From contig JAIEUA010000010.1 of assembly GCA_019744815.1 (NCBI GenBank), positions 372,001 through 436,000 on the forward strand: a stretch of DNA of 64,000 bases, read 5' to 3'. Below, one piece after another: positions 1-64,000 of the stretch. The translations under genes and the position numbers were made by a program. The notes beneath the pieces were generated by a model, which worked only from the letters and a program-made list of their open reading frames with translations, searched no databases and was not told the origin of the DNA. Source of the stretch: Phycisphaerales bacterium. GTDB taxonomy: Bacteria; Planctomycetota; Phycisphaerae; Phycisphaerales; UBA1924. Position 1 is the first letter of the stretch, and every line of letters begins with the position of its first letter.

Positions 1-108
1 GCCCAGTTCGGCATGGAAGAAGTCCCCGCCGAGGAGTATCTCGCGCAACTCGCCCAAGTGCGCGACCAAAGCACGCAGTGGCAGCCCTTCACCCCATGCG
101 CACTGTGA
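1..108 (+). CDS. C-terminal end of an unidentified protein (5' cut by window)
   Basis: The first frame is open from the first base to a TGA at 106-108 and gives 35 residues, ending QWQPFTPCAL. The piece is acidic and helical (EEVPAEEYLAQLAQ), consistent with the end of a globular protein. It is too short to assign a family. A palindromic repeat begins five bases after the stop, as at other gene ends in this window. That the frame is coding is inferred only from its composition and from the repeat lying just outside it. Confidence 0.5.
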   Translation, partial: AQFGMEEVPAEEYLAQLAQVRDQSTQWQPFTPCAL

Positions 109-112
109 TCAA

Positions 113-145
113 GGGTGCCACTGCCCAGCGCCTCGCTGGGCAGTG
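113..145. repeat. REP-like palindrome, family A copy 1
   Basis: GGGTGCCA is followed by a perfect 12-bp stem, CACTGCCCAGCG (119-130) and CGCTGGGCAGTG (134-145), with a 3-base loop. The same stem recurs at 622-654, and a variant stem lies inverted at 700-732. The copy sits between the end of the partial gene at 108 and the 3' end of the VOC gene at 167. It could fold in RNA at both converging gene ends, but no T-run follows. Confidence 0.9.
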
Positions 146-166
146 ATTTCGCTCACCCCTCCGCAA

Positions 167-592
167 CTAATTCGTCGGCCACACCCCCGGCGTCACCAGC
201 TCCGCCAGATGCCCGTCCGGATCGCGGAAGTACACGCTCGTCCCGCCCCGCTCCCAACGCATCTCGCCCTCGATCGCCACGCCCTCGGCGGCCAGATGCG
301 CCCGCCACGCCGCAAGCTCCGATTCCTCGATCGCGAACGCGAAGTGCGTCGTCCCCAGCGAGTCCGACGGCGGAATCGTGCCGCCTTCAAACCGCAGCGT
401 CTGCACCGACCCACCCTTTTTGAACAGCAAGAACACCTGCCCGCCCGGCATGCCCAGCGCACAGATCCGGGGATCGTCGCTCGCCGGGTTCAACGCTCGC
501 AGGCCCAGCACCCGCTCGTACCACGCCCGTGACGCCGCCACGTCATCGACGTAGATCGCTGTTTCCAGAAACCGTGTCAATCGTGGCGTCAT
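167..592 (-). CDS. VOC/glyoxalase-fold protein
   Basis: The 141-residue protein has the vicinal oxygen chelate pattern. It opens with a strand and helix (FLETAIYVDDVAASRAWYER, residues 9-28), has a central TTHFAFAI strand carrying a candidate metal-ligand His, and ends with FRDPDGHLAELVTPG, where the Glu is the usual metal ligand. Members are glyoxalases, ring-cleaving dioxygenases or resistance proteins; the substrate here cannot be told. The ATG at 592 is the only start that keeps the first beta strand whole. Palindromic family A repeats lie directly beyond both ends of the gene. It converges on the partial gene at 1-108 and is followed upstream by the argS 3' end, so it is probably transcribed alone or after argS. 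Confidence 0.85.
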   Translation of the reverse strand: MTPRLTRFLETAIYVDDVAASRAWYERVLGLRALNPASDDPRICALGMPGGQVFLLFKKGGSVQTLRFEGGTIPPSDSLGTTHFAFAIEESELAAWRAHLAAEGVAIEGEMRWERGGTSVYFRDPDGHLAELVTPGVWPTN

Positions 593-621
593 GCACGCTC
601 CGATACCGGTCCACGCATTCC

Positions 622-654
622 GGGTGCCACTGCCCAGCGCTTCGCTGGGCAGTG
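622..654. repeat. REP-like palindrome, family A copy 2
   Basis: GGGTGCCA followed by the stem CACTGCCCAGCG (628-639) / CGCTGGGCAGTG (643-654), loop CTT. The stem is identical to the copy at 119-145 and only the loop differs. It lies between the VOC gene start and the argS stop and is paired head-to-head with the copy at 700-732. Confidence 0.9.
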
Positions 655-699
655 AAGAGACATCCAGTCACACGGGCGCATCCGAACACTCAGACCTTC

Positions 700-732
700 C
701 ACTGCCGAGCGAAGCGCTCGGCAGTGGCACCC
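700..732. repeat. REP-like palindrome, family A copy 3 (inverted, variant stem)
   Basis: CACTGCCGAGCG (700-711), loop AAG, CGCTCGGCAGTG (715-726), then GCACCC. Relative to copy 2 it is inverted, so the GGTGCC ends point outward from the pair. One base in each arm differs from copies 1 and 2 and the two changes compensate, so pairing is kept. It ends three bases before the argS stop codon. Confidence 0.88.
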
Positions 733-734
733 GA

Positions 735-2636
735 TCACATCCGCTCCACCACAGGAATCCCCAGCGTCCTGAGCCCATCTTCCAACACCTTCCCCGTCAA
801 CTCGCACAAACGCAGCCGCGCCCGCATCGTCGCCTCGTCCGGCGCTGCCAACACGGGACACGCATCAAAGAAGCTGCTGAACGAACCCGCCAGCTCATAC
901 AGATACGTACACAACCGGTGCGGCTCGCACGCATCACCTGTCGCCTTCAGCGCACCCGGATACTTCAAGAGCGCCAACGCCAGCATCTTTTCTTGCGGCT
1001 GCGCAATCGAGAGCACTCCACCCTCAACACTTACGCCGCGCTCCTTCGCCTTGCGGAAGATGCTCTTGATCCGCACCAGGGCGTACAGCAAATACGGCCC
1101 GGTGTTCCCCTCAAACGCCAGCATCCGATCGAACGAGAACACGTAGTCCTTCACCCGGTCGTTGCACAGGTCCGCGTACTTCATCGCCGCCACGCCCAGC
1201 GACTCGGCCAAGGTCTTCACCTCGCCCTCGCTCATCGCGTCGCCTTCCTTCGCCCGCGCGCGAATCCCCGCGCTCGCCCGCTCCCCCGCCTCGTCGATCA
1301 GCGACTGCAGGTTCACGTTCTCGCCGCTGCGGGTCTTGAACGGCCGGCCATCCTCACCCAGCACGCTGCCGAACGCCGCGTGCTCCATGATCGCGACCTT
1401 GCCCGTCTTGGGGTTCGTCGCATATCCGGCCTTGGTCGCCGCGCCGAAGCACTGGCGCAGATGCAGGTTCTGCCGCGCATCGATCACGTACACCAGCCGA
1501 TCCGCGTGCATCGTCTGCACCCGCCGCCGGATGCCCGCGATGTCGGTCGTTGCGTACAAAAACCCGCCGTCGGTCTTGCGCACCAGGCACGGCTCCTTGA
1601 TGCTTCCAAACTCCGGAGCATCCACCCGCACCACCAGCGCGCCCTGATCCAGCTCCGCGATGCCGCGCTTCTCGAGGTCCGCCACCATCGGCGCCAGCTC
1701 CTCGGCGTACGTCGATTCCCCCGCGCTGTGCTCGTCGGTCACATTCACGTGCAGCCGCTTGCACACCGCCAGGCACACATCCATCGTGATCTTCTGGATC
1801 TTTTTCCACACGCCGAACGTCTCGGCGTCGTGCGCCTGCAGCTTCACCAGCACCTGCCGCGCGTCCAAAAACGCCTCGGTCGCGCCGTTCACCTGCTCCT
1901 CGCACTCCGCCGTCGCCTTGGGCCCCAGCCCGAACTTCTTGCACGCCTCCAGCCCCGCCAGATCGCGCTGGCACTCCGCCTGCGCCGCCTTGTACGCGGC
2001 GTCCAACCCGTCAAGCGTCAACCGCTCCAGGTCCACCCGCCGCGGATCGCCCGCCGGCAACTTCGCCAGCTTCATCAGCCGCGCCGTCACCATCGCGATG
2101 TTGAGTCCCCAATCGCCCACGTGATTCTGCCGGATCACCGTGTGCCCCAGCCGCTCCAGCACCCGCGCGATCGCATCGCCCACAAACGGCGAACGCAGAT
2201 GCCCCACGTGCATCTGCTTCGCCAGGTTCACGCCCATCAAGTCCACGACCACCCGCAAGGGCGTCGCCACCGGCGTGACACCCAGCGCTGCCGAGTCCAT
2301 CGACGCCACCAACCCCGCCAGCGCCTCGCCCCGCAGCTTCACATTGATGAACCCCGGCCCCGCGATCGACTTCTCGGTCAGCGGCTCAGCGATCGAAGCG
2401 AGGTCTGCGTCCTTCGCCGCCTCCGCCACGATCGCCGCCGCCACTTCCCGAGGCTGCTTGCCGACCCGCTTGGCCAACCCCATCGCCGCGTTGGACTGAA
2501 AGTCCGCAATGGCGATCTGCTTGCTCGCGGTGATCAGCGGCTCCGCATCGGCCGCCTGCGGGAACGCCCGCGCAATCGCGCCCCGGAACGAGGCATCGAG
2601 CAACGCAATCGGATCAACAAAGGAAGCGTCAGACAT
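735..2636 (-). CDS. argS: arginyl-tRNA synthetase
   Basis: This class I synthetase charges tRNA(Arg) with arginine in the cytoplasm using ATP. The 633-residue product has the N-terminal ArgRS domain, the HIGH-type signature HVGH at residues 143-146 inside MGVNLAKQMHVGHLRS, and a following RQNHVGDWG block typical of ArgRS. The C-terminal helical DALR anticodon-binding domain contains LYELAGSFSSFFDACPVL. The reading frame is open 18 codons further upstream, but the ATG at 2636 gives a normal N-terminus (MSDASFVDP) without the Cys-rich extension. Length fits bacterial ArgRS of the larger type. The stop lies just inside a palindromic repeat region. Confidence 0.96.
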   Translation of the reverse strand: MSDASFVDPIALLDASFRGAIARAFPQAADAEPLITASKQIAIADFQSNAAMGLAKRVGKQPREVAAAIVAEAAKDADLASIAEPLTEKSIAGPGFINVKLRGEALAGLVASMDSAALGVTPVATPLRVVVDLMGVNLAKQMHVGHLRSPFVGDAIARVLERLGHTVIRQNHVGDWGLNIAMVTARLMKLAKLPAGDPRRVDLERLTLDGLDAAYKAAQAECQRDLAGLEACKKFGLGPKATAECEEQVNGATEAFLDARQVLVKLQAHDAETFGVWKKIQKITMDVCLAVCKRLHVNVTDEHSAGESTYAEELAPMVADLEKRGIAELDQGALVVRVDAPEFGSIKEPCLVRKTDGGFLYATTDIAGIRRRVQTMHADRLVYVIDARQNLHLRQCFGAATKAGYATNPKTGKVAIMEHAAFGSVLGEDGRPFKTRSGENVNLQSLIDEAGERASAGIRARAKEGDAMSEGEVKTLAESLGVAAMKYADLCNDRVKDYVFSFDRMLAFEGNTGPYLLYALVRIKSIFRKAKERGVSVEGGVLSIAQPQEKMLALALLKYPGALKATGDACEPHRLCTYLYELAGSFSSFFDACPVLAAPDEATMRARLRLCELTGKVLEDGLRTLGIPVVERM

Positions 2637-2816
2637 AGGGGCGAAGTTTATGGGCACATCGCCGCAACAGAAACGCTCACGCGGATACACCCTGCTTCAC
2701 GCTCTCCCCACTCGCAAGCAGCTCCAACGGACAGCTTCACCAACGGCGTGTTTTCGAGTGGCCTTAACGAACCCCGTGTCGATGCGGTGTCTGGGATTTG
2801 CCAATGATCCGGCACT

Positions 2817-3137
2817 GTGCGGTTCGAAAGGAAGTCAACGCTGACGCTGGTTTTCCACGCACTGGGTGCGGTGTTCTTTTTCATTGTCGGGATCAGTCTC
2901 GTGATCACGGGGCACCTGAGTCATCGTGGGCGATCGTTCGGCGGCGGTGCCTTTTCCGCACGCGCTATGGGTATTGCGTTCATGCTCGCGAGCCTTGCCT
3001 GGCTTCGCGCCGTGTGGCTGCAACGCGGAGGCAGGTTTCTCGATGTGGACGACGGGCTCTTGAAGTACCTCGTGCTTCTCGCGGTTGTCGTCGCCGCGGC
3101 GATTCTGCCGCTGTTGTTCTTTGATGTGACGACGTGA
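2817..3137 (+). CDS. small three-helix membrane protein
   Basis: A 106-residue protein starting at GTG 2817. It has three hydrophobic segments, roughly residues 11-31, 46-65 and 82-101, with basic residues (RFERK, LQRGGR) on what would be the cytoplasmic side. No family is recognised. It is followed 46 bases later by another tiny membrane protein and then by a third gene of similar character, so the three may form a small operon divergent from argS. Function unknown. Confidence 0.65.
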   Translation: MRFERKSTLTLVFHALGAVFFFIVGISLVITGHLSHRGRSFGGGAFSARAMGIAFMLASLAWLRAVWLQRGGRFLDVDDGLLKYLVLLAVVVAAAILPLLFFDVTT

Positions 3138-3183
3138 ATGCTGACGCCTGTACCGCATTCGACTTTGCGGTACTCTCGAAGGC

Positions 3184-3372
3184 ATGCCTACCCCGAGCAG
3201 CCAAAGACCATCGAGCAAAGGCGACATCGCTTCGCTGGGGCCGCGTCCGTATTGGATACTGGTCGTGTTCTTGTTGATCGCCGTGCCGATGTGTGTCTGC
3301 TCGGGATTCCTCTTCGTGATCTTCGGGTTGGGAGGGGGATTTGGTGGGGGAATGGGTCCCAATGGTGGATGA
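3184..3372 (+). CDS. 62-residue single-pass membrane protein with Gly-rich tail
   Basis: ATG at 3184 is preceded by GAAGG. The 62-residue product has a polar N-terminus (MPTPSSQRPSSKGD), one strong hydrophobic segment (about residues 23-48, YWILVVFLLIAVPMCVC and onward) and a Gly-rich end (GLGGGFGGGMGPNGG). No family is recognised. The stop is 23 bases before the next start, suggesting cotranscription with 2817-3137 and 3396-3869. Confidence 0.55.
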   Translation: MPTPSSQRPSSKGDIASLGPRPYWILVVFLLIAVPMCVCSGFLFVIFGLGGGFGGGMGPNGG

Positions 3373-3395
3373 GCGGGTCGCTGAGGAGGTGGATG

Positions 3396-3869
3396 ATGAC
3401 GACTGAAGAACGTTTGGAGCAAATGGAGAAAAAAGTTCGTCTGCAAGGGCACATCCTGCAAGCCATTTGCGGTGCGGCCGTCTTTGCGGTCTTCATGTTT
3501 TGGTCGGGTGGATCGGACACGATTCGGGCATCGGACATTCGAGCACGACGCGTGACGTTGGTCAATGAAGACGGCAAGAGACGTGGAGAGATCGTTTCTG
3601 GCGACTACGACGCCTCGGTCTACCTGAACTTCGCGAATGACGCAAAGACATCGATCAGTGTGAAGCAGAACCAAATCAGCCTGTGGATGTCCGACCATCA
3701 AGGCAACCCGACGTTCAGCGTCCTGAAAGAGATTGAGAGCGGCGTGCCGGTCGTCAGGATCGGAGGATTTCTTGAGTCTCAGTCAGGCTTGGAATTGCGG
3801 CTTGGTCGGGATGCTCCCGAGTTGAAGCTGTTCGACAAAGACGGCAAGGTCGTGTGGTCGGCACCTTGA
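3396..3869 (+). CDS. membrane-anchored protein of unknown function with beta-rich exported domain
   Basis: The frame is open further upstream, but AGGAGG at 3384-3389 points to one of the adjacent ATGs at 3393 or 3396; 3396 gives the better spacing. The 157-residue product begins with a short charged coiled segment (TTEERLEQMEKKVRLQGH), then a hydrophobic helix (about residues 18-36), then repeated short beta units: RARRVTLVNEDGKRRGEI, ISLWMSDHQGN, LELRLGRDAPELKLFDKDGK. Such 'xLxDxxGxxR' units occur in several planctomycete hypothetical proteins. Function unknown. A hairpin repeat follows the stop. Confidence 0.7.
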   Translation: MTTEERLEQMEKKVRLQGHILQAICGAAVFAVFMFWSGGSDTIRASDIRARRVTLVNEDGKRRGEIVSGDYDASVYLNFANDAKTSISVKQNQISLWMSDHQGNPTFSVLKEIESGVPVVRIGGFLESQSGLELRLGRDAPELKLFDKDGKVVWSAP

Positions 3870-3897
3870 CAGACGATGCGCGATCGACCCGTGCGTC

Positions 3898-3917
3898 GAC
3901 CGGCCGGGAGGCCGGTC
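3898..3917. repeat. palindromic hairpin repeat GACCGGCC-GGGA-GGCCGGTC
   Basis: A perfect 8-bp stem with a GGGA loop lies 29 bases after the stop at 3869 and is followed by CCCACTGCC. It resembles the short interspersed palindromes elsewhere in the window. It may protect or end the upstream transcript, but no T-run follows. Confidence 0.75.
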
Positions 3918-4009
3918 CCACTGCCGTGATTGGGGGATGGCACGCGGAAGCCCGAAGGCCCCACCCCTAGTGTCATCCAAAGAGCGTCTCCGCAGCTGTT
4001 GGTTCGCCG

Positions 4010-5059
4010 CTAATTCTTCCCTCCGCGCCCCTCCGCCCGCTCCGCGCCCTCCGCGTTCTCTTCTCCCCACGCCAGCACAATCCCCGCCAGCTCATCCGCC
4101 ACCCCGATCATCGCCGTGCTCGGCGTCAGCCCCAGCGGATCATCGATCACCGCCACCCGCTTGTTCTTGATCGCCGGCACATTCAATTCCGCCGCCCGCC
4201 CCATCAGCGCGATCAACTCCTCCGCCGTTGGCTGCTTCTCCGGCTCCGCCGTCCGCGGCGGCCTCGGCGAGAAAATCACAATCCCATCCGGGGCCAGCTT
4301 CTGCAAGTCCTCCAGATCCAGCGTCACCCACGCCGCCTTGAACTTGTCATCGCCGCCCGCACCCAGCGCTGGCACGCCGCCGAGTTGCTCCAGCAACTGA
4401 TGATGAAAACTCCCCGGCCCCATCGCCCCCAGCGGCTTGGCCGATCCCAGAATCAGAATCCGCCCCGCACGCTTCATCCCCGCGCCCCGATCGCGCCACG
4501 CCCGCTTCATCTCCTCCTCAAACGGCATCGGCGGCTTCACGTGCTCCCGGGGGCGGGGCCTTCCAGGCCCCGGCGTCCCCTCTTCCTTCTTCTCTTCCCC
4601 CACCGTCCACGCAAACACCGCCTCATCCATCTGCCGCGCACACGACTCGATCTCATCCAGTCCCAGTGGATTGAGGTTCATCACCACCCAGTCATTCGCC
4701 TTCGCCAACTCCGTAAGCCGCTCCGGCAGTTCCCGCGCTCCCCACTGAATGAACACATGCGTCGGCCGCACGCGTATCAGCGTTTCGTAGTCGATCGTCC
4801 CCAGTTCGCCGCACGATGGCACCTTCGGGTCCAGCACCAAGTCGTACGCGTGCCGCCCCACGATCTGTGCCTCGTACCCCAGGTCCTTCAGAATCACCGC
4901 GAGCGCCGGGCTGTGCGCCACAATCCGAAGCTCCCGCGTCGGCGTGGTCTCCGACCCGGTCGCACCACTCTTGCTCGGCTCGCGTCCACATCCCGACACC
5001 ACCGCCGCGAGCACGATCGCTCCGAGCCACAGCATCACCTTCGCAACGATCGCTCGCAT
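4010..5059 (-). CDS. substrate-binding lipoprotein of a metal/cobalamin ABC importer (BtuF-like)
   Basis: The 349-residue protein starts at ATG 5059 with a lipoprotein signal peptide (hydrophobic residues 8-22, VVSGC, Cys24). The body matches the helical-backbone periplasmic binding fold: ELRIVAHSPALAVILKDLG, the GTIDYETLIRVRPTHVFIQW block and ILGSAKPLGAMGPGSF. It probably binds a corrinoid or siderophore-type ligand outside the inner membrane; no permease or ATPase gene is adjacent. Two parts look repeat-derived. Residues about 160-171 (GTPGPGRPRPRE) are encoded by a GC palindrome also found between genes at 35.2 kb. The C-terminal ENAEGAERAEGRGGKN is encoded by a copy of the CTCCGCG-type repeat, so the frame seems extended by repeat insertion. 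Confidence 0.72.
   Translation of the reverse strand: MRAIVAKVMLWLGAIVLAAVVSGCGREPSKSGATGSETTPTRELRIVAHSPALAVILKDLGYEAQIVGRHAYDLVLDPKVPSCGELGTIDYETLIRVRPTHVFIQWGARELPERLTELAKANDWVVMNLNPLGLDEIESCARQMDEAVFAWTVGEEKKEEGTPGPGRPRPREHVKPPMPFEEEMKRAWRDRGAGMKRAGRILILGSAKPLGAMGPGSFHHQLLEQLGGVPALGAGGDDKFKAAWVTLDLEDLQKLAPDGIVIFSPRPPRTAEPEKQPTAEELIALMGRAAELNVPAIKNKRVAVIDDPLGLTPSTAMIGVADELAGIVLAWGEENAEGAERAEGRGGKN
4017..4062. repeat. CTCCGCG-type interspersed repeat (family C), overlapping a CDS end
   Basis: Tandem imperfect units of CTCCGCGCCC / CTCCGCCCGCTCCGCG / CCTCCGCGTTCTC. Related copies lie at 5255-5303, 40174-40209 and 40281-40316. This copy encodes the last residues of the BtuF-like lipoprotein on the minus strand. 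Confidence 0.75.
4549..4580. repeat. family B GC palindrome inserted in frame within a CDS
   Basis: CGGGGCCT (4554-4561), loop TCC, AGGCCCCG (4565-4572), in a GGGGGCGGGGCC context. The core is identical to the intergenic inverted pair at 35166-35188 and 35239-35261. Here it lies inside the minus-strand lipoprotein gene without breaking its frame and adds a Pro/Gly/Arg-rich loop. Confidence 0.85.
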
Positions 5060-5096
5060 CGCCCCAGCGTATGGCCCTGCCGCCGTCTGGCGCCTT

Positions 5097-5135
5097 GGTG
5101 CCATCAGTCCGCCGGCTCGGCGGCGCGACTGATGC
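5097..5135. repeat. GGTGCCA-type palindrome, variant stem, left member of a pair
   Basis: GGTGCCATCAGTC begins the element and GACTGATG closes it, with CGCCG/CGGCG pairing inside. The outer GGTGCCA matches family A, but the stem sequence is different. The inverted partner is at 5161-5202. Both lie in the divergent region between the BtuF-like gene and the glycosyltransferase gene. Confidence 0.8.
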
Positions 5136-5160
5136 GGCCCGGAGACGCTACTTCCAGACG

Positions 5161-5202
5161 CACCAGTCGCGCGGCTCCGAGCAGCCGCGGACTGGTGGCA
5201 CC
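5161..5202. repeat. GGTGCCA-type palindrome, variant stem, right member of a pair
   Basis: CACCAGTC at the left pairs with GACTGGTG at the right, with GCGGCT/AGCCGC inside, ending TGGCACC. It is inverted relative to 5097-5135, so the two GGTGCCA ends face outward, as in the pair at 622-732. Confidence 0.8.
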
Positions 5203-5254
5203 GCGCTGCCAGCGATCCGCATCCTCGCAGTGCCTTCACCCCCACTCTCCGCTC

Positions 5255-5303
5255 CGCGCCACTCCGCCCTCTCCGCCCCTCCGCGTTCTCTCCCCGCGCC
5301 CGC
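5255..5303. repeat. CTCCGCG-type interspersed repeat (family C)
   Basis: CTCCGCGCCACTCCG, then CCCTCTCCGCCCCTCCG, then CGTTCTC: the same phrase as at 4017-4062. It lies just upstream of the glycosyltransferase start at 5325 and probably occupies its leader. Confidence 0.7.
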
Positions 5304-5324
5304 CTCCCGCTACCGTTCCTCTTC

Positions 5325-6983
5325 ATGGCGGCCGGCCCCCACTCTCTAACTTCCTCCCCCGCGTGGCACCGCTGCCTCACGCCCAGCGCCGTCACGCTCA
5401 TCGCCGCCGTCACGCTCGCCCGTCTCCTCTACATCTGCTTCCTCTGCCCCTACCACCTCATCGAGGACGAAGCCCAGTACTGGGTCTGGAGCACCCGCCC
5501 CGACTGGTCCTACTACTCCAAAGGCCCCGGCATCGCCTGGTCTATCTGGCTCTCCGTCAAGGCCCTGGGCCTCTCCGAGTTCGGCGTCCGCGCTCTCGCT
5601 CCGATCTACTCCGCCCTCGCCGCCTTCGCGCTCGCCGGACTCGCCGCCGACGCCGCCCGCGACCGCCGCGCCGCACTCGCCGCCGCCGCGATCTTCTTCC
5701 TCACGCCCCTCTTCCTCCTCAACGGCCTCTTCCTCATGACCATCGACGGCCCGCTGCTGGCCTTCTGGTCCATCGCCTGCTGGGCCATCTTCCGCGCCGC
5801 GTTCCGCGCCTCCGCCCGCGCCTGGCTCATCGCCGCCGCCGCCGTCGCCGTCGGTTTCCTCTTCAAATACACCCTTGCCCTCTTCATCCCGAGCGCCCTC
5901 ATCGCCCTCGCGCTCGCCCACCCCGCGCTGCACTCACGCTGGAAGTCCCTCGCCCCAGCCGCCCTCGCCGTCGCCCTCCTCGGCCTCGTCCCCATCGCCA
6001 TCTGGAATGCCCAGCACGACTGGCCCGCGATCAAGCATCTCCTCGGCCACGCCAAACTCCCCGGCGGCGACGTCGCCCCCACTCCCACCAGCGCACCCTT
6101 CACCCTCAAGTACTTCTTCGAGTTTCTCGGCATCCAGCTCGCCGCCGTCGGCCCCGCCCTCGGCCTCATGCTCGCTGCCCGCCGATTCACCGCCGATCCA
6201 GAAACCAATCCCGCCGCCCGCTTCCTCCTCGCCCTCGGCTTCCCCACCCTCGCCCTCTACACGCTCATGTCCGTCTTCACCAGCGTCGAGGGAAACTGGG
6301 CCATGGCCGCGTTCCTCTCGCTCACCTCCCTCGCCGCCATCGCTCTCGTCCGCGGCCTCGACGACTGGCGCAGAAAACTCGCCGACTGGCGCGCCCTGCC
6401 GCAACCCCGCCCCCGCGCCGGCATCTTCCTCCAGCGCCCCGAAACCCTCGCGCAGATCTCCTGGCACGCCACCCTCGTCTACGGCGTCCTCGCCACGCTG
6501 CTCTTCCTCCGACTCGACCTTGTCGCGATCGGCCTTGAGAAACTCGGCAAGCCCGTCGCCATGCACCGCCTCCTCGGCGCGCCCGACTACGCCAACGCGA
6601 TCGATCAGCTCCGCCAGCGTGAGACCCGCAACGGCGCAGCACCCATGCTTTTCTCGTACCATTACGGCGTGGCGGCGCAACTCACCTTCTACCTGCCCGA
6701 TCACCCCATGGTCCGCGTCGCCGGCAGCCGCTTGGGCTACCGCCGCACACAGTGGGACCTCTGGCCCGATCTGTCCCTCGACAACCCCGACCTCACCAAC
6801 CGCGACGCCATCCTCATCGGCGCCGCCGAATCCCAGTGGTCCACGCTCTTCTCCTCCGTTGAATCCCTCGGCAACCTGCCGCAGGACCGCCGCAAGGACC
6901 GCTGGACCTACCTCGGTCGCGGCTACCTCGCACCCTCGCAGCGCGCCACCAACCGCACCACATCCCCCGCGGAGTCCCCATGA
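5325..6983 (+). CDS. integral-membrane glycosyltransferase of the GT39/ArnT (PMT-like) superfamily
   Basis: The 552-residue polytopic protein has an N-terminal helix, then the acidic motif IEDEAQYWVW (D48, E49) in the first exported loop, the position of the catalytic acid in GT-C enzymes that use polyprenyl-phosphate sugars. YYSKGPGIAWSIWL follows, as in PMT_2 family proteins. About ten hydrophobic segments run to residue 430, then a soluble C-terminal domain (VAAQLTFYLPDHP). It would move a sugar from a lipid carrier onto a protein, lipid or glycan on the outer face of the membrane. The acceptor is unknown. Its stop overlaps the start of the PAP2 gene by four bases, so the two are translationally coupled; a phosphatase partner suits recycling of the lipid carrier. 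Confidence 0.85.
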   Translation: MAAGPHSLTSSPAWHRCLTPSAVTLIAAVTLARLLYICFLCPYHLIEDEAQYWVWSTRPDWSYYSKGPGIAWSIWLSVKALGLSEFGVRALAPIYSALAAFALAGLAADAARDRRAALAAAAIFFLTPLFLLNGLFLMTIDGPLLAFWSIACWAIFRAAFRASARAWLIAAAAVAVGFLFKYTLALFIPSALIALALAHPALHSRWKSLAPAALAVALLGLVPIAIWNAQHDWPAIKHLLGHAKLPGGDVAPTPTSAPFTLKYFFEFLGIQLAAVGPALGLMLAARRFTADPETNPAARFLLALGFPTLALYTLMSVFTSVEGNWAMAAFLSLTSLAAIALVRGLDDWRRKLADWRALPQPRPRAGIFLQRPETLAQISWHATLVYGVLATLLFLRLDLVAIGLEKLGKPVAMHRLLGAPDYANAIDQLRQRETRNGAAPMLFSYHYGVAAQLTFYLPDHPMVRVAGSRLGYRRTQWDLWPDLSLDNPDLTNRDAILIGAAESQWSTLFSSVESLGNLPQDRRKDRWTYLGRGYLAPSQRATNRTTSPAESP

Positions 6984-7726
6984 CCCGCGGCCCCACCATC
7001 AAGCACGACTACTTCTTCGCCACCCAGCGCCGCGAGCGCGGCCGCCGCCGCATCGCGCTCGCCATCCTCGCCGTCGCCAGCGTCATTATCTGCAACGTCG
7101 CCGATCGCGCTCTCTTCCACTTCTTCCTCGTCGAACCCGCCCGCATGGGCGATCTTGAGTCCAAGGCCTACTACCAGATCCTCCGCCAGACCGGCGACGT
7201 CCGCACATGGCTCATCGTCGCGCTCGCGCTCGCCGCTCACACCATCTACCGCCAGTTCTCCGGCAACGGCCGCGCCCTCCGCGCCGGCTCGGTCATCGCC
7301 GTCTTCGCCGCACCCGCCGCCGGCGGCATCCTCGCCGAACTTCTGAAGCTCGTCCTCGGTCGCGAACGCCCCACCCAGCCGCCCGACGATCTCCTGGTCG
7401 AGCAGGGCGGCCAGCTTGTCAAGACCTTCGAGTACCAGGGGCACGTTTGGCGTGGCCTCTTCTCCGGCCTCTACCACGATGGACGCTGGTTCGACGGTTC
7501 CAACCTCGGCCTTCCCAGCAGCCACGCGGCCGTCTCCATGGCAGCCGCCATCACGCTCGCACGGATCTTCCCCGGCAGCGGCATCGTCCTCGTACCGGTC
7601 GCTGTGGGCTGCTCGATCACGCGGCTCTGGGTCGGCCGCCACTTTGCCAGTGATGTTGTCGTCGGGATGATCGTGGGCTGGCTCGCTGCGGTCATCGTCA
7701 CGCGGCTGCTCCGACGCGTCCGATGA
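6980..7726 (+). CDS. PAP2-family membrane phosphatase
   Basis: The 248-residue protein carries all three PAP2 signatures: K123-LVLGRE-RP131, PSSH at 179-182 (catalytic His182), and T214-R-x5-H221-x3-D225. Several hydrophobic helices flank them. Enzymes of this type remove phosphate from phosphatidic acid or undecaprenyl diphosphate at the outer membrane face. An unusually long loop (about residues 132-176) separates the first two motifs. The start ATG overlaps the glycosyltransferase stop (ATGA), which supports a joint role in lipid-carrier-dependent glycosylation. It converges on pyrB. Confidence 0.9.
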   Translation: MTRGPTIKHDYFFATQRRERGRRRIALAILAVASVIICNVADRALFHFFLVEPARMGDLESKAYYQILRQTGDVRTWLIVALALAAHTIYRQFSGNGRALRAGSVIAVFAAPAAGGILAELLKLVLGRERPTQPPDDLLVEQGGQLVKTFEYQGHVWRGLFSGLYHDGRWFDGSNLGLPSSHAAVSMAAAITLARIFPGSGIVLVPVAVGCSITRLWVGRHFASDVVVGMIVGWLAAVIVTRLLRRVR

Positions 7727-7759
7727 GCGAACAGAGGTTCGACCTGTTCCGTGCTTTAA

Positions 7760-8785
7760 TCAGGCCGACGCCGCGGCACAGGCTTCGAGCACCGCCATCC
7801 GCACGCCCACCCCGACGGTCACCTGCCGCAGGATGACGCTACGCGGCCCGTCCGCGACCTCCGGATCCAGCTCCAGCCCGCGATTGATCGGACCCGGGTG
7901 CATCACGATCGCGCCCTTCTTCATCTGGTCCGCCCTCGCCCCGGTCATGCCAAAGAACGAGCGGTACTCGCGGATCGACGCGATCGAGGGCGAGTTCTTG
8001 CCCGCCGCGTCGGCGTGCCGCTCGAACTGCACCCGCAGCATCATCACCGCGTCGACCTCCGGCAGCACACGGTCGAAGTCGTGCGTCACCCGCACCGTCC
8101 CGGCGCCCGGGCCGGTCTCCGCGAGTGACTCCAGACTCCTCGGCGCCAGCCCGGCGGGGCCGACGCAGACGACGTTCGCGCCCAGCGCCGTGAGGCCCGC
8201 GATGTTCGACCTCGCCACCCGCGAGGACACGATGTCGCCCACGATCGCCACTGTCAGGCCCTTGAGCTTGAAGTCGTTCAGCCGTCCCTTGGCCTCCGCG
8301 AGCGTGTAGATGTCGAGCAACCCCTGCGTCGGATGCTCGTGCCGCCCGTCGCCGGCGTTGACCACCGGGCAGCGGACGTTCTTGGCGATCAATCCCGCGG
8401 CACCGCCCTGTCGAGCCCGGATCACCAGCGCGTGCACGCCCATCGCCTCGACGTTGCGGGCGGTGTCGATCAGCGTTTCGCCCTTGGTCACGCTGCTAAA
8501 GGCCCCCAGCAGATTGGAAACATGGGCACGGAGCCGGTGAGCCGCGTTGGTGAAGCTCGTCCGAGTCCTCGTCGAGTCCTCGAAGAACAGGTTCGCGATC
8601 GTCGTCCCCGCCAGCGGCGAATCGGTGACATCGGTCGTGATATCCACCCGGGCCCGGCTGGCCACCAAGAGCGCTCGGATCTGTTCCGCCGAGACCCCTT
8701 GCAACCCGATCAAGTCCTTGCGATCCCACGCGATCACGGGTTTCTGGCTTCGACCCTTCGACAGCGGACGACGCGTGGCTGGCAT
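7760..8785 (-). CDS. pyrB: aspartate carbamoyltransferase catalytic chain
   Basis: The enzyme condenses carbamoyl phosphate with aspartate, the committed step of pyrimidine synthesis. The 341-residue protein has the carbamoyl-phosphate loop FFEDSTRTRTSF (67-78) and the HPTQGLLDIYT signature (151-161). The C-terminal aspartate domain includes MHPGPINRGLE. Length and motifs are normal for PyrB, with a 15-residue N-terminal extension (MPATRRPLSKGRSQK). No pyrC or regulatory pyrI lies next to it. ATG at 8785 is the only plausible start. Confidence 0.96.
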   Translation of the reverse strand: MPATRRPLSKGRSQKPVIAWDRKDLIGLQGVSAEQIRALLVASRARVDITTDVTDSPLAGTTIANLFFEDSTRTRTSFTNAAHRLRAHVSNLLGAFSSVTKGETLIDTARNVEAMGVHALVIRARQGGAAGLIAKNVRCPVVNAGDGRHEHPTQGLLDIYTLAEAKGRLNDFKLKGLTVAIVGDIVSSRVARSNIAGLTALGANVVCVGPAGLAPRSLESLAETGPGAGTVRVTHDFDRVLPEVDAVMMLRVQFERHADAAGKNSPSIASIREYRSFFGMTGARADQMKKGAIVMHPGPINRGLELDPEVADGPRSVILRQVTVGVGVRMAVLEACAAASA

Positions 8786-8942
8786 GCCCGCATCGTATCA
8801 AGCCAAGCGCTGCACGCCGGGGTGCGTGCCCCCTTCCCCATGCCGGAACTCTCGTAGGTTGCCGGTGCGAACCGGCGACAGGCGGCCGTCAGAGCTCGAA
8901 GGTCGCCCCCTCGCGCTGTCAGAGCCCGGTCGACCATCAGAG

Positions 8943-9197
8943 CTATCGCACCATCGAATCCGCAAACCTCCGGATCGGCGGCACCAGGAGCAGCGCCGAC
9001 GGGAACGCGATCATCCACGCGATCACAAAGTTCCTGAGCCAGCGGGCCATCAGGTGCCCATCCACGCCGGTGTTGATGATTGTCATCGCCAGGGACATGA
9101 TCGCCGCCATCGCGCCCGAGAGCATCAGCACAAAGACAATGTTGGCCCCGCGTCTGGAGAGCATGCCGACATATCGGCGAGCCCGGGCGAGTTGCAT
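8943..9197 (-). CDS. small two-helix membrane protein, DUF2798-like
   Basis: This 84-residue protein has two hydrophobic helices. The first contains MLSGAMAAIMSLAMTIINTG and the second WLRNFVIAWMIAFPSALLLV, followed by PPIRRFADSMV. The 'S.xMTxxNTG ... WxxxWxxAFPxAxxxxPxxRRxxD' arrangement fits the DUF2798 family, whose role is unknown. It is 12 bases downstream of the Ala/His-rich gene, so the two are probably cotranscribed. Confidence 0.72.
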   Translation of the reverse strand: MQLARARRYVGMLSRRGANIVFVLMLSGAMAAIMSLAMTIINTGVDGHLMARWLRNFVIAWMIAFPSALLLVPPIRRFADSMVR

Positions 9198-9209
9198 GAC
9201 GGCCGGCCG

Positions 9210-10814
9210 CTAGTGCCCGCCGGACTTCTTGGCCGCCCCGTGGGCGTCCTTCTTGGCGGCGCCGTGCGCGTCCTTCTTGGCCTCGCCGTGCCCGCCCGCT
9301 TCCTTCTTCCCGCCGCTCAGCTTGGCCGCCATGACGTCGGACAACGCGTACGTCTGCTTCTTCTTGCGGAGCAACGGCGCGCCGGTCATGCTGTCGGCCT
9401 TGCCCTCGCCGTGCCCCGCGTCGGCGTGCGCTTGGCCCTCGTGCCCGTCGCCAGCCGCGTGCTCGTCGTGGCTGCCCGAAGCATGCGCGTCGGCGGGTCC
9501 GTCGGCGTGCTCGTCGCCGTGATCATCGCCGTGCTCCGCAACCAGCCCGATCGGCGACTTCTCCGCCATCGGCAGCTCGGGCTTCTGCAGCACGATCCGG
9601 TAGCCCCACACCAACGTCGCCAGGAAAATCGTGTTCAATCCCAGCCAGCCGATCGTGTCGCGCACCATCTGGGGCTTGCCCGCCAGCGGCTTGGCCAGCA
9701 CCGTCGCCAGCCCCGCGGTCCGTTTGCCCACGGCCTCCCGTGCCCTTGTGAACGCCGACGGCCCCTTGGGCTTCGAAGCAGCTTGCACTGCCGCCGCCAC
9801 AGGAACCGCGGCTGGCGCCGCGACCGGCGCGCTCGGAGACGCCGCCGCCGGCGCCGCGACAGACGCTGGGGCCGCGACCGCGGCGGGTGCCGCCACCGGG
9901 GCGACCGGCGCCGGGTCCTTGATTGCTTCCGTGGCAGCCGGCGCGGGTGCCGCAAGGCTGGCGGTGTCCATCGGAGCCGGGGCTTCCACGCCCGAGCTCT
10001 CCGAAGAAAGCAGCTCATCGGTCAATCGTGCCAACTGATCATCGAGCGCCGAAATGTCCTCCGCGGGCACATCGAGGCGAGCCGCGGGTGCGGAGGCCGG
10101 AGCTTTGACCGCCGCCGGGGCGACCACCTCGGCGGGCACCTCAGCGGGCACCGCGGCATCCGCTGAAGCCAACGGTTCCGGGGCGACCGCGGCGACCGGC
10201 TCATCTTTCGCGACCTCTGTCGTCACCTCTGTCGCCGCCTCCGTCGCCGGGTCTACAGGCGGTGCCACCGCCTCCTGAACGGCCGCAACGGGAGCAACGG
10301 CTTCGGCACCAACGCTGGGTTCGACCGCCTCGGGCGAGGGCGCCTCCGCCGCGACGGATTCCGTCGCCGCCGCGACAGCGACCGACGTGTCGGCTTCGAT
10401 CTCCTGAGGCGCCGCGGCCGCAGGAGGTTCGACCTGACTTTCAATCGGCGGCTCTTCGGTCGCTGCCGGCGGCTGCGCCGCAGCATTGTCACTCGCCAGC
10501 GACTCCACCAGATCCGCGAGCGATGCAGCGTCCGTTGCGGGTGCCGGCGCGTCGTCGACAAACTGGCTGACCAGCGAATCAACCTGCGCCTCGATCGACG
10601 ACACCGCCGCCTCGGCCGCGGCGGCCGCCGATTCCGGCGCGGGCGCGTCCGCGACCGGAGCGTTGGGAGCGACCGCATCCGCGACCGCGGGCTCCACGGG
10701 TGGCGACGCCTGGGCCTTGGCTTGATCCGCGAGCAACGCATCGAGCTGCGCATCCAGCGACGCCAGCTCGTTGGCTGGATCGGGTGACCCGGATTGCTCG
10801 CCCGTTCGCGACAT
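9210..10814 (-). CDS. Ala/Pro-rich protein with a transmembrane segment and His-rich tail
   Basis: The 534-residue product starts at ATG 10814 (MSRTGEQSGSP); eight further codons upstream are open but less likely. Residues 1-370 are low-complexity Ala/Pro/Glu/Val, with a recurring 'LDxQLxxLL' motif near the N-terminus (ASLDAQLDALLADQ) and again around residue 255 (ALDDQLARLTDEL). A single hydrophobic segment lies near 385-410 (IGWLGLNTIFLATLVWGY). After it comes a His/Asp/Gly stretch with more than a dozen histidines and a tail of repeated KKDAHGAAK. This could bind metal or be a flexible spacer. No family is recognised. It is divergent from rsmE and precedes the DUF2798-like gene. Confidence 0.8.
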   Translation of the reverse strand: MSRTGEQSGSPDPANELASLDAQLDALLADQAKAQASPPVEPAVADAVAPNAPVADAPAPESAAAAAEAAVSSIEAQVDSLVSQFVDDAPAPATDAASLADLVESLASDNAAAQPPAATEEPPIESQVEPPAAAAPQEIEADTSVAVAAATESVAAEAPSPEAVEPSVGAEAVAPVAAVQEAVAPPVDPATEAATEVTTEVAKDEPVAAVAPEPLASADAAVPAEVPAEVVAPAAVKAPASAPAARLDVPAEDISALDDQLARLTDELLSSESSGVEAPAPMDTASLAAPAPAATEAIKDPAPVAPVAAPAAVAAPASVAAPAAASPSAPVAAPAAVPVAAAVQAASKPKGPSAFTRAREAVGKRTAGLATVLAKPLAGKPQMVRDTIGWLGLNTIFLATLVWGYRIVLQKPELPMAEKSPIGLVAEHGDDHGDEHADGPADAHASGSHDEHAAGDGHEGQAHADAGHGEGKADSMTGAPLLRKKKQTYALSDVMAAKLSGGKKEAGGHGEAKKDAHGAAKKDAHGAAKKSGGH

Positions 10815-11045
10815 GAAACCGCACGCCTCCAAAAGCACGATCCATCCGCCGGCGGCCTCGCCGGCGCCCCTCCACGATCCTCGTGTCTCGCCTCATCGAC
10901 CATGCGGCCAAGCCGCTCCACCGACCACAACTCTATCGGACCAGTCCCCCGCAGATTCCGCCCGCAGGAACCGCCGAAACCAGCCCGTTCTCGCGCTCCC
11001 CCAGCCGCTCTCGCAGGCTCTCGGACCTTCCTCTATCCTCTCCTC

Positions 11046-11777
11046 GTGTCCATCCACCGCATCCATCTCGAGAGCCTCTCGCCCCTGGCCGGCGCCCGCG
11101 TTGTGATCGGCGGCGACGAGGCTCATCACGCCGCTCGCGTGAAGCGCTGCGAGATCGGCGACGCGGTGGAACTGCTCAACGGTCGCGGCGCCCGCGGGTC
11201 GGCCGTGATCCGCGACATCCGCAAGTCACGCCAGGGTGAGTGGGAAGTCGAACTTGAGGTCGCGAGCGTCTCAACCCAGAATCGCCCCTCGCCCCGGGTC
11301 GAGGTCTACGCCCCGGCCGCCAAGGGAGAACGGCTCGAAGAGATGGTCGACGGCCTGTCGCAGGTCGGCGCAGACACGTACCGCCCGCTCCTGACCAAAC
11401 GCACCGTCGTGGACCCGCGCGAGGGCAAGATCAATCGCCTGCGCCGAGTCGCCACCGAGAGCCTGAAGCAGTGCGGCCGGGGCTGGCTCTTGGAGATCGG
11501 CGACGCGATCAGCTTCGCCGAAGCAATCAAGCCGACGTCCGGAACGCTCATCGTCGCCGCCGACGCGTCGGGCGGGCCCCTGCCGCAAGCAACGGTGATG
11601 TCGGCGGAGCGCGTGGTGCTGCTGGTGGGCCCGGAGGGCGGCTTCAGCGACGAGGAGTTCGCGCAGTTGAAGGCCGCGGGCGTGACACTGTTCTGCTTCG
11701 CGCCGCACGTGCTGCGGGTCGAGACCGCGGCCGTGGTCGGGGCGGCCATGATCCGCGCACTCCCCTCTCCGCGCTAG
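11046..11777 (+). CDS. rsmE: 16S rRNA (uracil-1498-N3)-methyltransferase
   Basis: RsmE methylates N3 of U1498 in 16S rRNA within assembled small subunits, using SAM. The 243-residue protein has the N-terminal PUA-like domain (GGDEAHHAARVKR) and a C-terminal SPOUT knot with LVGPEGGFSDEEF (193-205) and HVLRVETA. The GTG at 11046 gives the family's usual length and a normal N-terminus (SIHRIHLESL); the frame stays open well upstream, but that part is Pro/Arg-rich and unlike the family. rnr follows 38 bases later on the same strand. Confidence 0.93.
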   Translation: MSIHRIHLESLSPLAGARVVIGGDEAHHAARVKRCEIGDAVELLNGRGARGSAVIRDIRKSRQGEWEVELEVASVSTQNRPSPRVEVYAPAAKGERLEEMVDGLSQVGADTYRPLLTKRTVVDPREGKINRLRRVATESLKQCGRGWLLEIGDAISFAEAIKPTSGTLIVAADASGGPLPQATVMSAERVVLLVGPEGGFSDEEFAQLKAAGVTLFCFAPHVLRVETAAVVGAAMIRALPSPR

Positions 11778-11815
11778 CGGGGATAGGAGTTGCGAAACAA
11801 CCGCTACTCTTCACC

Positions 11816-14311
11816 ATGAGCCTCCGATTCCGCAAGCGTCTCCTCGAGCACCTCAAGCACGAGGACTACACGCCGCGGAGCATCTCCCATCTGAAAGAAG
11901 ACCTCGGCGTCGACGAGCAGGACTCGGCCGAGTTTGAAGCCGCCGTCAAGACGCTCGCGGATGAGAAGGCCGTCGAGATCTCCGCGACCGGGCTCATCGG
12001 CCTGCCTTCCGTCGAGAAGATGGGCGGCACGGTCGTCGGCACCTTCCGCAAGGCCATGAAGGGCTTCGGCTTCGTCCAGCCCGATGTCGCGGTGCGCGAA
12101 GGGTCGATCTTCATCCCGGCCGAGGACACCGGCGACGCGCTCAGCGGCGACAAGGTGAAGGTCGCGGTCCGCCGCGACAACGGGCGTGCCCGCGCCGGGG
12201 CCGGTGATGGGCCGCAATTTGTCGGAGCCATCGTCGAAGTCGTGAAGCGCAAGCGCAGCAGTTTCTCGGGCGAGCTTGTGAAGCGGGGCCAGCAGTGGGT
12301 TGTGTTCCCAGACGGGCGCGAGGTCACCGAACCGATCGTCGTCCGCGACGCCGCGGCGAAGAACGCGCCCGAGGGTTCCAAGGTCATCATCGAGCTGGTC
12401 GCCTATCCGCAAGCCAATGTGCTCGGCGAGGGCGTCATCATCAAGGTGCTGGGCGCGGCGGGCATGCCTGACGTCGAGACCCAGGCCGTCATCGCGGCGT
12501 ACGACCTTCCCGGCGAGTTCCCCGAGGAGTGCAACGACCAGGCCCGCGAGGTGACCGTCGTGTACGACGAGCAGATCGCGGAGTTCCAGAAGGTCGGGGC
12601 CAAGTGCTTCGACGACGAAGGCTGGGACGGCCGCGCCGATCTCACCAACGACTTCATCATCACCATCGACCCGCCGGACGCCAAGGACTACGACGACGCG
12701 ATCAGCATCCGCCCCAGCAAGCACGTGCCCGGCGGGTGGGACCTCGCGGTCCACATCGCCGACGTGGCGCACTTCATCCCGCCCGGCTCGGCGATCGATG
12801 TCGAGGCCCGCGATCGCTGCAACAGCGTGTACCTGCCGCGGCGCGTGATCCCGATGATCCCGGAGCTCTTGAGCAACGGCATCTGCTCGCTGCAGGAGGG
12901 CGTGTACCGCTTCTGCAAGACGGCGATGATGACGTACGACAAGTCGGGTGCGTGCGTGCTCGAGGGCGTGCAGAACACCCTCATCAAGAGCGCGAAGCGG
13001 CTGACGTACCTCGAGGCCCAGGCCCTCATCGACGGCGACTTCAACGAGGCCCGCAAGCACGCCAAGACCCCGCCGCGGTACAGCGATCAATTGATCGAGA
13101 CGCTGCAGCAGATGGACGCGTGCGCGAAAGCCATCCAGGGCCGCCGCCAGCGCCAGGGGATGATCAGTCTCGAGCTGCCCGACGTCGTGCTCATCTACGA
13201 CGACAACGGCCACGTGGTCGACGCCGAGCGCGAGGACAACGCGTTCACGCACACGCTGATCGAGATGTTCATGGTCGAGGCGAACGAGGTGCTGGCGCGA
13301 CTCTTCGAGAAGCTCGGCGTGCCGCTGCTTCGCCGCACGCACCCCGACCCGACGCCCGGCGATGTCGATTCGCTCCGCAAAGCAGCGATGGTCGCGGGCT
13401 TCCGCATCCCCAAGAACCCGACGCGTGAGGAGCTGCAGGCGCTCTTGAACGCGACCCGCGGCACGCCCGCGAGCCGTGCCGTGCACATGGCGGTGCTGCG
13501 GACCATGAGCCGCGCGGAATACTCCCCGGCGATGATCGGCCACTTCGCGCTCGCCAGCGAGGCGTACGCACACTTCACCAGCCCGATCCGCCGCTACGCC
13601 GACCTCACCGTGCACCGCGCTCTCGCTGAGTACCTGCGTCAGACCGACAACGGCACGAAGCGTCCCAAGGGCGACGGCGAGCGCCGCGAACTCGGTCGCA
13701 TCCTCCGCGATTCCAAGATGTGCCCCGACGAATCCGAGCTCGTCGAGATCGGGCGTCACGCGACCCGGCGCGAGGAAGCCGCCACCGAGGCCGAACGAGC
13801 GCTCCGCAGCTTCCTGGTGCTGCAGCTTCTCGAGAAGCACATCGGCGAGAGCTTCGACGCCGTCATCACCGGCCTGAACCCCCGCGGCATTTTCATTCAG
13901 ATCGACAAGTACCTCGCCGAGGGCTTCGTAAAGAAGGAAGATCTGCCCGGCGACGTGACCCGCGGCAATCTCACGCCATTCTGGCGCGTGGACCCGCGCA
14001 CCGGCGCTCTCGTCGATGCCCGCTCGGGCCGCTCGTACAACATGGGCGACCGGGTGAGCGTGAAGATCGTCGCCGTGGACCTGCAGAAGCGGCAGATGGA
14101 GTGCGTGGTGGACAACGCCGAGGGGCGTGCCGCGGGCAAGATGAAGAAGATCGCCGAGAAACCGGGCGGGCTGAACCTCGGCGGCGGGTTCGAGAAGGGC
14201 AAGGGCGCCGGCTTCAGCGGCCTGGGCCGCGACGGCAGCGCCCGGCGCAGCCAGAAGAGCAAGTCCCGCGACAAGGGCAAGCCGGACTGGCGACGCGACA
14301 AGGGGCGGTAG
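11816..14311 (+). CDS. rnr: ribonuclease R
   Basis: This processive 3'-5' exoribonuclease degrades structured RNA. The 831-residue product begins at ATG 11816 with a winged-helix segment (residues 1-60), then cold-shock/OB domains (GTFRKAMKGFGFVQP near 78). The RNB catalytic domain starts near 283 with TIDPPDAKDYDDAISI, which carries the metal-binding aspartates. The S1 domain spans about 675-765, and a Lys/Arg/Gly-rich tail ends the protein (RRSQKSKSRDKGKPDWRR). Domain order and length are normal for RNase R. It lies 38 bases after rsmE and may share its transcript. Confidence 0.95.
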   Translation: MSLRFRKRLLEHLKHEDYTPRSISHLKEDLGVDEQDSAEFEAAVKTLADEKAVEISATGLIGLPSVEKMGGTVVGTFRKAMKGFGFVQPDVAVREGSIFIPAEDTGDALSGDKVKVAVRRDNGRARAGAGDGPQFVGAIVEVVKRKRSSFSGELVKRGQQWVVFPDGREVTEPIVVRDAAAKNAPEGSKVIIELVAYPQANVLGEGVIIKVLGAAGMPDVETQAVIAAYDLPGEFPEECNDQAREVTVVYDEQIAEFQKVGAKCFDDEGWDGRADLTNDFIITIDPPDAKDYDDAISIRPSKHVPGGWDLAVHIADVAHFIPPGSAIDVEARDRCNSVYLPRRVIPMIPELLSNGICSLQEGVYRFCKTAMMTYDKSGACVLEGVQNTLIKSAKRLTYLEAQALIDGDFNEARKHAKTPPRYSDQLIETLQQMDACAKAIQGRRQRQGMISLELPDVVLIYDDNGHVVDAEREDNAFTHTLIEMFMVEANEVLARLFEKLGVPLLRRTHPDPTPGDVDSLRKAAMVAGFRIPKNPTREELQALLNATRGTPASRAVHMAVLRTMSRAEYSPAMIGHFALASEAYAHFTSPIRRYADLTVHRALAEYLRQTDNGTKRPKGDGERRELGRILRDSKMCPDESELVEIGRHATRREEAATEAERALRSFLVLQLLEKHIGESFDAVITGLNPRGIFIQIDKYLAEGFVKKEDLPGDVTRGNLTPFWRVDPRTGALVDARSGRSYNMGDRVSVKIVAVDLQKRQMECVVDNAEGRAAGKMKKIAEKPGGLNLGGGFEKGKGAGFSGLGRDGSARRSQKSKSRDKGKPDWRRDKGR

Positions 14312-14443
14312 CCGCCCCGACCGAACCTCGGACGAAACCGAATCCGCGCATGAGCATCCAAGCCTGCCGCGGGTACCCTGCTCGTCCGTCGTGGTCCGCG
14401 AACCGCCGTCGGTCACATTTCCCACCAGCGATACACTCTCTCC

Positions 14444-15811
14444 GTGCGCGTCATCGATCTATCCGAGAACCCCCGTATCAAGATGATCGAGGAGCTGCTC
14501 GTCGAGGCGAGCCGCGCCCGCGAGCCCACCGACGTCTTCAAGGTCTTTGGCCCGCGGATGTGGAAGATCCGGCCGATCGAGTACTTCATCTCGCTCTCGA
14601 CTCGGAATCTGCCGCCCGGTCAGTACAAGATCACCCGCCGGTACGACGTCAAGGAGATGCAGGCCGCCGCCGATCGCAACGACGGCACGCTCCCCGCCAA
14701 CGTCAACGCCGACCCGTGGAAGACCTTTCAGCAGCTGCCCGCCTACCGCGACGGCATGCTCGGCGCCGCCATCGCCAACGGCACGCCCAAGATCCTCAAG
14801 GACCTTGACCTCTCCAACGACCCGGTGCTGGGCAACGAGCTCGCCGAGTTTCGCTCCGCGCTCGCCATCCCGCTGCTCGACAACGGCAGGCCGCTCAACT
14901 GGTCCATCCAGCTCCGCCGAGACCCCAACGCGTACACCGAGCAATCGCTCGAGGACGCGATGCTGCTGTCGAACCTCATCGGCGCGATGACCCGGAATCT
15001 CGTGGCCCTGAAGGAAGTCGAGCGGCTAAACAAGGCGCTCAACGCCCAGTTCGAAGAGGTCGCCCGCGTGCAGCAGTCCCTGCTGCCCGAGAAGCTGCCC
15101 GATATCCCCGGCCTGGCCATCGCCACCAGCTACCTCACCAGCGATCAGGCCGGCGGCGACTACTACGACTTCCTGCCCATGCCCGACGGACGCATCGGCA
15201 TCCTCGTCGCCGATGTCTCCGGCCACGGCGCGGGCGCCGCCACCATCATGGCCATGATGCGGGCGATCCTGCACTGCTACAGCGGCGGCGACGGCAGCGC
15301 GTCCAGCGTGCTCCGCTTCGTCAACCACCGCCTGCTCGGCTCACGCCTCGAGGGCAACTTCATCACCGCGTTCTTCGGGATCTTCGATCCGGCGACGGCA
15401 CGGCTGAACTACGCCTCCGCCGGACACAACCCGCCACGCCTCTACTCCGCCGCCACCGGCACGATCCGAGGCATCGACGACGCCGCGACCCTGCCGCTGG
15501 GCATCTCCGACGACATGGAAGCCTGGAGCGAGGACGTGCAGCTATCGCCCGGCGACGCGGTCCTGCTCTACACCGACGGCATCACCGAAGCCTTCAGCGG
15601 CGACGGCAACCGCCGCATGTTCGGGGTCGACCGGCTCGACGAGGCCATGCTCTCCACCGGCGGACGCCCCGACGAGATCATCGAGTCGATCCACCGCTCT
15701 TTGTTCGAGCACACCCAGGCCAGAACCCGCGCCGACGACCAGACGCTGGTCGCGATGCAGTACATCGGCCCGGACCGCTGCCTCTTCCCGCCCGTGCGAT
15801 CAACGCTCTGA
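14444..15811 (+). CDS. PP2C/SpoIIE-type serine phosphatase with N-terminal GAF-like sensor
   Basis: The 455-residue protein starts at GTG 14444. Residues 1-190 form a GAF-like region (EFRSALAIPLLDNGRPLNWSIQL), then a helical linker with EEVARVQQSLLPEKLPDIPG, the usual entry to RsbU-type phosphatases. The PP2C core follows: DQAGGDYYDF, VADVSGHGAGA, SAGHNPPRLY, LYTDGITEAF, DDQTLVAM, with the metal-binding Asp residues present. Such enzymes dephosphorylate STAS-domain antagonists in partner-switching pathways that control sigma factors. A STAS protein is encoded in this window at 35287-35880, but the two genes are 20 kb apart and no pairing can be shown. Confidence 0.9.
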   Translation: MRVIDLSENPRIKMIEELLVEASRAREPTDVFKVFGPRMWKIRPIEYFISLSTRNLPPGQYKITRRYDVKEMQAAADRNDGTLPANVNADPWKTFQQLPAYRDGMLGAAIANGTPKILKDLDLSNDPVLGNELAEFRSALAIPLLDNGRPLNWSIQLRRDPNAYTEQSLEDAMLLSNLIGAMTRNLVALKEVERLNKALNAQFEEVARVQQSLLPEKLPDIPGLAIATSYLTSDQAGGDYYDFLPMPDGRIGILVADVSGHGAGAATIMAMMRAILHCYSGGDGSASSVLRFVNHRLLGSRLEGNFITAFFGIFDPATARLNYASAGHNPPRLYSAATGTIRGIDDAATLPLGISDDMEAWSEDVQLSPGDAVLLYTDGITEAFSGDGNRRMFGVDRLDEAMLSTGGRPDEIIESIHRSLFEHTQARTRADDQTLVAMQYIGPDRCLFPPVRSTL

Positions 15812-15823
15812 GCCCGCCCTCGT

Positions 15824-18106
15824 TCACGATCGCAAGGTCAACGCCAGCACACGCAGACACTCCGCCACGCTCCACGCCTGGGCGAAGCAGCCGTCGGGTC
15901 GGCGCGGGTGCGTCGGCGAATCGTCGGCGTCGTAGATCTCGGGGATCTGGCCCATCGCGGGGCCCCCGGCGCGGAGCGGATCACCCGGTCGCACATCCGG
16001 CGCGATCATGTCCAGCAGCGGCTGGATCGCGTCCCGGGCCAGCGCCCGCGAGCGTGCCGAGAACTTGCCGGTGCGCAGCACCGCCTCGGCGTAGGGCCCG
16101 AGCAGCCAGGGCCAGACGGTGCCGTTGTGGTACGCCCGGTCGCGCTCGAAGAGCGGGCCCTCGAAACGCGCCGCGTAGCCCTTCTCCGTCGGGCTGAGGG
16201 TGCGCAGCCCGCGGTTGGTGAGCAGGTGCTCGCTCACCACCTTCACCACCGACTGCTGCTGCCGCTCGTCGAGCGCCGAGTACGGCAGGCTGCACGCGAA
16301 GATCTGATTGGGCCGGATCTCGTCCATCGCGACAAAGGAACCGGATTTGGGAGCGAGCACGTCAAAGAGGCAGCGATCCTCTTCGTTCCAGAACTGCTCC
16401 CGGAAGCTCTTGGCAACCCGCTCGCCGATCTGCCTCAGCTCGCGGCTGGTGCGCGGCCGGTCCTTCTCGCACAGGTCAGCGGTGACAAGCAGACCCGAGT
16501 ACCACAGGGCGTTGATCTCGACCGGCTTGCCGTGACGAGGGGTAAAGACCACGCCGTCGCGCTTGGCGTCCATCCACGTGAGCTGCGTGCCGACCTCGCC
16601 GGCGGCGATCAGCCCGTCCTTGGCGTCGGCGCGGATGTTGAAGTCCGTGCCGCTCTGATACGCCTCGATGATCGCCAGACACGCACGCCGGACGGGGGAA
16701 TTCTCCGCCGTGGGGTCCTCGCGACCGGCGGCGACACAGGCCTGGTGCAGATTCGCCGCGGCGTGGAGATACCAGAGCGAGGCGTCGACGGTGTTGTACT
16801 CCGCCGCCCCGCTGCCGTTATCGAAGCAGTTGGGCACCAACCCGCGCCGGGTGAGGGACGCGAACGCCTCCATCACCTTCGTCGCTTCGTCCAGCCGCCC
16901 GGTGGTCAGCAGCAGCCCCGGCAGCGAGATCATCGTGTCCCGGCCCCAGTCGCTGAACCACGGGTATCCGGCGATCACCGTGCAATCGTGCCCGTCGGCA
17001 TTGCTCGAGCCCGCGCGGGCCGCAGGGCTGCCCGGAACCACCGGACGCGCCGCGACGACCGGCTTCTCACGCCGAACCACGAACTGATCCGCGCTCTGCA
17101 CCAGCACCGCGACCACAGACTTCTCATCCTCCGAGAACGCGTGGTGGCCCAAGCCAGCCGTGGTCGTCGCGATCAGACGATCCAGCCGGCTCGACTCCGA
17201 CGCCGCGATCTCGTCCCGGGTCACCGGCTTCAGCGGCGCCTTGAGCGAGCGCAGCGGCTCGCCATCCAGCGACACCACCAGCTCGATGACGTGGGACCGA
17301 CCGGGCGCCAGCTCGAACATAAACACGCCCGGCGTGAACAGGTCCTCGAGGCAGTCCTGCCCGCGCTCCGCGTCTCGGGCGTAACGGATGTTGTACCACC
17401 ACTGACGGTCCTGCACGAACGACCCGGGGGCCGACGCCGCGCCCGGCGCGATCTGCACCCGCGAGCCTCGGCACGCGATCTCGCACCCACCCGAGCCCGC
17501 GAGCACGCTGTAGTCGTTCGACCGCTCGCTCGCCTTCACCAGCTCGTGGAAATCGCGGAGCGCGGTGAACGGCCGCAGCTCCAGGCGCGCCGCGTGCCGC
17601 TCGGCGTTCACGCGGTAGCGGAGCACACCAACATTCTCGTGGCGCACGAGCGCCAGCTCGCGGCTGAACTCCACCGGGCCGTAGCGATAGAACCAACGGC
17701 AGGTAACGTCCTTCTCGAATCGTTCTAGATGCGTGTAGCCCCCGGGCGCAAAGACCTGGGCCGCCGAGGCCTGCTCTCCCGCTCGGCCTTCGCCGCCGCC
17801 CGGAAAGAGAAACGAAGAGAACTCGAGGCGTTGCTCGGAGACGGGAGTGTTCTTCGCGACGGCCGAGGCGGCGCCGGGCTTGAGGACCACCGTTTCCAGA
17901 ACACTGCTCAGACCAACCACACGCCCCACCGGCGGCCGCAGGGCGCCGTTCAGGAAGTTGTGGTAGCGGCGCTGAGGCACGCCCAGCACCGTTCCGCTGG
18001 CAAAGCCGCCCAGGCCGTTGGTCAGGAACCACTCACGCCGCAGCAACTGCTCCCGCTGAGCGGGCGAGACCAGGGTGAGATCAATGGTGAAGGTCGGGAC
18101 AGACAT
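15824..18106 (-). CDS. glycogen-debranching enzyme (amylo-alpha-1,6-glucosidase, GH133 type)
   Basis: The 760-residue protein has the N-terminal GDE domain signature EWFLTNGLGGFASGT with QRRYHNFLNGA just after it. The C-terminal (alpha/alpha)6 domain contains SDWGRDTMISLPGL (about residue 386) and NGTVWPWLLGPYAEA (about 664), the blocks around the catalytic acids in this family. It would hydrolyse alpha-1,6 branch points of glycogen or a related polyglucan. ATG 18106 gives the family's usual beginning; a longer Arg/Ser-rich upstream stretch is not conserved in type. The stop lies 12 bases from that of the convergent phosphatase gene. Confidence 0.92.
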   Translation of the reverse strand: MSVPTFTIDLTLVSPAQREQLLRREWFLTNGLGGFASGTVLGVPQRRYHNFLNGALRPPVGRVVGLSSVLETVVLKPGAASAVAKNTPVSEQRLEFSSFLFPGGGEGRAGEQASAAQVFAPGGYTHLERFEKDVTCRWFYRYGPVEFSRELALVRHENVGVLRYRVNAERHAARLELRPFTALRDFHELVKASERSNDYSVLAGSGGCEIACRGSRVQIAPGAASAPGSFVQDRQWWYNIRYARDAERGQDCLEDLFTPGVFMFELAPGRSHVIELVVSLDGEPLRSLKAPLKPVTRDEIAASESSRLDRLIATTTAGLGHHAFSEDEKSVVAVLVQSADQFVVRREKPVVAARPVVPGSPAARAGSSNADGHDCTVIAGYPWFSDWGRDTMISLPGLLLTTGRLDEATKVMEAFASLTRRGLVPNCFDNGSGAAEYNTVDASLWYLHAAANLHQACVAAGREDPTAENSPVRRACLAIIEAYQSGTDFNIRADAKDGLIAAGEVGTQLTWMDAKRDGVVFTPRHGKPVEINALWYSGLLVTADLCEKDRPRTSRELRQIGERVAKSFREQFWNEEDRCLFDVLAPKSGSFVAMDEIRPNQIFACSLPYSALDERQQQSVVKVVSEHLLTNRGLRTLSPTEKGYAARFEGPLFERDRAYHNGTVWPWLLGPYAEAVLRTGKFSARSRALARDAIQPLLDMIAPDVRPGDPLRAGGPAMGQIPEIYDADDSPTHPRRPDGCFAQAWSVAECLRVLALTLRS

Positions 18107-18462
18107 GGTCGCTCGCTTGGCAGGGTCTGAGATGCCACGGAACGCAAAGCGTAGCGAGCCGCTGCCGCGACTTGATCGGATGCTGGAGCAAACACTCCTT
18201 GCGAGTGCGCAGGAAGAGAGATGGCCCAAGGAGCGCCGTCGCCGCAAGGAGCGAGTGAGCCCTCGCTTGAACGGAGATGGTCCCGCCGCGAGCGCGTGCG
18301 CACGCCAAAGGGCCGAAGTCCCGACGCCCTTCGAGCGTGCTCATCCTGAAAGCAAGCGGCCCGAGCTTTCGCCCGGGCCGCTGTTGGTTTCACATTCGTC
18401 GGATCCGTTCCGCTCCTGCGAACAGAACGGGGCTTCTCAGCCGTTGGCCAGAGGCCAGCGGC
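18107..18462. other. 356-base gap between two minus-strand genes
   Basis: It holds the terminator of the DUF11 lipoprotein gene (18355-18382) and presumably the promoter of the debranching-enzyme gene. No convincing reading frame or promoter hexamer pair was seen. Confidence 0.6.
18355..18382 (-). terminator. intrinsic-type terminator of the DUF11 lipoprotein gene
   Basis: Read on the minus strand, a 12-bp stem AGCGGCCCGGGC / GCTCGGGCCGCT closes on a GAAA loop and is followed by TTGCTTTC. One position is a G-U pair in the minus-strand RNA but would be an A-C mismatch in the plus-strand RNA, so the hairpin favours the minus transcript, as expected for the gene ending at 18463. Confidence 0.75.
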
Positions 18463-20082
18463 TTAGTTGCCGACGTAGTTGACCTGCTCGTCGTTGCGGA
18501 CGGCCTTGGTCTGGTCCGAGGTCGTGACCGACTGGATCACGAACTGGCCGGCCTTGGTGCCCTTGGCGACGATGTTGAAGCGCTTGATGTCGCCGACCTT
18601 GAGCGTGCCGACGTTGACCGTGACGGTCTGGCCGTTGGCCGCGGCGGCCGGAGCGGCGTCGCTGCTGACGAAGCTGAGGCCCTCGTCCAGGGTGAAGACG
18701 GCCTTGACGTTGGTCAGGTCGACGAAGCCCTGGTTCTTGACCTCGTAGCGGAAGTTGTGGTTGACGCCCACATCGACGACGCCGTCGTCGTCGGTGATCT
18801 GCGTGCCGATGTCCGGCAGGCCGGTGGTGGCGACGGTGCAGTTGGCGTTCACGGTGCCGGCGCAGGGACCGGTCGCGGTCGCCGAAGCCGAGAACGAGCC
18901 AGCGCCCAAGGCCTTGACGGTCAGCGAGACGGCCTTGGAGGCGCCAGCCGCGAGGCTGCCGACGTTCCAGGTCACGCCGTTGGGACCGGCGGTGCCGCCG
19001 TTGTCGGCCGAGACGAAGGTGGTGCCGGCCGGGATCGGGGCCGTCACGGTGGTGTTGGCCGCCGCGTCACCGGTGTTGCTCACGGTGAACTTGAAGGTGA
19101 AGTTGCGACCGCTGCGACCAACCGGGCCGCCCGCCGGGCACTCAGCGGCCAGCTTGAGCTGGGGCTGGGTGACGGTGGTGGCGACGGTGTTCGAGTTGGC
19201 GGTGAGGCCGTCGTCAGCGCTGGCGCTGGCGTTGTTCTCGTACTTGCCGCTCTTGGCCGCCTTGAGGTTGGCCGAGAACTGGCGAGCCTGGCCGCTGGCG
19301 AGGGTGCCGGCGTCGAACTCGATCGTGGTCTTGCCGTCGGTGGTGGTCAGACCAGCCGGGAGGGTGTCCTTGATCTTGACGTTGCTGGCGGCGCCGCTGC
19401 CGGTGTTCTTGACCTCAAACGTCGCGACGATGGGGTCGCAGACGGTCGCGGCCGGGGTCATGGCCTTGGTGAGGGCCAGGGCCGGCTGGACGACCTGGAG
19501 GTTCGAGCACAGCGAGTTGTTGTAGCTGACGGTGAGGCAGGTCGAGCTGTTGCCGACCGCCGAGGCCTTCGCCGTCGCATCGATCACGACGCACTTGCCG
19601 GGGGCGATGTCGCCCACGTTCCAGACCAGAGCGCCGCCGGTGCCAGCGCTGGCGGCCGGGGTGCTGCTGACGATGTTGCGGTTCGCCAGGCTGGTCGCGC
19701 TGACGATCACGTTGTTCAGCGTCGTGCTGGTCAGGTTGCTGACGTAGATCTTGTACGGGAAGTTGGCGTTGGCCTTGACTTGACCCGGGAAGACTTCCTG
19801 CAGCATGACGGCCGAGGTGGCGGCGTCACCGGTCGGGAAGGACTGCGAGGTGGTCATGTAGCCGGGGCCAATGACGGGCTTGCAGGGGTTCTCAGCCTTG
19901 GCGACCGGAGCCGGAGCGGCCTTCGGGGCCGGGGCGGCCTTCTGGTCCTTCCAGTAGTAGCCGTGAGCGCCCACGTTCGTGGGGGATTCGCCGGTCGACG
20001 AGCGATTGCCGCTCGAACAACCAACCAGGCCACCGGCGACGACCGCCAGCGACAACGTCGAGATGATTCCAAAGTTCTTCAT
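18463..20082 (-). CDS. DUF11-repeat surface lipoprotein
   Basis: The 539-residue protein starts at ATG 20082 behind AGGAG. It has a lipoprotein signal (LAVVAGGLVGCSS, Cys about residue 22), a short Ala/Pro/Lys linker, then at least four Ig-like DUF11 units. These show the family's phrases: YKIYVSNLTSTTLNNVIV, ATFEVKNTGSGAASNVKI, TFKFTVSNTGDAAANTTV and FRYEVKNQGFVDLTNVKA. Scattered Cys pairs may form disulfides. DUF11 repeats occur in large cell-envelope proteins, including the cysteine-rich envelope proteins of the chlamydia-planctomycete group. It probably sits on the outer membrane or cell surface. Strong ribosome site, own terminator and very regular GC-ending codons suggest high expression. 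Confidence 0.85.
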   Translation of the reverse strand: MKNFGIISTLSLAVVAGGLVGCSSGNRSSTGESPTNVGAHGYYWKDQKAAPAPKAAPAPVAKAENPCKPVIGPGYMTTSQSFPTGDAATSAVMLQEVFPGQVKANANFPYKIYVSNLTSTTLNNVIVSATSLANRNIVSSTPAASAGTGGALVWNVGDIAPGKCVVIDATAKASAVGNSSTCLTVSYNNSLCSNLQVVQPALALTKAMTPAATVCDPIVATFEVKNTGSGAASNVKIKDTLPAGLTTTDGKTTIEFDAGTLASGQARQFSANLKAAKSGKYENNASASADDGLTANSNTVATTVTQPQLKLAAECPAGGPVGRSGRNFTFKFTVSNTGDAAANTTVTAPIPAGTTFVSADNGGTAGPNGVTWNVGSLAAGASKAVSLTVKALGAGSFSASATATGPCAGTVNANCTVATTGLPDIGTQITDDDGVVDVGVNHNFRYEVKNQGFVDLTNVKAVFTLDEGLSFVSSDAAPAAAANGQTVTVNVGTLKVGDIKRFNIVAKGTKAGQFVIQSVTTSDQTKAVRNDEQVNYVGN

Positions 20083-20538
20083 AAGACTCCTCTTCACGCG
20101 GAGACCGGGTGCGAAGCGCCGGTGGCCCCAGCGCCGCCGGTCGAAGATTGCTCGGTCGCGCACGCCGGTCTCACCCGCGAGCGACGACCATGTCGAAACA
20201 TGACCTGCCGCGCGATACTCCCCACGCGGCGACGAAGCACATACGAACGGCCACGGCCCAAGCTCAAGCCCGAGTCCACCGCTGCAAGTTGCCATTGCGG
20301 CTGCTTCATCCTGGCTCGACCCAACGTCCGGACCCACGCCACGATGCCCCACACGGGCATTCACCCGAGAACCGGGAGGCGTACCAAAAGTCTAGCCATT
20401 TTCGGACGCTAGTGCGAGCAAAACTCGGGCGACACCGCTCCAACGGCGGAAAATCAGCCGTGCTATCGGACGTTCCTGCCGCGCAAGGGGTGCGCGAAAG
20501 CCCGGCACCCGGGACCATTCCCCGTTTTCGATGCGGGA
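20083..20538. other. 456-base gap upstream of the DUF11 lipoprotein gene
   Basis: It lies between two minus-strand genes. The segment next to 20082 is the leader and ribosome site of the DUF11 gene. A weak hairpin, CCCGG-CAC-CCGGG at 20501-20513, could end the Pmp3-like transcript. No coding frame in it has protein-like composition, and no clear promoter was found. Confidence 0.5.
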
Positions 20539-20718
20539 TCAGCCCTTAAGAACAACCCACAATGCCATGAGCAAACCCGGAATGAGCCCAAGGCACCAGA
20601 GAAGCACGCATAGAAGGGTCATACCGAGGCTTTTGGTCTTGAGATAGACCGCAAGCGGCGGAAGCAGGATCGCGATGATTACGAGCAGCAGCTGGTTCGT
20701 GGACAGGTCATCGGCCAT
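20539..20718 (-). CDS. Pmp3/YqaE-family membrane peptide (59 residues)
   Basis: The frame runs from ATG 20718 to TGA 20539. The product starts MADDLSTNQLLLVIIAILLP, continues PLAVYLKTKSLG, and ends LGLIPGLLMALWVVLKG. The first helix with 'AIxLPPLAVxL' and the second with 'LxxxPGxxxALWVxxK' match the Pmp3/YqaE (UPF0057) family closely, in order and length (about 52-60 residues). Members are small two-helix membrane proteins linked to salt and membrane-potential stress. The gene lies between the DUF11 lipoprotein gene, same strand, and the divergent subtilase. Confidence 0.88.
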   Translation of the reverse strand: MADDLSTNQLLLVIIAILLPPLAVYLKTKSLGMTLLCVLLWCLGLIPGLLMALWVVLKG

Positions 20719-20874
20719 CGGGGTTCTCCGTCGTCCGGATGGGATCGAACTTCATCACCAGAGACTACCAAATTCTCCTGCAACACCCAGCCTCTGCCTC
20801 GGAACAATCACCCGGCCTCAGCAACCGCGGCCATCCGATGCCTCGGCTCGCCGGCCTTCTCGAAAGGACACTGC

Positions 20875-22776
20875 TTGAAACAGACCTCGCTGATCGTCGC
20901 CCTCGCCCTCGCCGCCGGCCTCACGGTCGGCCTCCCCGCCCACGCCGAGCCCGCCGCCCCGGCCGCTGGCGCCAAGATCCCGGTGAAGACCGCCGACGAT
21001 CTCCCGCGCCACCTCTACAAGATCGAGGGCAAGGCGAGCGAGTTCCTCGTCAGCGACGCCCCGTTCAAGAAGTTCGTCGCCGAGCTGAAGGCCAACACCC
21101 TCGCCGACCTCGCCAAGTACGACATCCAGGACAAGACCACGCTGAAGGGGTACTACTCCACCCTGCAGCAGATCGCCACCTTCGAGGGCAACTACGACGA
21201 GGCGCTCAAGCACGTCGAGTCGGCCCGCGCGCTCGAGGGCAAGGAATCGACCAAGCTCATGATGGGCCAGGTGCTGGCTTCCATGATCACCGCCCGCAAG
21301 GCGAGCAACGACGGCGCCGACAAGTCGGCCTACCTGACCGCCTTCAAGGCGGAACTTGAGAAGCGCGTCGGCGCGCTGCCCTGGGACAAGGTCCGCGAGA
21401 GCGTGCTCCAGGCCCGTTCCACCGCACAGTTCATCAACAAGGAACTCATCCTGGGCCAGGTGAAGGCCAACCTCGATCCGGTCGTTGAGACCAACAAGGG
21501 CGAGATCTCCGGCGACCTCGTCGGCACCGTCGTCGGCATGCGCAACATGATCGACAAGCTCATCGAGGTCCAGCCCGGCGTCGCCGAGGTCTACGGCAAG
21601 CTGGTCGACGCCAACAACAAGCCCCGGGTGGACATCCTCTCCGCCAACGAGGTCACCCTCGCGCCCACCGACAAGGCCTCGCCCGTCGTCATCGGCATCT
21701 GGGACTCCGGCGTCGACGTCTCGCTCTTCTCGGCCAACGTCTGGGAGAACCCCGCTGAAAAGGCCGACGGCAAGGACAACGACAACAACGGCTTTGTCGA
21801 CGACGTCAACGGCATCGCCTTCGACATGCAGATGAAGCGCACCAGCGGCCTGCTCTGCCCGATCGACGAGATGAAGTCGCCGCTCGAACTGGTCATGAAG
21901 TACACCAAGGGCAGCAGCGACTCGCAGGCCGGCGTGGACAGCCCCGACGCCAAGGCCTTCCGCGAGTACGTCAAGGGCCTCAAGGCCGAGGAAGTCCAGG
22001 GCTTCCTCGAGGACCTCGGCCTCTACGGCAACTACTCGCACGGCACGCACGTCGCCGGCATCGCCAGCGCCGGCAACCCCTTCGCCAAGATCCTCGGCGT
22101 CCGCCTCACCTTCGACTTCAAGTCCATCCCGCGGTACGACATGAACGTCGCCACCGCCGAGGCTTGGGCCCAGAGCTTCCGCGACACCGTCGCCTACATG
22201 AAGAAGGCCGGCGTTCGCGTGGTCAACATGTCGTGGGGCCTCTCGCGCAAGGACATCGAGGAGATGATCGAACAGCGCGGCGCCATCAAGGACGCCAAGG
22301 AGCGGGCCGAGATGTCGCGCAAGGTCTTCGGCATCATGATCGGCGGCATGACCGAGGCGATGAAGAGCGCGCCCGAGATCCTGTTCGTCCCCGCCGCGGG
22401 CAACAGCGACAACGACAACGTCTTCAGCGAGATGATGCCCACCGGCATCGATCTGCCCAACGTCATCACCATCGGCGCGATCGACTCGTCGGGCAAGCCC
22501 ACCAGCTTCACCACCTTCGGCAAGGGCGTCACGCTTTACGCCAACGGCTTCGAGGTCGAGAGCTACGTCCCCGGCGGCAAACGCTTCAAGTACAGCGGCA
22601 CGTCGATGGCCGCCCCGAACGTGACCAACCTCGTCGGCAAGATGCTGGCGGTGAACCCGTCGCTGACCACCGCCCAGGTGATCGAAGCCCTCAAGGCCAA
22701 CGCCGACCCGATGGCCGGCTACGAAGGCCGCTTCATCGTCAACCCGAAGAAGACGGTGGGCGCGGTGAAGAAGTAA
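20875..22776 (+). CDS. secreted subtilisin-like (S8) serine protease with long N-terminal region
   Basis: Start is TTG 20875 behind GAAAGGA. The 633-residue protein has a Sec signal (residues 2-24, ending PAHA). A helical region of about 240 residues follows, with a TPR-like FEGNYDEALKHVESARALEG. The S8 triad is intact: Asp277 in IWDSGVD, His389 in YSHGTHVAG, Ser577 in SGTSMAAPN; the oxyanion region AAGNSDN is also present. The Asp-His distance is 112 residues, against about 32 in subtilisin, because of an inserted segment that starts with an Asp/Asn-rich KDNDNNGFVDD, possibly calcium-binding. It would act outside the cytoplasm. An intrinsic terminator follows. Confidence 0.92.
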   Translation: MKQTSLIVALALAAGLTVGLPAHAEPAAPAAGAKIPVKTADDLPRHLYKIEGKASEFLVSDAPFKKFVAELKANTLADLAKYDIQDKTTLKGYYSTLQQIATFEGNYDEALKHVESARALEGKESTKLMMGQVLASMITARKASNDGADKSAYLTAFKAELEKRVGALPWDKVRESVLQARSTAQFINKELILGQVKANLDPVVETNKGEISGDLVGTVVGMRNMIDKLIEVQPGVAEVYGKLVDANNKPRVDILSANEVTLAPTDKASPVVIGIWDSGVDVSLFSANVWENPAEKADGKDNDNNGFVDDVNGIAFDMQMKRTSGLLCPIDEMKSPLELVMKYTKGSSDSQAGVDSPDAKAFREYVKGLKAEEVQGFLEDLGLYGNYSHGTHVAGIASAGNPFAKILGVRLTFDFKSIPRYDMNVATAEAWAQSFRDTVAYMKKAGVRVVNMSWGLSRKDIEEMIEQRGAIKDAKERAEMSRKVFGIMIGGMTEAMKSAPEILFVPAAGNSDNDNVFSEMMPTGIDLPNVITIGAIDSSGKPTSFTTFGKGVTLYANGFEVESYVPGGKRFKYSGTSMAAPNVTNLVGKMLAVNPSLTTAQVIEALKANADPMAGYEGRFIVNPKKTVGAVKK

Positions 22777-22783
22777 TCAGGAA

Positions 22784-22811
22784 GGGGGGCAGGGGAGCAG
22801 GGGAGCAGGGA
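22784..22811. repeat. GGGGAGCA tandem repeat (family D)
   Basis: Units of GCAGGGGA / GCAGGGGA / GCAGGGA directly after the subtilase stop. Reverse-orientation relatives lie at 22913-22951 and 38124-38174. With the copy at 22913 it brackets the terminator hairpin. Confidence 0.8.
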
Positions 22812-22857
22812 CAAAGAATCCCGTGAATCCCCGAAGCTCCGGTCATTGACAGAATGA

Positions 22858-22886
22858 AAAACGCCCGGGCACTGCCCGGGCGTTTT
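22858..22886. terminator. bidirectional intrinsic terminator
   Basis: A perfect 13-bp stem, AAAACGCCCGGGC / GCCCGGGCGTTTT, with a 3-base loop, followed by CTTT on the plus strand and, on the minus strand, by TCATTC. The A-tract and T-tract at the two ends let it serve both the subtilase gene and the convergent YSC84-like gene. Confidence 0.93.
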
Positions 22887-22912
22887 CTTTGTTGCATTCA
22901 GCTGCAGCGAAG

Positions 22913-22951
22913 CCCCTGCTCCGCTGCTTCCCTCCTCCCCTTTCCCCTTCC
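22913..22951. repeat. family D repeat, reverse orientation
   Basis: CCCCTGCTCCGCTGCTTCCC and following CT-rich bases; an 18-base run, CTGCTCCGCTGCTTCCCT, recurs exactly in the copy at 38124-38174. It ends one base before the YSC84-like gene stop. Confidence 0.8.
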
Positions 22952-23521
22952 TCAGTTCATCCCCTTCTCGGGCCAGAACTTGGTTCCCGCGAGGTTCGCG
23001 GTGAGGGCGAAGCCGGTGTCGGTGAGCTGATAGACGGTGATGTCACGCGTCATCTTGCCGGCCTCTTCGTTCATGCCGCCGGACTTGTCGCCCTTGGCGC
23101 CGGCCGCGGCGCTGGAGCCCCACTCGAAGGTCGAGCTGGTGAACTTGTCGAGCGTGGCCTTGTCCTTGAAGACCAGGACGAGCTTGGTCTCGGTGGCGGA
23201 GACGCCCAGGTTCAGGCCGCCGCTGGCCATGCGCATGTACGTGCGCTTGCCGCTCTTGTCCTCGACGACGCCGTAGCCGTTGGACCCGCCGACTACCGCG
23301 CCCATCGCGATGGTGCTGAACACGCCGTAGCCGGCGCCGTTGTCGATGGCGGCCTTGGCCTCGGGCTTCTCCTTGTACAGCCGCGTGAGGGTCGCATCAC
23401 GCATCGACAGCGTGTTGTTCTGCTTGTCGGCCGTGGTGTTGCCCGAGGGCGTCGCGCAAGCGGCGAGCGTGCCCAGAATCCCGGCCGCGGCAAGGACAGT
23501 CATGGCGTTGCGAATCTTCAT
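22952..23521 (-). CDS. YSC84-like lipid-binding lipoprotein
   Basis: The 189-residue product starts at ATG 23521 behind GGAGG. It has a lipoprotein signal (LGTLAAC). The body has the YSC84/SYLF pattern: LTRLYKEKPEAKAAIDNGAG, VFSTIAMGAVVGGSNGYGVV, MASGGLNLGVSATETKLVLV and FKDKATLDKFTSS. In eukaryotes this domain binds phosphoinositides; in bacteria it is found in small periplasmic lipoproteins of unclear role. It converges on the subtilase gene with a shared terminator between them. Confidence 0.9.
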   Translation of the reverse strand: MKIRNAMTVLAAAGILGTLAACATPSGNTTADKQNNTLSMRDATLTRLYKEKPEAKAAIDNGAGYGVFSTIAMGAVVGGSNGYGVVEDKSGKRTYMRMASGGLNLGVSATETKLVLVFKDKATLDKFTSSTFEWGSSAAAGAKGDKSGGMNEEAGKMTRDITVYQLTDTGFALTANLAGTKFWPEKGMN

Positions 23522-23735
23522 AGATGCCTCCTTCAGAGTCGTTCCGTTCATCCCGCACATCCCGACGGACCACATGGTTCCACCGGGCCCCTGGTTTCCC
23601 CACTCTCACTCTACCCGATACAGCGGGAACCAAGACCCTCGAAGGAAGGCATTTCCATCCTTACGCAAACACCAACGAGGCAACGAGTTAGCCTCCGAAA
23701 GCGATCGAAATACAAACACGATCGAGCGCCGCTCG

Positions 23736-26120
23736 TCACTTCGCGCTGCCCAGATGGCTCTGAAAGAACCCGATCATCCGCTGGTTCAGCCGCTTCACGA
23801 TGTCGGGCTTGGTGATCATGTGGGTCTGGCCCGAGAGCGGGACGAACTCGAACGGCTTGCCTTCCTTGAAGAGGCGATCGGTGAGCTTGAGGGCGTGGAC
23901 GAGGTAGACGTTGTCGTCGGCGGTGCCGTGGATCACGAGCAACGGAACTTGGAGGTCCTTGCAATACGAGAGCACGTTCGAGGCTGCGTATCCGGCGTCA
24001 ACCGCGGGCGTCCCGGGCACGCCGAGGTAGCGCTCGGTGTAATGGGTGTCGTAGTCGAGCCAGTCGGTGACGGGGGCGATCGAGATGCCGCACTTGAAGA
24101 CATCGGGTCGGCGCATGGTGGCCATGGATGAGAAGTACCCGCCGAAGGACGAGCCGTAGACACCGATGCGGGCGCGGTCCATCTCGGGGAACTGCTTGCA
24201 AAGGTCTTCGAGCACGTCGCACTGGTCTTTCAAGGGCACATCGATGAAGTTGCCGACGCCGTCCTTCTTCAAGACGCGTTCCCACTCGCGACCCCGCCGG
24301 GGCGTGCCGCGCCCGTCGATGGAGACGACGATGAAGCCGTGATCCGCGAAGAACTGTGGCTGCAGGTAGCCCCGGGCGTTGGCGTTCACCTGATTGCTGC
24401 CCGGCCCGCCGTAGACGAAGTTGAGAACGGGATACTTCTTGGACTTGTCAAAGTCGCGGGGGCGGACGATGACCGCCTGGAACTCGTGATTGCCGACCTT
24501 GGCCTTGACGAACTGCGGCTTGGGAACAAAGGGCGGTTCCGCGGCCACGGAGCTCACGCTGCCGACGCTCGCGCCGCTGGGGTTGGCGTCGGCTCCGCGG
24601 TACACCGCCCGCATCGGGCTGCCGTCGCGGGAGCGCCCGGTGACGATCCACGCGGAGAAGTCTTCGTTCGCCTCGATGGCGTATTGCCCATCCGGAGCCT
24701 TGACCATCACCAAGACGTCGCGGCTCAGTTCGAGCATCGACGCCGTCATCGAATCTTCGAGGTCGATCCGCAGCGGGAAGACGATGGAACTGTCGCTCAC
24801 GGGAGAGACCATCGCGACCACGAAGGTACCGTTCTCCCCCACCGCCGCAAGCCCGTGGATCTGCCAGCCTTTCGGCGCGATGCGCTTCTGAACGCCGCCG
24901 TCGAGCCCGCGGATCTGGATCTCCCAGCCGTCCGCCTGCCCCTGCTCGCTGAGCCAGATGAAGCGCCTGCCATCGGGCAGCCAGGCGGGAGCATCGTTCT
25001 CGAGATTGACCCACGCGGCGTCCACCTCGGTGAGCAGTGTCACGGCGTCGCCGCTGGCGGGATCCACGCGGAGCAGCCGCTGCTCGGTCTGAGCCCGGTT
25101 CTGCACCAGGATCGTCATCGGCCCCTTCTTGGGCCAATCCACGCGTGCGAGATACGGGTACGCGTGGGTGTCCCAACGAACCTTGATCGCGGCTCGGTCG
25201 AACGCGGCGGGCTTGGCGTCGTCTTTCTTCTCCCCTTTTGGCACGGGCGCGATCCAGAGCGTGACCTCGGCGTTCGCACGCCCCGCACGCGGGTACCTCC
25301 ACGACTGCGGCGGCTTGCCGGGGTCCGACGGGTCCGCGATCGTGAACGTCTCCAGCGGCCCGACATCGGTGCGCTGATAGGCGATGCGGGTCGCGTCGGG
25401 CGACCACCAGAAGCCGTGGAACCGCTTCATCTCTTCCTGAGCCACAAACTCGGCATCGCCGAAAGACACGGCCCCCTCGCCCGGCGGGCTGACGCGGCGG
25501 GCCTCGTTGGCCGCGAGGTCGAGGGCGAAGACCGTGCCGTCGCGCACGAACGCGACCTGTTTGCTGTCGGGCGACAGCCGCGGATCGAGAATCCCGGCCC
25601 CGGTGTTCAGTTCGCGGGGCTTGGGGCTCCCGGCGAGCGCGTCGGCGAAGTCCATCGCGTAGAGCTTCCCGCCCAGAGGGACGAGCAGCAGCTTGCCGTC
25701 CTTGGAGAGCTGGAAGGACGCGATGCCGCGGCTGCTCGAGCGAGTCCTCTCACGCCGCGCGAGCTCCTCGGGGCTGAGCTTCTCTTCTTTGCCGCCGAGG
25801 ATCGCGTCGGCGTTGAGCAGCTTGCGTTCCTTGCCGGCGTCAACGTCGAAGAGCCAGAGCTCCTGCGAGAAGCTGGTGGGCCCCTCGCTGCGGAGGAACA
25901 AGATGTGCTTGCCGTCGGGCGTGACCTTGAACCCTCCGGGTTCGCCGAGGCGGAAGCGGTTGGTCTTGGCGAAGAGATCGAGGAAGTCGGCCTCGGCCGT
26001 CGTCGCGGCGGGCTGGTTTGCGGCAGGCAGGCTTGGAGCAGGCTGGGCGCGGGTCACGGGTGCTCCCTGAAAAACAAGAAACAAGCCGGCGAGGAGCGCC
26101 GGGGCGCGGAGGTGTGTCAT
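23736..26120 (-). CDS. exported S9 (dipeptidyl-peptidase IV type) prolyl oligopeptidase
   Basis: The 794-residue protein has a Sec signal ending about residue 25 (VTRAQ). The DPP IV-type N-terminal beta-propeller covers about 30-520 (VTPDGKHILFLRSEG, DPRLSPDSKQVAFVRDG, VAQEEMKRFHGFWWSPDATR with the EE pair that binds the substrate amino group). The alpha/beta-hydrolase domain contains VYGSSFGGYFS (Ser658), HGTADDN (Asp735 or 736) and SGQTHM (His767). The EE motif and the triad together indicate a dipeptidyl aminopeptidase that trims dipeptides, often after Pro or Ala, in the periplasm. The start ATG at 26120 fits the signal peptide. Confidence 0.94.
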   Translation of the reverse strand: MTHLRAPALLAGLFLVFQGAPVTRAQPAPSLPAANQPAATTAEADFLDLFAKTNRFRLGEPGGFKVTPDGKHILFLRSEGPTSFSQELWLFDVDAGKERKLLNADAILGGKEEKLSPEELARRERTRSSSRGIASFQLSKDGKLLLVPLGGKLYAMDFADALAGSPKPRELNTGAGILDPRLSPDSKQVAFVRDGTVFALDLAANEARRVSPPGEGAVSFGDAEFVAQEEMKRFHGFWWSPDATRIAYQRTDVGPLETFTIADPSDPGKPPQSWRYPRAGRANAEVTLWIAPVPKGEKKDDAKPAAFDRAAIKVRWDTHAYPYLARVDWPKKGPMTILVQNRAQTEQRLLRVDPASGDAVTLLTEVDAAWVNLENDAPAWLPDGRRFIWLSEQGQADGWEIQIRGLDGGVQKRIAPKGWQIHGLAAVGENGTFVVAMVSPVSDSSIVFPLRIDLEDSMTASMLELSRDVLVMVKAPDGQYAIEANEDFSAWIVTGRSRDGSPMRAVYRGADANPSGASVGSVSSVAAEPPFVPKPQFVKAKVGNHEFQAVIVRPRDFDKSKKYPVLNFVYGGPGSNQVNANARGYLQPQFFADHGFIVVSIDGRGTPRRGREWERVLKKDGVGNFIDVPLKDQCDVLEDLCKQFPEMDRARIGVYGSSFGGYFSSMATMRRPDVFKCGISIAPVTDWLDYDTHYTERYLGVPGTPAVDAGYAASNVLSYCKDLQVPLLVIHGTADDNVYLVHALKLTDRLFKEGKPFEFVPLSGQTHMITKPDIVKRLNQRMIGFFQSHLGSAK

Positions 26121-26190
26121 GCCGGGAGCATACCGGCAACAAACCCGTGCGATGCGGCGCCTTCGCGGGACGGTCGTCGCAGAACGACAA

Positions 26191-26213
26191 GCGGACGCAC
26201 GAGGTGCGTCCGC
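26191..26213 (-). terminator. hairpin downstream of the dockerin-tailed protein gene
   Basis: A perfect 10-bp stem, GCGGACGCAC / GTGCGTCCGC, with a 3-base loop. On the minus strand it is followed by TTGTCGTT, weakly T-rich. It lies about 30 bases beyond the stop at 26244, a likely terminator for that gene. Confidence 0.6.
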
Positions 26214-26243
26214 CTGTCCACGAATAGCAGGTTGTCACGACGG

Positions 26244-27899
26244 TCACGGGCAGATCAGATCGTCGTAGTTCACGACGAAGATCGAGAAGTCCAGGTCGTC
26301 GACCTGTCCGTCGCCGTTGAGATCAGCGGGGCAGCAGGTGAAGGCCGGGTTGGTGGGGCAGAGCAGGAAGTCGTAGGCCACGACGAAGATGGTGAAGTCG
26401 GTGTCGTCGACCAACCCGTCGCCGTTGAGATCACCCAGGCAGGGCTTCTTGAAGCAGAAGACCTTCTGGCCGAGCTCGAGGAAGTTGTTGATGACGCTGA
26501 CCGGTTCGGCTGCCTGCTCGAAGGTGGTCACGAGCGGAAGGTCCTTCACGAGCAGCTCGGGACGCTTGATGGTCGGGTCGAACTTCCTTTCGAGGCAGCC
26601 GCTCTCCAGGGTCGTGAACGGCTTCACGAAATAGAGGTCGGGAGCGCCCAGGCCGCCGTTGTTGGTCTGGCCGATCAACGCGTAGCCGCCCCAGGGCTGG
26701 GACTCGATGGCGTCGTGCCCGCGTTCATCGTCGCCCGCGGCAAGCCCGCCGTAGAGCTGAGCATCGACGAACGCGCCGGTCGCGAAGCCGAGCTTGATGA
26801 TCGACGCGGCCCGGACCGGAGCGGCCGCGCCGGACGTCACCGTGCCCGCGACCATGATCTCGCGGTTGCGGACGTATTCGACGGCCTGATAGCCCGCAGA
26901 GAAGTCGTCGATCGCGGTCGCCCAGTCGAACGCGCCCGTGACGCCGTCGACCCGGGCCACGATCGTCTCCTTGGGCGAGAGCTGGCCGCGCACCGCGGGT
27001 CCGCGCCGACCGGCGAAGGTGACATTGCCCAGAGGATCGACCGCGAAGCCGTCGGCGGTGATGCTCACGCCGGGGTCGGGGTGGATGTACTTGCGGGCCC
27101 AGATCACGGTGCCGCTGTTGGTGACGCGCATCACCACCGCGGCGTAACGCCCCGCGCTCTCGTCGAACGTGTTGCCGACGATGAACAGATCGGGCGGGAA
27201 GTTGGGGCCAACCGGCAGCAACGCGTCCTTGGCCTCGCGGACCTCGGCGAAGTCGAGCTCGGCGATATCGACTCCGGTCGGGACATAGACGCGACCGGTG
27301 ACGAGCGCGCCCGCGGGCGAGTTGATGTGCAAGAGACCGTGACGCCCGAAGCCGGCGCCGACCTGGCGGCGGTTCACCGATGCGATGTCCTTGGTGGAGA
27401 GCTCTCGGGCGCTGACGCCCAGCGAGGGCTGGGTGGGCGCGATGCTGGCCAGGAAGGGCGTGCCGGCCATCAGGCGGCTCCACTGCGGGACGCCGTTGGT
27501 ATCCACGCGGACGAGCCACTTGCCCAGGTTGTTCCCGCCGAAGGCGCTCTCCGCGCCGATCAGGAAGTCCTTGCTCCGCGACTCGTCGATGGTGTACCCG
27601 ACCGTCTGCCCCTGGGACGTGTTGTAGACGTACGACCAGATGAGCGCGCCGTCGCGATCGTACTTGAGCGCGTGGGTGGTGTTGAACGCGCCGCCGGTGA
27701 CGGCGATGGTTCGGAATCCGACGCTGGCGTAGCCGCACTCGTGCGTGTCCACGATGTCGAGCTGCACCTCCGCCTGCTGCGTGCCGTACGCCCGCTGGAA
27801 GACCTGAGCGTCGGCGCTGGCGGCGAACCCGCACGCCGCGACCAGACCAACCAAACGACACAACGACCGACCGATCTTGCTGTGATCCACGCGCTGCAT
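26244..27899 (-). CDS. secreted protein with C-terminal double dockerin-like module
   Basis: The 551-residue product starts at ATG 27899 and has a Sec signal (VGLVAACGFAASADAQ). The body resembles beta-propeller repeat proteins: repeated 'xALKYDRDGALIWSYxY', 'VRVDTNGVPQWSRLM', 'VMRVTNSGTVIWARKYI' and 'VARVDGVTGAFDWAT' units. The tail has two calcium-loop repeats, CLGDLNGDGLVDDTDF then FVVAYDFLLC, and CPADLNGDGQVDDLDF then FVVNYDDLIC. Both loops look intact. The same tail closes the proteins at 58286 and 59667. No cohesin gene is visible, so the tail is more likely a sorting or surface-attachment module than a cellulosome dockerin. The main function is unknown. Confidence 0.85.
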   Translation of the reverse strand: MQRVDHSKIGRSLCRLVGLVAACGFAASADAQVFQRAYGTQQAEVQLDIVDTHECGYASVGFRTIAVTGGAFNTTHALKYDRDGALIWSYVYNTSQGQTVGYTIDESRSKDFLIGAESAFGGNNLGKWLVRVDTNGVPQWSRLMAGTPFLASIAPTQPSLGVSARELSTKDIASVNRRQVGAGFGRHGLLHINSPAGALVTGRVYVPTGVDIAELDFAEVREAKDALLPVGPNFPPDLFIVGNTFDESAGRYAAVVMRVTNSGTVIWARKYIHPDPGVSITADGFAVDPLGNVTFAGRRGPAVRGQLSPKETIVARVDGVTGAFDWATAIDDFSAGYQAVEYVRNREIMVAGTVTSGAAAPVRAASIIKLGFATGAFVDAQLYGGLAAGDDERGHDAIESQPWGGYALIGQTNNGGLGAPDLYFVKPFTTLESGCLERKFDPTIKRPELLVKDLPLVTTFEQAAEPVSVINNFLELGQKVFCFKKPCLGDLNGDGLVDDTDFTIFVVAYDFLLCPTNPAFTCCPADLNGDGQVDDLDFSIFVVNYDDLICP

Positions 27900-28176
27900 A
27901 TGGAATCTCCTCGTGCTTCCCGCGAAGCGGCCTCGAATGAAACCGCTGTGAACACCGCGCCGACAGAACGGAGTTCTCAGACTACTCCGGGGAGCGGGAT
28001 TTCCCAGATCAAGGTGCAGACACGCCCGGAAAAGCCCTTGCTGAATCAACAATCGAGGCGTTTACCCGCCTTCCAGGATGCGAACAAAGCCGCACAGACG
28101 GCATCCTCCTCCCAGACGTTCCCGCAACAGGCACGGATTGCGTGCCGTCGCTCAAGTTGTGAGGCATGTTCGGGGT

Positions 28177-28647
28177 GTGAAACTCAAGACTCGCCAACTC
28201 CGCGCCACGCTGCTGCTAGCGACGCTGGCCGCCGTCGCGGCCGGCTGCTCGACGGGTCCGGCCCGCACGACCCGCGGCAGCGAAGATCAACCCGCGCAGG
28301 GTGAGATGGAACACGCCCGATCGCAGACGCCCGCGCGAAGCTCCACCTGGGCCGGCGTCCTGCCGTCGGACGCGGTCAACAACCAACCCCTGGCGATGGC
28401 CGAGTACAACAACGAGTACGCCCGCAACGACGCGTCGCTCGGCGTCGCTCAAGGTCCGCCCGGCGAGGTGCTGAGCTACTACCAGACCGCGCCGCGGCCT
28501 TCCTTGGAATGGCAGTATCGATTCACGCTGAGCACGTCGCCCGACACCGTGACGGTCTTCCGCCGCGGTGACTACGGCGGCTACCGCCGCTATCAGTCTG
28601 ACAGCTATCGCAATCCGGCGTACGGCGGCTATCGACGCGACCGATGA
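28177..28647 (+). CDS. small lipoprotein of unknown function
   Basis: The GTG at 28177 gives a clean lipoprotein signal: KLKTR, hydrophobic residues 9-21, then AAGC with Cys24. The remaining 130 residues are low in hydrophobics and end in a Tyr/Arg-rich tail (DYGGYRRYQSDSYRNPAYGG). A conserved-looking core is TPARSSTWAGVLPSDAVNNQ, followed by LAMAEYNNEYAR. No family is recognised. It is divergent from the dockerin-tailed gene and convergent with tmk. Confidence 0.7.
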   Translation: MKLKTRQLRATLLLATLAAVAAGCSTGPARTTRGSEDQPAQGEMEHARSQTPARSSTWAGVLPSDAVNNQPLAMAEYNNEYARNDASLGVAQGPPGEVLSYYQTAPRPSLEWQYRFTLSTSPDTVTVFRRGDYGGYRRYQSDSYRNPAYGGYRRDR

Positions 28648-28664
28648 CCGCCGCGTCGCCGCGC

Positions 28665-29408
28665 TCAACCTCCGAAGCGTTCCTGCATGACCTTGGCGGT
28701 CAGCTCCCACACCTGCTCGGCGTTGCCGGACGCGTCTACCAGCACATGGTGCGCCGGATCGGCCTTGGCCTGGGCCAGGTAGCTCTCGTGCACCCGGGTA
28801 CGGAAGTCGTGATCGCGCTGCTCGATGCGGTCGTCGAAGAGCGAGGGACCCTGCAACGCCGCGGGAGTCGGGCGTGAGCCCTTCTTGCCGCCGGTGCTGG
28901 CGATCCCTCGGGTGCGCATGGTGGCGGTCAGGACATCCACGTAGTAGATGAGCACCAGGTCGGGCCGGATGTCGAAGGTCGCGACCCGTCCGACATCGCG
29001 GATGTCCTTGTCGCTCAGGCCGCCGCCCGCGCCCTGATACGCAAACGTCGAGGTCAGAAACCGATCCGCAATCACGAGCTCTCCCCGGGCCAGCGCCGGA
29101 TTGATGATGGTCTCCACCAGCTGCGCACGGCTCGCCATGTACAGCAGCATCTCGGCCCGGAGCGTCATCGTCGACGACGGATCGAGCAGCACACTGCGGA
29201 TCTGTTCGCCCACCGGCGTCCCGCCCGGCTCGCGCACCTGCGTGACCTTCACACCCGCGGCCGCCGCGGCCTCGACCAGCCGCTTGAGCTGCGTGCTCTT
29301 GCCCGAGCCGTCGGGGCCCTCGAACACCAGAAACTTGCCCGCGAGACGACCGAGCCAGGGCTGCACGCCGTTGGCCTTCTTAGACGGTGTCGGGATCGCA
29401 TCGGTCAT
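28665..29408 (-). CDS. tmk: thymidylate kinase
   Basis: The enzyme phosphorylates dTMP to dTDP. The 247-residue protein has the P-loop FEGPDGSGKST (29-39), the dTMP-binding REPGGTPVGEQIRS, and the DRFLTSTFAYQGAG motif. It is longer than typical Tmk (about 210) by an N-terminal extension and an inserted Gly/Lys-rich lid segment (IASTGGKKGSRPTPAALQG). ATG 29408 is preferred because the open frame upstream is Arg/Cys-rich and unlike the family. Confidence 0.94.
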   Translation of the reverse strand: MTDAIPTPSKKANGVQPWLGRLAGKFLVFEGPDGSGKSTQLKRLVEAAAAAGVKVTQVREPGGTPVGEQIRSVLLDPSSTMTLRAEMLLYMASRAQLVETIINPALARGELVIADRFLTSTFAYQGAGGGLSDKDIRDVGRVATFDIRPDLVLIYYVDVLTATMRTRGIASTGGKKGSRPTPAALQGPSLFDDRIEQRDHDFRTRVHESYLAQAKADPAHHVLVDASGNAEQVWELTAKVMQERFGG

Positions 29409-29481
29409 CACGGGGGCGAGTGTAGCCGATGGCGGTGTTTCCTCGCCACGCCGACGCGCACCGATTCGCGGATCGACGCGT

Positions 29482-29895
29482 TCAGGGTCGAAGCTCGTAC
29501 CGCCCGCCGGCCAATCCCCACCGCGACAGCAGCGGCAAGCGTGCGTACAGAGTCTCGTGTTCGCCGCCACGTTGACGCAGCGTGGCGATCAGATCACCCG
29601 AATCCAGATGCGTCATCGCCACGCCCGCGTGCGAGCAGTGGATCGCGGTGCCGCCCTCGAGTTCCAGCGTGCGGCGTGAGCCGTCGTGGGTGATCCGAGC
29701 CGTCGCTTCGAACCGCGTACCCGTGATGCGGACCTCGACCTCGAGCAGCGCGTCCTCTCGGTCCAGCCTCGAACCGACCAGCTCGGGCCGCACCGCCGCG
29801 AGCGCTCGGGCCGAGACGTTCCAGACCAGGTGGTACACACCGGGGTCGGTTTCCCGCTGCAGGTTCGACTTGTCGGTTCTGGTCAGGACGCTCAT
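29482..29895 (-). CDS. hypothetical protein coupled to a GbsR-type regulator
   Basis: The 137-residue soluble protein has alternating beta-strand pattern (ALLEVEVRITGTRFEATARI, LELEGGTAIHCSHAGVAM) and no signal or membrane helix. No family is recognised. Its ATG overlaps the regulator's stop by four bases (ATGA), so the two are translationally coupled and probably work together. Confidence 0.75.
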   Translation of the reverse strand: MSVLTRTDKSNLQRETDPGVYHLVWNVSARALAAVRPELVGSRLDREDALLEVEVRITGTRFEATARITHDGSRRTLELEGGTAIHCSHAGVAMTHLDSGDLIATLRQRGGEHETLYARLPLLSRWGLAGGRYELRP

Positions 29896-30506
29896 CCCGC
29901 CTCCCGTTCGCTGTCGGGCGTGGAGCCGCCCGGGGACGAGGGCCGCGGCTCGGCGCGACCGCCCCCGACGAAGCCGAGGATCTTGGCCGCCGCCTGCAGC
30001 CCGCGGCCGGCAGGGCTGACGAACGACGCCGACATCTTCTCCATCGTCTCGAGGAACTCGAGCATGGAATCGAGGCGTTTGTTGTGGGCCACGAGCGCGG
30101 GGTCCTTGGCGTCCTTGGAAACGCGATCTTCGGTGAGATCGCGGATCTCATAGAGCGACGCCCGCATCGGATCGACCTCACGCTTCATCCGCTCGCGGAC
30201 GATGGCGCGGAAGAGCACCCACACATCCTGCTCGGCCTGGAAGTACTCCTTGCGATCTCCCCGCCGGTGGACGCGTTCGACGATGCCCCATTCCAGCAAG
30301 GCCCGCAGCGACATGCTCGCGTTGCCGCGGCTGATCTGCAATCGCTCCATCACGTCATCAGTGCACAAGGGCTCGCCGGTGATGTAGAGGAGTGCATGCA
30401 CCTCCGCCATCGTGCGGCTGATGCCCCACGCCGTGCCCATCTTGCCCCACGCCGCCACGAAGCGATCCTGCGCCTCGGTCAACTGCTTGGTTTCGACGTT
30501 CGCCAT
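29892..30506 (-). CDS. GbsR/MarR-family transcriptional regulator
   Basis: The 204-residue protein opens with a helical dimerisation segment (TEAQDRFVAAWGKMGTAWG) and continues into a winged helix: RTMAEVHALLYITGEPL, DDVMERLQISRGNASMSLRAL, EWGIVERVHRRGDRKEYFQA. This is the GbsR pattern, known in the control of osmolyte and membrane-stress genes. The C-terminus carries a Gly/Pro/Glu-rich tail. It lies divergent from the AsmA-like gene across a 250-base AT-rich region holding a likely promoter and palindrome. Confidence 0.9.
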   Translation of the reverse strand: MANVETKQLTEAQDRFVAAWGKMGTAWGISRTMAEVHALLYITGEPLCTDDVMERLQISRGNASMSLRALLEWGIVERVHRRGDRKEYFQAEQDVWVLFRAIVRERMKREVDPMRASLYEIRDLTEDRVSKDAKDPALVAHNKRLDSMLEFLETMEKMSASFVSPAGRGLQAAAKILGFVGGGRAEPRPSSPGGSTPDSEREAG

Positions 30507-30560
30507 GCCCTGCTCCCGGGTCGTGCCTCGGTCCGGTTGCCCATGAAGACCTTCGCCCAG

Positions 30561-30591
30561 AGTATAGCAGAAGTTTCAGAAGAAATTGAAA
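30561..30591 (-). promoter_or_regulatory. GbsR-type gene promoter with overlapping palindrome
   Basis: Minus strand TATACT (plus 30561-30566) is a good -10 about 55 bases from the start codon; the -35 is weak. Just upstream, between -10 and -35, lie the arms TTTCA (30574-30578) and TGAAA (30587-30591), an 8-base-spaced inverted repeat in an AT-rich island. This position suits autorepression by the regulator. Confidence 0.5.
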
Positions 30592-30759
30592 ACATCGTGA
30601 ATAATCGCAAATTCCAGCGGAACTGACACTTAGACAATCACGGAAGCCTCCCCATCCCGAACCCGGCGGATCGGGCCTCTGGCTCGAATACCCTGCATTG
30701 GTGTCGTGTCGAGAGCACGCCGCCCACGGCCAGTCCCGGCCACCACACGAGGTCGATGC

Positions 30760-33700
30760 ATGTCCAGCGAACCCGGTTTGACCCGAGACGAATCCGCCGC
30801 GCTTCTGGATGACCGCGCGATGCCCCCAAAGATGCCCAAGAAGAGGCCCGGCAAGGGCCGCAAGCTCCTGATCGGCGCCGGTGTCCTCGTCGCCCTCGCC
30901 GGCGGCGTCATCGCGCTGCTCCCCACCATCGCCGGGAAGTTCGTCAACGGCACGCAGGTGCTCACCAGCGATCAGCTCGTCGGCTCCATCCAGTCCACCT
31001 CGCTCGGCTGGTTCGGCAACCAGTCCGCTCGCATCGCCCTCGTCGACTCCAAGAAGAAGCCCGCCGGGGCCCTCGACATCACCGTCGACCGCAGCCTGCT
31101 CGCCCTCGCCACCAACTGGTACGACCTGGGCACGATCAAGGTCAGCGGCGACGTCGAGTTCCGCGAGGGCGAGGCCGTCGTCAAGCCCGCGAACACCAGC
31201 AGCCCCTCCGGCGGCACCAAGGTCTCGGTCACCACCAACCAGATCCCGCTGCCCAAGAACCTCAAGGCCAAGCTCGAGCTCCGCCTCTCCAAGCTCACCG
31301 CCCTCGACAAGGACCTCAAGCCCGTCGCCGAGCTGAGCGACGTGAAGGCCGACGCCAACCTCGCCGTCGGTTCGCCGATCACGCTCGACTTTTCTGCCAA
31401 GACCGGCGCCGCCCCGCTCGAGGCCAAGGTGAAGATCGACAACTGGACCGACGCCAACGGCGTCATCCACCTTGACAACGCCTCGCTCGCCAAGAGCTCG
31501 CCCAAGGTCGATGCGATGGTCTCGGCCAAGGACCTCTCGGTGGCCTTGCTCGATGCCATCGCCAGCACCGCCGCGGGCAAGCCGCTGCACCTCAAGCAGA
31601 TCCTCGGCGAATCGCTCACCTTCGCGGCATCCGCCAATGGCGATTACCACGGCGGCGCCGCCTCGCTCGACGTGCAGAGCGCCGGCGCGACGGCGAACGC
31701 GAAGCTCTCGCTCAAGGACGGCGTGATCGCGCTCGATGCGCCCGCCGAAGCCAAGCTGACCAGCGCCGCCGCCATGGCCGCGCTGGATTCGTTCCTCACG
31801 AAAGAACAACTCGGTTCGCTCGCGATCACCCGCGCCCCCGGCGGCGTGGTCCGCATCGAGACCCTGCGGGCCAAGCTCGGCGACGCCGGCCCCGATCTCC
31901 GCGGCGGGGCCATCAACGCCTCGCTCACGCTCGATGCCTTGCAAGGGACTCTCACCGCGGGCGAGACGAGCTCGAAGGTCGCCGTGCCGTCGTTCGCGGT
32001 GACGTTCGCCAGCACCGACCTCAGCACGGGCGCCAAGATCACCGCCGCGTCGTCGGCGACGATCGACAGCGGCAGCGGGCCGCAGAACGCGGGAACGCTG
32101 AGCGCCGACATCACCCTCGCCGGTTTGCTGGACAACAAAGGCGTGCCGCTCGCGGGCCTGCCCAAGTCCATCGACGGCACGGTCTCGCTCCGCGGCGCGT
32201 CCACCGGCGTGCTGCAGCCGTTCGTGGCGGCGGCGCTCGCAAAGTCGGGCGTCGCGCTCGACCTGCCCCGCGACATCGGCCCCACGGCGGACCTGGAACT
32301 CACCGCGGCATCGAAGAACAACGTCATCGACGTTGACCTGAACGCACAGTCGCAATCCCTCGGCGCGGTCGCGGCTCTGCGCGTCACCGACACCGAGATC
32401 AGCGCCCGCGATCGCGGCGTGTCGCTGCGTCTCGCCAGCGCCGGGCAGATCGCCTCACGCGTCGTGAAGTCCGACGCGCTCTCGTTCCCCAGGACCACCG
32501 GTCAAGTCGGCCTCGCGATCCCCACGCTCCGCGTGCCCATGGACGCCAAGACGCGGGCGCCCAAGCTCGACCAGCTCGAAGCCAAGGCCCGCGTGGATGC
32601 CTCGGCCTGGAGCGTGCTGGCGTCGGTCCCGGCCGCCGAAGGCACCGTGCCGGGCAAGGCGATCGATGTGGACGTGCGCGACCTCGGCATCGACGTCGCG
32701 ATCACCCCCGGCAAGGCCGCGACCGCCGTCATCGCGGGCAACACGGTTGCGAACGGCGCGCCGATGAAAATCGACGGCAACTTCTCGCTGCCCTCCATCG
32801 CCGCGCTGTGGACCGCCGCCAAGCCCGCCACCCCGAATCTCATCGCCAAGCTCGCCGGCGCGTTCTACGCCCTCGGCACAATCAAGGTCGACGGCGTGCC
32901 CTCGTCGCTCGCCGAAGCCCTGCCCGGCGGCGGCCCCGTCCCCGCCCTCGCCCGCGAGGCCCTGGGCGCCACCTTCGACACCTCGGTCTCGATCCTGCCC
33001 TCCGGCAGCGACGGCCTGTCCATCAAGGCCGCGCTGAACTCCAGCCGCACCAACGTCGGCATCGACGGCGAACTCGCAGGTAACAGCCTCGTCTTTAAGG
33101 CCCTTGGCGACGGCGTCGTGACGCCCCCCTTGCTCGACGCCGTGCAGAGCGGGCCGGACAAGGTCACGCTGCGGGCACCCGCGAAGTACACACTGACCAG
33201 CGAGCCGGTGACGATCCCGCTGACCGCCGCGGGCGCGCCCGACTTTGCGAAGGCCGGCGAGCTCAAGGCACGCCTCGCGGTGCTCGGTCAGGCGATCATC
33301 GCCAAAGGCGATCAGTCCTACGGCGCGAACGATCTGACGATCAATGTCGCTCTGCCGCTGTCGACCTTGTCGGACAAGGGCGCCGGCGGCGAGGCGAGCG
33401 TGCAGGCCACCGGCGGCCTGGTCACGCCCGACGGCCAGAACTTCGGCGCCGTCGCCGCCCGCGCGAGCGCTCCGCTCGGCGCGATGTACGCGCTGAAGGG
33501 ACCGGCGACGATCGAGGTCCGCGTGAACGATGTCGCGACCGCGGGGCTCGACAAGGCGATCAACCAGCCCGGCCTCGTCTCCGGCGCACTGGGACCGACC
33601 GCACAGATCACCGCAAGCACTCGCATCGATCCCCGCAGCAAGGACGGCAAGAGCCTCGCCGAAACGATTGCGGGCGGCGAGATTACCGCCGACGTCACGC

Positions 33701-35139
33701 TGCTCGCTCCTCGCGTCGAGATCCGTCAGCCGCTGCGGGCGACGCTCTTGCCCGATCGCATCCAGCTCACCTCGGCTGATCCGATCCGCTGGACCATCGA
33801 CCCGGCGTGGTTCGATCGCTTCGTGCTGGGCAAGGGCCAACCCTTGGCACCCGGGGCCAAGCCCACCGACCTCAGCATGACCGGCCCGGCGAAGGCCGAG
33901 GTCGTCATCAACAAGGCCGTCATCTCCCGTGCGAACAGCACTGGCATCGGCGGGCCGCTGAAGCCGGGGATCTTCGCCCTCGACGCGATCGCCCGCATCG
34001 ACGCGCTTGAACTAACCGACAGCCGCAACGTGCGGACGCAGATGGGCGATGCGACGGTGAAGCTCCGGCATCTCGACGGGGCGCCGGGCCTGGCCTTCGA
34101 CCTCAACTTCGGCAGGCTCGCCATCGTCCCCGACCCGGGCAAGGCCGGCCCCGGCGGCGGCACCATCGCCGGCACCGTCACCAACATCGGCGACGCCTCC
34201 GGCACGCTCAACACCACCAACCCCGTCATCACCGCCAAGGGCGACATCAAGTCGATCCCGACCGCGCTCATCGACGCCTTCAGCGTCAAGAACGGCCTGC
34301 CCGGAGAAATCCTCGGCCCGAGCGTCAACCTCATGCTCGACGCCAAGAACTTCAGCAAGACCGGCGGCACCATCCGCACCGACATCACCAGCACCGAAGC
34401 CAAGCTCTCCAGCGCCAACGGGCCCGAGGCGCTCCTGCCCCGCGCCGTCATCCAGATCAACGGCGAGGTGCAGAACGGCGTGCTCATCACCCCGATGCTC
34501 ATCGCCCTGCGCCGTCTCGACGGCGAACTCAGCCGCAAGGCCGGAAACCTGCTGCCCACGCTCGCCGAGGTCGAGAAGCGATTCGAGGACAAGCAGGCGC
34601 TCATCCAATCCAACCGGCTCGAGCTGCCCCTCGACGGCGACCTCCGCAAGCTCAACGGCCAGGTCACCATCGAACCCGGCGAGGTCCGCTTCAAGCTCAG
34701 CGGCGGGCTGGGCGGCTTCCTCAAGCGCTTCAACGCCAAGGAGGAAGGCAAGGCTCTGCAGCGCCTCAAGCCCCTGACCATCACCTGCGTCAACGGCGTG
34801 CTCAGCTACCCACGCTGGGCCTTCCCCGTCGGCGAGTTCAACCTCGAGCTCGAAGGCCTCGCCATCAACCTGCCCGGCGAACGCATCGATGTCGTGACCT
34901 GGGTGCCGTTCGGCCAGCTCGCGGACGACGCGGGCAAGTTGTTCGGCGCGATCCCCGGCATCTCCGCCGTGGGCGGCGCGATCAATCAGGCGACGATGAT
35001 GCCCTTCCGCACCAGCGGCCCGCTCAACAACCCGAGCACCAAGCCCGACCTCGAGCTCGCCGGCAAGGGCCTGCTCAGGAGCGTCAGCCCGGAACGCGTG
35101 CTCGACATCCTGAAGGATGTGGTGCAGCCGAAGAAGTAG
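30760..35139 (+). CDS. very large membrane-anchored AsmA-like protein
   Basis: The 1,459-residue product starts at ATG 30760 behind GAGG; the upstream frame is open but lacks a ribosome site. A basic cytoplasmic N-terminus (PPKMPKKRPGKGRK) precedes one transmembrane helix (36-58), after which the whole protein is periplasmic. Long beta-rich stretches of 'GSLxLxxLxxxL' type and the ending (VGEFNLELEGLAINLPGERI, PFRTSGPLNNPSTKPDLE) resemble AsmA/YhdP/TamB-type proteins. Those are beta-groove proteins thought to carry phospholipids between membranes. The similarity is in layout and C-terminal phrases only, so the assignment is tentative. It stands alone, closed by a pair of GC palindromes. Confidence 0.7.
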   Translation: MSSEPGLTRDESAALLDDRAMPPKMPKKRPGKGRKLLIGAGVLVALAGGVIALLPTIAGKFVNGTQVLTSDQLVGSIQSTSLGWFGNQSARIALVDSKKKPAGALDITVDRSLLALATNWYDLGTIKVSGDVEFREGEAVVKPANTSSPSGGTKVSVTTNQIPLPKNLKAKLELRLSKLTALDKDLKPVAELSDVKADANLAVGSPITLDFSAKTGAAPLEAKVKIDNWTDANGVIHLDNASLAKSSPKVDAMVSAKDLSVALLDAIASTAAGKPLHLKQILGESLTFAASANGDYHGGAASLDVQSAGATANAKLSLKDGVIALDAPAEAKLTSAAAMAALDSFLTKEQLGSLAITRAPGGVVRIETLRAKLGDAGPDLRGGAINASLTLDALQGTLTAGETSSKVAVPSFAVTFASTDLSTGAKITAASSATIDSGSGPQNAGTLSADITLAGLLDNKGVPLAGLPKSIDGTVSLRGASTGVLQPFVAAALAKSGVALDLPRDIGPTADLELTAASKNNVIDVDLNAQSQSLGAVAALRVTDTEISARDRGVSLRLASAGQIASRVVKSDALSFPRTTGQVGLAIPTLRVPMDAKTRAPKLDQLEAKARVDASAWSVLASVPAAEGTVPGKAIDVDVRDLGIDVAITPGKAATAVIAGNTVANGAPMKIDGNFSLPSIAALWTAAKPATPNLIAKLAGAFYALGTIKVDGVPSSLAEALPGGGPVPALAREALGATFDTSVSILPSGSDGLSIKAALNSSRTNVGIDGELAGNSLVFKALGDGVVTPPLLDAVQSGPDKVTLRAPAKYTLTSEPVTIPLTAAGAPDFAKAGELKARLAVLGQAIIAKGDQSYGANDLTINVALPLSTLSDKGAGGEASVQATGGLVTPDGQNFGAVAARASAPLGAMYALKGPATIEVRVNDVATAGLDKAINQPGLVSGALGPTAQITASTRIDPRSKDGKSLAETIAGGEITADVTLLAPRVEIRQPLRATLLPDRIQLTSADPIRWTIDPAWFDRFVLGKGQPLAPGAKPTDLSMTGPAKAEVVINKAVISRANSTGIGGPLKPGIFALDAIARIDALELTDSRNVRTQMGDATVKLRHLDGAPGLAFDLNFGRLAIVPDPGKAGPGGGTIAGTVTNIGDASGTLNTTNPVITAKGDIKSIPTALIDAFSVKNGLPGEILGPSVNLMLDAKNFSKTGGTIRTDITSTEAKLSSANGPEALLPRAVIQINGEVQNGVLITPMLIALRRLDGELSRKAGNLLPTLAEVEKRFEDKQALIQSNRLELPLDGDLRKLNGQVTIEPGEVRFKLSGGLGGFLKRFNAKEEGKALQRLKPLTITCVNGVLSYPRWAFPVGEFNLELEGLAINLPGERIDVVTWVPFGQLADDAGKLFGAIPGISAVGGAINQATMMPFRTSGPLNNPSTKPDLELAGKGLLRSVSPERVLDILKDVVQPKK

Positions 35140-35165
35140 AGGACCCGCACCGTGGGCGGGGCGGG

Positions 35166-35188
35166 GGCGGGGCCTTCCAGGCCCCGCC
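35166..35188. repeat. family B GC palindrome, left member of an inverted pair
   Basis: GGCGGGGCCT / AGGCCCCGCC, 10-bp stem with loop TCC, 27 bases after the AsmA-like gene stop. Mirror copy at 35239-35261; a third copy lies inside the gene at 4549-4580. The pair could stop or stabilise both converging transcripts. Confidence 0.9.
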
Positions 35189-35238
35189 GATGCATGACCG
35201 AGATAGTCGGCCCGAACCTGTGAGAGGACAAAAAGAAA

Positions 35239-35261
35239 GGCGGGGCCTGGAAGGCCCCGCC
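35239..35261. repeat. family B GC palindrome, right member of an inverted pair
   Basis: Same 10-bp stem as 35166-35188 with loop GGA, in reverse orientation (the flanking GGGG now reads CCCC on the right). It ends 26 bases before the convergent STAS gene stop. Confidence 0.9.
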
Positions 35262-35286
35262 CCCATGTGTTGCCGTTGTCCGCCTG

Positions 35287-35880
35287 CTACGCCGCCTCGG
35301 TTCGCCCGAAGCTCAGCCACTTGCGCAGCGCACTGGTGTCAGACTGCTTGGGGTTTCTCCCCGCCGCGATGTCGCGTGCCTCGCGCAGCCCCGGCGCGAT
35401 CAGCAGCGTGCGATGCAAACCGGTGTCCTTCAGGAACGCGTGCAGCTCCTTGGAGAGGCCGCAGACGCACATCTTGCCGCCGACGCGGGCGCACTGTCCG
35501 CTGGCGGTGATCATGGAGTTGATCCAGGCGCACGAGAAGTCGCGCACCTTGGAGAGATCCAGCACCAGCCGCCCGCCGCTGAGGCGGGCCAGCGACACCA
35601 GCTCGGGTGTCAGCTGCTCCGCGTGCGTCTCGCGGAGGCTGGCCTCGTTGACGGTCACCACTGTGGCGTCCGGGAGACGCTCGATCAAGAGGTACCGCTC
35701 GCTTGCAGAAGGCCCCGGCGGCGGCGCCGCCGTGCGAAGAGGCCGATCGCCGGAAGCCGCCGCCCGACCCGGGGCCATCGATTGCCCCACGCGCTCCGAA
35801 GCGTTGGAAGAAGAACCGGGCTGCAGGTTTCCGTGCGAGCCGGCCATATTTTCATGATTGTCGTTCGCGAAGATGTCCAT
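35287..35880 (-). CDS. STAS-domain protein (anti-sigma antagonist type)
   Basis: The 197-residue protein starts at ATG 35880 behind GGGAGGG. Residues 1-60 are a disordered Ala/Pro/Ser-rich lead; residues 62-170 are a STAS domain: RYLLIERLPDATVVTVNEAS, GRLVLDLSKVRDFSCAWINS, GQCARVGGKMCVCGLSKEL, FLKDTGLHRTLLI. In partner-switching pathways the domain is phosphorylated by an anti-sigma kinase and freed by a PP2C phosphatase. Aligned by hand to SpoIIAA (DLSGVxFMDSSG), the phospho-serine position seems to be Cys, next to a Ser, so switching may differ or use the neighbouring Ser. No kinase or sigma gene is adjacent. Confidence 0.82.
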   Translation of the reverse strand: MDIFANDNHENMAGSHGNLQPGSSSNASERVGQSMAPGRAAASGDRPLRTAAPPPGPSASERYLLIERLPDATVVTVNEASLRETHAEQLTPELVSLARLSGGRLVLDLSKVRDFSCAWINSMITASGQCARVGGKMCVCGLSKELHAFLKDTGLHRTLLIAPGLREARDIAAGRNPKQSDTSALRKWLSFGRTEAA

Positions 35881-36310
35881 TCATCCCTCCCGGGGCTGGT
35901 CGCCCCTTCCCAATCCCCTCGTTCCTGGCCGCCCTTCCTTCGGAATCCCTTGTCCGGAATCCCGCTGGCGGCGTCTCTCCTGCTAAAGAACGCAAACAGA
36001 CGGGCTGCTTGCCATCTCCCCGCTCAACTTCCCTGCTTCCGCGGCAATTTGTGCCGACTGGGACGGATATCCGGACCCCCGACGCCCCGGACCCCCAATG
36101 CTCCCGCTCCCCAGGTTCGGGGAAGCCGCTCGCCAGCACCCCGTCCGGGCGCGAACCCACCACGCCGCTCGCTCGCTACACCGGCCCCACCGGCACCCCG
36201 CCGAAGTCTGACGGGCCACCGGTATCGGCTTTCCGCTCGCCTCTTTCGAGTACCCTGCGAAAAATCGACACACTTTCTCGGACGCTTCAAGTCTCAGGGA
36301 CCCTTCCGAC
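35881..36310. other. 430-base divergent region between the STAS gene and the Gld-type operon
   Basis: It must hold promoters for both directions. The STAS ribosome site (GGGAGGG, minus strand) lies next to 35880. The stretch is CT-rich with no protein-like frame. No confident promoter hexamers, operator or hairpin were seen. Confidence 0.5.
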
Positions 36311-37387
36311 ATGATCAGCATCCGCAAGATCTCCAAACGCTACGGCACGGGCTCAGGCATCCTCGCCGTGGACAACGTCAGCCTCGAGGTCGGCCCGGGC
36401 GAAGTCCTGGGCTTCCTCGGGCCCAACGGCGCCGGTAAGTCCACCACCATGAAGATGGTCACCGGGTTCCTCACCCCGACCAGCGGCACCGCCGTCGTCT
36501 GCGGCCGCGACGTCGTCGAGGACCCCGTCGGTGTGAAGGCCGCCATCGGGTACCTTCCGGAAGGGGCACCGAACTACCCCGATATGACCGTCCGGTCATT
36601 CCTGGACTTTGTCGCGCAAGTCCGTGGGTTCAGCGGCACGGAGAAACACCGGCGCATCGACACCGTCGTCGATCGCGTGCAATTGCGTGGCGTGCTCCGC
36701 CAGCCGATCGAGACGCTCTCCAAGGGCTTCAAGCGCCGCGTCGGGCTGGCTCAATCCATGCTCCACGACCCCCCGGTCTTGATCCTCGACGAACCGACCG
36801 ACGGCCTCGACCCCAACCAGAAGCACGAGGTCCGCAACGTCATCCGCGCGTTGGCAACCTCCGCCGATCACCAGAACAGCGGGCGTGCCGTGGTGCTCAG
36901 CACGCACATCCTGGAAGAAGTCGAGGCCGTTTGCTCTCGCGCGATCATCATCGCCAAGGGCAAGCTGCTGGTCGACGGCACGCCCGCCGAGCTGCGAGCG
37001 ATGAGCAAGTACCACAACGCCGTCACGCTCACCGTCGTCCCCCCCACCGGTGCCGGCGGCGAGCCGCTTAGCGTCGCGAAGGAACTGGGCGACATCAAGT
37101 GGGTCGCCTCGATCGAGGACAAGGGCGTGGTGCACGTGCCGGTCTCGCCCGCGGGCCCCGGTGGTCCGCGGCAGACGCTGACGCTTGTCCCCAAGGGCGG
37201 GCGTCCGCTGCTCGGCGATGTCACCAGCCTGTGCAAGAGCAAGGGCTGGGCGATCGAAACGATCGCGGTCGAAGGCGGCCGCCTGGACGATGTGTTCCGC
37301 ACGCTGACGACCAAGGACGCTGGCAAGGACGCGGCCAAGGACTCCAACACCAACAAAGTCGCTGAACCCGTCGGAGGTGCGGCATGA
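36311..37387 (+). CDS. ABC transporter ATP-binding protein, GldA-like
   Basis: The 358-residue ATPase has Walker A GPNGAGKST (37-45), signature LSKGFKRRVGLAQ, Walker B LILDEPTDGLDPNQ and the H-loop STHILEEVEAV. After the nucleotide domain comes a C-terminal extension of about 120 residues ending in a Lys/Asp/Asn-rich tail. The set ATPase-permease-GldG-DUF4340 downstream matches the Gld-type ABC systems first linked to gliding in Bacteroidetes but widespread as transporters of unknown cargo in other phyla. The stop overlaps the permease start by four bases. Confidence 0.9.
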   Translation: MISIRKISKRYGTGSGILAVDNVSLEVGPGEVLGFLGPNGAGKSTTMKMVTGFLTPTSGTAVVCGRDVVEDPVGVKAAIGYLPEGAPNYPDMTVRSFLDFVAQVRGFSGTEKHRRIDTVVDRVQLRGVLRQPIETLSKGFKRRVGLAQSMLHDPPVLILDEPTDGLDPNQKHEVRNVIRALATSADHQNSGRAVVLSTHILEEVEAVCSRAIIIAKGKLLVDGTPAELRAMSKYHNAVTLTVVPPTGAGGEPLSVAKELGDIKWVASIEDKGVVHVPVSPAGPGGPRQTLTLVPKGGRPLLGDVTSLCKSKGWAIETIAVEGGRLDDVFRTLTTKDAGKDAAKDSNTNKVAEPVGGAA

Positions 37388-38118
37388 AAGGCCTTCTCCC
37401 CGTCTTCAAGCGTGAGCTCTCGGGCTACTTCACCACGCCCGTCGCGCTCGTCTTCATCGTCATCTTCCTCTTCCTCGCGGGCGTCTTCACCTTCAACCTC
37501 GGCGCCTACTTCGAGCGTGGGCAGGCCGACATGGTGGTCTTCTTCAACTTCCATCCCTGGCTGTATCTGTTCCTGATCCCCGCCGTGTCGATGCGGCTGT
37601 GGGCCGAGGAACGCAAGAGCGGCACGATCGAGCTCCTGCTCACGCTACCCATTTCGCTCTCGGCAGCAGTGGTCGGTAAGTTCCTCGCGGCGTGGGCGTT
37701 CGCCGGCATCGCGCTCGCGCTCACGTTCCCGCTGTGGATCACGACGAACTACCTCGGCTCGCCCGACAACGGCGTGATCCTCGCAGGCTACCTCGGCAGC
37801 CTGCTCATGGCCGGCGCGTTCCTCGCCATCGGCTCGTGCATCAGCGCCAGCACCAAGAGCCAGGTGATCGCGTTCATCATCTCGGTCGTGATCTGCGTGC
37901 TCTTCATGCTGGCCGGAATCAGAGAAGTACAGGGCTTCCTGGCCGACTGGCTGCCGGTGCAGGCGGTGCAGGTGCTGGGAGGCTTTAGCTTCCTGACCCG
38001 CTTCGAGGCCATCAGCCGCGGCGTGCTCGACGCCCGCGACGTGCTCTTCTTCGCCTCGATCATCGGCGTCTTCGTCGCCGCCACCGGCGTGGTCGTGAAC
38101 ATGAAGAAAGCCGTCTGA
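37384..38118 (+). CDS. ABC-2 type permease, GldF-like
   Basis: The 244-residue protein has six hydrophobic segments. It begins KGLLPVFKRELSGYFTTPVA, the cytoplasmic lead typical of ABC-2 permeases, and includes MRLWAEERKSGTIELLLTLP, the coupling-helix motif of this family. It overlaps the ATPase gene (ATGA) and is followed 71 bases later by the GldG-like gene. Confidence 0.9.
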   Translation: MKGLLPVFKRELSGYFTTPVALVFIVIFLFLAGVFTFNLGAYFERGQADMVVFFNFHPWLYLFLIPAVSMRLWAEERKSGTIELLLTLPISLSAAVVGKFLAAWAFAGIALALTFPLWITTNYLGSPDNGVILAGYLGSLLMAGAFLAIGSCISASTKSQVIAFIISVVICVLFMLAGIREVQGFLADWLPVQAVQVLGGFSFLTRFEAISRGVLDARDVLFFASIIGVFVAATGVVVNMKKAV

Positions 38119-38123
38119 TCGCT

Positions 38124-38174
38124 CCTGCCTTCCCTCTGCTCCGCTGCTTCCCTGCTCCCCTGCTCCCCTTCCTC
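38124..38174. repeat. family D repeat between two operon genes
   Basis: CTGCCTTCCCTCTGCTCCGC and CTGCTTCCCTGCTCCCCTGC runs, sharing an exact 18-mer with 22913-22951. It fills nearly all of the 71-base gap between the permease and the GldG-like gene. Confidence 0.8.
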
Positions 38175-38189
38175 TTCCGAGACCTCCCC

Positions 38190-40154
38190 ATGACCGCTCG
38201 CTTCACCGGCACTCTCTCGCTGATCCTGCTCGCGGTGCTGCTCGTCGCGATCAACGTGCTCGCGGGTCTCTCGCTCCGCTCGACGCGGCTCGACCTGACC
38301 GCCAGCAATCTCTACACCCTCACCGAGGGCTCCAAGAAGATCGCCAGCAGCCCGCCCGAGCCCATCACCATCACGTTCTACAACTCGCAGAAAGCCAGCC
38401 GCGGCCGGCCGCAGGTCGAGAACATCGCCCGGCGAATCAGCGACCTGCTCGACGAGTTCGCCCGCGCCTCCAACGGCAAGATCAAGATCCGCACCATCGA
38501 CCCCGAGGCCTTCAGCGAGGAAGAAGACCAGGCCGTGCAGAACGGGCTGGTCGGCATCCCCGCCGGCGGTGAGACGATCTACCTCGGCATCGTCGCCACC
38601 AACACCATCGGCGGCAAAGAGACCATCCCGCTCTTTGACATCAACAACGAACGCTTCCTCGAGTACGACGTCGCCCGCCTCATCCAGTCGCTCTCGATGA
38701 CCAAGAAGCCGGTCATCAGCATCCTGTCCAGCGTCAACATGGACGGCGGCTTCGCCATGGACCCGCAGACCGGCCGCCCGATGCAGCGCCGCCCCTGGGG
38801 CATCATGCGCGAGCTCAAGGCCCTCTACGACGTCCGCACCCTCAGCGGCGACTCGATCGGCATCCCGCCCGAGACCTCGACCCTGCTGGTCGTACACCCC
38901 AAGAAGCTCTCGCCCAAGAACCAGTTCGCGATCGACCAGTGGGTGCTCGGAGGCGGCCGCACCATCGTCTTCGTCGATCCGATCTTCGAACAGGACGAAG
39001 CCCAGCCCGCGGCACAGGGCCAGACGCCCGATCGCTCGTCGAACCTCGAGAACCTGTTCAACGCCTGGGGCGTGCAGTTCAGCACGGCGTCGATCGTTGC
39101 CGACGCCGACCTGGGCATCCGCATCAACGCCGGGCAGCAGGGCCAGCGCGGGCAGCAGGTGATCTTCCCGCCGTGGATCACGGTTGATAAGCGCGGCCTG
39201 GTCGCCACCGACCCTGCGACGGGCAAGGTGAACACCGTGAACTTCGCGACCGCGGGGTTCCTCACCAAGAAGCCGGCGGAGAAGCCCAAGGAAGGCGAAA
39301 CCGCGACCGTCCCAACCCCCAAGGACGAGATGGTCTTCACGCCCATCATCCAGAGCACGACCAACTCGCAGCTCTTGAACCCTACGGCTCTGATCGCGAT
39401 CACCGACCCGGCCTCGATCATCGCCAACTTCCAGCCCAGCGGCAATCAGTACGCCATCGCCGCCCGCATCAGCGGCACGCTCAACACCGCGTTCCCCAAC
39501 GGCGACCCGGCCGCGGCCGAGACCAACACGACCGGCCCGACCCCGCCGCCCAAGACCGACACACTCAAGAAGTCCACCAAAGAAGCCAGCGTCCTGATCG
39601 TCGCTGATGTGGACGTCCTCACCGACCGCATGTGGACCCGCGAGCAATCGATCGGCGGGATCAGCCTGGGCTCGCAGAAACTCGGCGACAACGTCGACTT
39701 CCTCACCACCTGCCTTGACATCAACGCCGGCAGCGGCGATTTGCTCGGCGTCCGCGCCCGCGGCGATTTCTTCCGTCCCTTCACCCGCGTCGAAGCCATC
39801 CAACGCGACGCCGAACGCCAGTTCCGGGCCGAACAGGACCGCCTCAAGCAGAAGCTCAGCGAGACCGAGGCCAAGATCGCCGAGATCCAGAAGAAGAACC
39901 CCAACGCCACCGACAAGGACGGCTTCATCGTGCTCACCAAGGAACAGGAAGCCGAGATCGTGAAGTTCCGCGAGGAACAGGTGGAAACCCGGAAACAGCT
40001 CCGCAACGTGCAGTTCAACCTGCGGCGTGACGTCGAAAGCCTCGGCACGTGGGTGAAGGTCATTAACGTCGGTGCCGTGCCGGTCGCGGTGATGCTCATC
40101 GCACTGGTCTGGGGCGCGGCCCGGGCGCTGTCGCGTCGCGCAAACGCGGGGTGA
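38190..40154 (+). CDS. GldG-like ABC-associated extracytoplasmic protein
   Basis: The 654-residue protein has an N-terminal transmembrane helix (about 9-31) and a C-terminal one (about 625-645) flanking a large exported domain. The opening RSTRLDLTASNLYTLTEGSK followed by IASSPPEPITITFYNSQ is the standard GldG/ABC_transp_aux beginning. A long charged coiled coil precedes the last helix (QDRLKQKLSETEAKIAEIQK). It probably acts with the ATPase and permease as an accessory or substrate-contact subunit at the membrane. The Pro/Lys/Thr-rich stretch near residues 440-470 is likely a flexible insert. Confidence 0.9.
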   Translation: MTARFTGTLSLILLAVLLVAINVLAGLSLRSTRLDLTASNLYTLTEGSKKIASSPPEPITITFYNSQKASRGRPQVENIARRISDLLDEFARASNGKIKIRTIDPEAFSEEEDQAVQNGLVGIPAGGETIYLGIVATNTIGGKETIPLFDINNERFLEYDVARLIQSLSMTKKPVISILSSVNMDGGFAMDPQTGRPMQRRPWGIMRELKALYDVRTLSGDSIGIPPETSTLLVVHPKKLSPKNQFAIDQWVLGGGRTIVFVDPIFEQDEAQPAAQGQTPDRSSNLENLFNAWGVQFSTASIVADADLGIRINAGQQGQRGQQVIFPPWITVDKRGLVATDPATGKVNTVNFATAGFLTKKPAEKPKEGETATVPTPKDEMVFTPIIQSTTNSQLLNPTALIAITDPASIIANFQPSGNQYAIAARISGTLNTAFPNGDPAAAETNTTGPTPPPKTDTLKKSTKEASVLIVADVDVLTDRMWTREQSIGGISLGSQKLGDNVDFLTTCLDINAGSGDLLGVRARGDFFRPFTRVEAIQRDAERQFRAEQDRLKQKLSETEAKIAEIQKKNPNATDKDGFIVLTKEQEAEIVKFREEQVETRKQLRNVQFNLRRDVESLGTWVKVINVGAVPVAVMLIALVWGAARALSRRANAG

Positions 40155-40173
40155 TGGCGAGGGAAGAAGCATT

Positions 40174-40209
40174 GCACCGCGGAGGACGCGGAGAACGCAG
40201 AGAAAGGCG
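40174..40209. repeat. CTCCGCG-type repeat (family C), plus orientation of an inverted pair
   Basis: CACCGCGGAGGACGCGGAGA then ACGCAGAGAAAG. The reverse copy is at 40281-40316. Between them lies about 70 bases of lower GC content. The pair could form a long stem. Confidence 0.82.
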
Positions 40210-40280
40210 TTTCTGACGAGAACAGGTGGAACAGAGAGCAAAAGGAAAATCAGCGCCGTGCTTCGGGCTTGACCCTTCTG

Positions 40281-40316
40281 TCTCTCTCCGCGTCCTCGGC
40301 GTCCTCCGCGGTGAAC
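40281..40316. repeat. CTCCGCG-type repeat (family C), minus orientation of an inverted pair
   Basis: TCTCTCTCCGCGTCC, TCGGCGTCCTCCGCGGTGAA. Reverse complement of the phrase at 40174-40209 with a few changes. It lies in the leader of the DUF4340 gene. Confidence 0.82.
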
Positions 40317-40362
40317 GGCCTTTCTGTTTCGAAGGACTTTCGGAAGTCGTGAGAACCCGACC

Positions 40363-41682
40363 ATGAGCAGCAGCTTCAAGACTCTTCTGATCGTCACCGG
40401 TGTCGTCGCCGCCGCGGCTGTTGCGGTGGTGTCGATGAAGTCCAAGCCCGCCGCCACCACCGAGGGCGGCCCGGCCCTGCCGTCGCTCCAGAGCGGCGTC
40501 AACGACGTCGGCGCGATCACCGTCATCCGCTCCAGCGGCACCGCCAGCGTGACCCGCGATGGCAACAAGTGGATCGTGCCCGCCAAGGAAGGCTTCCCCG
40601 CCGATCCGGAGAAGATCCGCACCGCGCTCTTGGGCCTGCGCGACCTGCAGCTCGTCGAGCCCAAGACCAGCACCGCGGAGTTCTATCCCAAGCTTGGTGT
40701 GCAGGACGTGCGGGTCGTTCCCAAGCCCGCGCCCAATCCCGACGGCAGCACGCCGGCAGCCGACACGAAGGACGCCGCGCCGGGCGCCCTGGTCGAGCTG
40801 AAGGACGCGTCCGGCAAGTCGCTGGGTTCGCTCATCGTCGGCAACAGCGCGGGCGCCGACGGCGACATGAGCCGCCCGGTGCAGAGCGGCCAGTACGTCC
40901 GCCGCGCCGGCGAGACGCAGTCGTGGCTCACCAAGGGCACGGTGTGGCTCGACGCCGACAGCATGAACTGGATCGACCGCAAGGTCGTGGGCGTCGAGCG
41001 GGTGCGGCTAAAAAGCGCAACGGTCCGCCGCGTGGTTGCGTCGGGGCCTCAGCCCGCGAATGCGGGCGAAGCGGCGCCGGACCTGGAGCTGGTCCGCAGC
41101 GACGCCGCAGCCGCGAGCTTCGACGCCGTGGGCAAGCCGGAGGGGAAGAACTACAAGCCCAACGAGGCGCCCGATCAGGTCGTCTCCGTGATCGCGTACC
41201 TGGGCATGGAAGACGTGCGAAAGGACCCCGGCACGATCATCGGCAACCCCGACCCGAAGGTGCTCGCCGAGACCGACGCGAGCAAGAAGGACAACCAGGC
41301 CCATCCGACGACCACTCAGTTCGTCACCTTCGACGGGCTGGTGGTGACGGTGAAGACCGGGTTCCACGACGCCAAGTGGTGGGCGAGCGTGAGTGCGGAG
41401 GCCGCGGCGGACGCGATCCCACCCGCCGCCGGCAAGGAAGGCGACGACAAGGCCAAGGCCGAGGCCGAAGCGAAGAAGGCCACGCTCGCCAAGGAAGTCG
41501 ATCTCATCAACGCCCGCTGCAAGGGCTGGCTCTTCGCGATCTCGCAGTTTGACGCGAAGCGGCTGTCGACCAAGCTGAGCGAATTGATCGCGCCCGACAC
41601 GCCGGCGCCGAGCACGCCCGAGGTTGGTCCGCCGGGCTCGAACCCGGTGGGCCCGTTGGGGACGCCGATGCCGCCGAAGTGA
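40363..41682 (+). CDS. DUF4340-domain membrane-anchored protein
   Basis: The 439-residue product has one N-terminal helix (about 6-25) and an exported body. The first domain follows the DUF4340 pattern: VGAITVIRSSGTASVTRDGN, KWIVPAKEGFPADPEKI, DLQLVEPKTSTAEFYPKLGV, and LIVGNSAGADGDMSRPVQSG with QYVRRAGETQSWL. The same pattern starts again less clearly afterwards. The C-terminus is Pro/Gly-rich. DUF4340 proteins are regular companions of GldG in these ABC operons and are thought to be part of the complex. Separated from gldG by a 208-base repeat-bearing gap. Confidence 0.88.
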   Translation: MSSSFKTLLIVTGVVAAAAVAVVSMKSKPAATTEGGPALPSLQSGVNDVGAITVIRSSGTASVTRDGNKWIVPAKEGFPADPEKIRTALLGLRDLQLVEPKTSTAEFYPKLGVQDVRVVPKPAPNPDGSTPAADTKDAAPGALVELKDASGKSLGSLIVGNSAGADGDMSRPVQSGQYVRRAGETQSWLTKGTVWLDADSMNWIDRKVVGVERVRLKSATVRRVVASGPQPANAGEAAPDLELVRSDAAAASFDAVGKPEGKNYKPNEAPDQVVSVIAYLGMEDVRKDPGTIIGNPDPKVLAETDASKKDNQAHPTTTQFVTFDGLVVTVKTGFHDAKWWASVSAEAAADAIPPAAGKEGDDKAKAEAEAKKATLAKEVDLINARCKGWLFAISQFDAKRLSTKLSELIAPDTPAPSTPEVGPPGSNPVGPLGTPMPPK

Positions 41683-41702
41683 TGGAGTGCGGTCGCACGC
41701 CT

Positions 41703-41740
41703 GGGTGCCACAGGTCGACCGGCCTTGCGGTCAAGCCGTG
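41703..41740. repeat. GGTGCCA-type imperfect palindrome
   Basis: GGTGCCACAGGTCGACCGGC then CTTGCGGTCAAGCCGTGC. The arms CACAGGTCGACCG and CGGTCAAGCCGTG pair at nine of thirteen positions. The outer GGTGCCA matches the elements at 113, 622 and 5097. It lies between the DUF4340 stop and the end of the convergent small gene. Confidence 0.6.
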
Positions 41741-41747
41741 CGAGGTC

Positions 41748-42014
41748 TCACCAACGCATCACGTGCCAAGTCACGAGCGCGACGAGCTGGACGATCACGA
41801 GAGACAGCACGAGGAGATTTGCCACGAGATCGACCCGCGTTCGGCCCGGTCGGATGATGCCGCGATAGTTGCACCAGCCGGCCATGACGTGGCAGACAGC
41901 AATGGCAGGCCCGGTGTTGGATTGCAGCAGCAAGGAGAAGAAAATCGCGCCGCCCTCGCAGATCAGCGAAAGCCAGACGTGATCAACTTCGATTTTGCGA
42001 TCGAGATCGATCAT
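41748..42014 (-). CDS. small two-helix membrane protein
   Basis: The 88-residue product starts at ATG 42014 (MIDLDRKIEVDHVW). It has two hydrophobic segments: LSLICEGGAIFFSLLLQ and VANLLVLSLVIVQLVALVTW; a Cys/Trp-containing loop links them. No family is recognised and no strong ribosome site is seen. It is supported by the consistent membrane-protein composition and by being the only protein-like frame in the gap between the DUF4340 and HU genes. Confidence 0.55.
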   Translation of the reverse strand: MIDLDRKIEVDHVWLSLICEGGAIFFSLLLQSNTGPAIAVCHVMAGWCNYRGIIRPGRTRVDLVANLLVLSLVIVQLVALVTWHVMRW

Positions 42015-42089
42015 CGGGCACCCCGGCCATGAAGGGCACGGCCTGAATCGATCGGCTCAAACCTCAGCCCTCAAACCGTTCCGGTCCTC

Positions 42090-42452
42090 TCACGCCTCGA
42101 CCTTGGTCGCGGCGAGGCGGGGCTTGGCGGGGACGACGACCTGGGCGCTCTTGCCGCCGCGGGTGGCCGGGTCTTCGAGGCTCTCGCGCATCAGGCGGCC
42201 GACCTTAAACTTCACCGTGCGCTTGGCGGGCACGTCGACGCGCTCGAGGGTCTTGGGGTTCTGGGCCGAGCGGGCGGCACGCTGCTTGACCTCGAAGACG
42301 CCGAAGTCGCGGAACTCGAGCCGGTTGCCCTTCTTGAGCTCGGTGATCACCTGATCCAGGAACTCCTGCACGACGGTCTTGACCGTCGGACGCTTGATGG
42401 TGGTGCGATCGGCGATGCGATCGATCAGGTCCTTCTTGGTGATCGTTCCCAT
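42090..42452 (-). CDS. HU/IHF-family DNA-binding protein
   Basis: The 120-residue protein starts at ATG 42452 (MGTITKKDLIDRIADRT). It has the HU fold in order: TKKDLIDRIADRTTIKRP, VVQEFLDQVITELKKGNRLE, FRDFGVFEVKQRAARSAQNP, and ERVDVPAKRTVKFKVGRLMR. The beta-arm carries ARSAQNPKT in place of the usual GRNPxTG. About 25 extra basic, Ala/Pro-rich residues extend the C-terminus. It would bend and compact DNA. The frame is open upstream, but that part is not HU-like. Confidence 0.93.
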   Translation of the reverse strand: MGTITKKDLIDRIADRTTIKRPTVKTVVQEFLDQVITELKKGNRLEFRDFGVFEVKQRAARSAQNPKTLERVDVPAKRTVKFKVGRLMRESLEDPATRGGKSAQVVVPAKPRLAATKVEA

Positions 42453-42946
42453 GGACGTTGTTCCCGCTCTGGCCGACACTTGCGAACTCCGAACCGTGCC
42501 ATCGTTGCCTGTTCCGCCCGACCGGTCCAACGAAATCCCACGCCTTCCGCAACCCGTCGCACGGACCGCGGCACCAGTCGGTACCACCGCCCCGCGCCCG
42601 CGTTGCGGCGAGCGTCAGTTGTTCACCGGATCGATTCTCAACAGACCCCGCTGGCCCATGCAACGCCGCCCCTCTCCACCCGGAAACCGTGCCCCACTCC
42701 TGCCCCACACCCATTCGCGCTCATCCACGCTCATCGAGGTGAGGGCATCGCTCGCGGCCCGCGCCGAGAGCGGACTGAGTATCCGCCGCTCCCGTCCGTG
42801 CGTCAAGTGCCTTGGCACACAGGATTTTGATCTTCACATCGCGGACAATTCGTGTTTCATCAGCGCCAATTTCAGGCGAGAAATCAATTCACGACGCTTG
42901 ACTTTTTCGGTCCTCGCGATCCGTTCAGCCACGCGGACCGCCGGGC
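42453..42946. other. 494-base gap upstream of the HU gene
   Basis: It separates two minus-strand genes and should hold the HU promoter and the end of the outer-membrane-like gene's transcript. A relatively AT-rich pocket lies at 42820-42910. In it a minus-strand frame from GTG 42932 to TGA 42834 could encode a 32-residue basic amphipathic peptide (ERIARTEKVKRRELISRLKL and on); this is too short to assert. No other coding frame is convincing. Confidence 0.5.
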
Positions 42947-43855
42947 TCAGAACCGCACGATGGCGCCGAAGAACAGGCCCGCGGTCGCGCCCTGGTACGA
43001 GAACTTGTTGGCGTCGCTGCCGCTCTTGAACTCGCTGAAGAGGTTGCGGTAGCCCACCTGCAACCCCACGTTCTCGATCGGGCGCCAGCCGAAGCCGACC
43101 ATGATGTCCCAGCTGACCGCCCGCTGCCCGCCGGGCCAGCCGCCGCCGGTGATCTGCAGGTCGATCGAGAACTGGTCGGCGATGTCCATCGAGCCCTTCA
43201 CGCCGGCGATCACCTGGCCGAAGGTCTCGTGCTGCTTGGCGGTCACGGCGGCGCGCTGGAAGCTGAACTCCACGTCGTCGATGCGAGCGCCCGCGAGCAG
43301 CTCGATGCGGGGCAGGAACTTCACCGAATCACCCTGCTGCGGGTCGCGGCGCCAGATCTCATAGCCAACGGTCGGCTCGTACGAGTCGTGCGAGTACTTG
43401 CTGGTCACGACATCGCCCGCGGCGAAGGCGATCGGGCCGAGCTGGCCCCCCACCGCCGCCGGGCTGGTTTCGCGCTGGTTGAACCAGAACGCCCCGAACG
43501 AGAACCGCCAGTCGCCGGTGCGCAGGTGCAATTCGCCCGAGGGCGTGAGCTTGGGATCGTCGAGGTTCAGGTCGTTGATGCGGACGCGGCCGACGTTGGC
43601 GGGCGCTCCAGCAATGCGGATCTTGCCGCCCAAACCCGCGTACCACGCGCTGGGCTCGAACTGGAAGGTCCAGTCGTTCTTGGTCTTTGGCTTGAAGAAA
43701 GAGCCGGAAGCGGGCGCCGACTCGGCCTTGGTCGCGTTGGCCTCGTTCGTATTGGCTTGAGTCGCTGCCGACGCCGGCTCATCGGCGCGAGCCACGCCGC
43801 TGACGAGCGCGGCGACCACTGAAACGCGAGCGACGATGGGGGCGATCCGTGCCAT
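42947..43855 (-). CDS. outer-membrane beta-barrel-like protein
   Basis: The 302-residue product starts at ATG 43855 with a Sec signal (VSVVAALVSGVARA) and an Ala/Asn/Thr linker. The body shows amphipathic strands at regular spacing: WTFQFEPSAWYAGLGGKIRI, WRFSFGAFWFNQRETS, RIELLAGARIDDVEFSFQ, VSWDIMVGFGWRPIENVGLQ, VGYRNLFSEFKSG. The last residues, GLFFGAIVRF, end in Phe, the usual outer-membrane barrel signature. No named family is recognised. It is the last gene of the minus-strand run that includes the secretion cluster and may belong to it or merely follow. Confidence 0.75.
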   Translation of the reverse strand: MARIAPIVARVSVVAALVSGVARADEPASAATQANTNEANATKAESAPASGSFFKPKTKNDWTFQFEPSAWYAGLGGKIRIAGAPANVGRVRINDLNLDDPKLTPSGELHLRTGDWRFSFGAFWFNQRETSPAAVGGQLGPIAFAAGDVVTSKYSHDSYEPTVGYEIWRRDPQQGDSVKFLPRIELLAGARIDDVEFSFQRAAVTAKQHETFGQVIAGVKGSMDIADQFSIDLQITGGGWPGGQRAVSWDIMVGFGWRPIENVGLQVGYRNLFSEFKSGSDANKFSYQGATAGLFFGAIVRF

Positions 43856-43911
43856 AGGGTCCTTCCTCCGATGCGGACTGCCCGGAGCGTATCCGGTCCT
43901 TCGCGTCTCCG

Positions 43912-44934
43912 CTAGCGCCACGGCGGGCGCACCCCGAGCAGGAAGTCCTGGGCGAGGAACACGATCACTCCCGCCAACGACGCGGGCACCAGCAGCAGCG
44001 CGGCCACCCGGGCCGGCCGCTCGATCCGCCACCCGATCGTGAGCGCCGACCAGAACCACCACAGCGACCAGGGCCCCGCAATCATCGCCACCAGCGGCCA
44101 GAGCCAATCGACCTTGTCCGCCACCGACCAAACCTGCCTCTGGGCCGCGTCGCCGAGCACGATACCGATGGTCGCGATCATCACGGTTGGAACGACCCAG
44201 CCCAACCACAGAGCGATGAGCATCGAGAGCCAGTAGAGGAACGCGCGGACGACATGAGCCGCCGAGATCCGCAGCTCGCGCCGCGTCGCCCGTACCAGCA
44301 ACAGCATGGATACAAAGACGCAGACGCCGATGATCAGCGGGAACGCCCACCACGGAAACCCGTTGAGATTGCTGTACCACTTTGTGGAGGTCGGCGCCGA
44401 GTACCACGGATCACCAAGGGTGATGCGCAGGCCGCCGAACGGGTTGAACACCGACCAGACTGCCCACTCCGCAAAGGTCCGCGGCGAGGGAAGGCTGCGC
44501 GCATTGGACTGGCTCATCATGAAGAGCCACGCGAGCGAGACCGTCCCCATCGCGTGCAGCAGCAGCATCGGCCAGACAAACCAGTTCAAGGCCCGCCAGT
44601 TCCGCGGCGGGTCCTCCAGCTTCACGCCCCGCCAGAACCGCGGCGGCCACCAGCACCACAGCCACGTGCGCACCGCCCAGCGGCACCACTGGCCAACACC
44701 CGCCGCGTGCTCCACAAACCCGTCGATCACGCGAATCTCGGGCCGGAGCAGATCACCCCACCAGAACTCAACGCCGCATTCCGGGCAACGCGCGATCAAG
44801 GGGTGAAGCGACGGATCGGCCCGCGCCGACGCGTCGTATCCGCCTCGTTGGTCATAGCCGCACCGAGGGCAGGCCAGCTCCGCGGCCGAGAGAAGTCCGG
44901 GGGTCTTGTGCTCGTGAAGCGAAGATCGGGCCAT
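43912..44934 (-). CDS. polytopic membrane protein with N-terminal zinc ribbon
   Basis: The start is ATG 44934 (a GTG lies directly before it) behind GGGAGGGG. Within the first 60 residues are two CxxC pairs, CPRCGYDQ and CPECGVEFWWGD, forming a zinc ribbon. The following 280 residues hold about six hydrophobic segments, very rich in Trp (WCRWAVRTWLWCWWPPRFW). Zinc ribbons joined to membrane segments are common in planctomycete hypothetical proteins. The function is unknown. It lies between the TPR lipoprotein gene and the outer-membrane-like gene. Confidence 0.75.
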   Translation of the reverse strand: MARSSLHEHKTPGLLSAAELACPRCGYDQRGGYDASARADPSLHPLIARCPECGVEFWWGDLLRPEIRVIDGFVEHAAGVGQWCRWAVRTWLWCWWPPRFWRGVKLEDPPRNWRALNWFVWPMLLLHAMGTVSLAWLFMMSQSNARSLPSPRTFAEWAVWSVFNPFGGLRITLGDPWYSAPTSTKWYSNLNGFPWWAFPLIIGVCVFVSMLLLVRATRRELRISAAHVVRAFLYWLSMLIALWLGWVVPTVMIATIGIVLGDAAQRQVWSVADKVDWLWPLVAMIAGPWSLWWFWSALTIGWRIERPARVAALLLVPASLAGVIVFLAQDFLLGVRPPWR

Positions 44935-45084
44935 CACCCCTCCCGTCTTCTCGTGCCGCTCCGAGCTCCTGTTCGGCCCGCTTCAGAGCGGGGTTGCGAG
45001 GAATCGGCGTGCAGCCACGGACAAGACTGATTGGGTCGGCGGTGGACACCCGAAGGACATCGACCTGCGCACGAGCCGCCGCCG

Positions 45085-45798
45085 TCAGTTCCCGCTGCGG
45101 GCGGGAGTCACACCCTGTGCACCCAATGCCGCCCCGGTCTTGCCGCGTTCTTTCAGGTTCGCCTCGATGCGGGCACGGCGGAACCCCAGCTCCTGGTTCC
45201 ACTTGGGGTCGGTCTCGATGAGCTGCAGGGCCTTGATGCGATTTAGGGTCTTGTCGTCCTCGTTGCCGGAGCGTTGGGCGGCGACGATCGCGCCGCGGAG
45301 GGCGTCGATGTTGTTGGGGTCGCGCTCAAGGGCCCGACCAAACCACGTCAGCGACTCGTCGGCCCAGCCGCGGTCGAGATAGGCCACGCCGAGGTTCACG
45401 AGCGGACGCGAGTCGGTCGGCGACAGGTCCGCGGCCTTCTTGAACGCCTCGGCCGCGGTGGTGAAATCGTTCTTGGCCATGAGCGCCACGCCCAGGTTGG
45501 TCCAGATGCCGCTGAGCTCCGGGTGGGCGTTGATGGCTTTCTGGTAGAGCTCGATGGCCGCGTCGAGTCGACCGGCCCGCTGGGCCTGCAGGCCCTGGGC
45601 CGCGAGCCGCGTGGCGGTCTGGGTGTCGTACTGGGGCAGGGTGACCTCGGCCGACGCGGGCTTCTTCGCGGAGGCGCAGCCCGCGAGCACGGTGACCACG
45701 CCAAGCACAACGCAGGTCGCGGCGAGCGGGGCGGCGAAGCGGTGAGCGGGCCGCTGGGCGGAGCGGGCAACAGCGTTGATCTCAGGCTTGACCAGCAT
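45085..45798 (-). CDS. TPR-repeat lipoprotein, PilF-like position
   Basis: The 237-residue protein has a lipoprotein signal ending VLAG-Cys41. Three TPR units follow: TRLAAQGLQAQRAGRLDAAI, WTNLGVALMAKNDFTTAAEA with FKKAADLSPTD, and LVNLGVAYLDRGWADESLTW with FGRALERDPNN. TPR lipoproteins (PilF/PilW/GspS-like) help secretin or pilotin assembly in pilus and type II systems. The position, 35 bases downstream of the gspM-like gene, suggests such a role here, but the sequence alone does not show it. Confidence 0.82.
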   Translation of the reverse strand: MLVKPEINAVARSAQRPAHRFAAPLAATCVVLGVVTVLAGCASAKKPASAEVTLPQYDTQTATRLAAQGLQAQRAGRLDAAIELYQKAINAHPELSGIWTNLGVALMAKNDFTTAAEAFKKAADLSPTDSRPLVNLGVAYLDRGWADESLTWFGRALERDPNNIDALRGAIVAAQRSGNEDDKTLNRIKALQLIETDPKWNQELGFRRARIEANLKERGKTGAALGAQGVTPARSGN

Positions 45799-45833
45799 CG
45801 AGGCTCCCGCCGCACCGAGGCGGCATGTAGGGG

Positions 45834-46445
45834 TTAGTTCTTGCGTTCCCAGCGTCCGAAGGTGACTTCCAGCTTCCAGTTCTGCGCCTCGGGCTTCACC
45901 ACCAGCCCGGTCAGCTCGAGGCCGGGGATCCGCACCGCGCGGTTGATCCAGTCAAAGGCCTTCTCGAGCGACTCCTCGCGGATGTCGTTGTAGCGCCAGG
46001 TGCGCCGAACCAGATCGCCCGCGGTGCCGCTGGCCACCGGGGTCTGGGCGGCCGGACGGCTCTTGAGCCCGGCGTTGGTGGCGGCCTCGGTGATGAGGGT
46101 CTGCAAGTTGGGGAGCGGCGCGAACTGCTCGCGCAGCGCTTCGTTGGTCTTGTCAAACGACTGCAGGCGCGAAACCAGCAGGTTGACCTGGTTCGCCTTG
46201 GTGTTCGCCTGTTCGTAACGGGATGCGGCGCCGACCCGGGCCAGGGCGTAGTAACCGACCATGCACAACGCGATCACGAGCGCCGCCGAGGCCAGCGCAA
46301 TCAGAGAGGTCGGGCGGTTGGTCCGCTCCGCCCGATCGGCCAGATCGCCGGCCTGGGCCAGGAGATCGGCGACGGCGGCCGCCGAACGCGGGGCGGGAAG
46401 GTCGGCCGTACCGGGGAGCGAGATGCCGGTGTCGGTGCGGCTCAT
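45834..46445 (-). CDS. GspM/PilO-like inner-membrane assembly protein
   Basis: The 203-residue product starts at ATG 46445, overlapping the previous stop by four bases. It has a short cytoplasmic N-terminus, one helix (47-70) and a periplasmic part with a coiled coil (YEQANTKANQVNLLVSRLQ). A ferredoxin-like ending follows (IPGLELTGLVVKPEAQNWKL). This layout fits GspM or PilO. It would pair with the GspL-like protein encoded just upstream. Confidence 0.7.
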   Translation of the reverse strand: MSRTDTGISLPGTADLPAPRSAAAVADLLAQAGDLADRAERTNRPTSLIALASAALVIALCMVGYYALARVGAASRYEQANTKANQVNLLVSRLQSFDKTNEALREQFAPLPNLQTLITEAATNAGLKSRPAAQTPVASGTAGDLVRRTWRYNDIREESLEKAFDWINRAVRIPGLELTGLVVKPEAQNWKLEVTFGRWERKN

Positions 46446-48262
46446 GGAGTGCCCGCCTTGGGCCCGGCGGGCTTGTCGGGGGCCTTCCCGGGGGCCTTCT
46501 CGGGGGCCTTCTCGGCGGGTTTGGTCGCCGGGGCGGTGCCCGCCTTGGGGTCGCCGCTCACGCCGGCGTTGCCCGCGGGCTGAGGCTTGGTCGTTGGGGC
46601 CGCGGGCGCGGTGGCGGGCTTGGCGGCGTTCGCGGCACGCCACTTCCCGGTAAACGTTCCCTTGACCTTGGCACCCGAGGGTGTGAAGGACGAGCTCCAC
46701 GACTCGATGTTGCTGCCGCGGATCGAGGAGATGGACTTGAAGACGCTCTCGCCGGCCTTGATGTCGGGCACGAGAACGGTGACGATGAGCGAGGAGTTGG
46801 CGCCGCTGGCAAAGGACGCGGATTCGAGCTCGACCTCCGGATCAGCGAGCGTGAGCGACAGAGTCTCAAGCTCCTGAATGATCGGCCGGGTCGGCTCTTT
46901 GCTGTTGCGCTGCCGCTCGGCCTCGTAACGGGTGAGCTTCTTCTGCAGCTCGTCCGCCACGTCGACGTTGGGGAGCTTCATGATCTCCGGATACGCCTTG
47001 CGAACGGTCTCGCTCCACTTCTCGTTGGTTTCAAAGACCTTGGAGTCCAGGGCCTGAGCGCTCGCCCGGAGCTGCCAAGCCGTACCGCCCGCGAGAACCG
47101 CGGCGGCGGCGATGCCCAACGCGACCCATGTGTGGGCCCCTCGGTGCACACGCCCGGGCCGATGCGTCAATGCCTCGATGCCCGCGATGGCACGCTCGTC
47201 GGGATCGGCGTCGGCGATCAGCACCGCGAGGCGCTTGAGCGTCGCCCCCACCGGATCAACATCGAGCACCAGGTCCACGCCCGCGCCGGGCCAGGATCCG
47301 GTGAGCTTGGCCCCGAACTGACCGGCGTGGAACGACGCCCGCTCCTCGCCCTCGCCGACCGGATCGTCCGCGGCGATGCACACCACGCGGCGCGGCACGA
47401 CGCCCAGCTGAGCGCTCCACGCCATCCAGTCGCTGGTGAGCCGGGCCGCGTCGGAAGGCGCGGGCACGGGCACACGACCGACCGCGGTCGCGGGGACGAT
47501 GCGCATCGAGCCGCCCGCGAGCAGTTCCCCGCCTGCCGACCAGCACCAGAGCAGACGGCCGCGGATATCCACCAGCACCACCGCGGTGACGCCCGAATCA
47601 TCGGCGACCACGGCCTGCTGCTGGGCCGCGTCCTGGGCCGGCCGCGCCCAGGCCCGGGCCATCGCGTGCCAGATGGTCGTGACCGCGGCGACATGGATCG
47701 AGCGAGCATCGAGCGCGTCGAGCAGCAGCCGCACCGGCGCGTCGGCACCGACCAGGACGGGGATCCGCTGGGCGTCGCTCGTGCTGGGCGTGATCTTCGG
47801 CTCGGGCCTTTGGTCACGGGTTCGTCGCGGGTCGGACTTGGTCTCCGGTTCGGTCGCGACGCTCAGGCCTTGCACGCTCGCTTCGCGGGGCGAGGGCAGG
47901 TAAAACCCGAGCCCGGGGCCGACCATGGAGCCCACATCATCGCTGGCGACGCCGCTGAATGTCACGGTGTTGATCACCGATCGCTCGGTCGTCGGGCTGG
48001 TGATCCAGCCCGCGGCGTAGCCGTCGGCGTCGAGACAGATCAGAGGCAGCTCGCCCGAGCGGGACTTCTCACCGACGGTGCGGCCGCGGATCCAGTCGGC
48101 GGCCTGGCTCACCACGCGATCGTCGAACAGCTCGGGCTCGCCCTCGACCGGGGCGGCCTGCGGCACGGACCATTGCTCGTCGCTCCGCGCCCCGACCATG
48201 CGCACGCCCACCAGGCGGCTGCCACGGTCAGACCGGGTGAGATAGCACAGGCGGCCGCTCAT
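46442..48262 (-). CDS. GspL-like (PilM-PilN fusion type) assembly protein
   Basis: The 606-residue product has a cytoplasmic actin-like region (about 1-370: RLLLDALDARSIHVAAVTTI, TAVVLVDIRGRLLWCWS, ERASFHAGQFGAKLTGSW), one helix at 378-397, and a periplasmic part with a coiled coil (VADELQKKLTRYEAERQRNS) and PilN-like beta segments. This is the GspL design, a PilM-like and a PilN-like part in one chain. The last 90 residues are Ala/Pro/Lys-rich repeats (KPAEKAPEKAPGKAPDKP). It would link the cytoplasmic ATPase to the pseudopilus platform. Four-base overlaps join it to both neighbours. Confidence 0.78.
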   Translation of the reverse strand: MSGRLCYLTRSDRGSRLVGVRMVGARSDEQWSVPQAAPVEGEPELFDDRVVSQAADWIRGRTVGEKSRSGELPLICLDADGYAAGWITSPTTERSVINTVTFSGVASDDVGSMVGPGLGFYLPSPREASVQGLSVATEPETKSDPRRTRDQRPEPKITPSTSDAQRIPVLVGADAPVRLLLDALDARSIHVAAVTTIWHAMARAWARPAQDAAQQQAVVADDSGVTAVVLVDIRGRLLWCWSAGGELLAGGSMRIVPATAVGRVPVPAPSDAARLTSDWMAWSAQLGVVPRRVVCIAADDPVGEGEERASFHAGQFGAKLTGSWPGAGVDLVLDVDPVGATLKRLAVLIADADPDERAIAGIEALTHRPGRVHRGAHTWVALGIAAAAVLAGGTAWQLRASAQALDSKVFETNEKWSETVRKAYPEIMKLPNVDVADELQKKLTRYEAERQRNSKEPTRPIIQELETLSLTLADPEVELESASFASGANSSLIVTVLVPDIKAGESVFKSISSIRGSNIESWSSSFTPSGAKVKGTFTGKWRAANAAKPATAPAAPTTKPQPAGNAGVSGDPKAGTAPATKPAEKAPEKAPGKAPDKPAGPKAGTP

Positions 48263-49035
48263 CGCTGCGGCACCCCTTCGTCGGTCGCGGAGCCCGGCGG
48301 CAGACCCGCCGCGTCGGGCGTCGGACGCGGGCGGCCCAAGCCCGGGGCTCGCATGGTCTCGGCCAGCGGCGGCCGGCGTCCGCCGGGGTTCATCGGCATG
48401 GTGTTGTGCGCGCCCGGGTTGGCCTGCGGCGGGGGCGTCGCGCCCGACAAGTTGGTGTAGCTCGATGTGGTGCGGGCCGCGAGCTCGATCGTCTTGCTGA
48501 CGCTCTTGCGTTCGATCTCGATCTTGTCGCGGTCGATCTTGACCACCTTGATCTCTTCGCCGTTGTGCTTGAGCGTCTGGCCGCTGCCGACGATCTGCTG
48601 CTTGGCATCCACCGAGACCAGGGCCATGGGGCTGGCGCTCGAGCCGAACATCCCGAGGTAGGCGATCGCCACATCGGGCACGGGCGGGGGAACGAAGGGA
48701 GGGGCAGCCTCGCCGGTCCCCGGGTCCACTTCCGGCGGCGGAGGAGGCGGTGGCTGCTTGGGAGCGTTCCCGAGCTGGGCGAGATTCCGAGCGATCGACT
48801 CCGCCCGCTTGGTCAGCACGGCGGGGAGGTCGCCTTCGGCCACCACGGGCTCGACCTTGTGGGTATCCACCGGGGTCGCGGCAGCGACTTCGGCGGGCTT
48901 GAGGGCGCTACCGCCAAAGACGACGACCAGGCCCGCCAGGGCGACGAGCGCGACGGCGCTGGCTTGCCCGATGCGGGTCACACGGCTGGCTTCATCTCTC
49001 GAAACGTCCAGAAGCACGCGGCACCTTTCGATCAC
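48259..49035 (-). CDS. GspC/PilP-like single-pass protein with Pro-rich linker
   Basis: The 258-residue product starts at GTG 49035. It has one helix (24-43), an Ala/Val linker, a proline run, and a small beta domain (YLGMFGSSASPMALVSVDAK, QIVGSGQTLKHNGEEIKVVK, IDRDKIEIERKSVSKTIEL) that matches the HR domain layout of GspC and PilP. These parts connect the inner-membrane platform with the secretin. The C-terminal 60 residues are Pro/Gly-rich and disordered. It overlaps the gspL-like start by four bases. Confidence 0.72.
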   Translation of the reverse strand: MIERCRVLLDVSRDEASRVTRIGQASAVALVALAGLVVVFGGSALKPAEVAAATPVDTHKVEPVVAEGDLPAVLTKRAESIARNLAQLGNAPKQPPPPPPPEVDPGTGEAAPPFVPPPVPDVAIAYLGMFGSSASPMALVSVDAKQQIVGSGQTLKHNGEEIKVVKIDRDKIEIERKSVSKTIELAARTTSSYTNLSGATPPPQANPGAHNTMPMNPGGRRPPLAETMRAPGLGRPRPTPDAAGLPPGSATDEGVPQR

Positions 49036-49232
49036 GCTCCGCCGATCGATCGCGGCGAGAACCTCCCGCGGCGACGCGCCAAGTGTACGGGAGAGAACGG
49101 CGTGCCGCAGGGCGAGCGTGTGCCATTGGAGCGCACCGGTGCGGCGGGAAGTTCAGGAAAACCAACCACCCGGGGCTTTGGAGACGCGGGCGTTCTCCCT
49201 GGCCGGCATCGCTCTCCGGGCTCGCGCGTTGC

Positions 49233-50114
49233 TCAGCGGAGATCTTCGCGGATCCAATTGCGGATCACGCTGCGGGACGCGAGCGTGCCGCCGGCGCCGG
49301 TGTTCAGGATGTTGGCCTGTCCGCGATACCGGAGGATGACACCGGGGTTGAGGAGCTGCTCGGTCGAGACCTCCGCGATCACATTCCACAGCGTCGGCTC
49401 GGCGGTGACGGCCTTGAGGAACCGGGCCCGCTCGTCGCCGTTGAGCTCGGCCTTGTTCGCGACCTCGCTGATCGAGGTGGTGCTCAGGTTGTTCTCGTCG
49501 CGGAGGCGGAAGAGTTCGGCGACGAGCTGATCGGCCTTGGAGGTGCCGCAGGCCCCGACGACCGCGGCCCGCAGCGTCGAGGGCGTCGCGGCCTTGACGC
49601 TCACCGCGAGCGGGCCCAGCGTTCGGCGCGCGACCGCGAGCTCCGTGGCCACCGGCCGCCCGTCGGCGCGATCGCCCTCGATCTCCCGGGCGGCGGCGAT
49701 GATCGACTCGGCCAGACTCACATCCTCGGCCGGGAGGGATCCGATCTCGGTCAGGATCGCGCCCTGAGCGTCATCGAGAAAGAGCCGCAGCGTCTCGGGC
49801 CCGGAGGCGTTGGAGGTGAGGCCCTCGGAAAGGCGTGCCGTGAGCGCAAGACCGTTCTCTCCCAGCTTGGTCGCGAGCTTGTTCGAAGGCGCGTTGCGAA
49901 GCCACGCCTCGAAAAGCTGATGGATGCCCTTTCCGATGTGATGGGCTTCGTAGGAGCGGGTGATGGCGCTGACCGACCGCGTCTGGGCGCTGAAGCGTTC
50001 GAGCAGCACCGTGATCAGCACCGCGAGCGCGAGGCTGACCATAAGCACCAGAGGCAGCGCGAACGCGGCTCGCAGAGCTCGGGGGACGCGGGGATGGAAG
50101 GAAGTGGTGCTCAC
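49233..50114 (-). CDS. gspK: GspK-like minor pseudopilin
   Basis: GTG 50114 overlaps the gspJ stop (GTGA). The 293-residue product has a basic N-terminus, one helix (16-37, AFALPLVLMVSLALAVLITV) and a long helical domain: HHIGKGIHQLFEAWLRNAPS, ELAVARRTLGPLAVSVKAAT, STTSISEVANKAELNGDER. The end, NPGVILRYRGQANILNTGA followed by RSVIRNWIRED, fits a GspK tail. Like other GspK proteins it lacks Glu5; the residue before the helix is Ala rather than Gly, so cleavage by the prepilin peptidase is uncertain. GspK caps the pseudopilus tip with GspI and GspJ. Confidence 0.68.
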   Translation of the reverse strand: MSTTSFHPRVPRALRAAFALPLVLMVSLALAVLITVLLERFSAQTRSVSAITRSYEAHHIGKGIHQLFEAWLRNAPSNKLATKLGENGLALTARLSEGLTSNASGPETLRLFLDDAQGAILTEIGSLPAEDVSLAESIIAAAREIEGDRADGRPVATELAVARRTLGPLAVSVKAATPSTLRAAVVGACGTSKADQLVAELFRLRDENNLSTTSISEVANKAELNGDERARFLKAVTAEPTLWNVIAEVSTEQLLNPGVILRYRGQANILNTGAGGTLASRSVIRNWIREDLR

Positions 50115-51592
50115 GGCTTCTTGCGGATATCGATAGTGTCGACGCCGTTGCCACTGGTGCCGGTGGGGCTGACGCCGGTCGGGCTCACCCCGGTGGGTCG
50201 GGTGCCGGAGTTGTCGACGCCGCCCGCGCCGGTGCCAGCGCCGCGGGCCTCGGGGTTGATGGCACCGTTGGGATTGAGACCCGCGCTCGCCGGTCCCCCG
50301 CCGCCGACGCCACCGCCGCCGCGGGTGCCAAGCTCCGGCCCCTTGGTCCAGCCGATCTCGAACATCCAGTTGGCGTAAAGGCCGGTCCGGGTCTGGATCT
50401 CGAACTCGACGTACGCGGGCAGCTCTTTCTCCCACACCGCGTTGTGAGCACGCCGGCGCTGGCCTTCGGAGTAGAGCTGCCAGTTGCACTTGACCAGGTT
50501 GTCGGCGAGCAGCACGGGCTCGCCCCAGGCGTAGACCTGGCGCGGATCGAGGTTGGTGAGGCTGGGCTCGGGCTCGGGGTTGGCGGACGGATCGGTCGGG
50601 TTCGCGTTGTCGGTCGGACGCTTCTTGGTGTCGACGGCGGCCGGCATCGGCCGCCACCACAGCTCGTACATCACCGGCTTGCCCTCGCTGCGGAGGCGGG
50701 CGGCCTCGGGCGTGAGCATCGGGCGGATCTCGAAGCAGCCGCGGAGCGCGCCCTGCTTGGCGCCGTCGGACTTGCCGAGCAGCGAGGCGGCGTCGCGGCG
50801 CGTCGCGGCGGCGTCGGGATTGTCGGCGGAGGCGGTGTTGGCGGAAGCTCCGCCACCGGCGGCAGCGAACCTCTGACGCAGGGCGTTCGCCCGCTCCGAG
50901 CGGGCCGCCGCGTTGGTGCTGAGGCCGGAGGGAGAAGCCGCGGACGACGCTCCGGACAGATTGCCGCCCGAGCCGGACGCAGCGGAAGCGGAACCGGAAG
51001 CGGAAGTCGGCGAGACCGTGGTCTTGCTCGAATCGGCGGCGTTACTCGAGCCGCTCGAGGACGGGTTGTTCGCGTTGTACACCGCCATCGCGTCGGCGAG
51101 CTCGGCCCGGAACTGGGGCGCGATCGGGGGCGAGTCGATGACGACTTCCAGCCGCTGGAGCTTCTGGGCCTCATCCGCGGGCAGGCCGACGTCGATCAGC
51201 ATCGCGCGGAGCTCGGCGCTGTTGTCGGGCTCCAAGAGCAGGCGAGCGGGCGGACGCGGATTGCGGCTCCTGAACTGCTCCTCCGAGGCTTCGAAGGCGG
51301 ACTTGGCGGCCTCGTCGGCGAACTGCGTCTTGTCCGTGCCGCGGCGGGCGTTGGGGTTCACCGGTGCGGTCGTGTCGGAGACCACCAGGCCCGCGATCGC
51401 CCGCTGCATGACGAGGCGAGCGCGGTGCAAATCGGCGAGCTCTTGTTGGCGCACGCCCAACGGCTTCTCGAGCTTCTCCATCGACTGCATGAGCGCGAGC
51501 GCGACGACGATCACCATCGCGCCCATCGAAGTAGCGAGCACAACCTCGAGAAGAGTGAAGCCGCGGCGGACGGCATGAGGAGACGAAACCAC
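50111..51592 (-). CDS. gspJ: GspJ-like minor pseudopilin with large inserts
   Basis: The class III prepilin signal RRG-FTLLEVVLATSMGAMVI lies at the start; Glu5 is present. From GTG 51592 the leader is 11 residues, normal for pseudopilins, but no ribosome site precedes it. An alternative ATG at 51682 with AGAGGAGAGG before it would give a 41-residue leader containing ten consecutive Ser from a TTC run in the adjoining repeat. The 493-residue product is about twice usual GspJ length because of a Ser/Ala/Gly-rich insert near the middle and a Gly/Pro/Thr tail with repeated PTGVS. Beta-rich parts (RLEVVIDSPPIAPQFRAELA, VMYELWWRPMP) remain. Confidence 0.78.
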   Translation of the reverse strand: MVSSPHAVRRGFTLLEVVLATSMGAMVIVVALALMQSMEKLEKPLGVRQQELADLHRARLVMQRAIAGLVVSDTTAPVNPNARRGTDKTQFADEAAKSAFEASEEQFRSRNPRPPARLLLEPDNSAELRAMLIDVGLPADEAQKLQRLEVVIDSPPIAPQFRAELADAMAVYNANNPSSSGSSNAADSSKTTVSPTSASGSASAASGSGGNLSGASSAASPSGLSTNAAARSERANALRQRFAAAGGGASANTASADNPDAAATRRDAASLLGKSDGAKQGALRGCFEIRPMLTPEAARLRSEGKPVMYELWWRPMPAAVDTKKRPTDNANPTDPSANPEPEPSLTNLDPRQVYAWGEPVLLADNLVKCNWQLYSEGQRRRAHNAVWEKELPAYVEFEIQTRTGLYANWMFEIGWTKGPELGTRGGGGVGGGGPASAGLNPNGAINPEARGAGTGAGGVDNSGTRPTGVSPTGVSPTGTSGNGVDTIDIRKKP

Positions 51593-51716
51593 CAAGGTGC
51601 CGAGACGCACGAAAGAAGTAGAAGAAGAAGAAGAAGAAGAAGAAGAAGAAGCCGAGGCTCGCTCTCCTGGAATCAAACCCATCCTCTCCTCTCTGTTCCT
51701 CTGTGTCTCCGTGGTG
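51591..51716. repeat. compound interspersed repeat with (GAA)10 (family E)
   Basis: The left part is ACCAAGGTGCCGAGACGCAC, the right part CTCTGTTCCTCTGTGTCTCC-GTGGT, roughly inverted relative to each other ('ACCAC..GAGACxCAxAG'). Between them lie exactly ten GAA units at 51621-51650. This kind of 'ACCACGGAGACACAGAGG' element is known from many unrelated bacterial genomes. It sits between gspI and gspJ and overlaps the plausible translation starts of gspJ. Confidence 0.85.
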
Positions 51717-51777
51717 AATGCGTCTCTAGCCCACGCCGCGACGGCGTGTGAGGGCCGGTTCTCTGCCGATGGCTGTG

Positions 51778-52437
51778 TCACTTCGCACCCCCCTGCTTCT
51801 TGCCGCCGGAAGACTTGCTGTCGTCGCGTTGCTGGCTGAGCGAGGGACGCAGCCCGCCCGCCCGGGCGCCGGTCATCTGGTCGAGCACGCCCTTGAGGCC
51901 CGTGGTGTCGATCTGGCGGCGGAGCTTGTCGGGGTTCCAGTTCGGGATGTCCGCCGGGTCGTACATGCGGGCGAGCGTGGCCTGCGGCACTCCGGTCTCG
52001 GGGCTGTACGAGCCGCCGGTCTCTTCGCTGAGCCACACACGGACCCGCACCACGCGGAAGCGGCCGTAGCGATCTGTGGACGAACGGCCCAGGCGGGAGA
52101 GCTGCTGCTCGCGCTTGTCCTCGTCCGTGCTGGGCGAAACAGGGGTCGGGATCTCCACCGCGAGCGACTCTTCGCCCAGGGCCCATCGGTATCGCGAGCT
52201 CACACCCTCGCGCCCGTACTCGACCGACGCCCCCTCGCTGGGCAGCGAGTTGGGGTCGTCGAAGTACTGGAGCATGAGACGGTTGGCGATCTCGTGGGCG
52301 TTGAGCCGGTGCGAGTTGCGGATCGACGCCGTCGTGATGTAGTTGGTCGCCATGACCACGCTGAGCGTGACAAGCCCGAGCAGCGCGACGGCGAGCACGA
52401 CTTCGAGGAAGGTGATGCCGCGGGCTGTGGTGCGCAT
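51778..52437 (-). CDS. gspI: GspI-like minor pseudopilin
   Basis: The 219-residue product begins MRTTARG-ITFLEVVLAVAL, a short leader cut before Ile8, Glu at +5, then a hydrophobic helix. The remainder has RVVRVRVWLSEETGGSYSPE, a strand pair typical of GspI/PilV C-termini, and ends in a Lys/Gln/Ser-rich tail. GspI is the core of the tip complex with GspJ and GspK. It follows gspG after 33 bases. Confidence 0.82.
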   Translation of the reverse strand: MRTTARGITFLEVVLAVALLGLVTLSVVMATNYITTASIRNSHRLNAHEIANRLMLQYFDDPNSLPSEGASVEYGREGVSSRYRWALGEESLAVEIPTPVSPSTDEDKREQQLSRLGRSSTDRYGRFRVVRVRVWLSEETGGSYSPETGVPQATLARMYDPADIPNWNPDKLRRQIDTTGLKGVLDQMTGARAGGLRPSLSQQRDDSKSSGGKKQGGAK

Positions 52438-52470
52438 GGGCTCCGCCTTGCGACGAGGAACTGGGGCGGG

Positions 52471-52908
52471 TTACTGCGGCTGAGTCGGCTGGGTGTTCAC
52501 GTTCGCGAAGGCGTCGATGTCGTCGGCGCTGGGAGAGAGGCCGTCGGGGCCCTTGCTGAAGAGAACAAAGGGACGGTCGGCGTCGAGACCTTGGGGGTCG
52601 TAGACGAGCGGGCGCTGCCACGCGTCATTCAACTTACCGGCCTCAAGGATCTTGGCGGAGACGAGGAGCTGGAGCGTGGTGGGGAAGGCGCTCTGCTCAA
52701 GGTGGTACTGGTTGACCGCGTTCTTGATGGTGGCGAGCGTGGCCTTGGTGGCTTGGATCTTGGCCTTCTCGCCCTGACCGAGGACGTTGACCGCGGCGAC
52801 GGCCATGAGGACGCCGAGGATGACGAGCACGAGGGTGAGTTCGAGCAGCGAGAAGCCGGGGCGGACATGGCGGGCGATGCCGCGGCGGACGATCTGGTTG
52901 GTCTTCAT
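52471..52908 (-). CDS. gspG: GspG-like major pseudopilin
   Basis: The 145-residue protein has an 18-residue basic leader, cleavage site RPG-FSLLELTLVLVILGVLM with Glu at +5, then the GspG helix and domain: KAKIQATKATLATIKNAVNQ, YHLEQSAFPTTLQLLV, DAWQRPLVYDP, and FSKGPDGLSPSADDI, the calcium-site loop of GspG. It would polymerise into the pseudopilus that drives substrates through the outer-membrane secretin. Normal length. Two related genes without a processing site lie directly upstream. Confidence 0.93.
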   Translation of the reverse strand: MKTNQIVRRGIARHVRPGFSLLELTLVLVILGVLMAVAAVNVLGQGEKAKIQATKATLATIKNAVNQYHLEQSAFPTTLQLLVSAKILEAGKLNDAWQRPLVYDPQGLDADRPFVLFSKGPDGLSPSADDIDAFANVNTQPTQPQ

Positions 52909-53004
52909 CGTTTCGATTCCTTCCGCGGCGCGGGCCGCTCGGGAGTGGAGCGCCGGCGGTTGATTGGGTGTTCGGTGGATGCTGATATTTCTTGCGAAGC
53001 AATC

Positions 53005-53466
53005 TTATCGGCCGGGAAGGGCCTTGGAATCAGGGGATGCAGGTTGGTCGAGCTTGCCGCCCTGAACCACGATGTCATCCGGCGTGCCGTCGATTCCGTC
53101 CTCGCCGAGGCTCCTGAGCGTGTAGATCCACGATTCGCCTTCCCGCCGCGGTTCGTAGCGATTGGCACGGTTCCATGGATCGGTCAGTTCGCGTGGATCA
53201 ATGAACCTCATGCCGGCGACGACGGCGAGACTGGCGGGCAGTGTTTGGTGTTCGACGCGGTACTGCTCAATCGCCCGGCTCAGCGACTGGAGATTCGCAA
53301 TTGCGGCGTATCTCCGCCCGGGCCTGGGATCGGGGAGCATGACGAACACGATACAGAAGACCGAAACCTCGACAAGAAGCACAACAAACAAAGCAGCGCG
53401 GAGTCGCCGGTACCAGCGATCAGCCGGTCCCGGCTCCGGCAATCGATTGGCGTCCAGCGAAGTCAC
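53005..53466 (-). CDS. GspG-related protein without prepilin cleavage site (copy 2)
   Basis: From GTG 53466 the 153-residue product has a polar N-terminus, one helix (LFVVLLVEVSVFCIVFVMLP) and a domain that follows GspG: AAIANLQSLSRAIEQYRVEH, TLPASLAVVAGMRFIDPREL, TDPWNRANRYEP, YTLRSLGEDGIDGTPDD. The calcium-loop region is kept, but the Gly-Phe cut site and Glu5 are missing. It may be a non-polymerising membrane-anchored relative, such as a platform or regulator subunit. Lies between copy 3 and gspG. Confidence 0.78.
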   Translation of the reverse strand: MTSLDANRLPEPGPADRWYRRLRAALFVVLLVEVSVFCIVFVMLPDPRPGRRYAAIANLQSLSRAIEQYRVEHQTLPASLAVVAGMRFIDPRELTDPWNRANRYEPRREGESWIYTLRSLGEDGIDGTPDDIVVQGGKLDQPASPDSKALPGR

Positions 53467-53506
53467 GGTGTGCTCTTGCGGTGCGGAGCGGCGGCGCGAT
53501 CGAGAC

Positions 53507-53974
53507 TTACTGACGAGGCTCGTCGCAGGGGGGATCGCGATCCGTTGGCGGACCGGCGTTGGGTCGGAGGACGGCGATGTCCAGATCATCGAGAGTGCTG
53601 GGTACCCCGTCGGCACCATCGCTGCGGAGCACAAATCCGATTCGCGACCCGGGATCGATGCGATAGCGGAGCGGGCGTCGCCATCCGTCGACCGCGTCTC
53701 GAGTCTCCAAGATCTTGGCGTCGACCAATCGGCTCAAAGAAAATGGGAGACTGCTGGTCTCCATGTAGTACTGCCTGATCGCATTATCGACGGTGGCGAG
53801 GGTGGCCTTGGTCGCGGGCGCTCGCGAGTTCGGTTGGGTGCGGAATCCCCCCCACAACTGCACGACCGTCGCAAGCGAAGCTGCGGTGATTCCTAGAACA
53901 AGGACGAGTCGTCGAATAGCAATCCACAGCGAGTACGACGACGGCGAAGGCGGCGATGGCGGTTGTTGGAACAT
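53507..53974 (-). CDS. GspG-related protein without prepilin cleavage site (copy 3)
   Basis: The 155-residue product starts at ATG 53974 (MFQQPPSPPSPSSYSLW), has one helix (LVLVLGITAASLATVVQLWG) and a GspG-like domain: APATKATLATVDNAIRQYYM, ETSSLPFSLSRLVDAKILET, RDAVDGWRRPLRYRIDPG, LRSDGADGVPSTLDDLDI. The phrases TKATLATxxNAxxQYxxE and VxAKILE are close to those of gspG at 52471, showing local duplication. The prepilin cut site is absent. Lies 49 bases downstream of gspF. Confidence 0.78.
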   Translation of the reverse strand: MFQQPPSPPSPSSYSLWIAIRRLVLVLGITAASLATVVQLWGGFRTQPNSRAPATKATLATVDNAIRQYYMETSSLPFSLSRLVDAKILETRDAVDGWRRPLRYRIDPGSRIGFVLRSDGADGVPSTLDDLDIAVLRPNAGPPTDRDPPCDEPRQ

Positions 53975-54023
53975 TCCAGCAGTGGAGCGCGGTTGTGCAC
54001 CCGAACGTTCGCGGTCGATCGCG

Positions 54024-55268
54024 TTATCCGCCCATCCCCACGCTGCTGCTCAGATTCAGCAGCGGGATCATGATGCCCAGGATCACCGAGCCGACGACCA
54101 GGAACAGGAACACGATCACCGCCGGCTCCATGAACGCGATCAGGCGCGCGGAGCGGGTCTCGACTTCTTCCATCATGTCCATCGCCAGCGTGTCGAAGGC
54201 GCTCTGCAGGTCGCCAGCCCGTTCGGCGGCGATCATCAGCCGTCGAGTGGTGATGGGCAGGCTGTCGACTTCGTCGATCAGATTGCGGAGCACGCCGCCC
54301 TCGATGAGACGTGTGCGGAGTTTCTCGAGCTGGACCCGCATCTGGGGGTGGGTGATGGCGCCGTTCGCGACGCCGAGGGCATCGGCCAGCGGCACGCCGC
54401 AGCGGGTCAGGGCCGACATCACGCTGAAGAAGCGGGCGGATTCCTGAGCGAGCACGACCTGGCGGATCGCGGGCATCTTCCGCATGGCCGAGAGAATCGC
54501 CGCGCCGACAACAGCCCGCATGATGATGGCGGCGATGATCGCGAAGCCCAAGACCATGGTGATCATCAGGGCGTTGTCACGCAGGAAGATTCCGATCGCG
54601 AGCAGGGCGCGCGTGAACCAAGGCAGGGTGACGCCCGCGGAGGCGATGGCCTCGCCGATGCGGGGCAGGACTTTCGTCAGCAGCACGGCGGCGGCGATGC
54701 AGGTGATCGTGAGCAGGATCGCCGGATAGATCATCAGCGTCGCGGCCTTGCCCTGAATGGACAACTGTCGCCGGGCCGCGATGGCGAGCTGCTTGGCCGC
54801 CCCGGCGAGGTCGCCGGTGCGTTCCGAGGCTCGGTAGAGAGCGATGGTGACGCGGTCAAAGCCGCCGACTTGTTCGCAGGCGTCGGCGAAGCTGGCGCCG
54901 CCGGCGACGAGGTCGCGCATGCGGAGGGCCTTGGGACGCATCTTGTTCGACACCGACGCGCCCGTGACTTCCAGGGCCTCGACCAGCGGCGAGCCGCGGG
55001 AGAGGAGCTGGGCGAGCTGGGTGTTCATCTCGGCCTGGTCTTTGAGCTTCACGGTGCCGCCGGAGTCGCCCGCGGCGATGGGCAGGCGGACCGACCGCAA
55101 GAGGGCCATGCGTTCCTTGCGGAGCTCGGTGGCGAGGTGGCGCTCGTCCTTGGCCTGGCGCATGCCGACGGAGCGTCCGCCGCCGGGCTTGGCGGCCATA
55201 TAGAGGTAGGACCCGGCGACCTTGTGCCGGGGCTGCCGCGGGGTTTGGGTGCTGATCGCTCGGCTCAC
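54024..55268 (-). CDS. gspF: type II secretion inner-membrane platform protein
   Basis: The 414-residue product starts at GTG 55268. It has two GspF domains, each with the 'AxFxxxLxxLLxxGxPLxxAL' helix pattern: MNTQLAQLLSRGSPLVEALE and FFSVMSALTRCGVPLADALG. Three membrane helices (ATLMIYPAILLTITCIAAAV, ALMITMVLGFAIIAAIIM, FMEPAVIVFLFLVVGSVI) sit in the usual places. The cytoplasmic N-terminus is longer than usual. GspF forms the core that the GspE ATPase turns or pushes. It is the first gene of the cluster; neither gspE nor gspD is next to it. Confidence 0.93.
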   Translation of the reverse strand: MSRAISTQTPRQPRHKVAGSYLYMAAKPGGGRSVGMRQAKDERHLATELRKERMALLRSVRLPIAAGDSGGTVKLKDQAEMNTQLAQLLSRGSPLVEALEVTGASVSNKMRPKALRMRDLVAGGASFADACEQVGGFDRVTIALYRASERTGDLAGAAKQLAIAARRQLSIQGKAATLMIYPAILLTITCIAAAVLLTKVLPRIGEAIASAGVTLPWFTRALLAIGIFLRDNALMITMVLGFAIIAAIIMRAVVGAAILSAMRKMPAIRQVVLAQESARFFSVMSALTRCGVPLADALGVANGAITHPQMRVQLEKLRTRLIEGGVLRNLIDEVDSLPITTRRLMIAAERAGDLQSAFDTLAMDMMEEVETRSARLIAFMEPAVIVFLFLVVGSVILGIMIPLLNLSSSVGMGG

Positions 55269-55604
55269 GGGGAAGACTCTAGCCGATGCAGCGCGGCGGG
55301 GGGCACAGGGGTTCGGACGACGGCAAGACGATGGGGGCGGCTCCTGAACCTGCCGCCCCGTTTCCCTGCGACGCGAGTTTGGCGTTCGCGTGATGAGGAT
55401 CCGGGGTCGCCGGGGGAGGGCGATGTGCGGGATGGGCTGTCGAGCACCCGGAAACCGGATGCCGCCGCGCCGGGGCGGGGACGCCCCGGCTCGCTGCGTC
55501 TTGCGTGTTCGCCGTTATTGAGACCCTGAGCGGGCCGGCCGTTGCATGGGGGGGCTTGCTCTTTGATTGAACAGTTTGTACAATTCGTACGAAAAGGACA
55601 ACAC
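55269..55604. other. 336-base divergent region between gspF and the toxin-antitoxin pair
   Basis: It holds a 9-bp hairpin, GCCGGGGCG / CGCCCCGGC with loop GGGA, at 55469-55490, similar to other GC palindromes in the window, and the promoter and operator of the antitoxin gene at its right end. The promoter of the secretion cluster should also be here but was not recognised. No coding frame was found. Confidence 0.6.
55556..55593 (+). promoter_or_regulatory. promoter and palindromic operator of the toxin-antitoxin pair
   Basis: TTGCTC (55556-55561) and TACAAT (55579-55584), 17 bases apart, form a likely promoter. Overlapping and following the -10 are two palindromes with a GTAC core: TTGTACAA (55576-55583) and TTCGTACGAA (55584-55593). 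Paired TGTACA-type palindromes are the known operators of YefM-family antitoxins, so autoregulation by the antitoxin or the complex is likely. Confidence 0.72.
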
Positions 55605-55901
55605 ATGCACACCCGCAGCACCGCGCGACCGAGTTCTCGCCGTTCGACCTCCCGCATCGCGGGAACGGTGTCGGTCGCCAAAGCCCGGGCGCGGTTCGCG
55701 GACACGATCGATCTGGTGCGGACCACGGGCCAGCGGATCGTGCTCTCCAAGAGCGGCAAGCGGGCCGCGGCGATCGTGCCGATCGAGGATCTCGATCTTC
55801 TGGAACGCCTGCAGGATGCGGCTGACATCAAGGCTGCGAGGGCGGCGCTGAAGGCTCCGGGGTCGCCCTGGGATGAAGTGAAGCAGCGGCTGGGTTTGTA
55901 G
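55605..55901 (+). CDS. Phd/YefM-family antitoxin
   Basis: The 98-residue product starts at ATG 55605 behind AAGGA. After a basic, Ser/Arg-rich lead (about 22 residues, longer than usual) the Phd/YefM domain follows: GTVSVAKARARFADTIDLVR, TTGQRIVLSKSGKRAAAIVP, IEDLDLLERLQD. The C-terminal part, ARAALKAPGSPWDEVKQRLG, would wrap the toxin. It would neutralise the RelE-type toxin encoded 10 bases downstream and repress the shared promoter. Confidence 0.9.
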   Translation: MHTRSTARPSSRRSTSRIAGTVSVAKARARFADTIDLVRTTGQRIVLSKSGKRAAAIVPIEDLDLLERLQDAADIKAARAALKAPGSPWDEVKQRLGL

Positions 55902-55911
55902 ACTGCCGCGG

Positions 55912-56172
55912 GTGGCGCGTTACCTGATCATCATCAAGCGACCGGCGGAGAAGGAACTCGCGAAAGTTCCCAGACGAGACGCGGCACGCATCGCGATGGC
56001 GATCGATGCACTGGCGGACAACCCGCGTCCGGCGGGGGTCAAGAAGCTTGAGGGCAACACCGACCTCTGGCGGATCCGAATCGGCGACTACCGCGTCATC
56101 TATACGATCGAAGACCGAATCGTAACGGTGACCGTGGTGCGTATCGGCCAGCGTGGAGATGTGTACCGCTGA
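55912..56172 (+). CDS. RelE/ParE-family toxin
   Basis: The 86-residue product starts at GTG 55912. It has the RelE fold phrases KRPAEKELAKVPRRDAARIA, ALADNPRPAGVKKLEGNTDL, WRIRIGDYRVIYTIEDRIV and VVRIGQRGDVYR, with the catalytic-type Arg/Tyr cluster at the end. RelE toxins cut mRNA in the ribosome A site. Ten bases separate it from the antitoxin stop. It looks intact. Confidence 0.93.
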   Translation: MARYLIIIKRPAEKELAKVPRRDAARIAMAIDALADNPRPAGVKKLEGNTDLWRIRIGDYRVIYTIEDRIVTVTVVRIGQRGDVYR

Positions 56173-56230
56173 TCCGGACGCGGCATCGAGAGCGGCATCT
56201 ACACTTGCGTAGAACCCCTTGGAGCTAGCC

Positions 56231-57322
56231 ATGGCGACGTCTGCTGCACCATCTGTGTCCGCCGCTCGAACGTCCAAGACCACGATGCGGGCGTTGATCA
56301 AGCATCACGCCGGGCCGGGGCTCAAGTTCATTGCCGATCACCCCAAGCCCACACCCGGCCCGCGGGACGTGCTGATCAAGATCTCCAAGGTCGGCATCTG
56401 CGGCACCGACCGTCACATCTGGGAATGGGACGACTGGGCCGCCGGTCGCATCCCCGTCGGCATCGTCACCGGGCATGAGTTCGTCGGCGTGATCGAAGAA
56501 GTCGGCAGCGCGGTGACGCGGTACAAGCCGGGGCTGCGGGTGAGCGCGGAAGGGCACATCACCGCGGGCATCGATTACAACAGCCGCACGGGTAACGCCC
56601 ACATCGCCAGCGACACACGGATCCTCGGCATCGACCGCGACGGCATCTTCGCCGACTACGCCTGCGTGCCAGAAGAGAACGTCTGGCCGGTGCACGCGAA
56701 GATCCCCGACAAGGTGGCGGCGGTGCTCGATCCGCTCGGCAACGCGGTGCACACCGTGATGGCCGCGGGCGTGAGCGCCAAGAGCGTGCTCATCACCGGC
56801 ACGGGCATCATCGGCCTGATGGCCGTCACAGTGGCCAAGGCCGCGGGCGCGGGGCGCATCTTCGCGACGGACATCAACCCCGGCCGGCGTGAACTGGCGA
56901 AGAAGCTGGGCGCGACGGACGTGTTTGATCCGCGGAACAGCAGCTGGATCAGCGACGTGAAGAAGGGCTGCCGCAACGAGGGTGTGGATGTGCTGCTCGA
57001 GATGTCGGGCTCGCCCGCCGCGTACGACCAGGGCTTCAGCGCCCTGCGCAACGGCGGCGTGGCGGCCCTGCTGGGCATCCCGGCCAAGCCGCCGACGTTC
57101 AACATCACGCAGCACGTGGTGTTCAAGGGCGCGACGGTCCTGGGCATCAACGGCCGCCGCATGTTCGAGACGTGGTATCAGATGGAAGAGCTGCTGCTGT
57201 CGGGCAAGCTCGAACTGAACGACATCATCACCCACGAGTTCCCGCTCGAGGAGTTCGAGAAGGCTCACGAGACGATGATCTCGGGAGCGGGGATCAAGGT
57301 GGTGATGAGCGTGAACGGGTAG
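56231..57322 (+). CDS. tdh: L-threonine 3-dehydrogenase-like zinc-type dehydrogenase
   Basis: ATG 56231 has GGAG six bases before it. The 363-residue product carries an 18-residue extension before MRALIKHHAGPGLKF, where Tdh normally begins. Catalytic zinc residues are in place: ICGTD (Cys57), GHE (His82, Glu83). The Rossmann motif TGTGIIGLMA follows, then NGRRMFETWYQMEEL, a Tdh-specific block. It would oxidise threonine to 2-amino-3-ketobutyrate with NAD. All four Cys that hold the structural zinc in E. coli Tdh are replaced, at exact spacing, by Ala112, Asp115, Ser118 and Ala126. No kbl gene is adjacent. Confidence 0.9.
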   Translation: MATSAAPSVSAARTSKTTMRALIKHHAGPGLKFIADHPKPTPGPRDVLIKISKVGICGTDRHIWEWDDWAAGRIPVGIVTGHEFVGVIEEVGSAVTRYKPGLRVSAEGHITAGIDYNSRTGNAHIASDTRILGIDRDGIFADYACVPEENVWPVHAKIPDKVAAVLDPLGNAVHTVMAAGVSAKSVLITGTGIIGLMAVTVAKAAGAGRIFATDINPGRRELAKKLGATDVFDPRNSSWISDVKKGCRNEGVDVLLEMSGSPAAYDQGFSALRNGGVAALLGIPAKPPTFNITQHVVFKGATVLGINGRRMFETWYQMEELLLSGKLELNDIITHEFPLEEFEKAHETMISGAGIKVVMSVNG

Positions 57323-57352
57323 CGATCTGGCGATGGAGAGTGAATTCAGCTT

Positions 57353-58096
57353 GTGGAAACGGGTCGCGGGGAGGGGCGATTGCTGAAGTGGGGCGTCCGA
57401 GCTGCCTTGTCCGCCCTGATCGTCGCGACACTTGTGATCGTGATGAACATGAACCTGACGAGTTCGCAGGTGAACATGTACGTCGCGATTCCGTGTGCGG
57501 TAATCGGTCTTGCTTGGTCCATCGCCGAACTGATTTTTCGCAGGCAAAGGATGGATGCCGTGCGAGCTCGGCTTCGGAAGCTTGGCTTTCATGAGTCTTC
57601 GCACGCGGGCCTTCACTACCAACCGGAGCGATGGCACCGCCGTTTTCGTATCCGATACGCCATGTCGGCCGATTGGAAGGGGATGCGCGTCCGTGTCGCG
57701 GAGTACGCGTACACGACGGGTACTGGCAAGTTCTACGAGGTACACGAGTTTCTCGAAGCACGCATGTCCGTGGATCGCGACATGCCACCTTTTCGCTTGG
57801 AAGCTCCCACGGGCTTCATGGATCGTCCAGTGACGCAGCTGTTCTCGGCTCCGCCGCTGGCCGCAGAATTTGGTGCATTCGGACGGACCACCAACGTCGT
57901 CGCCGATGCGCCTGAAGCCGTCGCACGCCTCTTGGGACCGGACCTTCGGCAGTGGCTCGCGGAACGCGGAGTCGACGAGACTTGGTGTCTCCGGGACGGC
58001 GAGCTGTCGTGCACCCGTAGCGGTGCGTTAGAGGAGCACGAGGTCGAGTCCGTCCTTGGTCGGCTCGCAACCTTTGTTGCCAAGCTGCCCTCATAG
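57353..58096 (+). CDS. membrane protein of unknown function with large soluble domain
   Basis: From GTG 57353 the 247-residue product has two hydrophobic helices (about 16-30 and 41-59) followed by a soluble domain of about 185 residues (RLRKLGFHESSHAGLHYQPE, FRIRYAMSADWKGMRVRVAE, YAYTTGTGKFYEVHEFLEAR). A TTG nine codons in, behind GGGGAGGGG, is an alternative start. Codon use is less GC-biased than in its neighbours. No family is recognised. Confidence 0.72.
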   Translation: METGRGEGRLLKWGVRAALSALIVATLVIVMNMNLTSSQVNMYVAIPCAVIGLAWSIAELIFRRQRMDAVRARLRKLGFHESSHAGLHYQPERWHRRFRIRYAMSADWKGMRVRVAEYAYTTGTGKFYEVHEFLEARMSVDRDMPPFRLEAPTGFMDRPVTQLFSAPPLAAEFGAFGRTTNVVADAPEAVARLLGPDLRQWLAERGVDETWCLRDGELSCTRSGALEEHEVESVLGRLATFVAKLPS

Positions 58097-58285
58097 CCTT
58101 CCATGGACTGCGATCCTCCCGCGACGGTCCAGACACGGATGTTCTGTCATGTCCGAGACGGCATGGAAGTTTCATCTTCGGAGAAGACCTTGGATTCGCC
58201 GGCCTAAGCCGAGTTGCGATTCGTTTCTGTAGTGAGTCCAAGCTACCAGTGTGGTAGGCTCTAGAGCTTTCAGGGAGCCACGCAC

Positions 58286-59563
58286 ATGCGATGTCCGTTC
58301 ATACTCGTCGGATTGATAGTGTGCCATCAGGCCCTCGCCGGCCCCCTCGGCTCCGGCTTCATCGGCGGCAACCTTCGCGCCGCTGGCTTTCCCGATCCTC
58401 TCCGGCAGAACCCGACCAACGTCGTCACGCTCAAGTCCGGCTCCGGCGGCGGCTCCACCGGCGGCGGGTTCGGCGGCTTCGCCAGCAGCAGCGCCCAGAT
58501 CACCGACTCCGACGCCGACTCCACCATCGCCCTCAGCGGCTTCGCCTCGCACTTCAACCCCGACGGCTACACCGCGGCGTACACCAATCAGCCGCTGCTG
58601 CTGGCGCTGACCAAGCCCACCCGCTTCGCGATCACCGACGCTTCACGCACCAACGACGGGCCGCTGCGGATGGTGACGTTCGCGGGGATTTCCGGCACGA
58701 TCAGTGAGACCTCGCCCGGTGTCGGGACGCTCAGCGCCGGCACGTACAGCATCCGCTACGGCGTCGGCGGCGGCCGCGTGAATCAGTTCGGGCCGACCGT
58801 GGTCTCGGAGTGGTTCAGCGGCTACGGCGCGGGCTCGGCCTACGGGTCCAATCTGGACTGGACGCTGAAGTTGACGCCGGTGCTGCCGACGTTTTCGGTC
58901 GGAAACTTCGCTCCAAGCTCAGAGTACTACGTCCAAGGCCAGTCCTTCACGCCCGCAGCATTCGGGAATGTCTGGACGCCGCCGAATCCGACCTCGACGC
59001 CGCAGCTCGTGCGCCTGACCACGTTCACCATCGCGTACAACCTTGCGAACAGCACCCCGTTCGACGCTCTCTACATCTTCGACTCCCCGCCCACGCCCGC
59101 GAACGCGGCCACCGGCGCCGGAAGCCGCGCCACCGGCACGCACATCGGCGGCGGCATCTACGCGTTTACTAACACCGTGCTCGACTTCAACACCAAGTAC
59201 TACGCGGTGCTGCCCGGGGCGGCGAGCATCTACGACGGCGGCGGCGATCCGTATCCCGGCGGCGTCGACATGTTCATCCGCTCCGATCTCAACCCGGTGG
59301 TGATCGGCGAGGGCTACGGCACGTTCGATCTCGGGTTCGAGGCCGCGTTCGAGTATGTCAGCGGTTGCCCAGCCGACATCAACAACGACGGCTTGGTCGA
59401 CGACTCTGACTTCCAGCTCTTCGCCGTGGCGTACGACACACTCGAGTGCATGGACCCGACCATGCCCGCGGGCTGCCCGTCGAATCTGAACGCCGATCTC
59501 TTCGTGGACGACGCGGACTTTTCGGTGTTCGCGATCGCGTACGACACGCTGATCTGCCCGTAG
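58286..59563 (+). CDS. secreted protein with SGGGSTGGGFGG motif and double dockerin-like tail
   Basis: ATG 58286 has GGGAG before it. The 425-residue product has a Sec signal ending at residue 18 (HQALA). A first domain contains SGSGGGSTGGGFGGFASSSA and YTAAYTNQPLLLALTKPTRF, then a second beta-rich domain (YALNASTPF-type strands) absent from the next gene. The tail has two repeats: CPADINNDGLVDDSDF with FAVAYDTLEC, and CPSNLNADLFVDDADF with FAIAYDTLIC. The second loop lacks the Gly and an acidic ligand, so calcium binding there is doubtful. It is paralogous to the gene at 59667. Function unknown; probably exported to the surface. Confidence 0.85.
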   Translation: MRCPFILVGLIVCHQALAGPLGSGFIGGNLRAAGFPDPLRQNPTNVVTLKSGSGGGSTGGGFGGFASSSAQITDSDADSTIALSGFASHFNPDGYTAAYTNQPLLLALTKPTRFAITDASRTNDGPLRMVTFAGISGTISETSPGVGTLSAGTYSIRYGVGGGRVNQFGPTVVSEWFSGYGAGSAYGSNLDWTLKLTPVLPTFSVGNFAPSSEYYVQGQSFTPAAFGNVWTPPNPTSTPQLVRLTTFTIAYNLANSTPFDALYIFDSPPTPANAATGAGSRATGTHIGGGIYAFTNTVLDFNTKYYAVLPGAASIYDGGGDPYPGGVDMFIRSDLNPVVIGEGYGTFDLGFEAAFEYVSGCPADINNDGLVDDSDFQLFAVAYDTLECMDPTMPAGCPSNLNADLFVDDADFSVFAIAYDTLICP

Positions 59564-59666
59564 GGGCCGCGGCACGACATCCAAAGACCGAACGCGGCCG
59601 GTGCGGCACTCGACCAACAATCCACCGCTGCGGCGTTCCTTGCCGCGGCGGGAGAGGAGTGGTCGC

Positions 59667-60473
59667 ATGAAAGCCGTATCGCTCGGTGTGTTTAGCGTTC
59701 TGTTCGCTTCCCGCGTGCTCGCGGCACCGGTGGGTGCGACACTGACGTCCGGTTCTGTCACGGGCGCGAGCTTCCCCGAGCCGCTCGTGCAGCAGTCGAA
59801 GGTCAGCACGACCAGCAAGCGCTCCGGCGGCGGCTCGACCGGCGGCGGGTTCGGCGGCACCGCTTCGGCGTCGCTGGATGTCGGCACCTCCGGCGGCGCG
59901 ACCAATGTCTCGCTGACAGGTTCCGCGACCCACACCAATGAGTTCGGGTACACGGCCGCGTACACCGACGCCGCCGTGGTGCTGACGCTCACCGAAGCCG
60001 CGACCTACTCGATCACCAACCTCAGCACGACCAAGGTCAACAACGTCTCGACCGCGTTCAACCCCGTGACGCTTGAGTCCGCGACCGGCTTCATCAATCC
60101 GTTCAGCGCCACCCGCGGCGAGCTTGCACCCGGGACATACCGCCTCCGCTTCGGCGTTGCCGCGGCCCAGCCGTCCACGTTCAGCTTCAGCCTCGTCTCC
60201 ACCTGGTACAACCAGTTCAATTCCACCGGTTGCAAGGACACCAGCGTGAACTGGACTCTCTCGCTCCGCAAACCTTGCCACGGCGACCTGAACTTCGACA
60301 CGTTCGTTGACGACGCGGACTTCCAGTCGTTCGTCGTGGCGTACAACATCCTCGGCTGCGCCCAGCCCGGCATGCCCCAGGGCTGCCCCGCCGACTTCAA
60401 CAACGACGGCGTGGTCGATGACTTTGACTTTCAGATCTTCGTCGTCTCGTACAACCAGCTCATCTGCCCGTGA
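59667..60473 (+). CDS. secreted paralogue with SGGGSTGGGFGG motif and double dockerin-like tail
   Basis: ATG 59667 lies behind GGGAGAGGAG. The 268-residue product has a Sec signal (FSVLFASRVLA) and the shared first domain: FPEPLVQQSKV, RSGGGSTGGGFGGTASASL, FGYTAAYTDAAVVLTLTEAA, LAPGTYRLRFGVAAAQ. These line up with the preceding gene, which has an extra middle domain. The tail is CHGDLNFDTFVDDADF with FVVAYNILGC, and CPADFNNDGVVDDFDF with FVVSYNQLIC; here the first loop is the degenerate one. A hairpin, CCGCTGCGGCG / TGCCGCGGCGG, lies just upstream of its ribosome site. Confidence 0.85.
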   Translation: MKAVSLGVFSVLFASRVLAAPVGATLTSGSVTGASFPEPLVQQSKVSTTSKRSGGGSTGGGFGGTASASLDVGTSGGATNVSLTGSATHTNEFGYTAAYTDAAVVLTLTEAATYSITNLSTTKVNNVSTAFNPVTLESATGFINPFSATRGELAPGTYRLRFGVAAAQPSTFSFSLVSTWYNQFNSTGCKDTSVNWTLSLRKPCHGDLNFDTFVDDADFQSFVVAYNILGCAQPGMPQGCPADFNNDGVVDDFDFQIFVVSYNQLICP

Positions 60474-60511
60474 GCGTTGGCTCGATGCCTCGATGCCGCG
60501 TGCCTCGATGC

Positions 60512-62983
60512 CTATTTGTCGTCAACCACCTTCCGCCACTCCTCCGCCTTCAAGGCATCCTCGCGTCGCTCGTAAAACGCAGCAACCTTGCCCGCTCGAG
60601 CCGCCGCGAGTTCCCGCTCCTTCGCCTCGGCGGCATCGTCGTACGCCCGCTTCAGCAGCTCCTCGGCCTTCTCGTATCGCTTCGCCTCTTCGAGGCACGA
60701 CACCAGGAAGTCGGTGATCCCCATCGTGTCGCCAAAGGTCGCGCCACGCACGCTCCGGGTTCCTTCCAGCCCGAGCAGCAGCACATCGATCGCGTTCTCG
60801 ACTTTGCCGGCCCGCTTGAGCGCCGCCCCATAACGAGCCGTTGTCTCGATGGTGCGCCAGTGCGAGAAGCCGAGCGTGCTCCGCTGCAGCTCGATCAACT
60901 TGGGGTACTGCTCAACCGCTTCATCGGCCTTGCCGCTCTCAGAAAGCAAGCCGCACTCCTCGGCGAGCGTGGCCAGTGTCTGCGGATGTGCCTCGCCCAG
61001 GGTGGCCCGCGTGTCACGCGTGATGCCGCGGCGTTCCTCGAGCGTCTTGGCGAAGAGTGCGGTGGCCGCGTCCTTGTCCGTCCCCCGCAGCGCCCGAGCC
61101 TCGAGCAAGCCCACGAGGTTCAGGTTGTGCCGGGTGATGAGCACATCAATGTCTTTGTCGCCGAGCAGCTTCCGGCGGCGTGCCAGCACATCGTCGTAAA
61201 CCTTGCGTGCCTCGGGCAGATCTCGCGCCGCCTTGAGCGAGCCGCCGAGCTGGTTCTGCATGTCGAGCGTCTTGCGATCGTCCGGGCCGTACGCCTTGAG
61301 GGCCGCGTCGAAGCGATCGCGAGCCAGCTTCACCGCGGCCTCGGCCGACGCGCCGGACTGCACGCGGTAGTTTGCCTCGGTCAGCTTGGCGCCGACTTCG
61401 GCACGAAAGGCGTCATCGAGCCCATCGGCCCGCGCCTTCAGCGCTCGTTCGAGCAACGGCGTCGCGGCTTCGGGCGCACCCAGCGCGACGTACGCCGCGC
61501 CGAGTGTGTAGGCCAGGCGGGCCTCGACCGCGGGCTTGTCGGCGAATCGCTTCGGGAGCGATTCGGCCGCGGGTCCGACCAGGTCGATCACCTTGGTGTC
61601 GATGCCGCCGACTTCGGGGTCCACCGAGAGCAGCAGGTCGTCGTTCAGGAACCGATTCACTTCCTCGGCGATCTGCTTCTGGGTCTGAGCCTCGACCCGG
61701 GCGCGGTTCTCGGCGATCGCGAAGCGGACGCTCACGATGGTCGCGATGCCCAGCACCGCCGCCGCGAAGGCCGCGACGCCCACGCCGACGCGGTGCTTGC
61801 TGACGAACTTGCGGGCTCGGTACGCCCGTGATTCCGGCCCCGCCATCAGCGGCAGGTCGTTGAGGTAGTTGCGGATATCGGCCGCCATCTCCGAGGGCGT
61901 CGCGTAGCGGCGGTCCCGCTCCTTGCGGATTGCCTTCAGCGGGATCCACTCGAGCTCCGACCGCAGCGCCCGCGTGAGCTCATCGACGCGCAGCCCGCGC
62001 TGCTCGGCCATCGACTGCGCGGTCTTGGTGTCTCCTTCACCGCCGCCGGTCGCGATCGTCCCCAGCCGCGTGCTCGGGTTCGGCGGCTCGACTTCGCGGA
62101 TGATCCGCCGGATCTCGTCGTACCCCTTGCTCCGCAACGTCCGCGGATCAAACGGCAACACGCCGGTCAAGAGCTCGTAGAGCATCACGCCCAGCGAGTA
62201 GACGTCCGTCCGGGTGTCGATGTCGAGCCCGCCGACATCCGCCTGTTCCAGCGACATGTACTCGGGCGTGCCGACGATCTGGCCCATCTGCGTGAAGAGC
62301 GTTTTGTCCGTCAGCGTGTGGCTGACGGCCTTGGCGATGCCGAAGTCGATCACCTTCGGCAGCGCGGTCCTCTTGCCCTGCCCGCCGTCGACTTCGGTGA
62401 CGAGCACGTTGCTGGGCTTAAGGTCGCGGTGGATCAATCCCTTCGCGTGCGCGTGCTGCACGGCGTCGAGCACGGGCAAGAACAGCTCCAGCCGCTGACG
62501 CAGCGAGAGCCGGTTGCGATCGCAGTACGCCGTGATCGGCTCGCCCCGCACGTACTCCATCACGAAGTACGGCCGTCCCGTCGGCGTGGCGCCGGCGTCG
62601 AGCACGCGTGCGATGCTGGGATGGTCCATCACCGCGAGCGCCTGACGCTCCTGCTCGAAGCGGGCGACGACTTCGCGGCTGTCCATGCCGGGCTTGATGA
62701 CCTTGAGCGCGACGCGCTGGACCATCGGCTCGCGCCGCTCGGCGAGCCAGACGACGCCGAAGCCGCCCTCGCCCAGGACGTTGAGCAGCTTGAAGGGCCC
62801 GATCTCGTCGCCGGGTTTCTCACCTAGGGCCAGGCCCGGGGGCACCGTCGGCGGCGTGCCCGACCCGGCCCGCGTCGCCGCGGAACCGAGCGATGCCGTC
62901 GGCGACTCGACCGTGGAGTCGGAAGCTCCCGGAGTGCCCTGCGGGGCGCCGGCGGTCGGCTTCTGGTCGTCCGGGGTGGGCAT
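60512..62983 (-). CDS. membrane Ser/Thr protein kinase with TPR-type extracytoplasmic region
   Basis: The 823-residue protein has a disordered lead, then a Hanks-type kinase domain (62-345): GEGGFGVV (71-78), Lys94, HRDLKPSN (185-192), DFG (213-215), all catalytic residues present. A single helix follows (near residues 395-420, VGVAAFAAAVLGIATIV), then about 400 residues of helical TPR-like repeats: YTLGAAYVALGAPEAATPLL, LDMQNQLGGSLKAARDLPEA, ETTARYGAALKRAGKVENAI. This kinase-helix-TPR layout is very common in planctomycetes. Substrates are unknown. It is divergent from the TetR-type gene, sharing a 110-base region with two operator-like palindromes. Confidence 0.92.
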   Translation of the reverse strand: MPTPDDQKPTAGAPQGTPGASDSTVESPTASLGSAATRAGSGTPPTVPPGLALGEKPGDEIGPFKLLNVLGEGGFGVVWLAERREPMVQRVALKVIKPGMDSREVVARFEQERQALAVMDHPSIARVLDAGATPTGRPYFVMEYVRGEPITAYCDRNRLSLRQRLELFLPVLDAVQHAHAKGLIHRDLKPSNVLVTEVDGGQGKRTALPKVIDFGIAKAVSHTLTDKTLFTQMGQIVGTPEYMSLEQADVGGLDIDTRTDVYSLGVMLYELLTGVLPFDPRTLRSKGYDEIRRIIREVEPPNPSTRLGTIATGGGEGDTKTAQSMAEQRGLRVDELTRALRSELEWIPLKAIRKERDRRYATPSEMAADIRNYLNDLPLMAGPESRAYRARKFVSKHRVGVGVAAFAAAVLGIATIVSVRFAIAENRARVEAQTQKQIAEEVNRFLNDDLLLSVDPEVGGIDTKVIDLVGPAAESLPKRFADKPAVEARLAYTLGAAYVALGAPEAATPLLERALKARADGLDDAFRAEVGAKLTEANYRVQSGASAEAAVKLARDRFDAALKAYGPDDRKTLDMQNQLGGSLKAARDLPEARKVYDDVLARRRKLLGDKDIDVLITRHNLNLVGLLEARALRGTDKDAATALFAKTLEERRGITRDTRATLGEAHPQTLATLAEECGLLSESGKADEAVEQYPKLIELQRSTLGFSHWRTIETTARYGAALKRAGKVENAIDVLLLGLEGTRSVRGATFGDTMGITDFLVSCLEEAKRYEKAEELLKRAYDDAAEAKERELAAARAGKVAAFYERREDALKAEEWRKVVDDK

Positions 62984-63026
62984 GCCGGAGCCTATGCAGG
63001 CCGCCGGAAATCGCCGGGATTTTCTG

Positions 63027-63078
63027 AAACACTTGTTTTACTTGGAGCGTAGGTTCCGTCTAGCATAAACAACTGTTT
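63027..63078. promoter_or_regulatory. two AAACA-NN-TGTTT palindromes, candidate TetR operators
   Basis: AAACACTTGTTT (63027-63038) and AAACAACTGTTT (63067-63078) are perfect 5-bp-arm palindromes with centres 40 bases apart, about four helical turns. Each is followed by ACTTGGAG, the second of which contains the ribosome site of the TetR gene. They lie in the shared region between the kinase and the TetR gene, so either or both could be controlled. Confidence 0.7.
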
Positions 63079-63093
63079 CACTTGGAGACCACG

Positions 63094-63792
63094 GTGCCCA
63101 AGCCACGTGACAAGGCAGCCAAAGGCAAACCGCAGGGCACGCGAGCGGGCACGCGGAAGGAGCGTCCGAGCGGTGCCGACAAGCGCCGCCGCCTGCTGGA
63201 CGCGGCCATCGAGTTCTTTGCCCGCGATGGATTCGAGGGGGCGTCGGTTCGTGAGATCTGCGCCAAAGCGCGGGCGAATGTCGCCGCGGTCAAGTACTAC
63301 TTCGGCGACAAGGCCGGCCTGTACCGCGCGGCCCTCGACGCCGCGGCTCTCTCGCTGCTGTCCGACCGCCCGCCGCCGATCCGAAAGACCGGTGATGACC
63401 CCCGCGATTCGCTCCGCGCCATGATCCGCTGGGCGGTGGAGTTCACCGTCGCCGGCGGCCCACGCCGGATCGCCCTCACCAAGATCATCCTCCGCGAGAT
63501 GCGCGAGCCCACGCCGGTCTTCGAGGACCTGCTCGCCACCCGCGGGGCACCGATGCTGGGCGAAGTCCGCGGGATCGTTCACGAACTGTCCCAGGGAACA
63601 CTCACCCCGCCCGCCGCCGAACGCCTCGCCCTCTGCGTGATCGTCTGCGCCACGCAGTACGAGCACAGCATCGAGCTGTTGAAGCGTCTGGGATATCCGC
63701 CCCCCACCGCCGCCGCGGAGTTGGACCTGCTCGCCGACATCATCTCCGGCATGGCGATCGCCTACGTCGACAACCACAGGAGAGCCCGATGA
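63094..63792 (+). CDS. TetR-family regulator with DUF1956-type C-terminal domain
   Basis: GTG 63094 is six bases after GGAG and is preferred to the TTG at 63082. The 232-residue product has a basic lead, the TetR helix-turn-helix (DKRRRLLDAAIEFFARDGFE, ASVREICAKARANVAAVKYY, FGDKAGLYRAALDAA) and a C-terminal domain with RWAVEFTVAGGPRRIALTKI and REMREPTPVFEDLL, typical of the DUF1956 / CecR (YbiH) group. CecR-type repressors control drug-efflux ABC operons. The four-base overlap with the following ABC permease gene fits that role. Confidence 0.92.
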   Translation: MPKPRDKAAKGKPQGTRAGTRKERPSGADKRRRLLDAAIEFFARDGFEGASVREICAKARANVAAVKYYFGDKAGLYRAALDAAALSLLSDRPPPIRKTGDDPRDSLRAMIRWAVEFTVAGGPRRIALTKIILREMREPTPVFEDLLATRGAPMLGEVRGIVHELSQGTLTPPAAERLALCVIVCATQYEHSIELLKRLGYPPPTAAAELDLLADIISGMAIAYVDNHRRAR

Positions 63793-64000
63793 TCCGCCTG
63801 GCGATCAAGATGCTGCTGGGGTCTCGCATCAAGTTCTTCGGGATCGTCGCCGGCGTGCTCTTCACGTCGTTCCTGTGCACCCACTTCCAGGCGATCGTCT
63901 GCGGGCTGATGACCCGCACCTTCGCCATGATCAGCGACACCAACGTCGCCGACGTCTGGGTCATGGACCCCGCGGTCGAGTACATCGACGAGGTCGCGAA
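63789..64000 (+). CDS. ABC exporter permease, DevC/MacB-like (3' cut by window)
   Basis: ATG 63789 overlaps the TetR stop. The 70 residues present start MIRLAIKMLLGSRIKFFGIV with a transmembrane helix, then FAMISDTNVADVWVMDPAVE and YIDEVA. The 'DVWVMDPxVxxxD' phrase after the first helix is characteristic of DevC-type permeases of ABC exporters. Translational coupling suggests the TetR protein represses this exporter. The rest lies outside the window. Confidence 0.82.
   Translation, partial: MIRLAIKMLLGSRIKFFGIVAGVLFTSFLCTHFQAIVCGLMTRTFAMISDTNVADVWVMDPAVEYIDEVA

Follow-up and report, generated by a model that had tools for sequence, protein, structure and literature searches.

The palindrome within the lipoprotein gene is best read as one copy of a 27-nt REP-like element that spread by copying in a single lineage and whose in-frame survivors, the lipoprotein copy included, lie in loops that were already variable; we put the probability of this reading at about 0.8. 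It was found in a window of 64,000 nucleotides (the whole stretch of DNA analysed) from the Phycisphaerales genome referred to below as G000, which comprises 4.11 Mb in 18 contigs. The tagged hairpin has been copied, its copies are restricted in lineage, some of them are in frame within genes, and the loops that hold these are variable in relatives. The element would have spread in the common ancestor of the G000 species and its sister G005, and afterwards, with most copies settling just behind gene ends. A few copies would have entered genes, where selection would have spared those that preserved the reading frame and came to lie in flexible loops that were variable already. Between two helices of the lipoprotein the element may have replaced, or joined, a variable loop of ancestral origin, and this copy is most likely neutral for the protein.

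The palindrome on which the original prediction was based is exact, and its core is that of a pair at 35.2 kb: CGGGGCCTTCCAGGCCCCG matches without mismatch in the gene and twice more in this pair, the last time inverted (Table 1). With up to two mismatches allowed these three remain the only matches in the window, against a mean of 0.14 in shuffled sequences, none of 100 of which reached three. The hairpin belongs to an asymmetric unit of 27 nt, consisting of a tag, the 19-nt hairpin and a short tail, and the six frames of the element contain no stop codon. Genome-wide we found 88 copies with at most one mismatch and analysed 87 of them (C15:17777 was left out). Positions -5 to -1 of the tag are G in 84, 85, 87, 74 (A in 12) and 86 of the 87 copies, and a GGRG tag stands directly 5' of the hairpin in 84 (GGGG in 72, GGAG in 12, another sequence in 3). 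Beyond -7 on one side and from +22 on the other, the hairpin copies are mixed in base composition, which gives a unit of ∼27 nt; a Rickettsia-like unit of 100-150 bp was rejected, as the composition is mixed outside -6 to +21.

Table 1. Coordinates of the features discussed; plain numbers are positions in the window.
Feature	Location	Strand	Remarks
Host gene, Peripla_BP_2-type lipoprotein, 349 aa	4010..5059	-	element = residues 162-171, TPGPGRPRPR
One-sided tag GGGGG	4549..4553	+	consensus GGGRG immediately 5' of hairpin
Hairpin CGGGGCCT-TCC-AGGCCCCG	4554..4572	+	perfect 8-bp arms, 3-nt loop
Tail GCG, weakly conserved unit end	4573..4575	+	tails CGC 20, CCG 19, GCG 18 of 87 copies
Intergenic copy of element	35163..35189	+	exact hairpin 35168-35186
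Inverted intergenic copy of element	35238..35264	-	exact hairpin 35241-35259; inverted pair with 35163..35189
REP2 copy (AGTRGGACCGGCYTCC...GCCGGTC), intergenic, 3' of lipoprotein gene	3898..3922	-	G000:C1:375907-375922:-
RdgB/Ham1 with nested RAYT, 466 aa	L097:754-2151 = L286:1375-2772; G000:C1 ∼463.8-465.2 kb		outside window; PF01725, NF047646
ValRS with RAYT, 12 Phycisphaerales	L302, L305, L308, L168, L185, L348-L350, L356-L358, L361		between SDQWY and DWCISRQ motifs
LeuRS with in-frame RAYT (7)	L346, L351-L355, L359		
MiaA with in-frame RAYT (1)	L360		
Glycine C-acetyltransferase-like enzyme with in-frame RAYT (1)	L347		
Different IS200-like transposase, in frame at same ValRS site	L169:676-1563	-	G009; PF01797 above cut-off
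Different IS200-like transposase, in frame at same ValRS site	L178:611-1522	-	G083; PF01797 above cut-off
Different IS200-like transposase, in frame at same ValRS site	L179:2731-3540	+	G079; PF01797 above cut-off

The host protein matches Peripla_BP_2 (PF01497) with 35.4 bits against a cut-off of 27.5, and its AlphaFold model, built with 26 sequences (mean pLDDT 87.5), matches the structures of HutB, BtuF, HtsA and BhuT, binding proteins for haem, B12 and siderophores. The label 'BtuF-like' given at the outset is thus a fair one, although HutB, HtsA and BhuT are matched too. The palindrome is in frame, as had been proposed, and the Pro/Arg-rich stretch that it encodes does fall within a loop, a modelled coil (residues 154-180) between helices 134-153 and 181-187. 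Block mean pLDDT is 69 for residues 151-160, 64 for 161-170 and 86 for 171-180.

What the original prediction held beyond this, that an RPE-like in-frame insertion had made a new surface loop, is unlikely when the orthologues are compared. Measured from ARQMDEAVFAW to RILILGSAKP, the segment is 69 residues long in G000 and 67 in G005, and without the element it has 66 in G001, 68 in G003, 68 in G006 and 66 in G007, so that a full-length loop lacking the repeat is found in four of the five congeners having an orthologue (a search of G004 found none). The fifth, G002, also element-free, has a segment of 55 residues, 12-14 shorter, and this would suit a loop added by insertion, as would the in-frame position, the Pro/Arg-rich composition and the absence of the TsaC insert described below from six of six congeners. 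In a tree built from four proteins after removal of their loops, however, G000 and G005 (100/100) stand beside the other six congeners (93/96), and because of this placement a long ancestral loop with one shortening in G002 is the simpler history, requiring fewer changes; moreover, the segment ranges from 45 to 78 residues in 23 rows of the family. Judged from these alignments, the element appears to occupy an old variable loop and not to have created it. The comparison with orthologues had itself been put forward as the refuting test, and it did so for length, the repeat-free loops being equally long, but not for composition, since the congeners' loops contain Pro and are not Arg-rich; sequence, therefore, and not the loop would be the contribution of the element.

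It had also been suggested that the genome be scanned for other copies within genes, and at least 11 of the 87 copies are in frame, in nine genes, as judged by codon scores and translation. Throughout, coding calls were made with a codon score trained on the window and with Pfam, and eight of the nine genes have a Pfam match. They encode the lipoprotein, a PabB-like chorismate-binding enzyme (two copies in tandem), an ABC ATPase, an AroD-AroE fusion (an inverted pair), TsaC/Sua5, a glycosyltransferase, ValRS, GpmI and one unknown protein, and between them the copies use four of the six possible reading frames. For six of the eight genes compared (the ABC ATPase was not among them) G005 has a copy in the corresponding position, namely those for the lipoprotein, GpmI, the unknown protein, the glycosyltransferase, AroDE (one of two copies) and PabB (one of two), and in ValRS and TsaC the G000 copy is absent from G005. 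The ValRS loop measures 60-74 residues across 13 genomes, with or without the element. In TsaC the segment is 33 residues long in all six congeners; G000, which has the element, reaches 51, and G005 reaches 52.

Some of these lengths count against the explanation by copying into variable loops. The net change differs from the size of the unit, being +3 residues in GpmI (compared with five congeners) and none in ValRS or the lipoprotein compared with most congeners, and TsaC is 18-19 residues longer in both G000 and G005 than in the six congeners, with no recognisable copy in the G005 insert. The element thus sits at sites of loop variability, and the data fit insertion and replacement alike; the 33 G000/G005 locus pairs that were aligned, most of them chosen as both copy-bearing, yielded no clean empty site. 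In TsaC of G013, which belongs to another genus, the segment has 48 residues and contains, in the corresponding position, a near copy of the hairpin (judged by eye), perhaps an independent arrival.

That the palindrome is a copy of a dispersed repeat, as first supposed, is borne out by the genome as a whole, which holds 71 exact copies of CGGGGCCTNNNAGGCCCCG with any 3-nt loop (TCC/GGA in 61 of them) against 0 for the reversed control. Among 121 relatives, whose MAG assemblies were used as given, exact copies number 71 in G000, 37 in G005, 8 in G013, 6 in G010 and 1 in G108, and 0 in all others, including the six other congeners (G001, G002, G003, G004, G006 and G007). A search of 84,980 species genomes, among which the window's own genome is possibly not represented, returned 37 stretches with the exact 19-mer. 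Of these, 21 (24 matches) came from Phycisphaerales isolate RE-18aug17-265 and 2 from Phycisphaerales SJ192; the other 14 were single stretches in unrelated bacteria. When genes are called by codon score, the tag side has a gene 3' end no more than 150 nt away (median 19 nt) in 54 of the 87 copies; on the opposite side of the hairpin there is one within that distance in 18 of the 87. This location behind gene ends is the usual position of REPs. Together with the inverted pairs and the strong hairpin, it would also be expected of a binding or uptake signal (nucleoid, terminator or DNA-uptake sequence) that had been spread by selection and is not transposable, which we consider decidedly unlikely in view of the sharp unit borders and asymmetric tag, an explosion confined to two sister species, and the copies inside coding loops.

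It is very unlikely that the hairpin has been kept in the lipoprotein gene for a function, be it as mRNA structure or as peptide. All 19 of its nucleotides are unchanged in G005, which could also mean constraint, but the flanks are 92% identical, and hence zero change over 19 nt would be unremarkable. The tag half of the same copy has changed in G005, from GGGGG to GAGGG, the loop is variable, and the congeners are without the element. The mRNA fold around the hairpin is ordinary (z -0.62, with 47 of 200 shuffles folding equally well), and this fold test leaves selection for mRNA structure unsupported. A chance palindrome in a GC-rich loop, for which the GC-rich genome might speak, is refuted by the copy number set against the reversed control and by the tag common to the copies.

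We regard the element as a REP-like miniature element, specific to its lineage, and as a new family of an already known kind. In the broad sense it has the properties of a REP, a short palindrome present in many more copies than expected by chance, with a conserved one-sided tag and a mainly extragenic location, the copies outside the at least 11 intragenic ones being judged by codon score alone. The GTAG/CGTC REP super-families, as described in parts of PMC3733652, resemble it in being 20-40 bp palindromes with a one-sided tag that lie mostly extragenically near gene 3' ends, some of them fully in frame; they differ in that the tag here is GGRG, and no REP-associated tyrosine transposase (RAYT) is flanked by the family. 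The tag counts given above accordingly place the 27-nt element outside these super-families, whereas a second G000 family, REP2, does carry a GTAG/GTGG tag. The Rickettsia palindromic elements, in the portion of PMC10969869 that describes them, are likewise in frame in many unrelated genes and coding in the host frame, but they are ∼150 bp long, compared with ∼27 nt here. A conserved encoded peptide would also be expected of such elements, and the copies here use four of the six frames. Inverted pairs such as that at 35.2 kb recall REPINs, which are predominantly extragenic according to part of Bertels and Rainey 2011 (PMC3116915). The view that in-frame palindromes are rare outside Rickettsia is not supported, since parts of PMC3733652 (Di Nocera 2013) list in-frame REPs for several other species. 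In-frame REPs are thus known and little explained, and the present genome pair offers the same repeat in nine genes, relatives without the repeat, and loops that were variable beforehand, shifting the picture from repeats that create loops to variable loops that admit repeats.

We infer that the copies were moved by a transposase of the RAYT/TnpA_REP-type HUH kind acting on single-stranded hairpins, and such an enzyme would cleave the single strand at the tag, by analogy with the TnpA_REP biochemistry covered in part of PMC8266576. It counts against our explanation that the hairpin family has no GTAG tag and flanks no RAYT: a search allowing up to four mismatches found no copy within ∼1.5 kb of any of the six Y1_Tnp genes of G000, and a RAYT beside the 27-nt family was therefore rejected as a candidate at all six loci. 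One of these six genes turned out to be a RAYT situated inside another gene. The RdgB/Ham1 protein of G000 matches PF01725 (176 bits) in two stretches, and between the halves, at residues 236-369, lies a RAYT (NF047646, 89.6 bits, cut-off 80) with the motifs DHVH and YTLENP. REP2 is present at both RAYT borders, exact, inverted and in frame (L286:1950 and 2506), so that the unit has both an HUH and Tyr transposase and tagged palindromes at its two borders. It resembles in this the REPtrons of Corneloup 2021 (PMC8266576), which also combine an NF047646 HUH transposase with inverted tagged palindromes; known REPtrons are described as separate genes, whereas here the whole unit is in frame inside a housekeeping gene.

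The distance between the RdgB anchors is 26-33 residues in 11 uninterrupted relatives, compared with 202-245 in seven nested ones. REP2 tags number 107 in G000 and 110 in G005 and are absent from the six other congeners, and the two genomes of the genus with these tags are the same two with a RAYT nested in RdgB. Free RAYTs occur in G001, G002, G004 and G006 (among the matches listed), and as these congeners are without REP2, the mere presence of a RAYT does not suffice. The nested RAYT is the sole match to NF047646 in G005 at an E-value of 1e-10 or better, among the matches listed and for this type of RAYT only. Between G000 and G005 the dN/dS ratio is 0.145 for the RAYT, 0.10 for the first part of RdgB and 0.46 for the last (Nei-Gojobori script, 138 codons), a pattern that points to purifying selection on the nested RAYT. 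A model of the whole RdgB-RAYT chain, built with seven sequences, has a mean pLDDT of 65 with linkers below 50, and its structural matches are with RdgB on the one hand and with 4er8, a REP-bound RAYT, on the other.

This arrangement is not confined to RdgB. A survey of the 121 relatives, with NF047646 and the RdgB-RAYT protein as queries and with counts that are minima, found at least 29 RAYTs in frame inside host genes in 24 genomes: 12 in ValRS, 8 in RdgB, 7 in LeuRS, 1 in MiaA and 1 in Kbl (glycine C-acetyltransferase-like). In the nested RdgB of G024 the contig ends ahead of the second RdgB half, and in the nested LeuRS of G015 the N-terminus lies in another frame. Single frames of G014 and G087 exceed both NCBIfam cut-offs, with scores of 845.8 and 944.6, respectively, for valine--tRNA ligase (cut-off 704) and of 88.7 and 90.0 for the RAYT (cut-off 80); the RAYT nested in MiaA (76.1) and that in LeuRS of G041 (69.2) score below the latter. 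HUH was seen in all 29 and the catalytic Tyr in 28, the exception being G010 (two regex mismatches were read by eye). When the first four codons of the RAYT core are taken together with the 25 preceding it, 12 of the 29 have no ATG, GTG or TTG in this stretch, and 21 have no ATG. The ValRS inter-anchor length is 51-121 residues when un-nested, compared with 235-316 with a RAYT.

A tree was built from 62 RAYT cores, and the 29 nested rows all belong to a single clade (98/96) that also takes in 3 of the 33 free rows; the tree is midpoint-rooted, many of its inner branches are weak, and the free rows are a non-random set, the best NF047646 match of 29 genomes plus four others (one, L362, starts at a contig end). 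The LeuRS, MiaA and Kbl types group together in a single subclade (100/99). The ValRS and RdgB types are mixed with each other, and since RdgB rows appear at three points, a RAYT probably arrived at this one RdgB site on more than one occasion. Searches of open-access PubMed Central papers gave no description of RAYTs in frame inside genes; part of PMC6006769 reports overlong TnpA_Y1 proteins that were called 'gene fusions or annotation errors' and discarded. The nested transposases are the new part of these results, in-frame REPs being already known from the parts of PMC3733652 cited above.

A broader proposal, to which we would give even odds, is that a Phycisphaerales RAYT lineage lives as an in-frame domain of essential enzymes (ValRS, LeuRS, RdgB, MiaA and Kbl), having entered via its own stop-poor REP borders, and would be expressed within the host protein and still be active. 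The host gene would pay for it and protect it, intein-like without splicing, and the 27-nt loop hairpins would represent the non-autonomous form of this habit. Were the nested transposases both translated and active, a transposase would have its permanent home in an essential tRNA synthetase. This, if true, would be a new mode of persistence for a bacterial mobile element, and the spread of REPs and the housekeeping-like behaviour of RAYTs would become directly testable.

A few further repeats were seen. In ValRS of G019 (L183), at the site used by the RAYTs, there is an in-frame inverted palindrome pair (GTGFQPV ... LKARST) with no transposase, possibly a REPIN in a coding loop and in this respect unlike the predominantly extragenic REPINs. 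Upstream of the lipoprotein gene, at window 5097-5202, lies a third, longer inverted repeat (GGTGCCAYCAGTC ... mirrored), whose motif occurs 16 times in the 72 G000 loci retrieved. A direct repeat, CTCCGCGTTCTCT, is present at window 4049-4061 and 5279-5291, the first copy being where the lipoprotein's Glu/Arg/Gly-rich C-terminal tail is encoded; G005 has no such tail. A perfect, terminator-like inverted repeat of 14 bp lies at window 22858-22886; its centre is 1 nt, and both of its ends have an A/T run.
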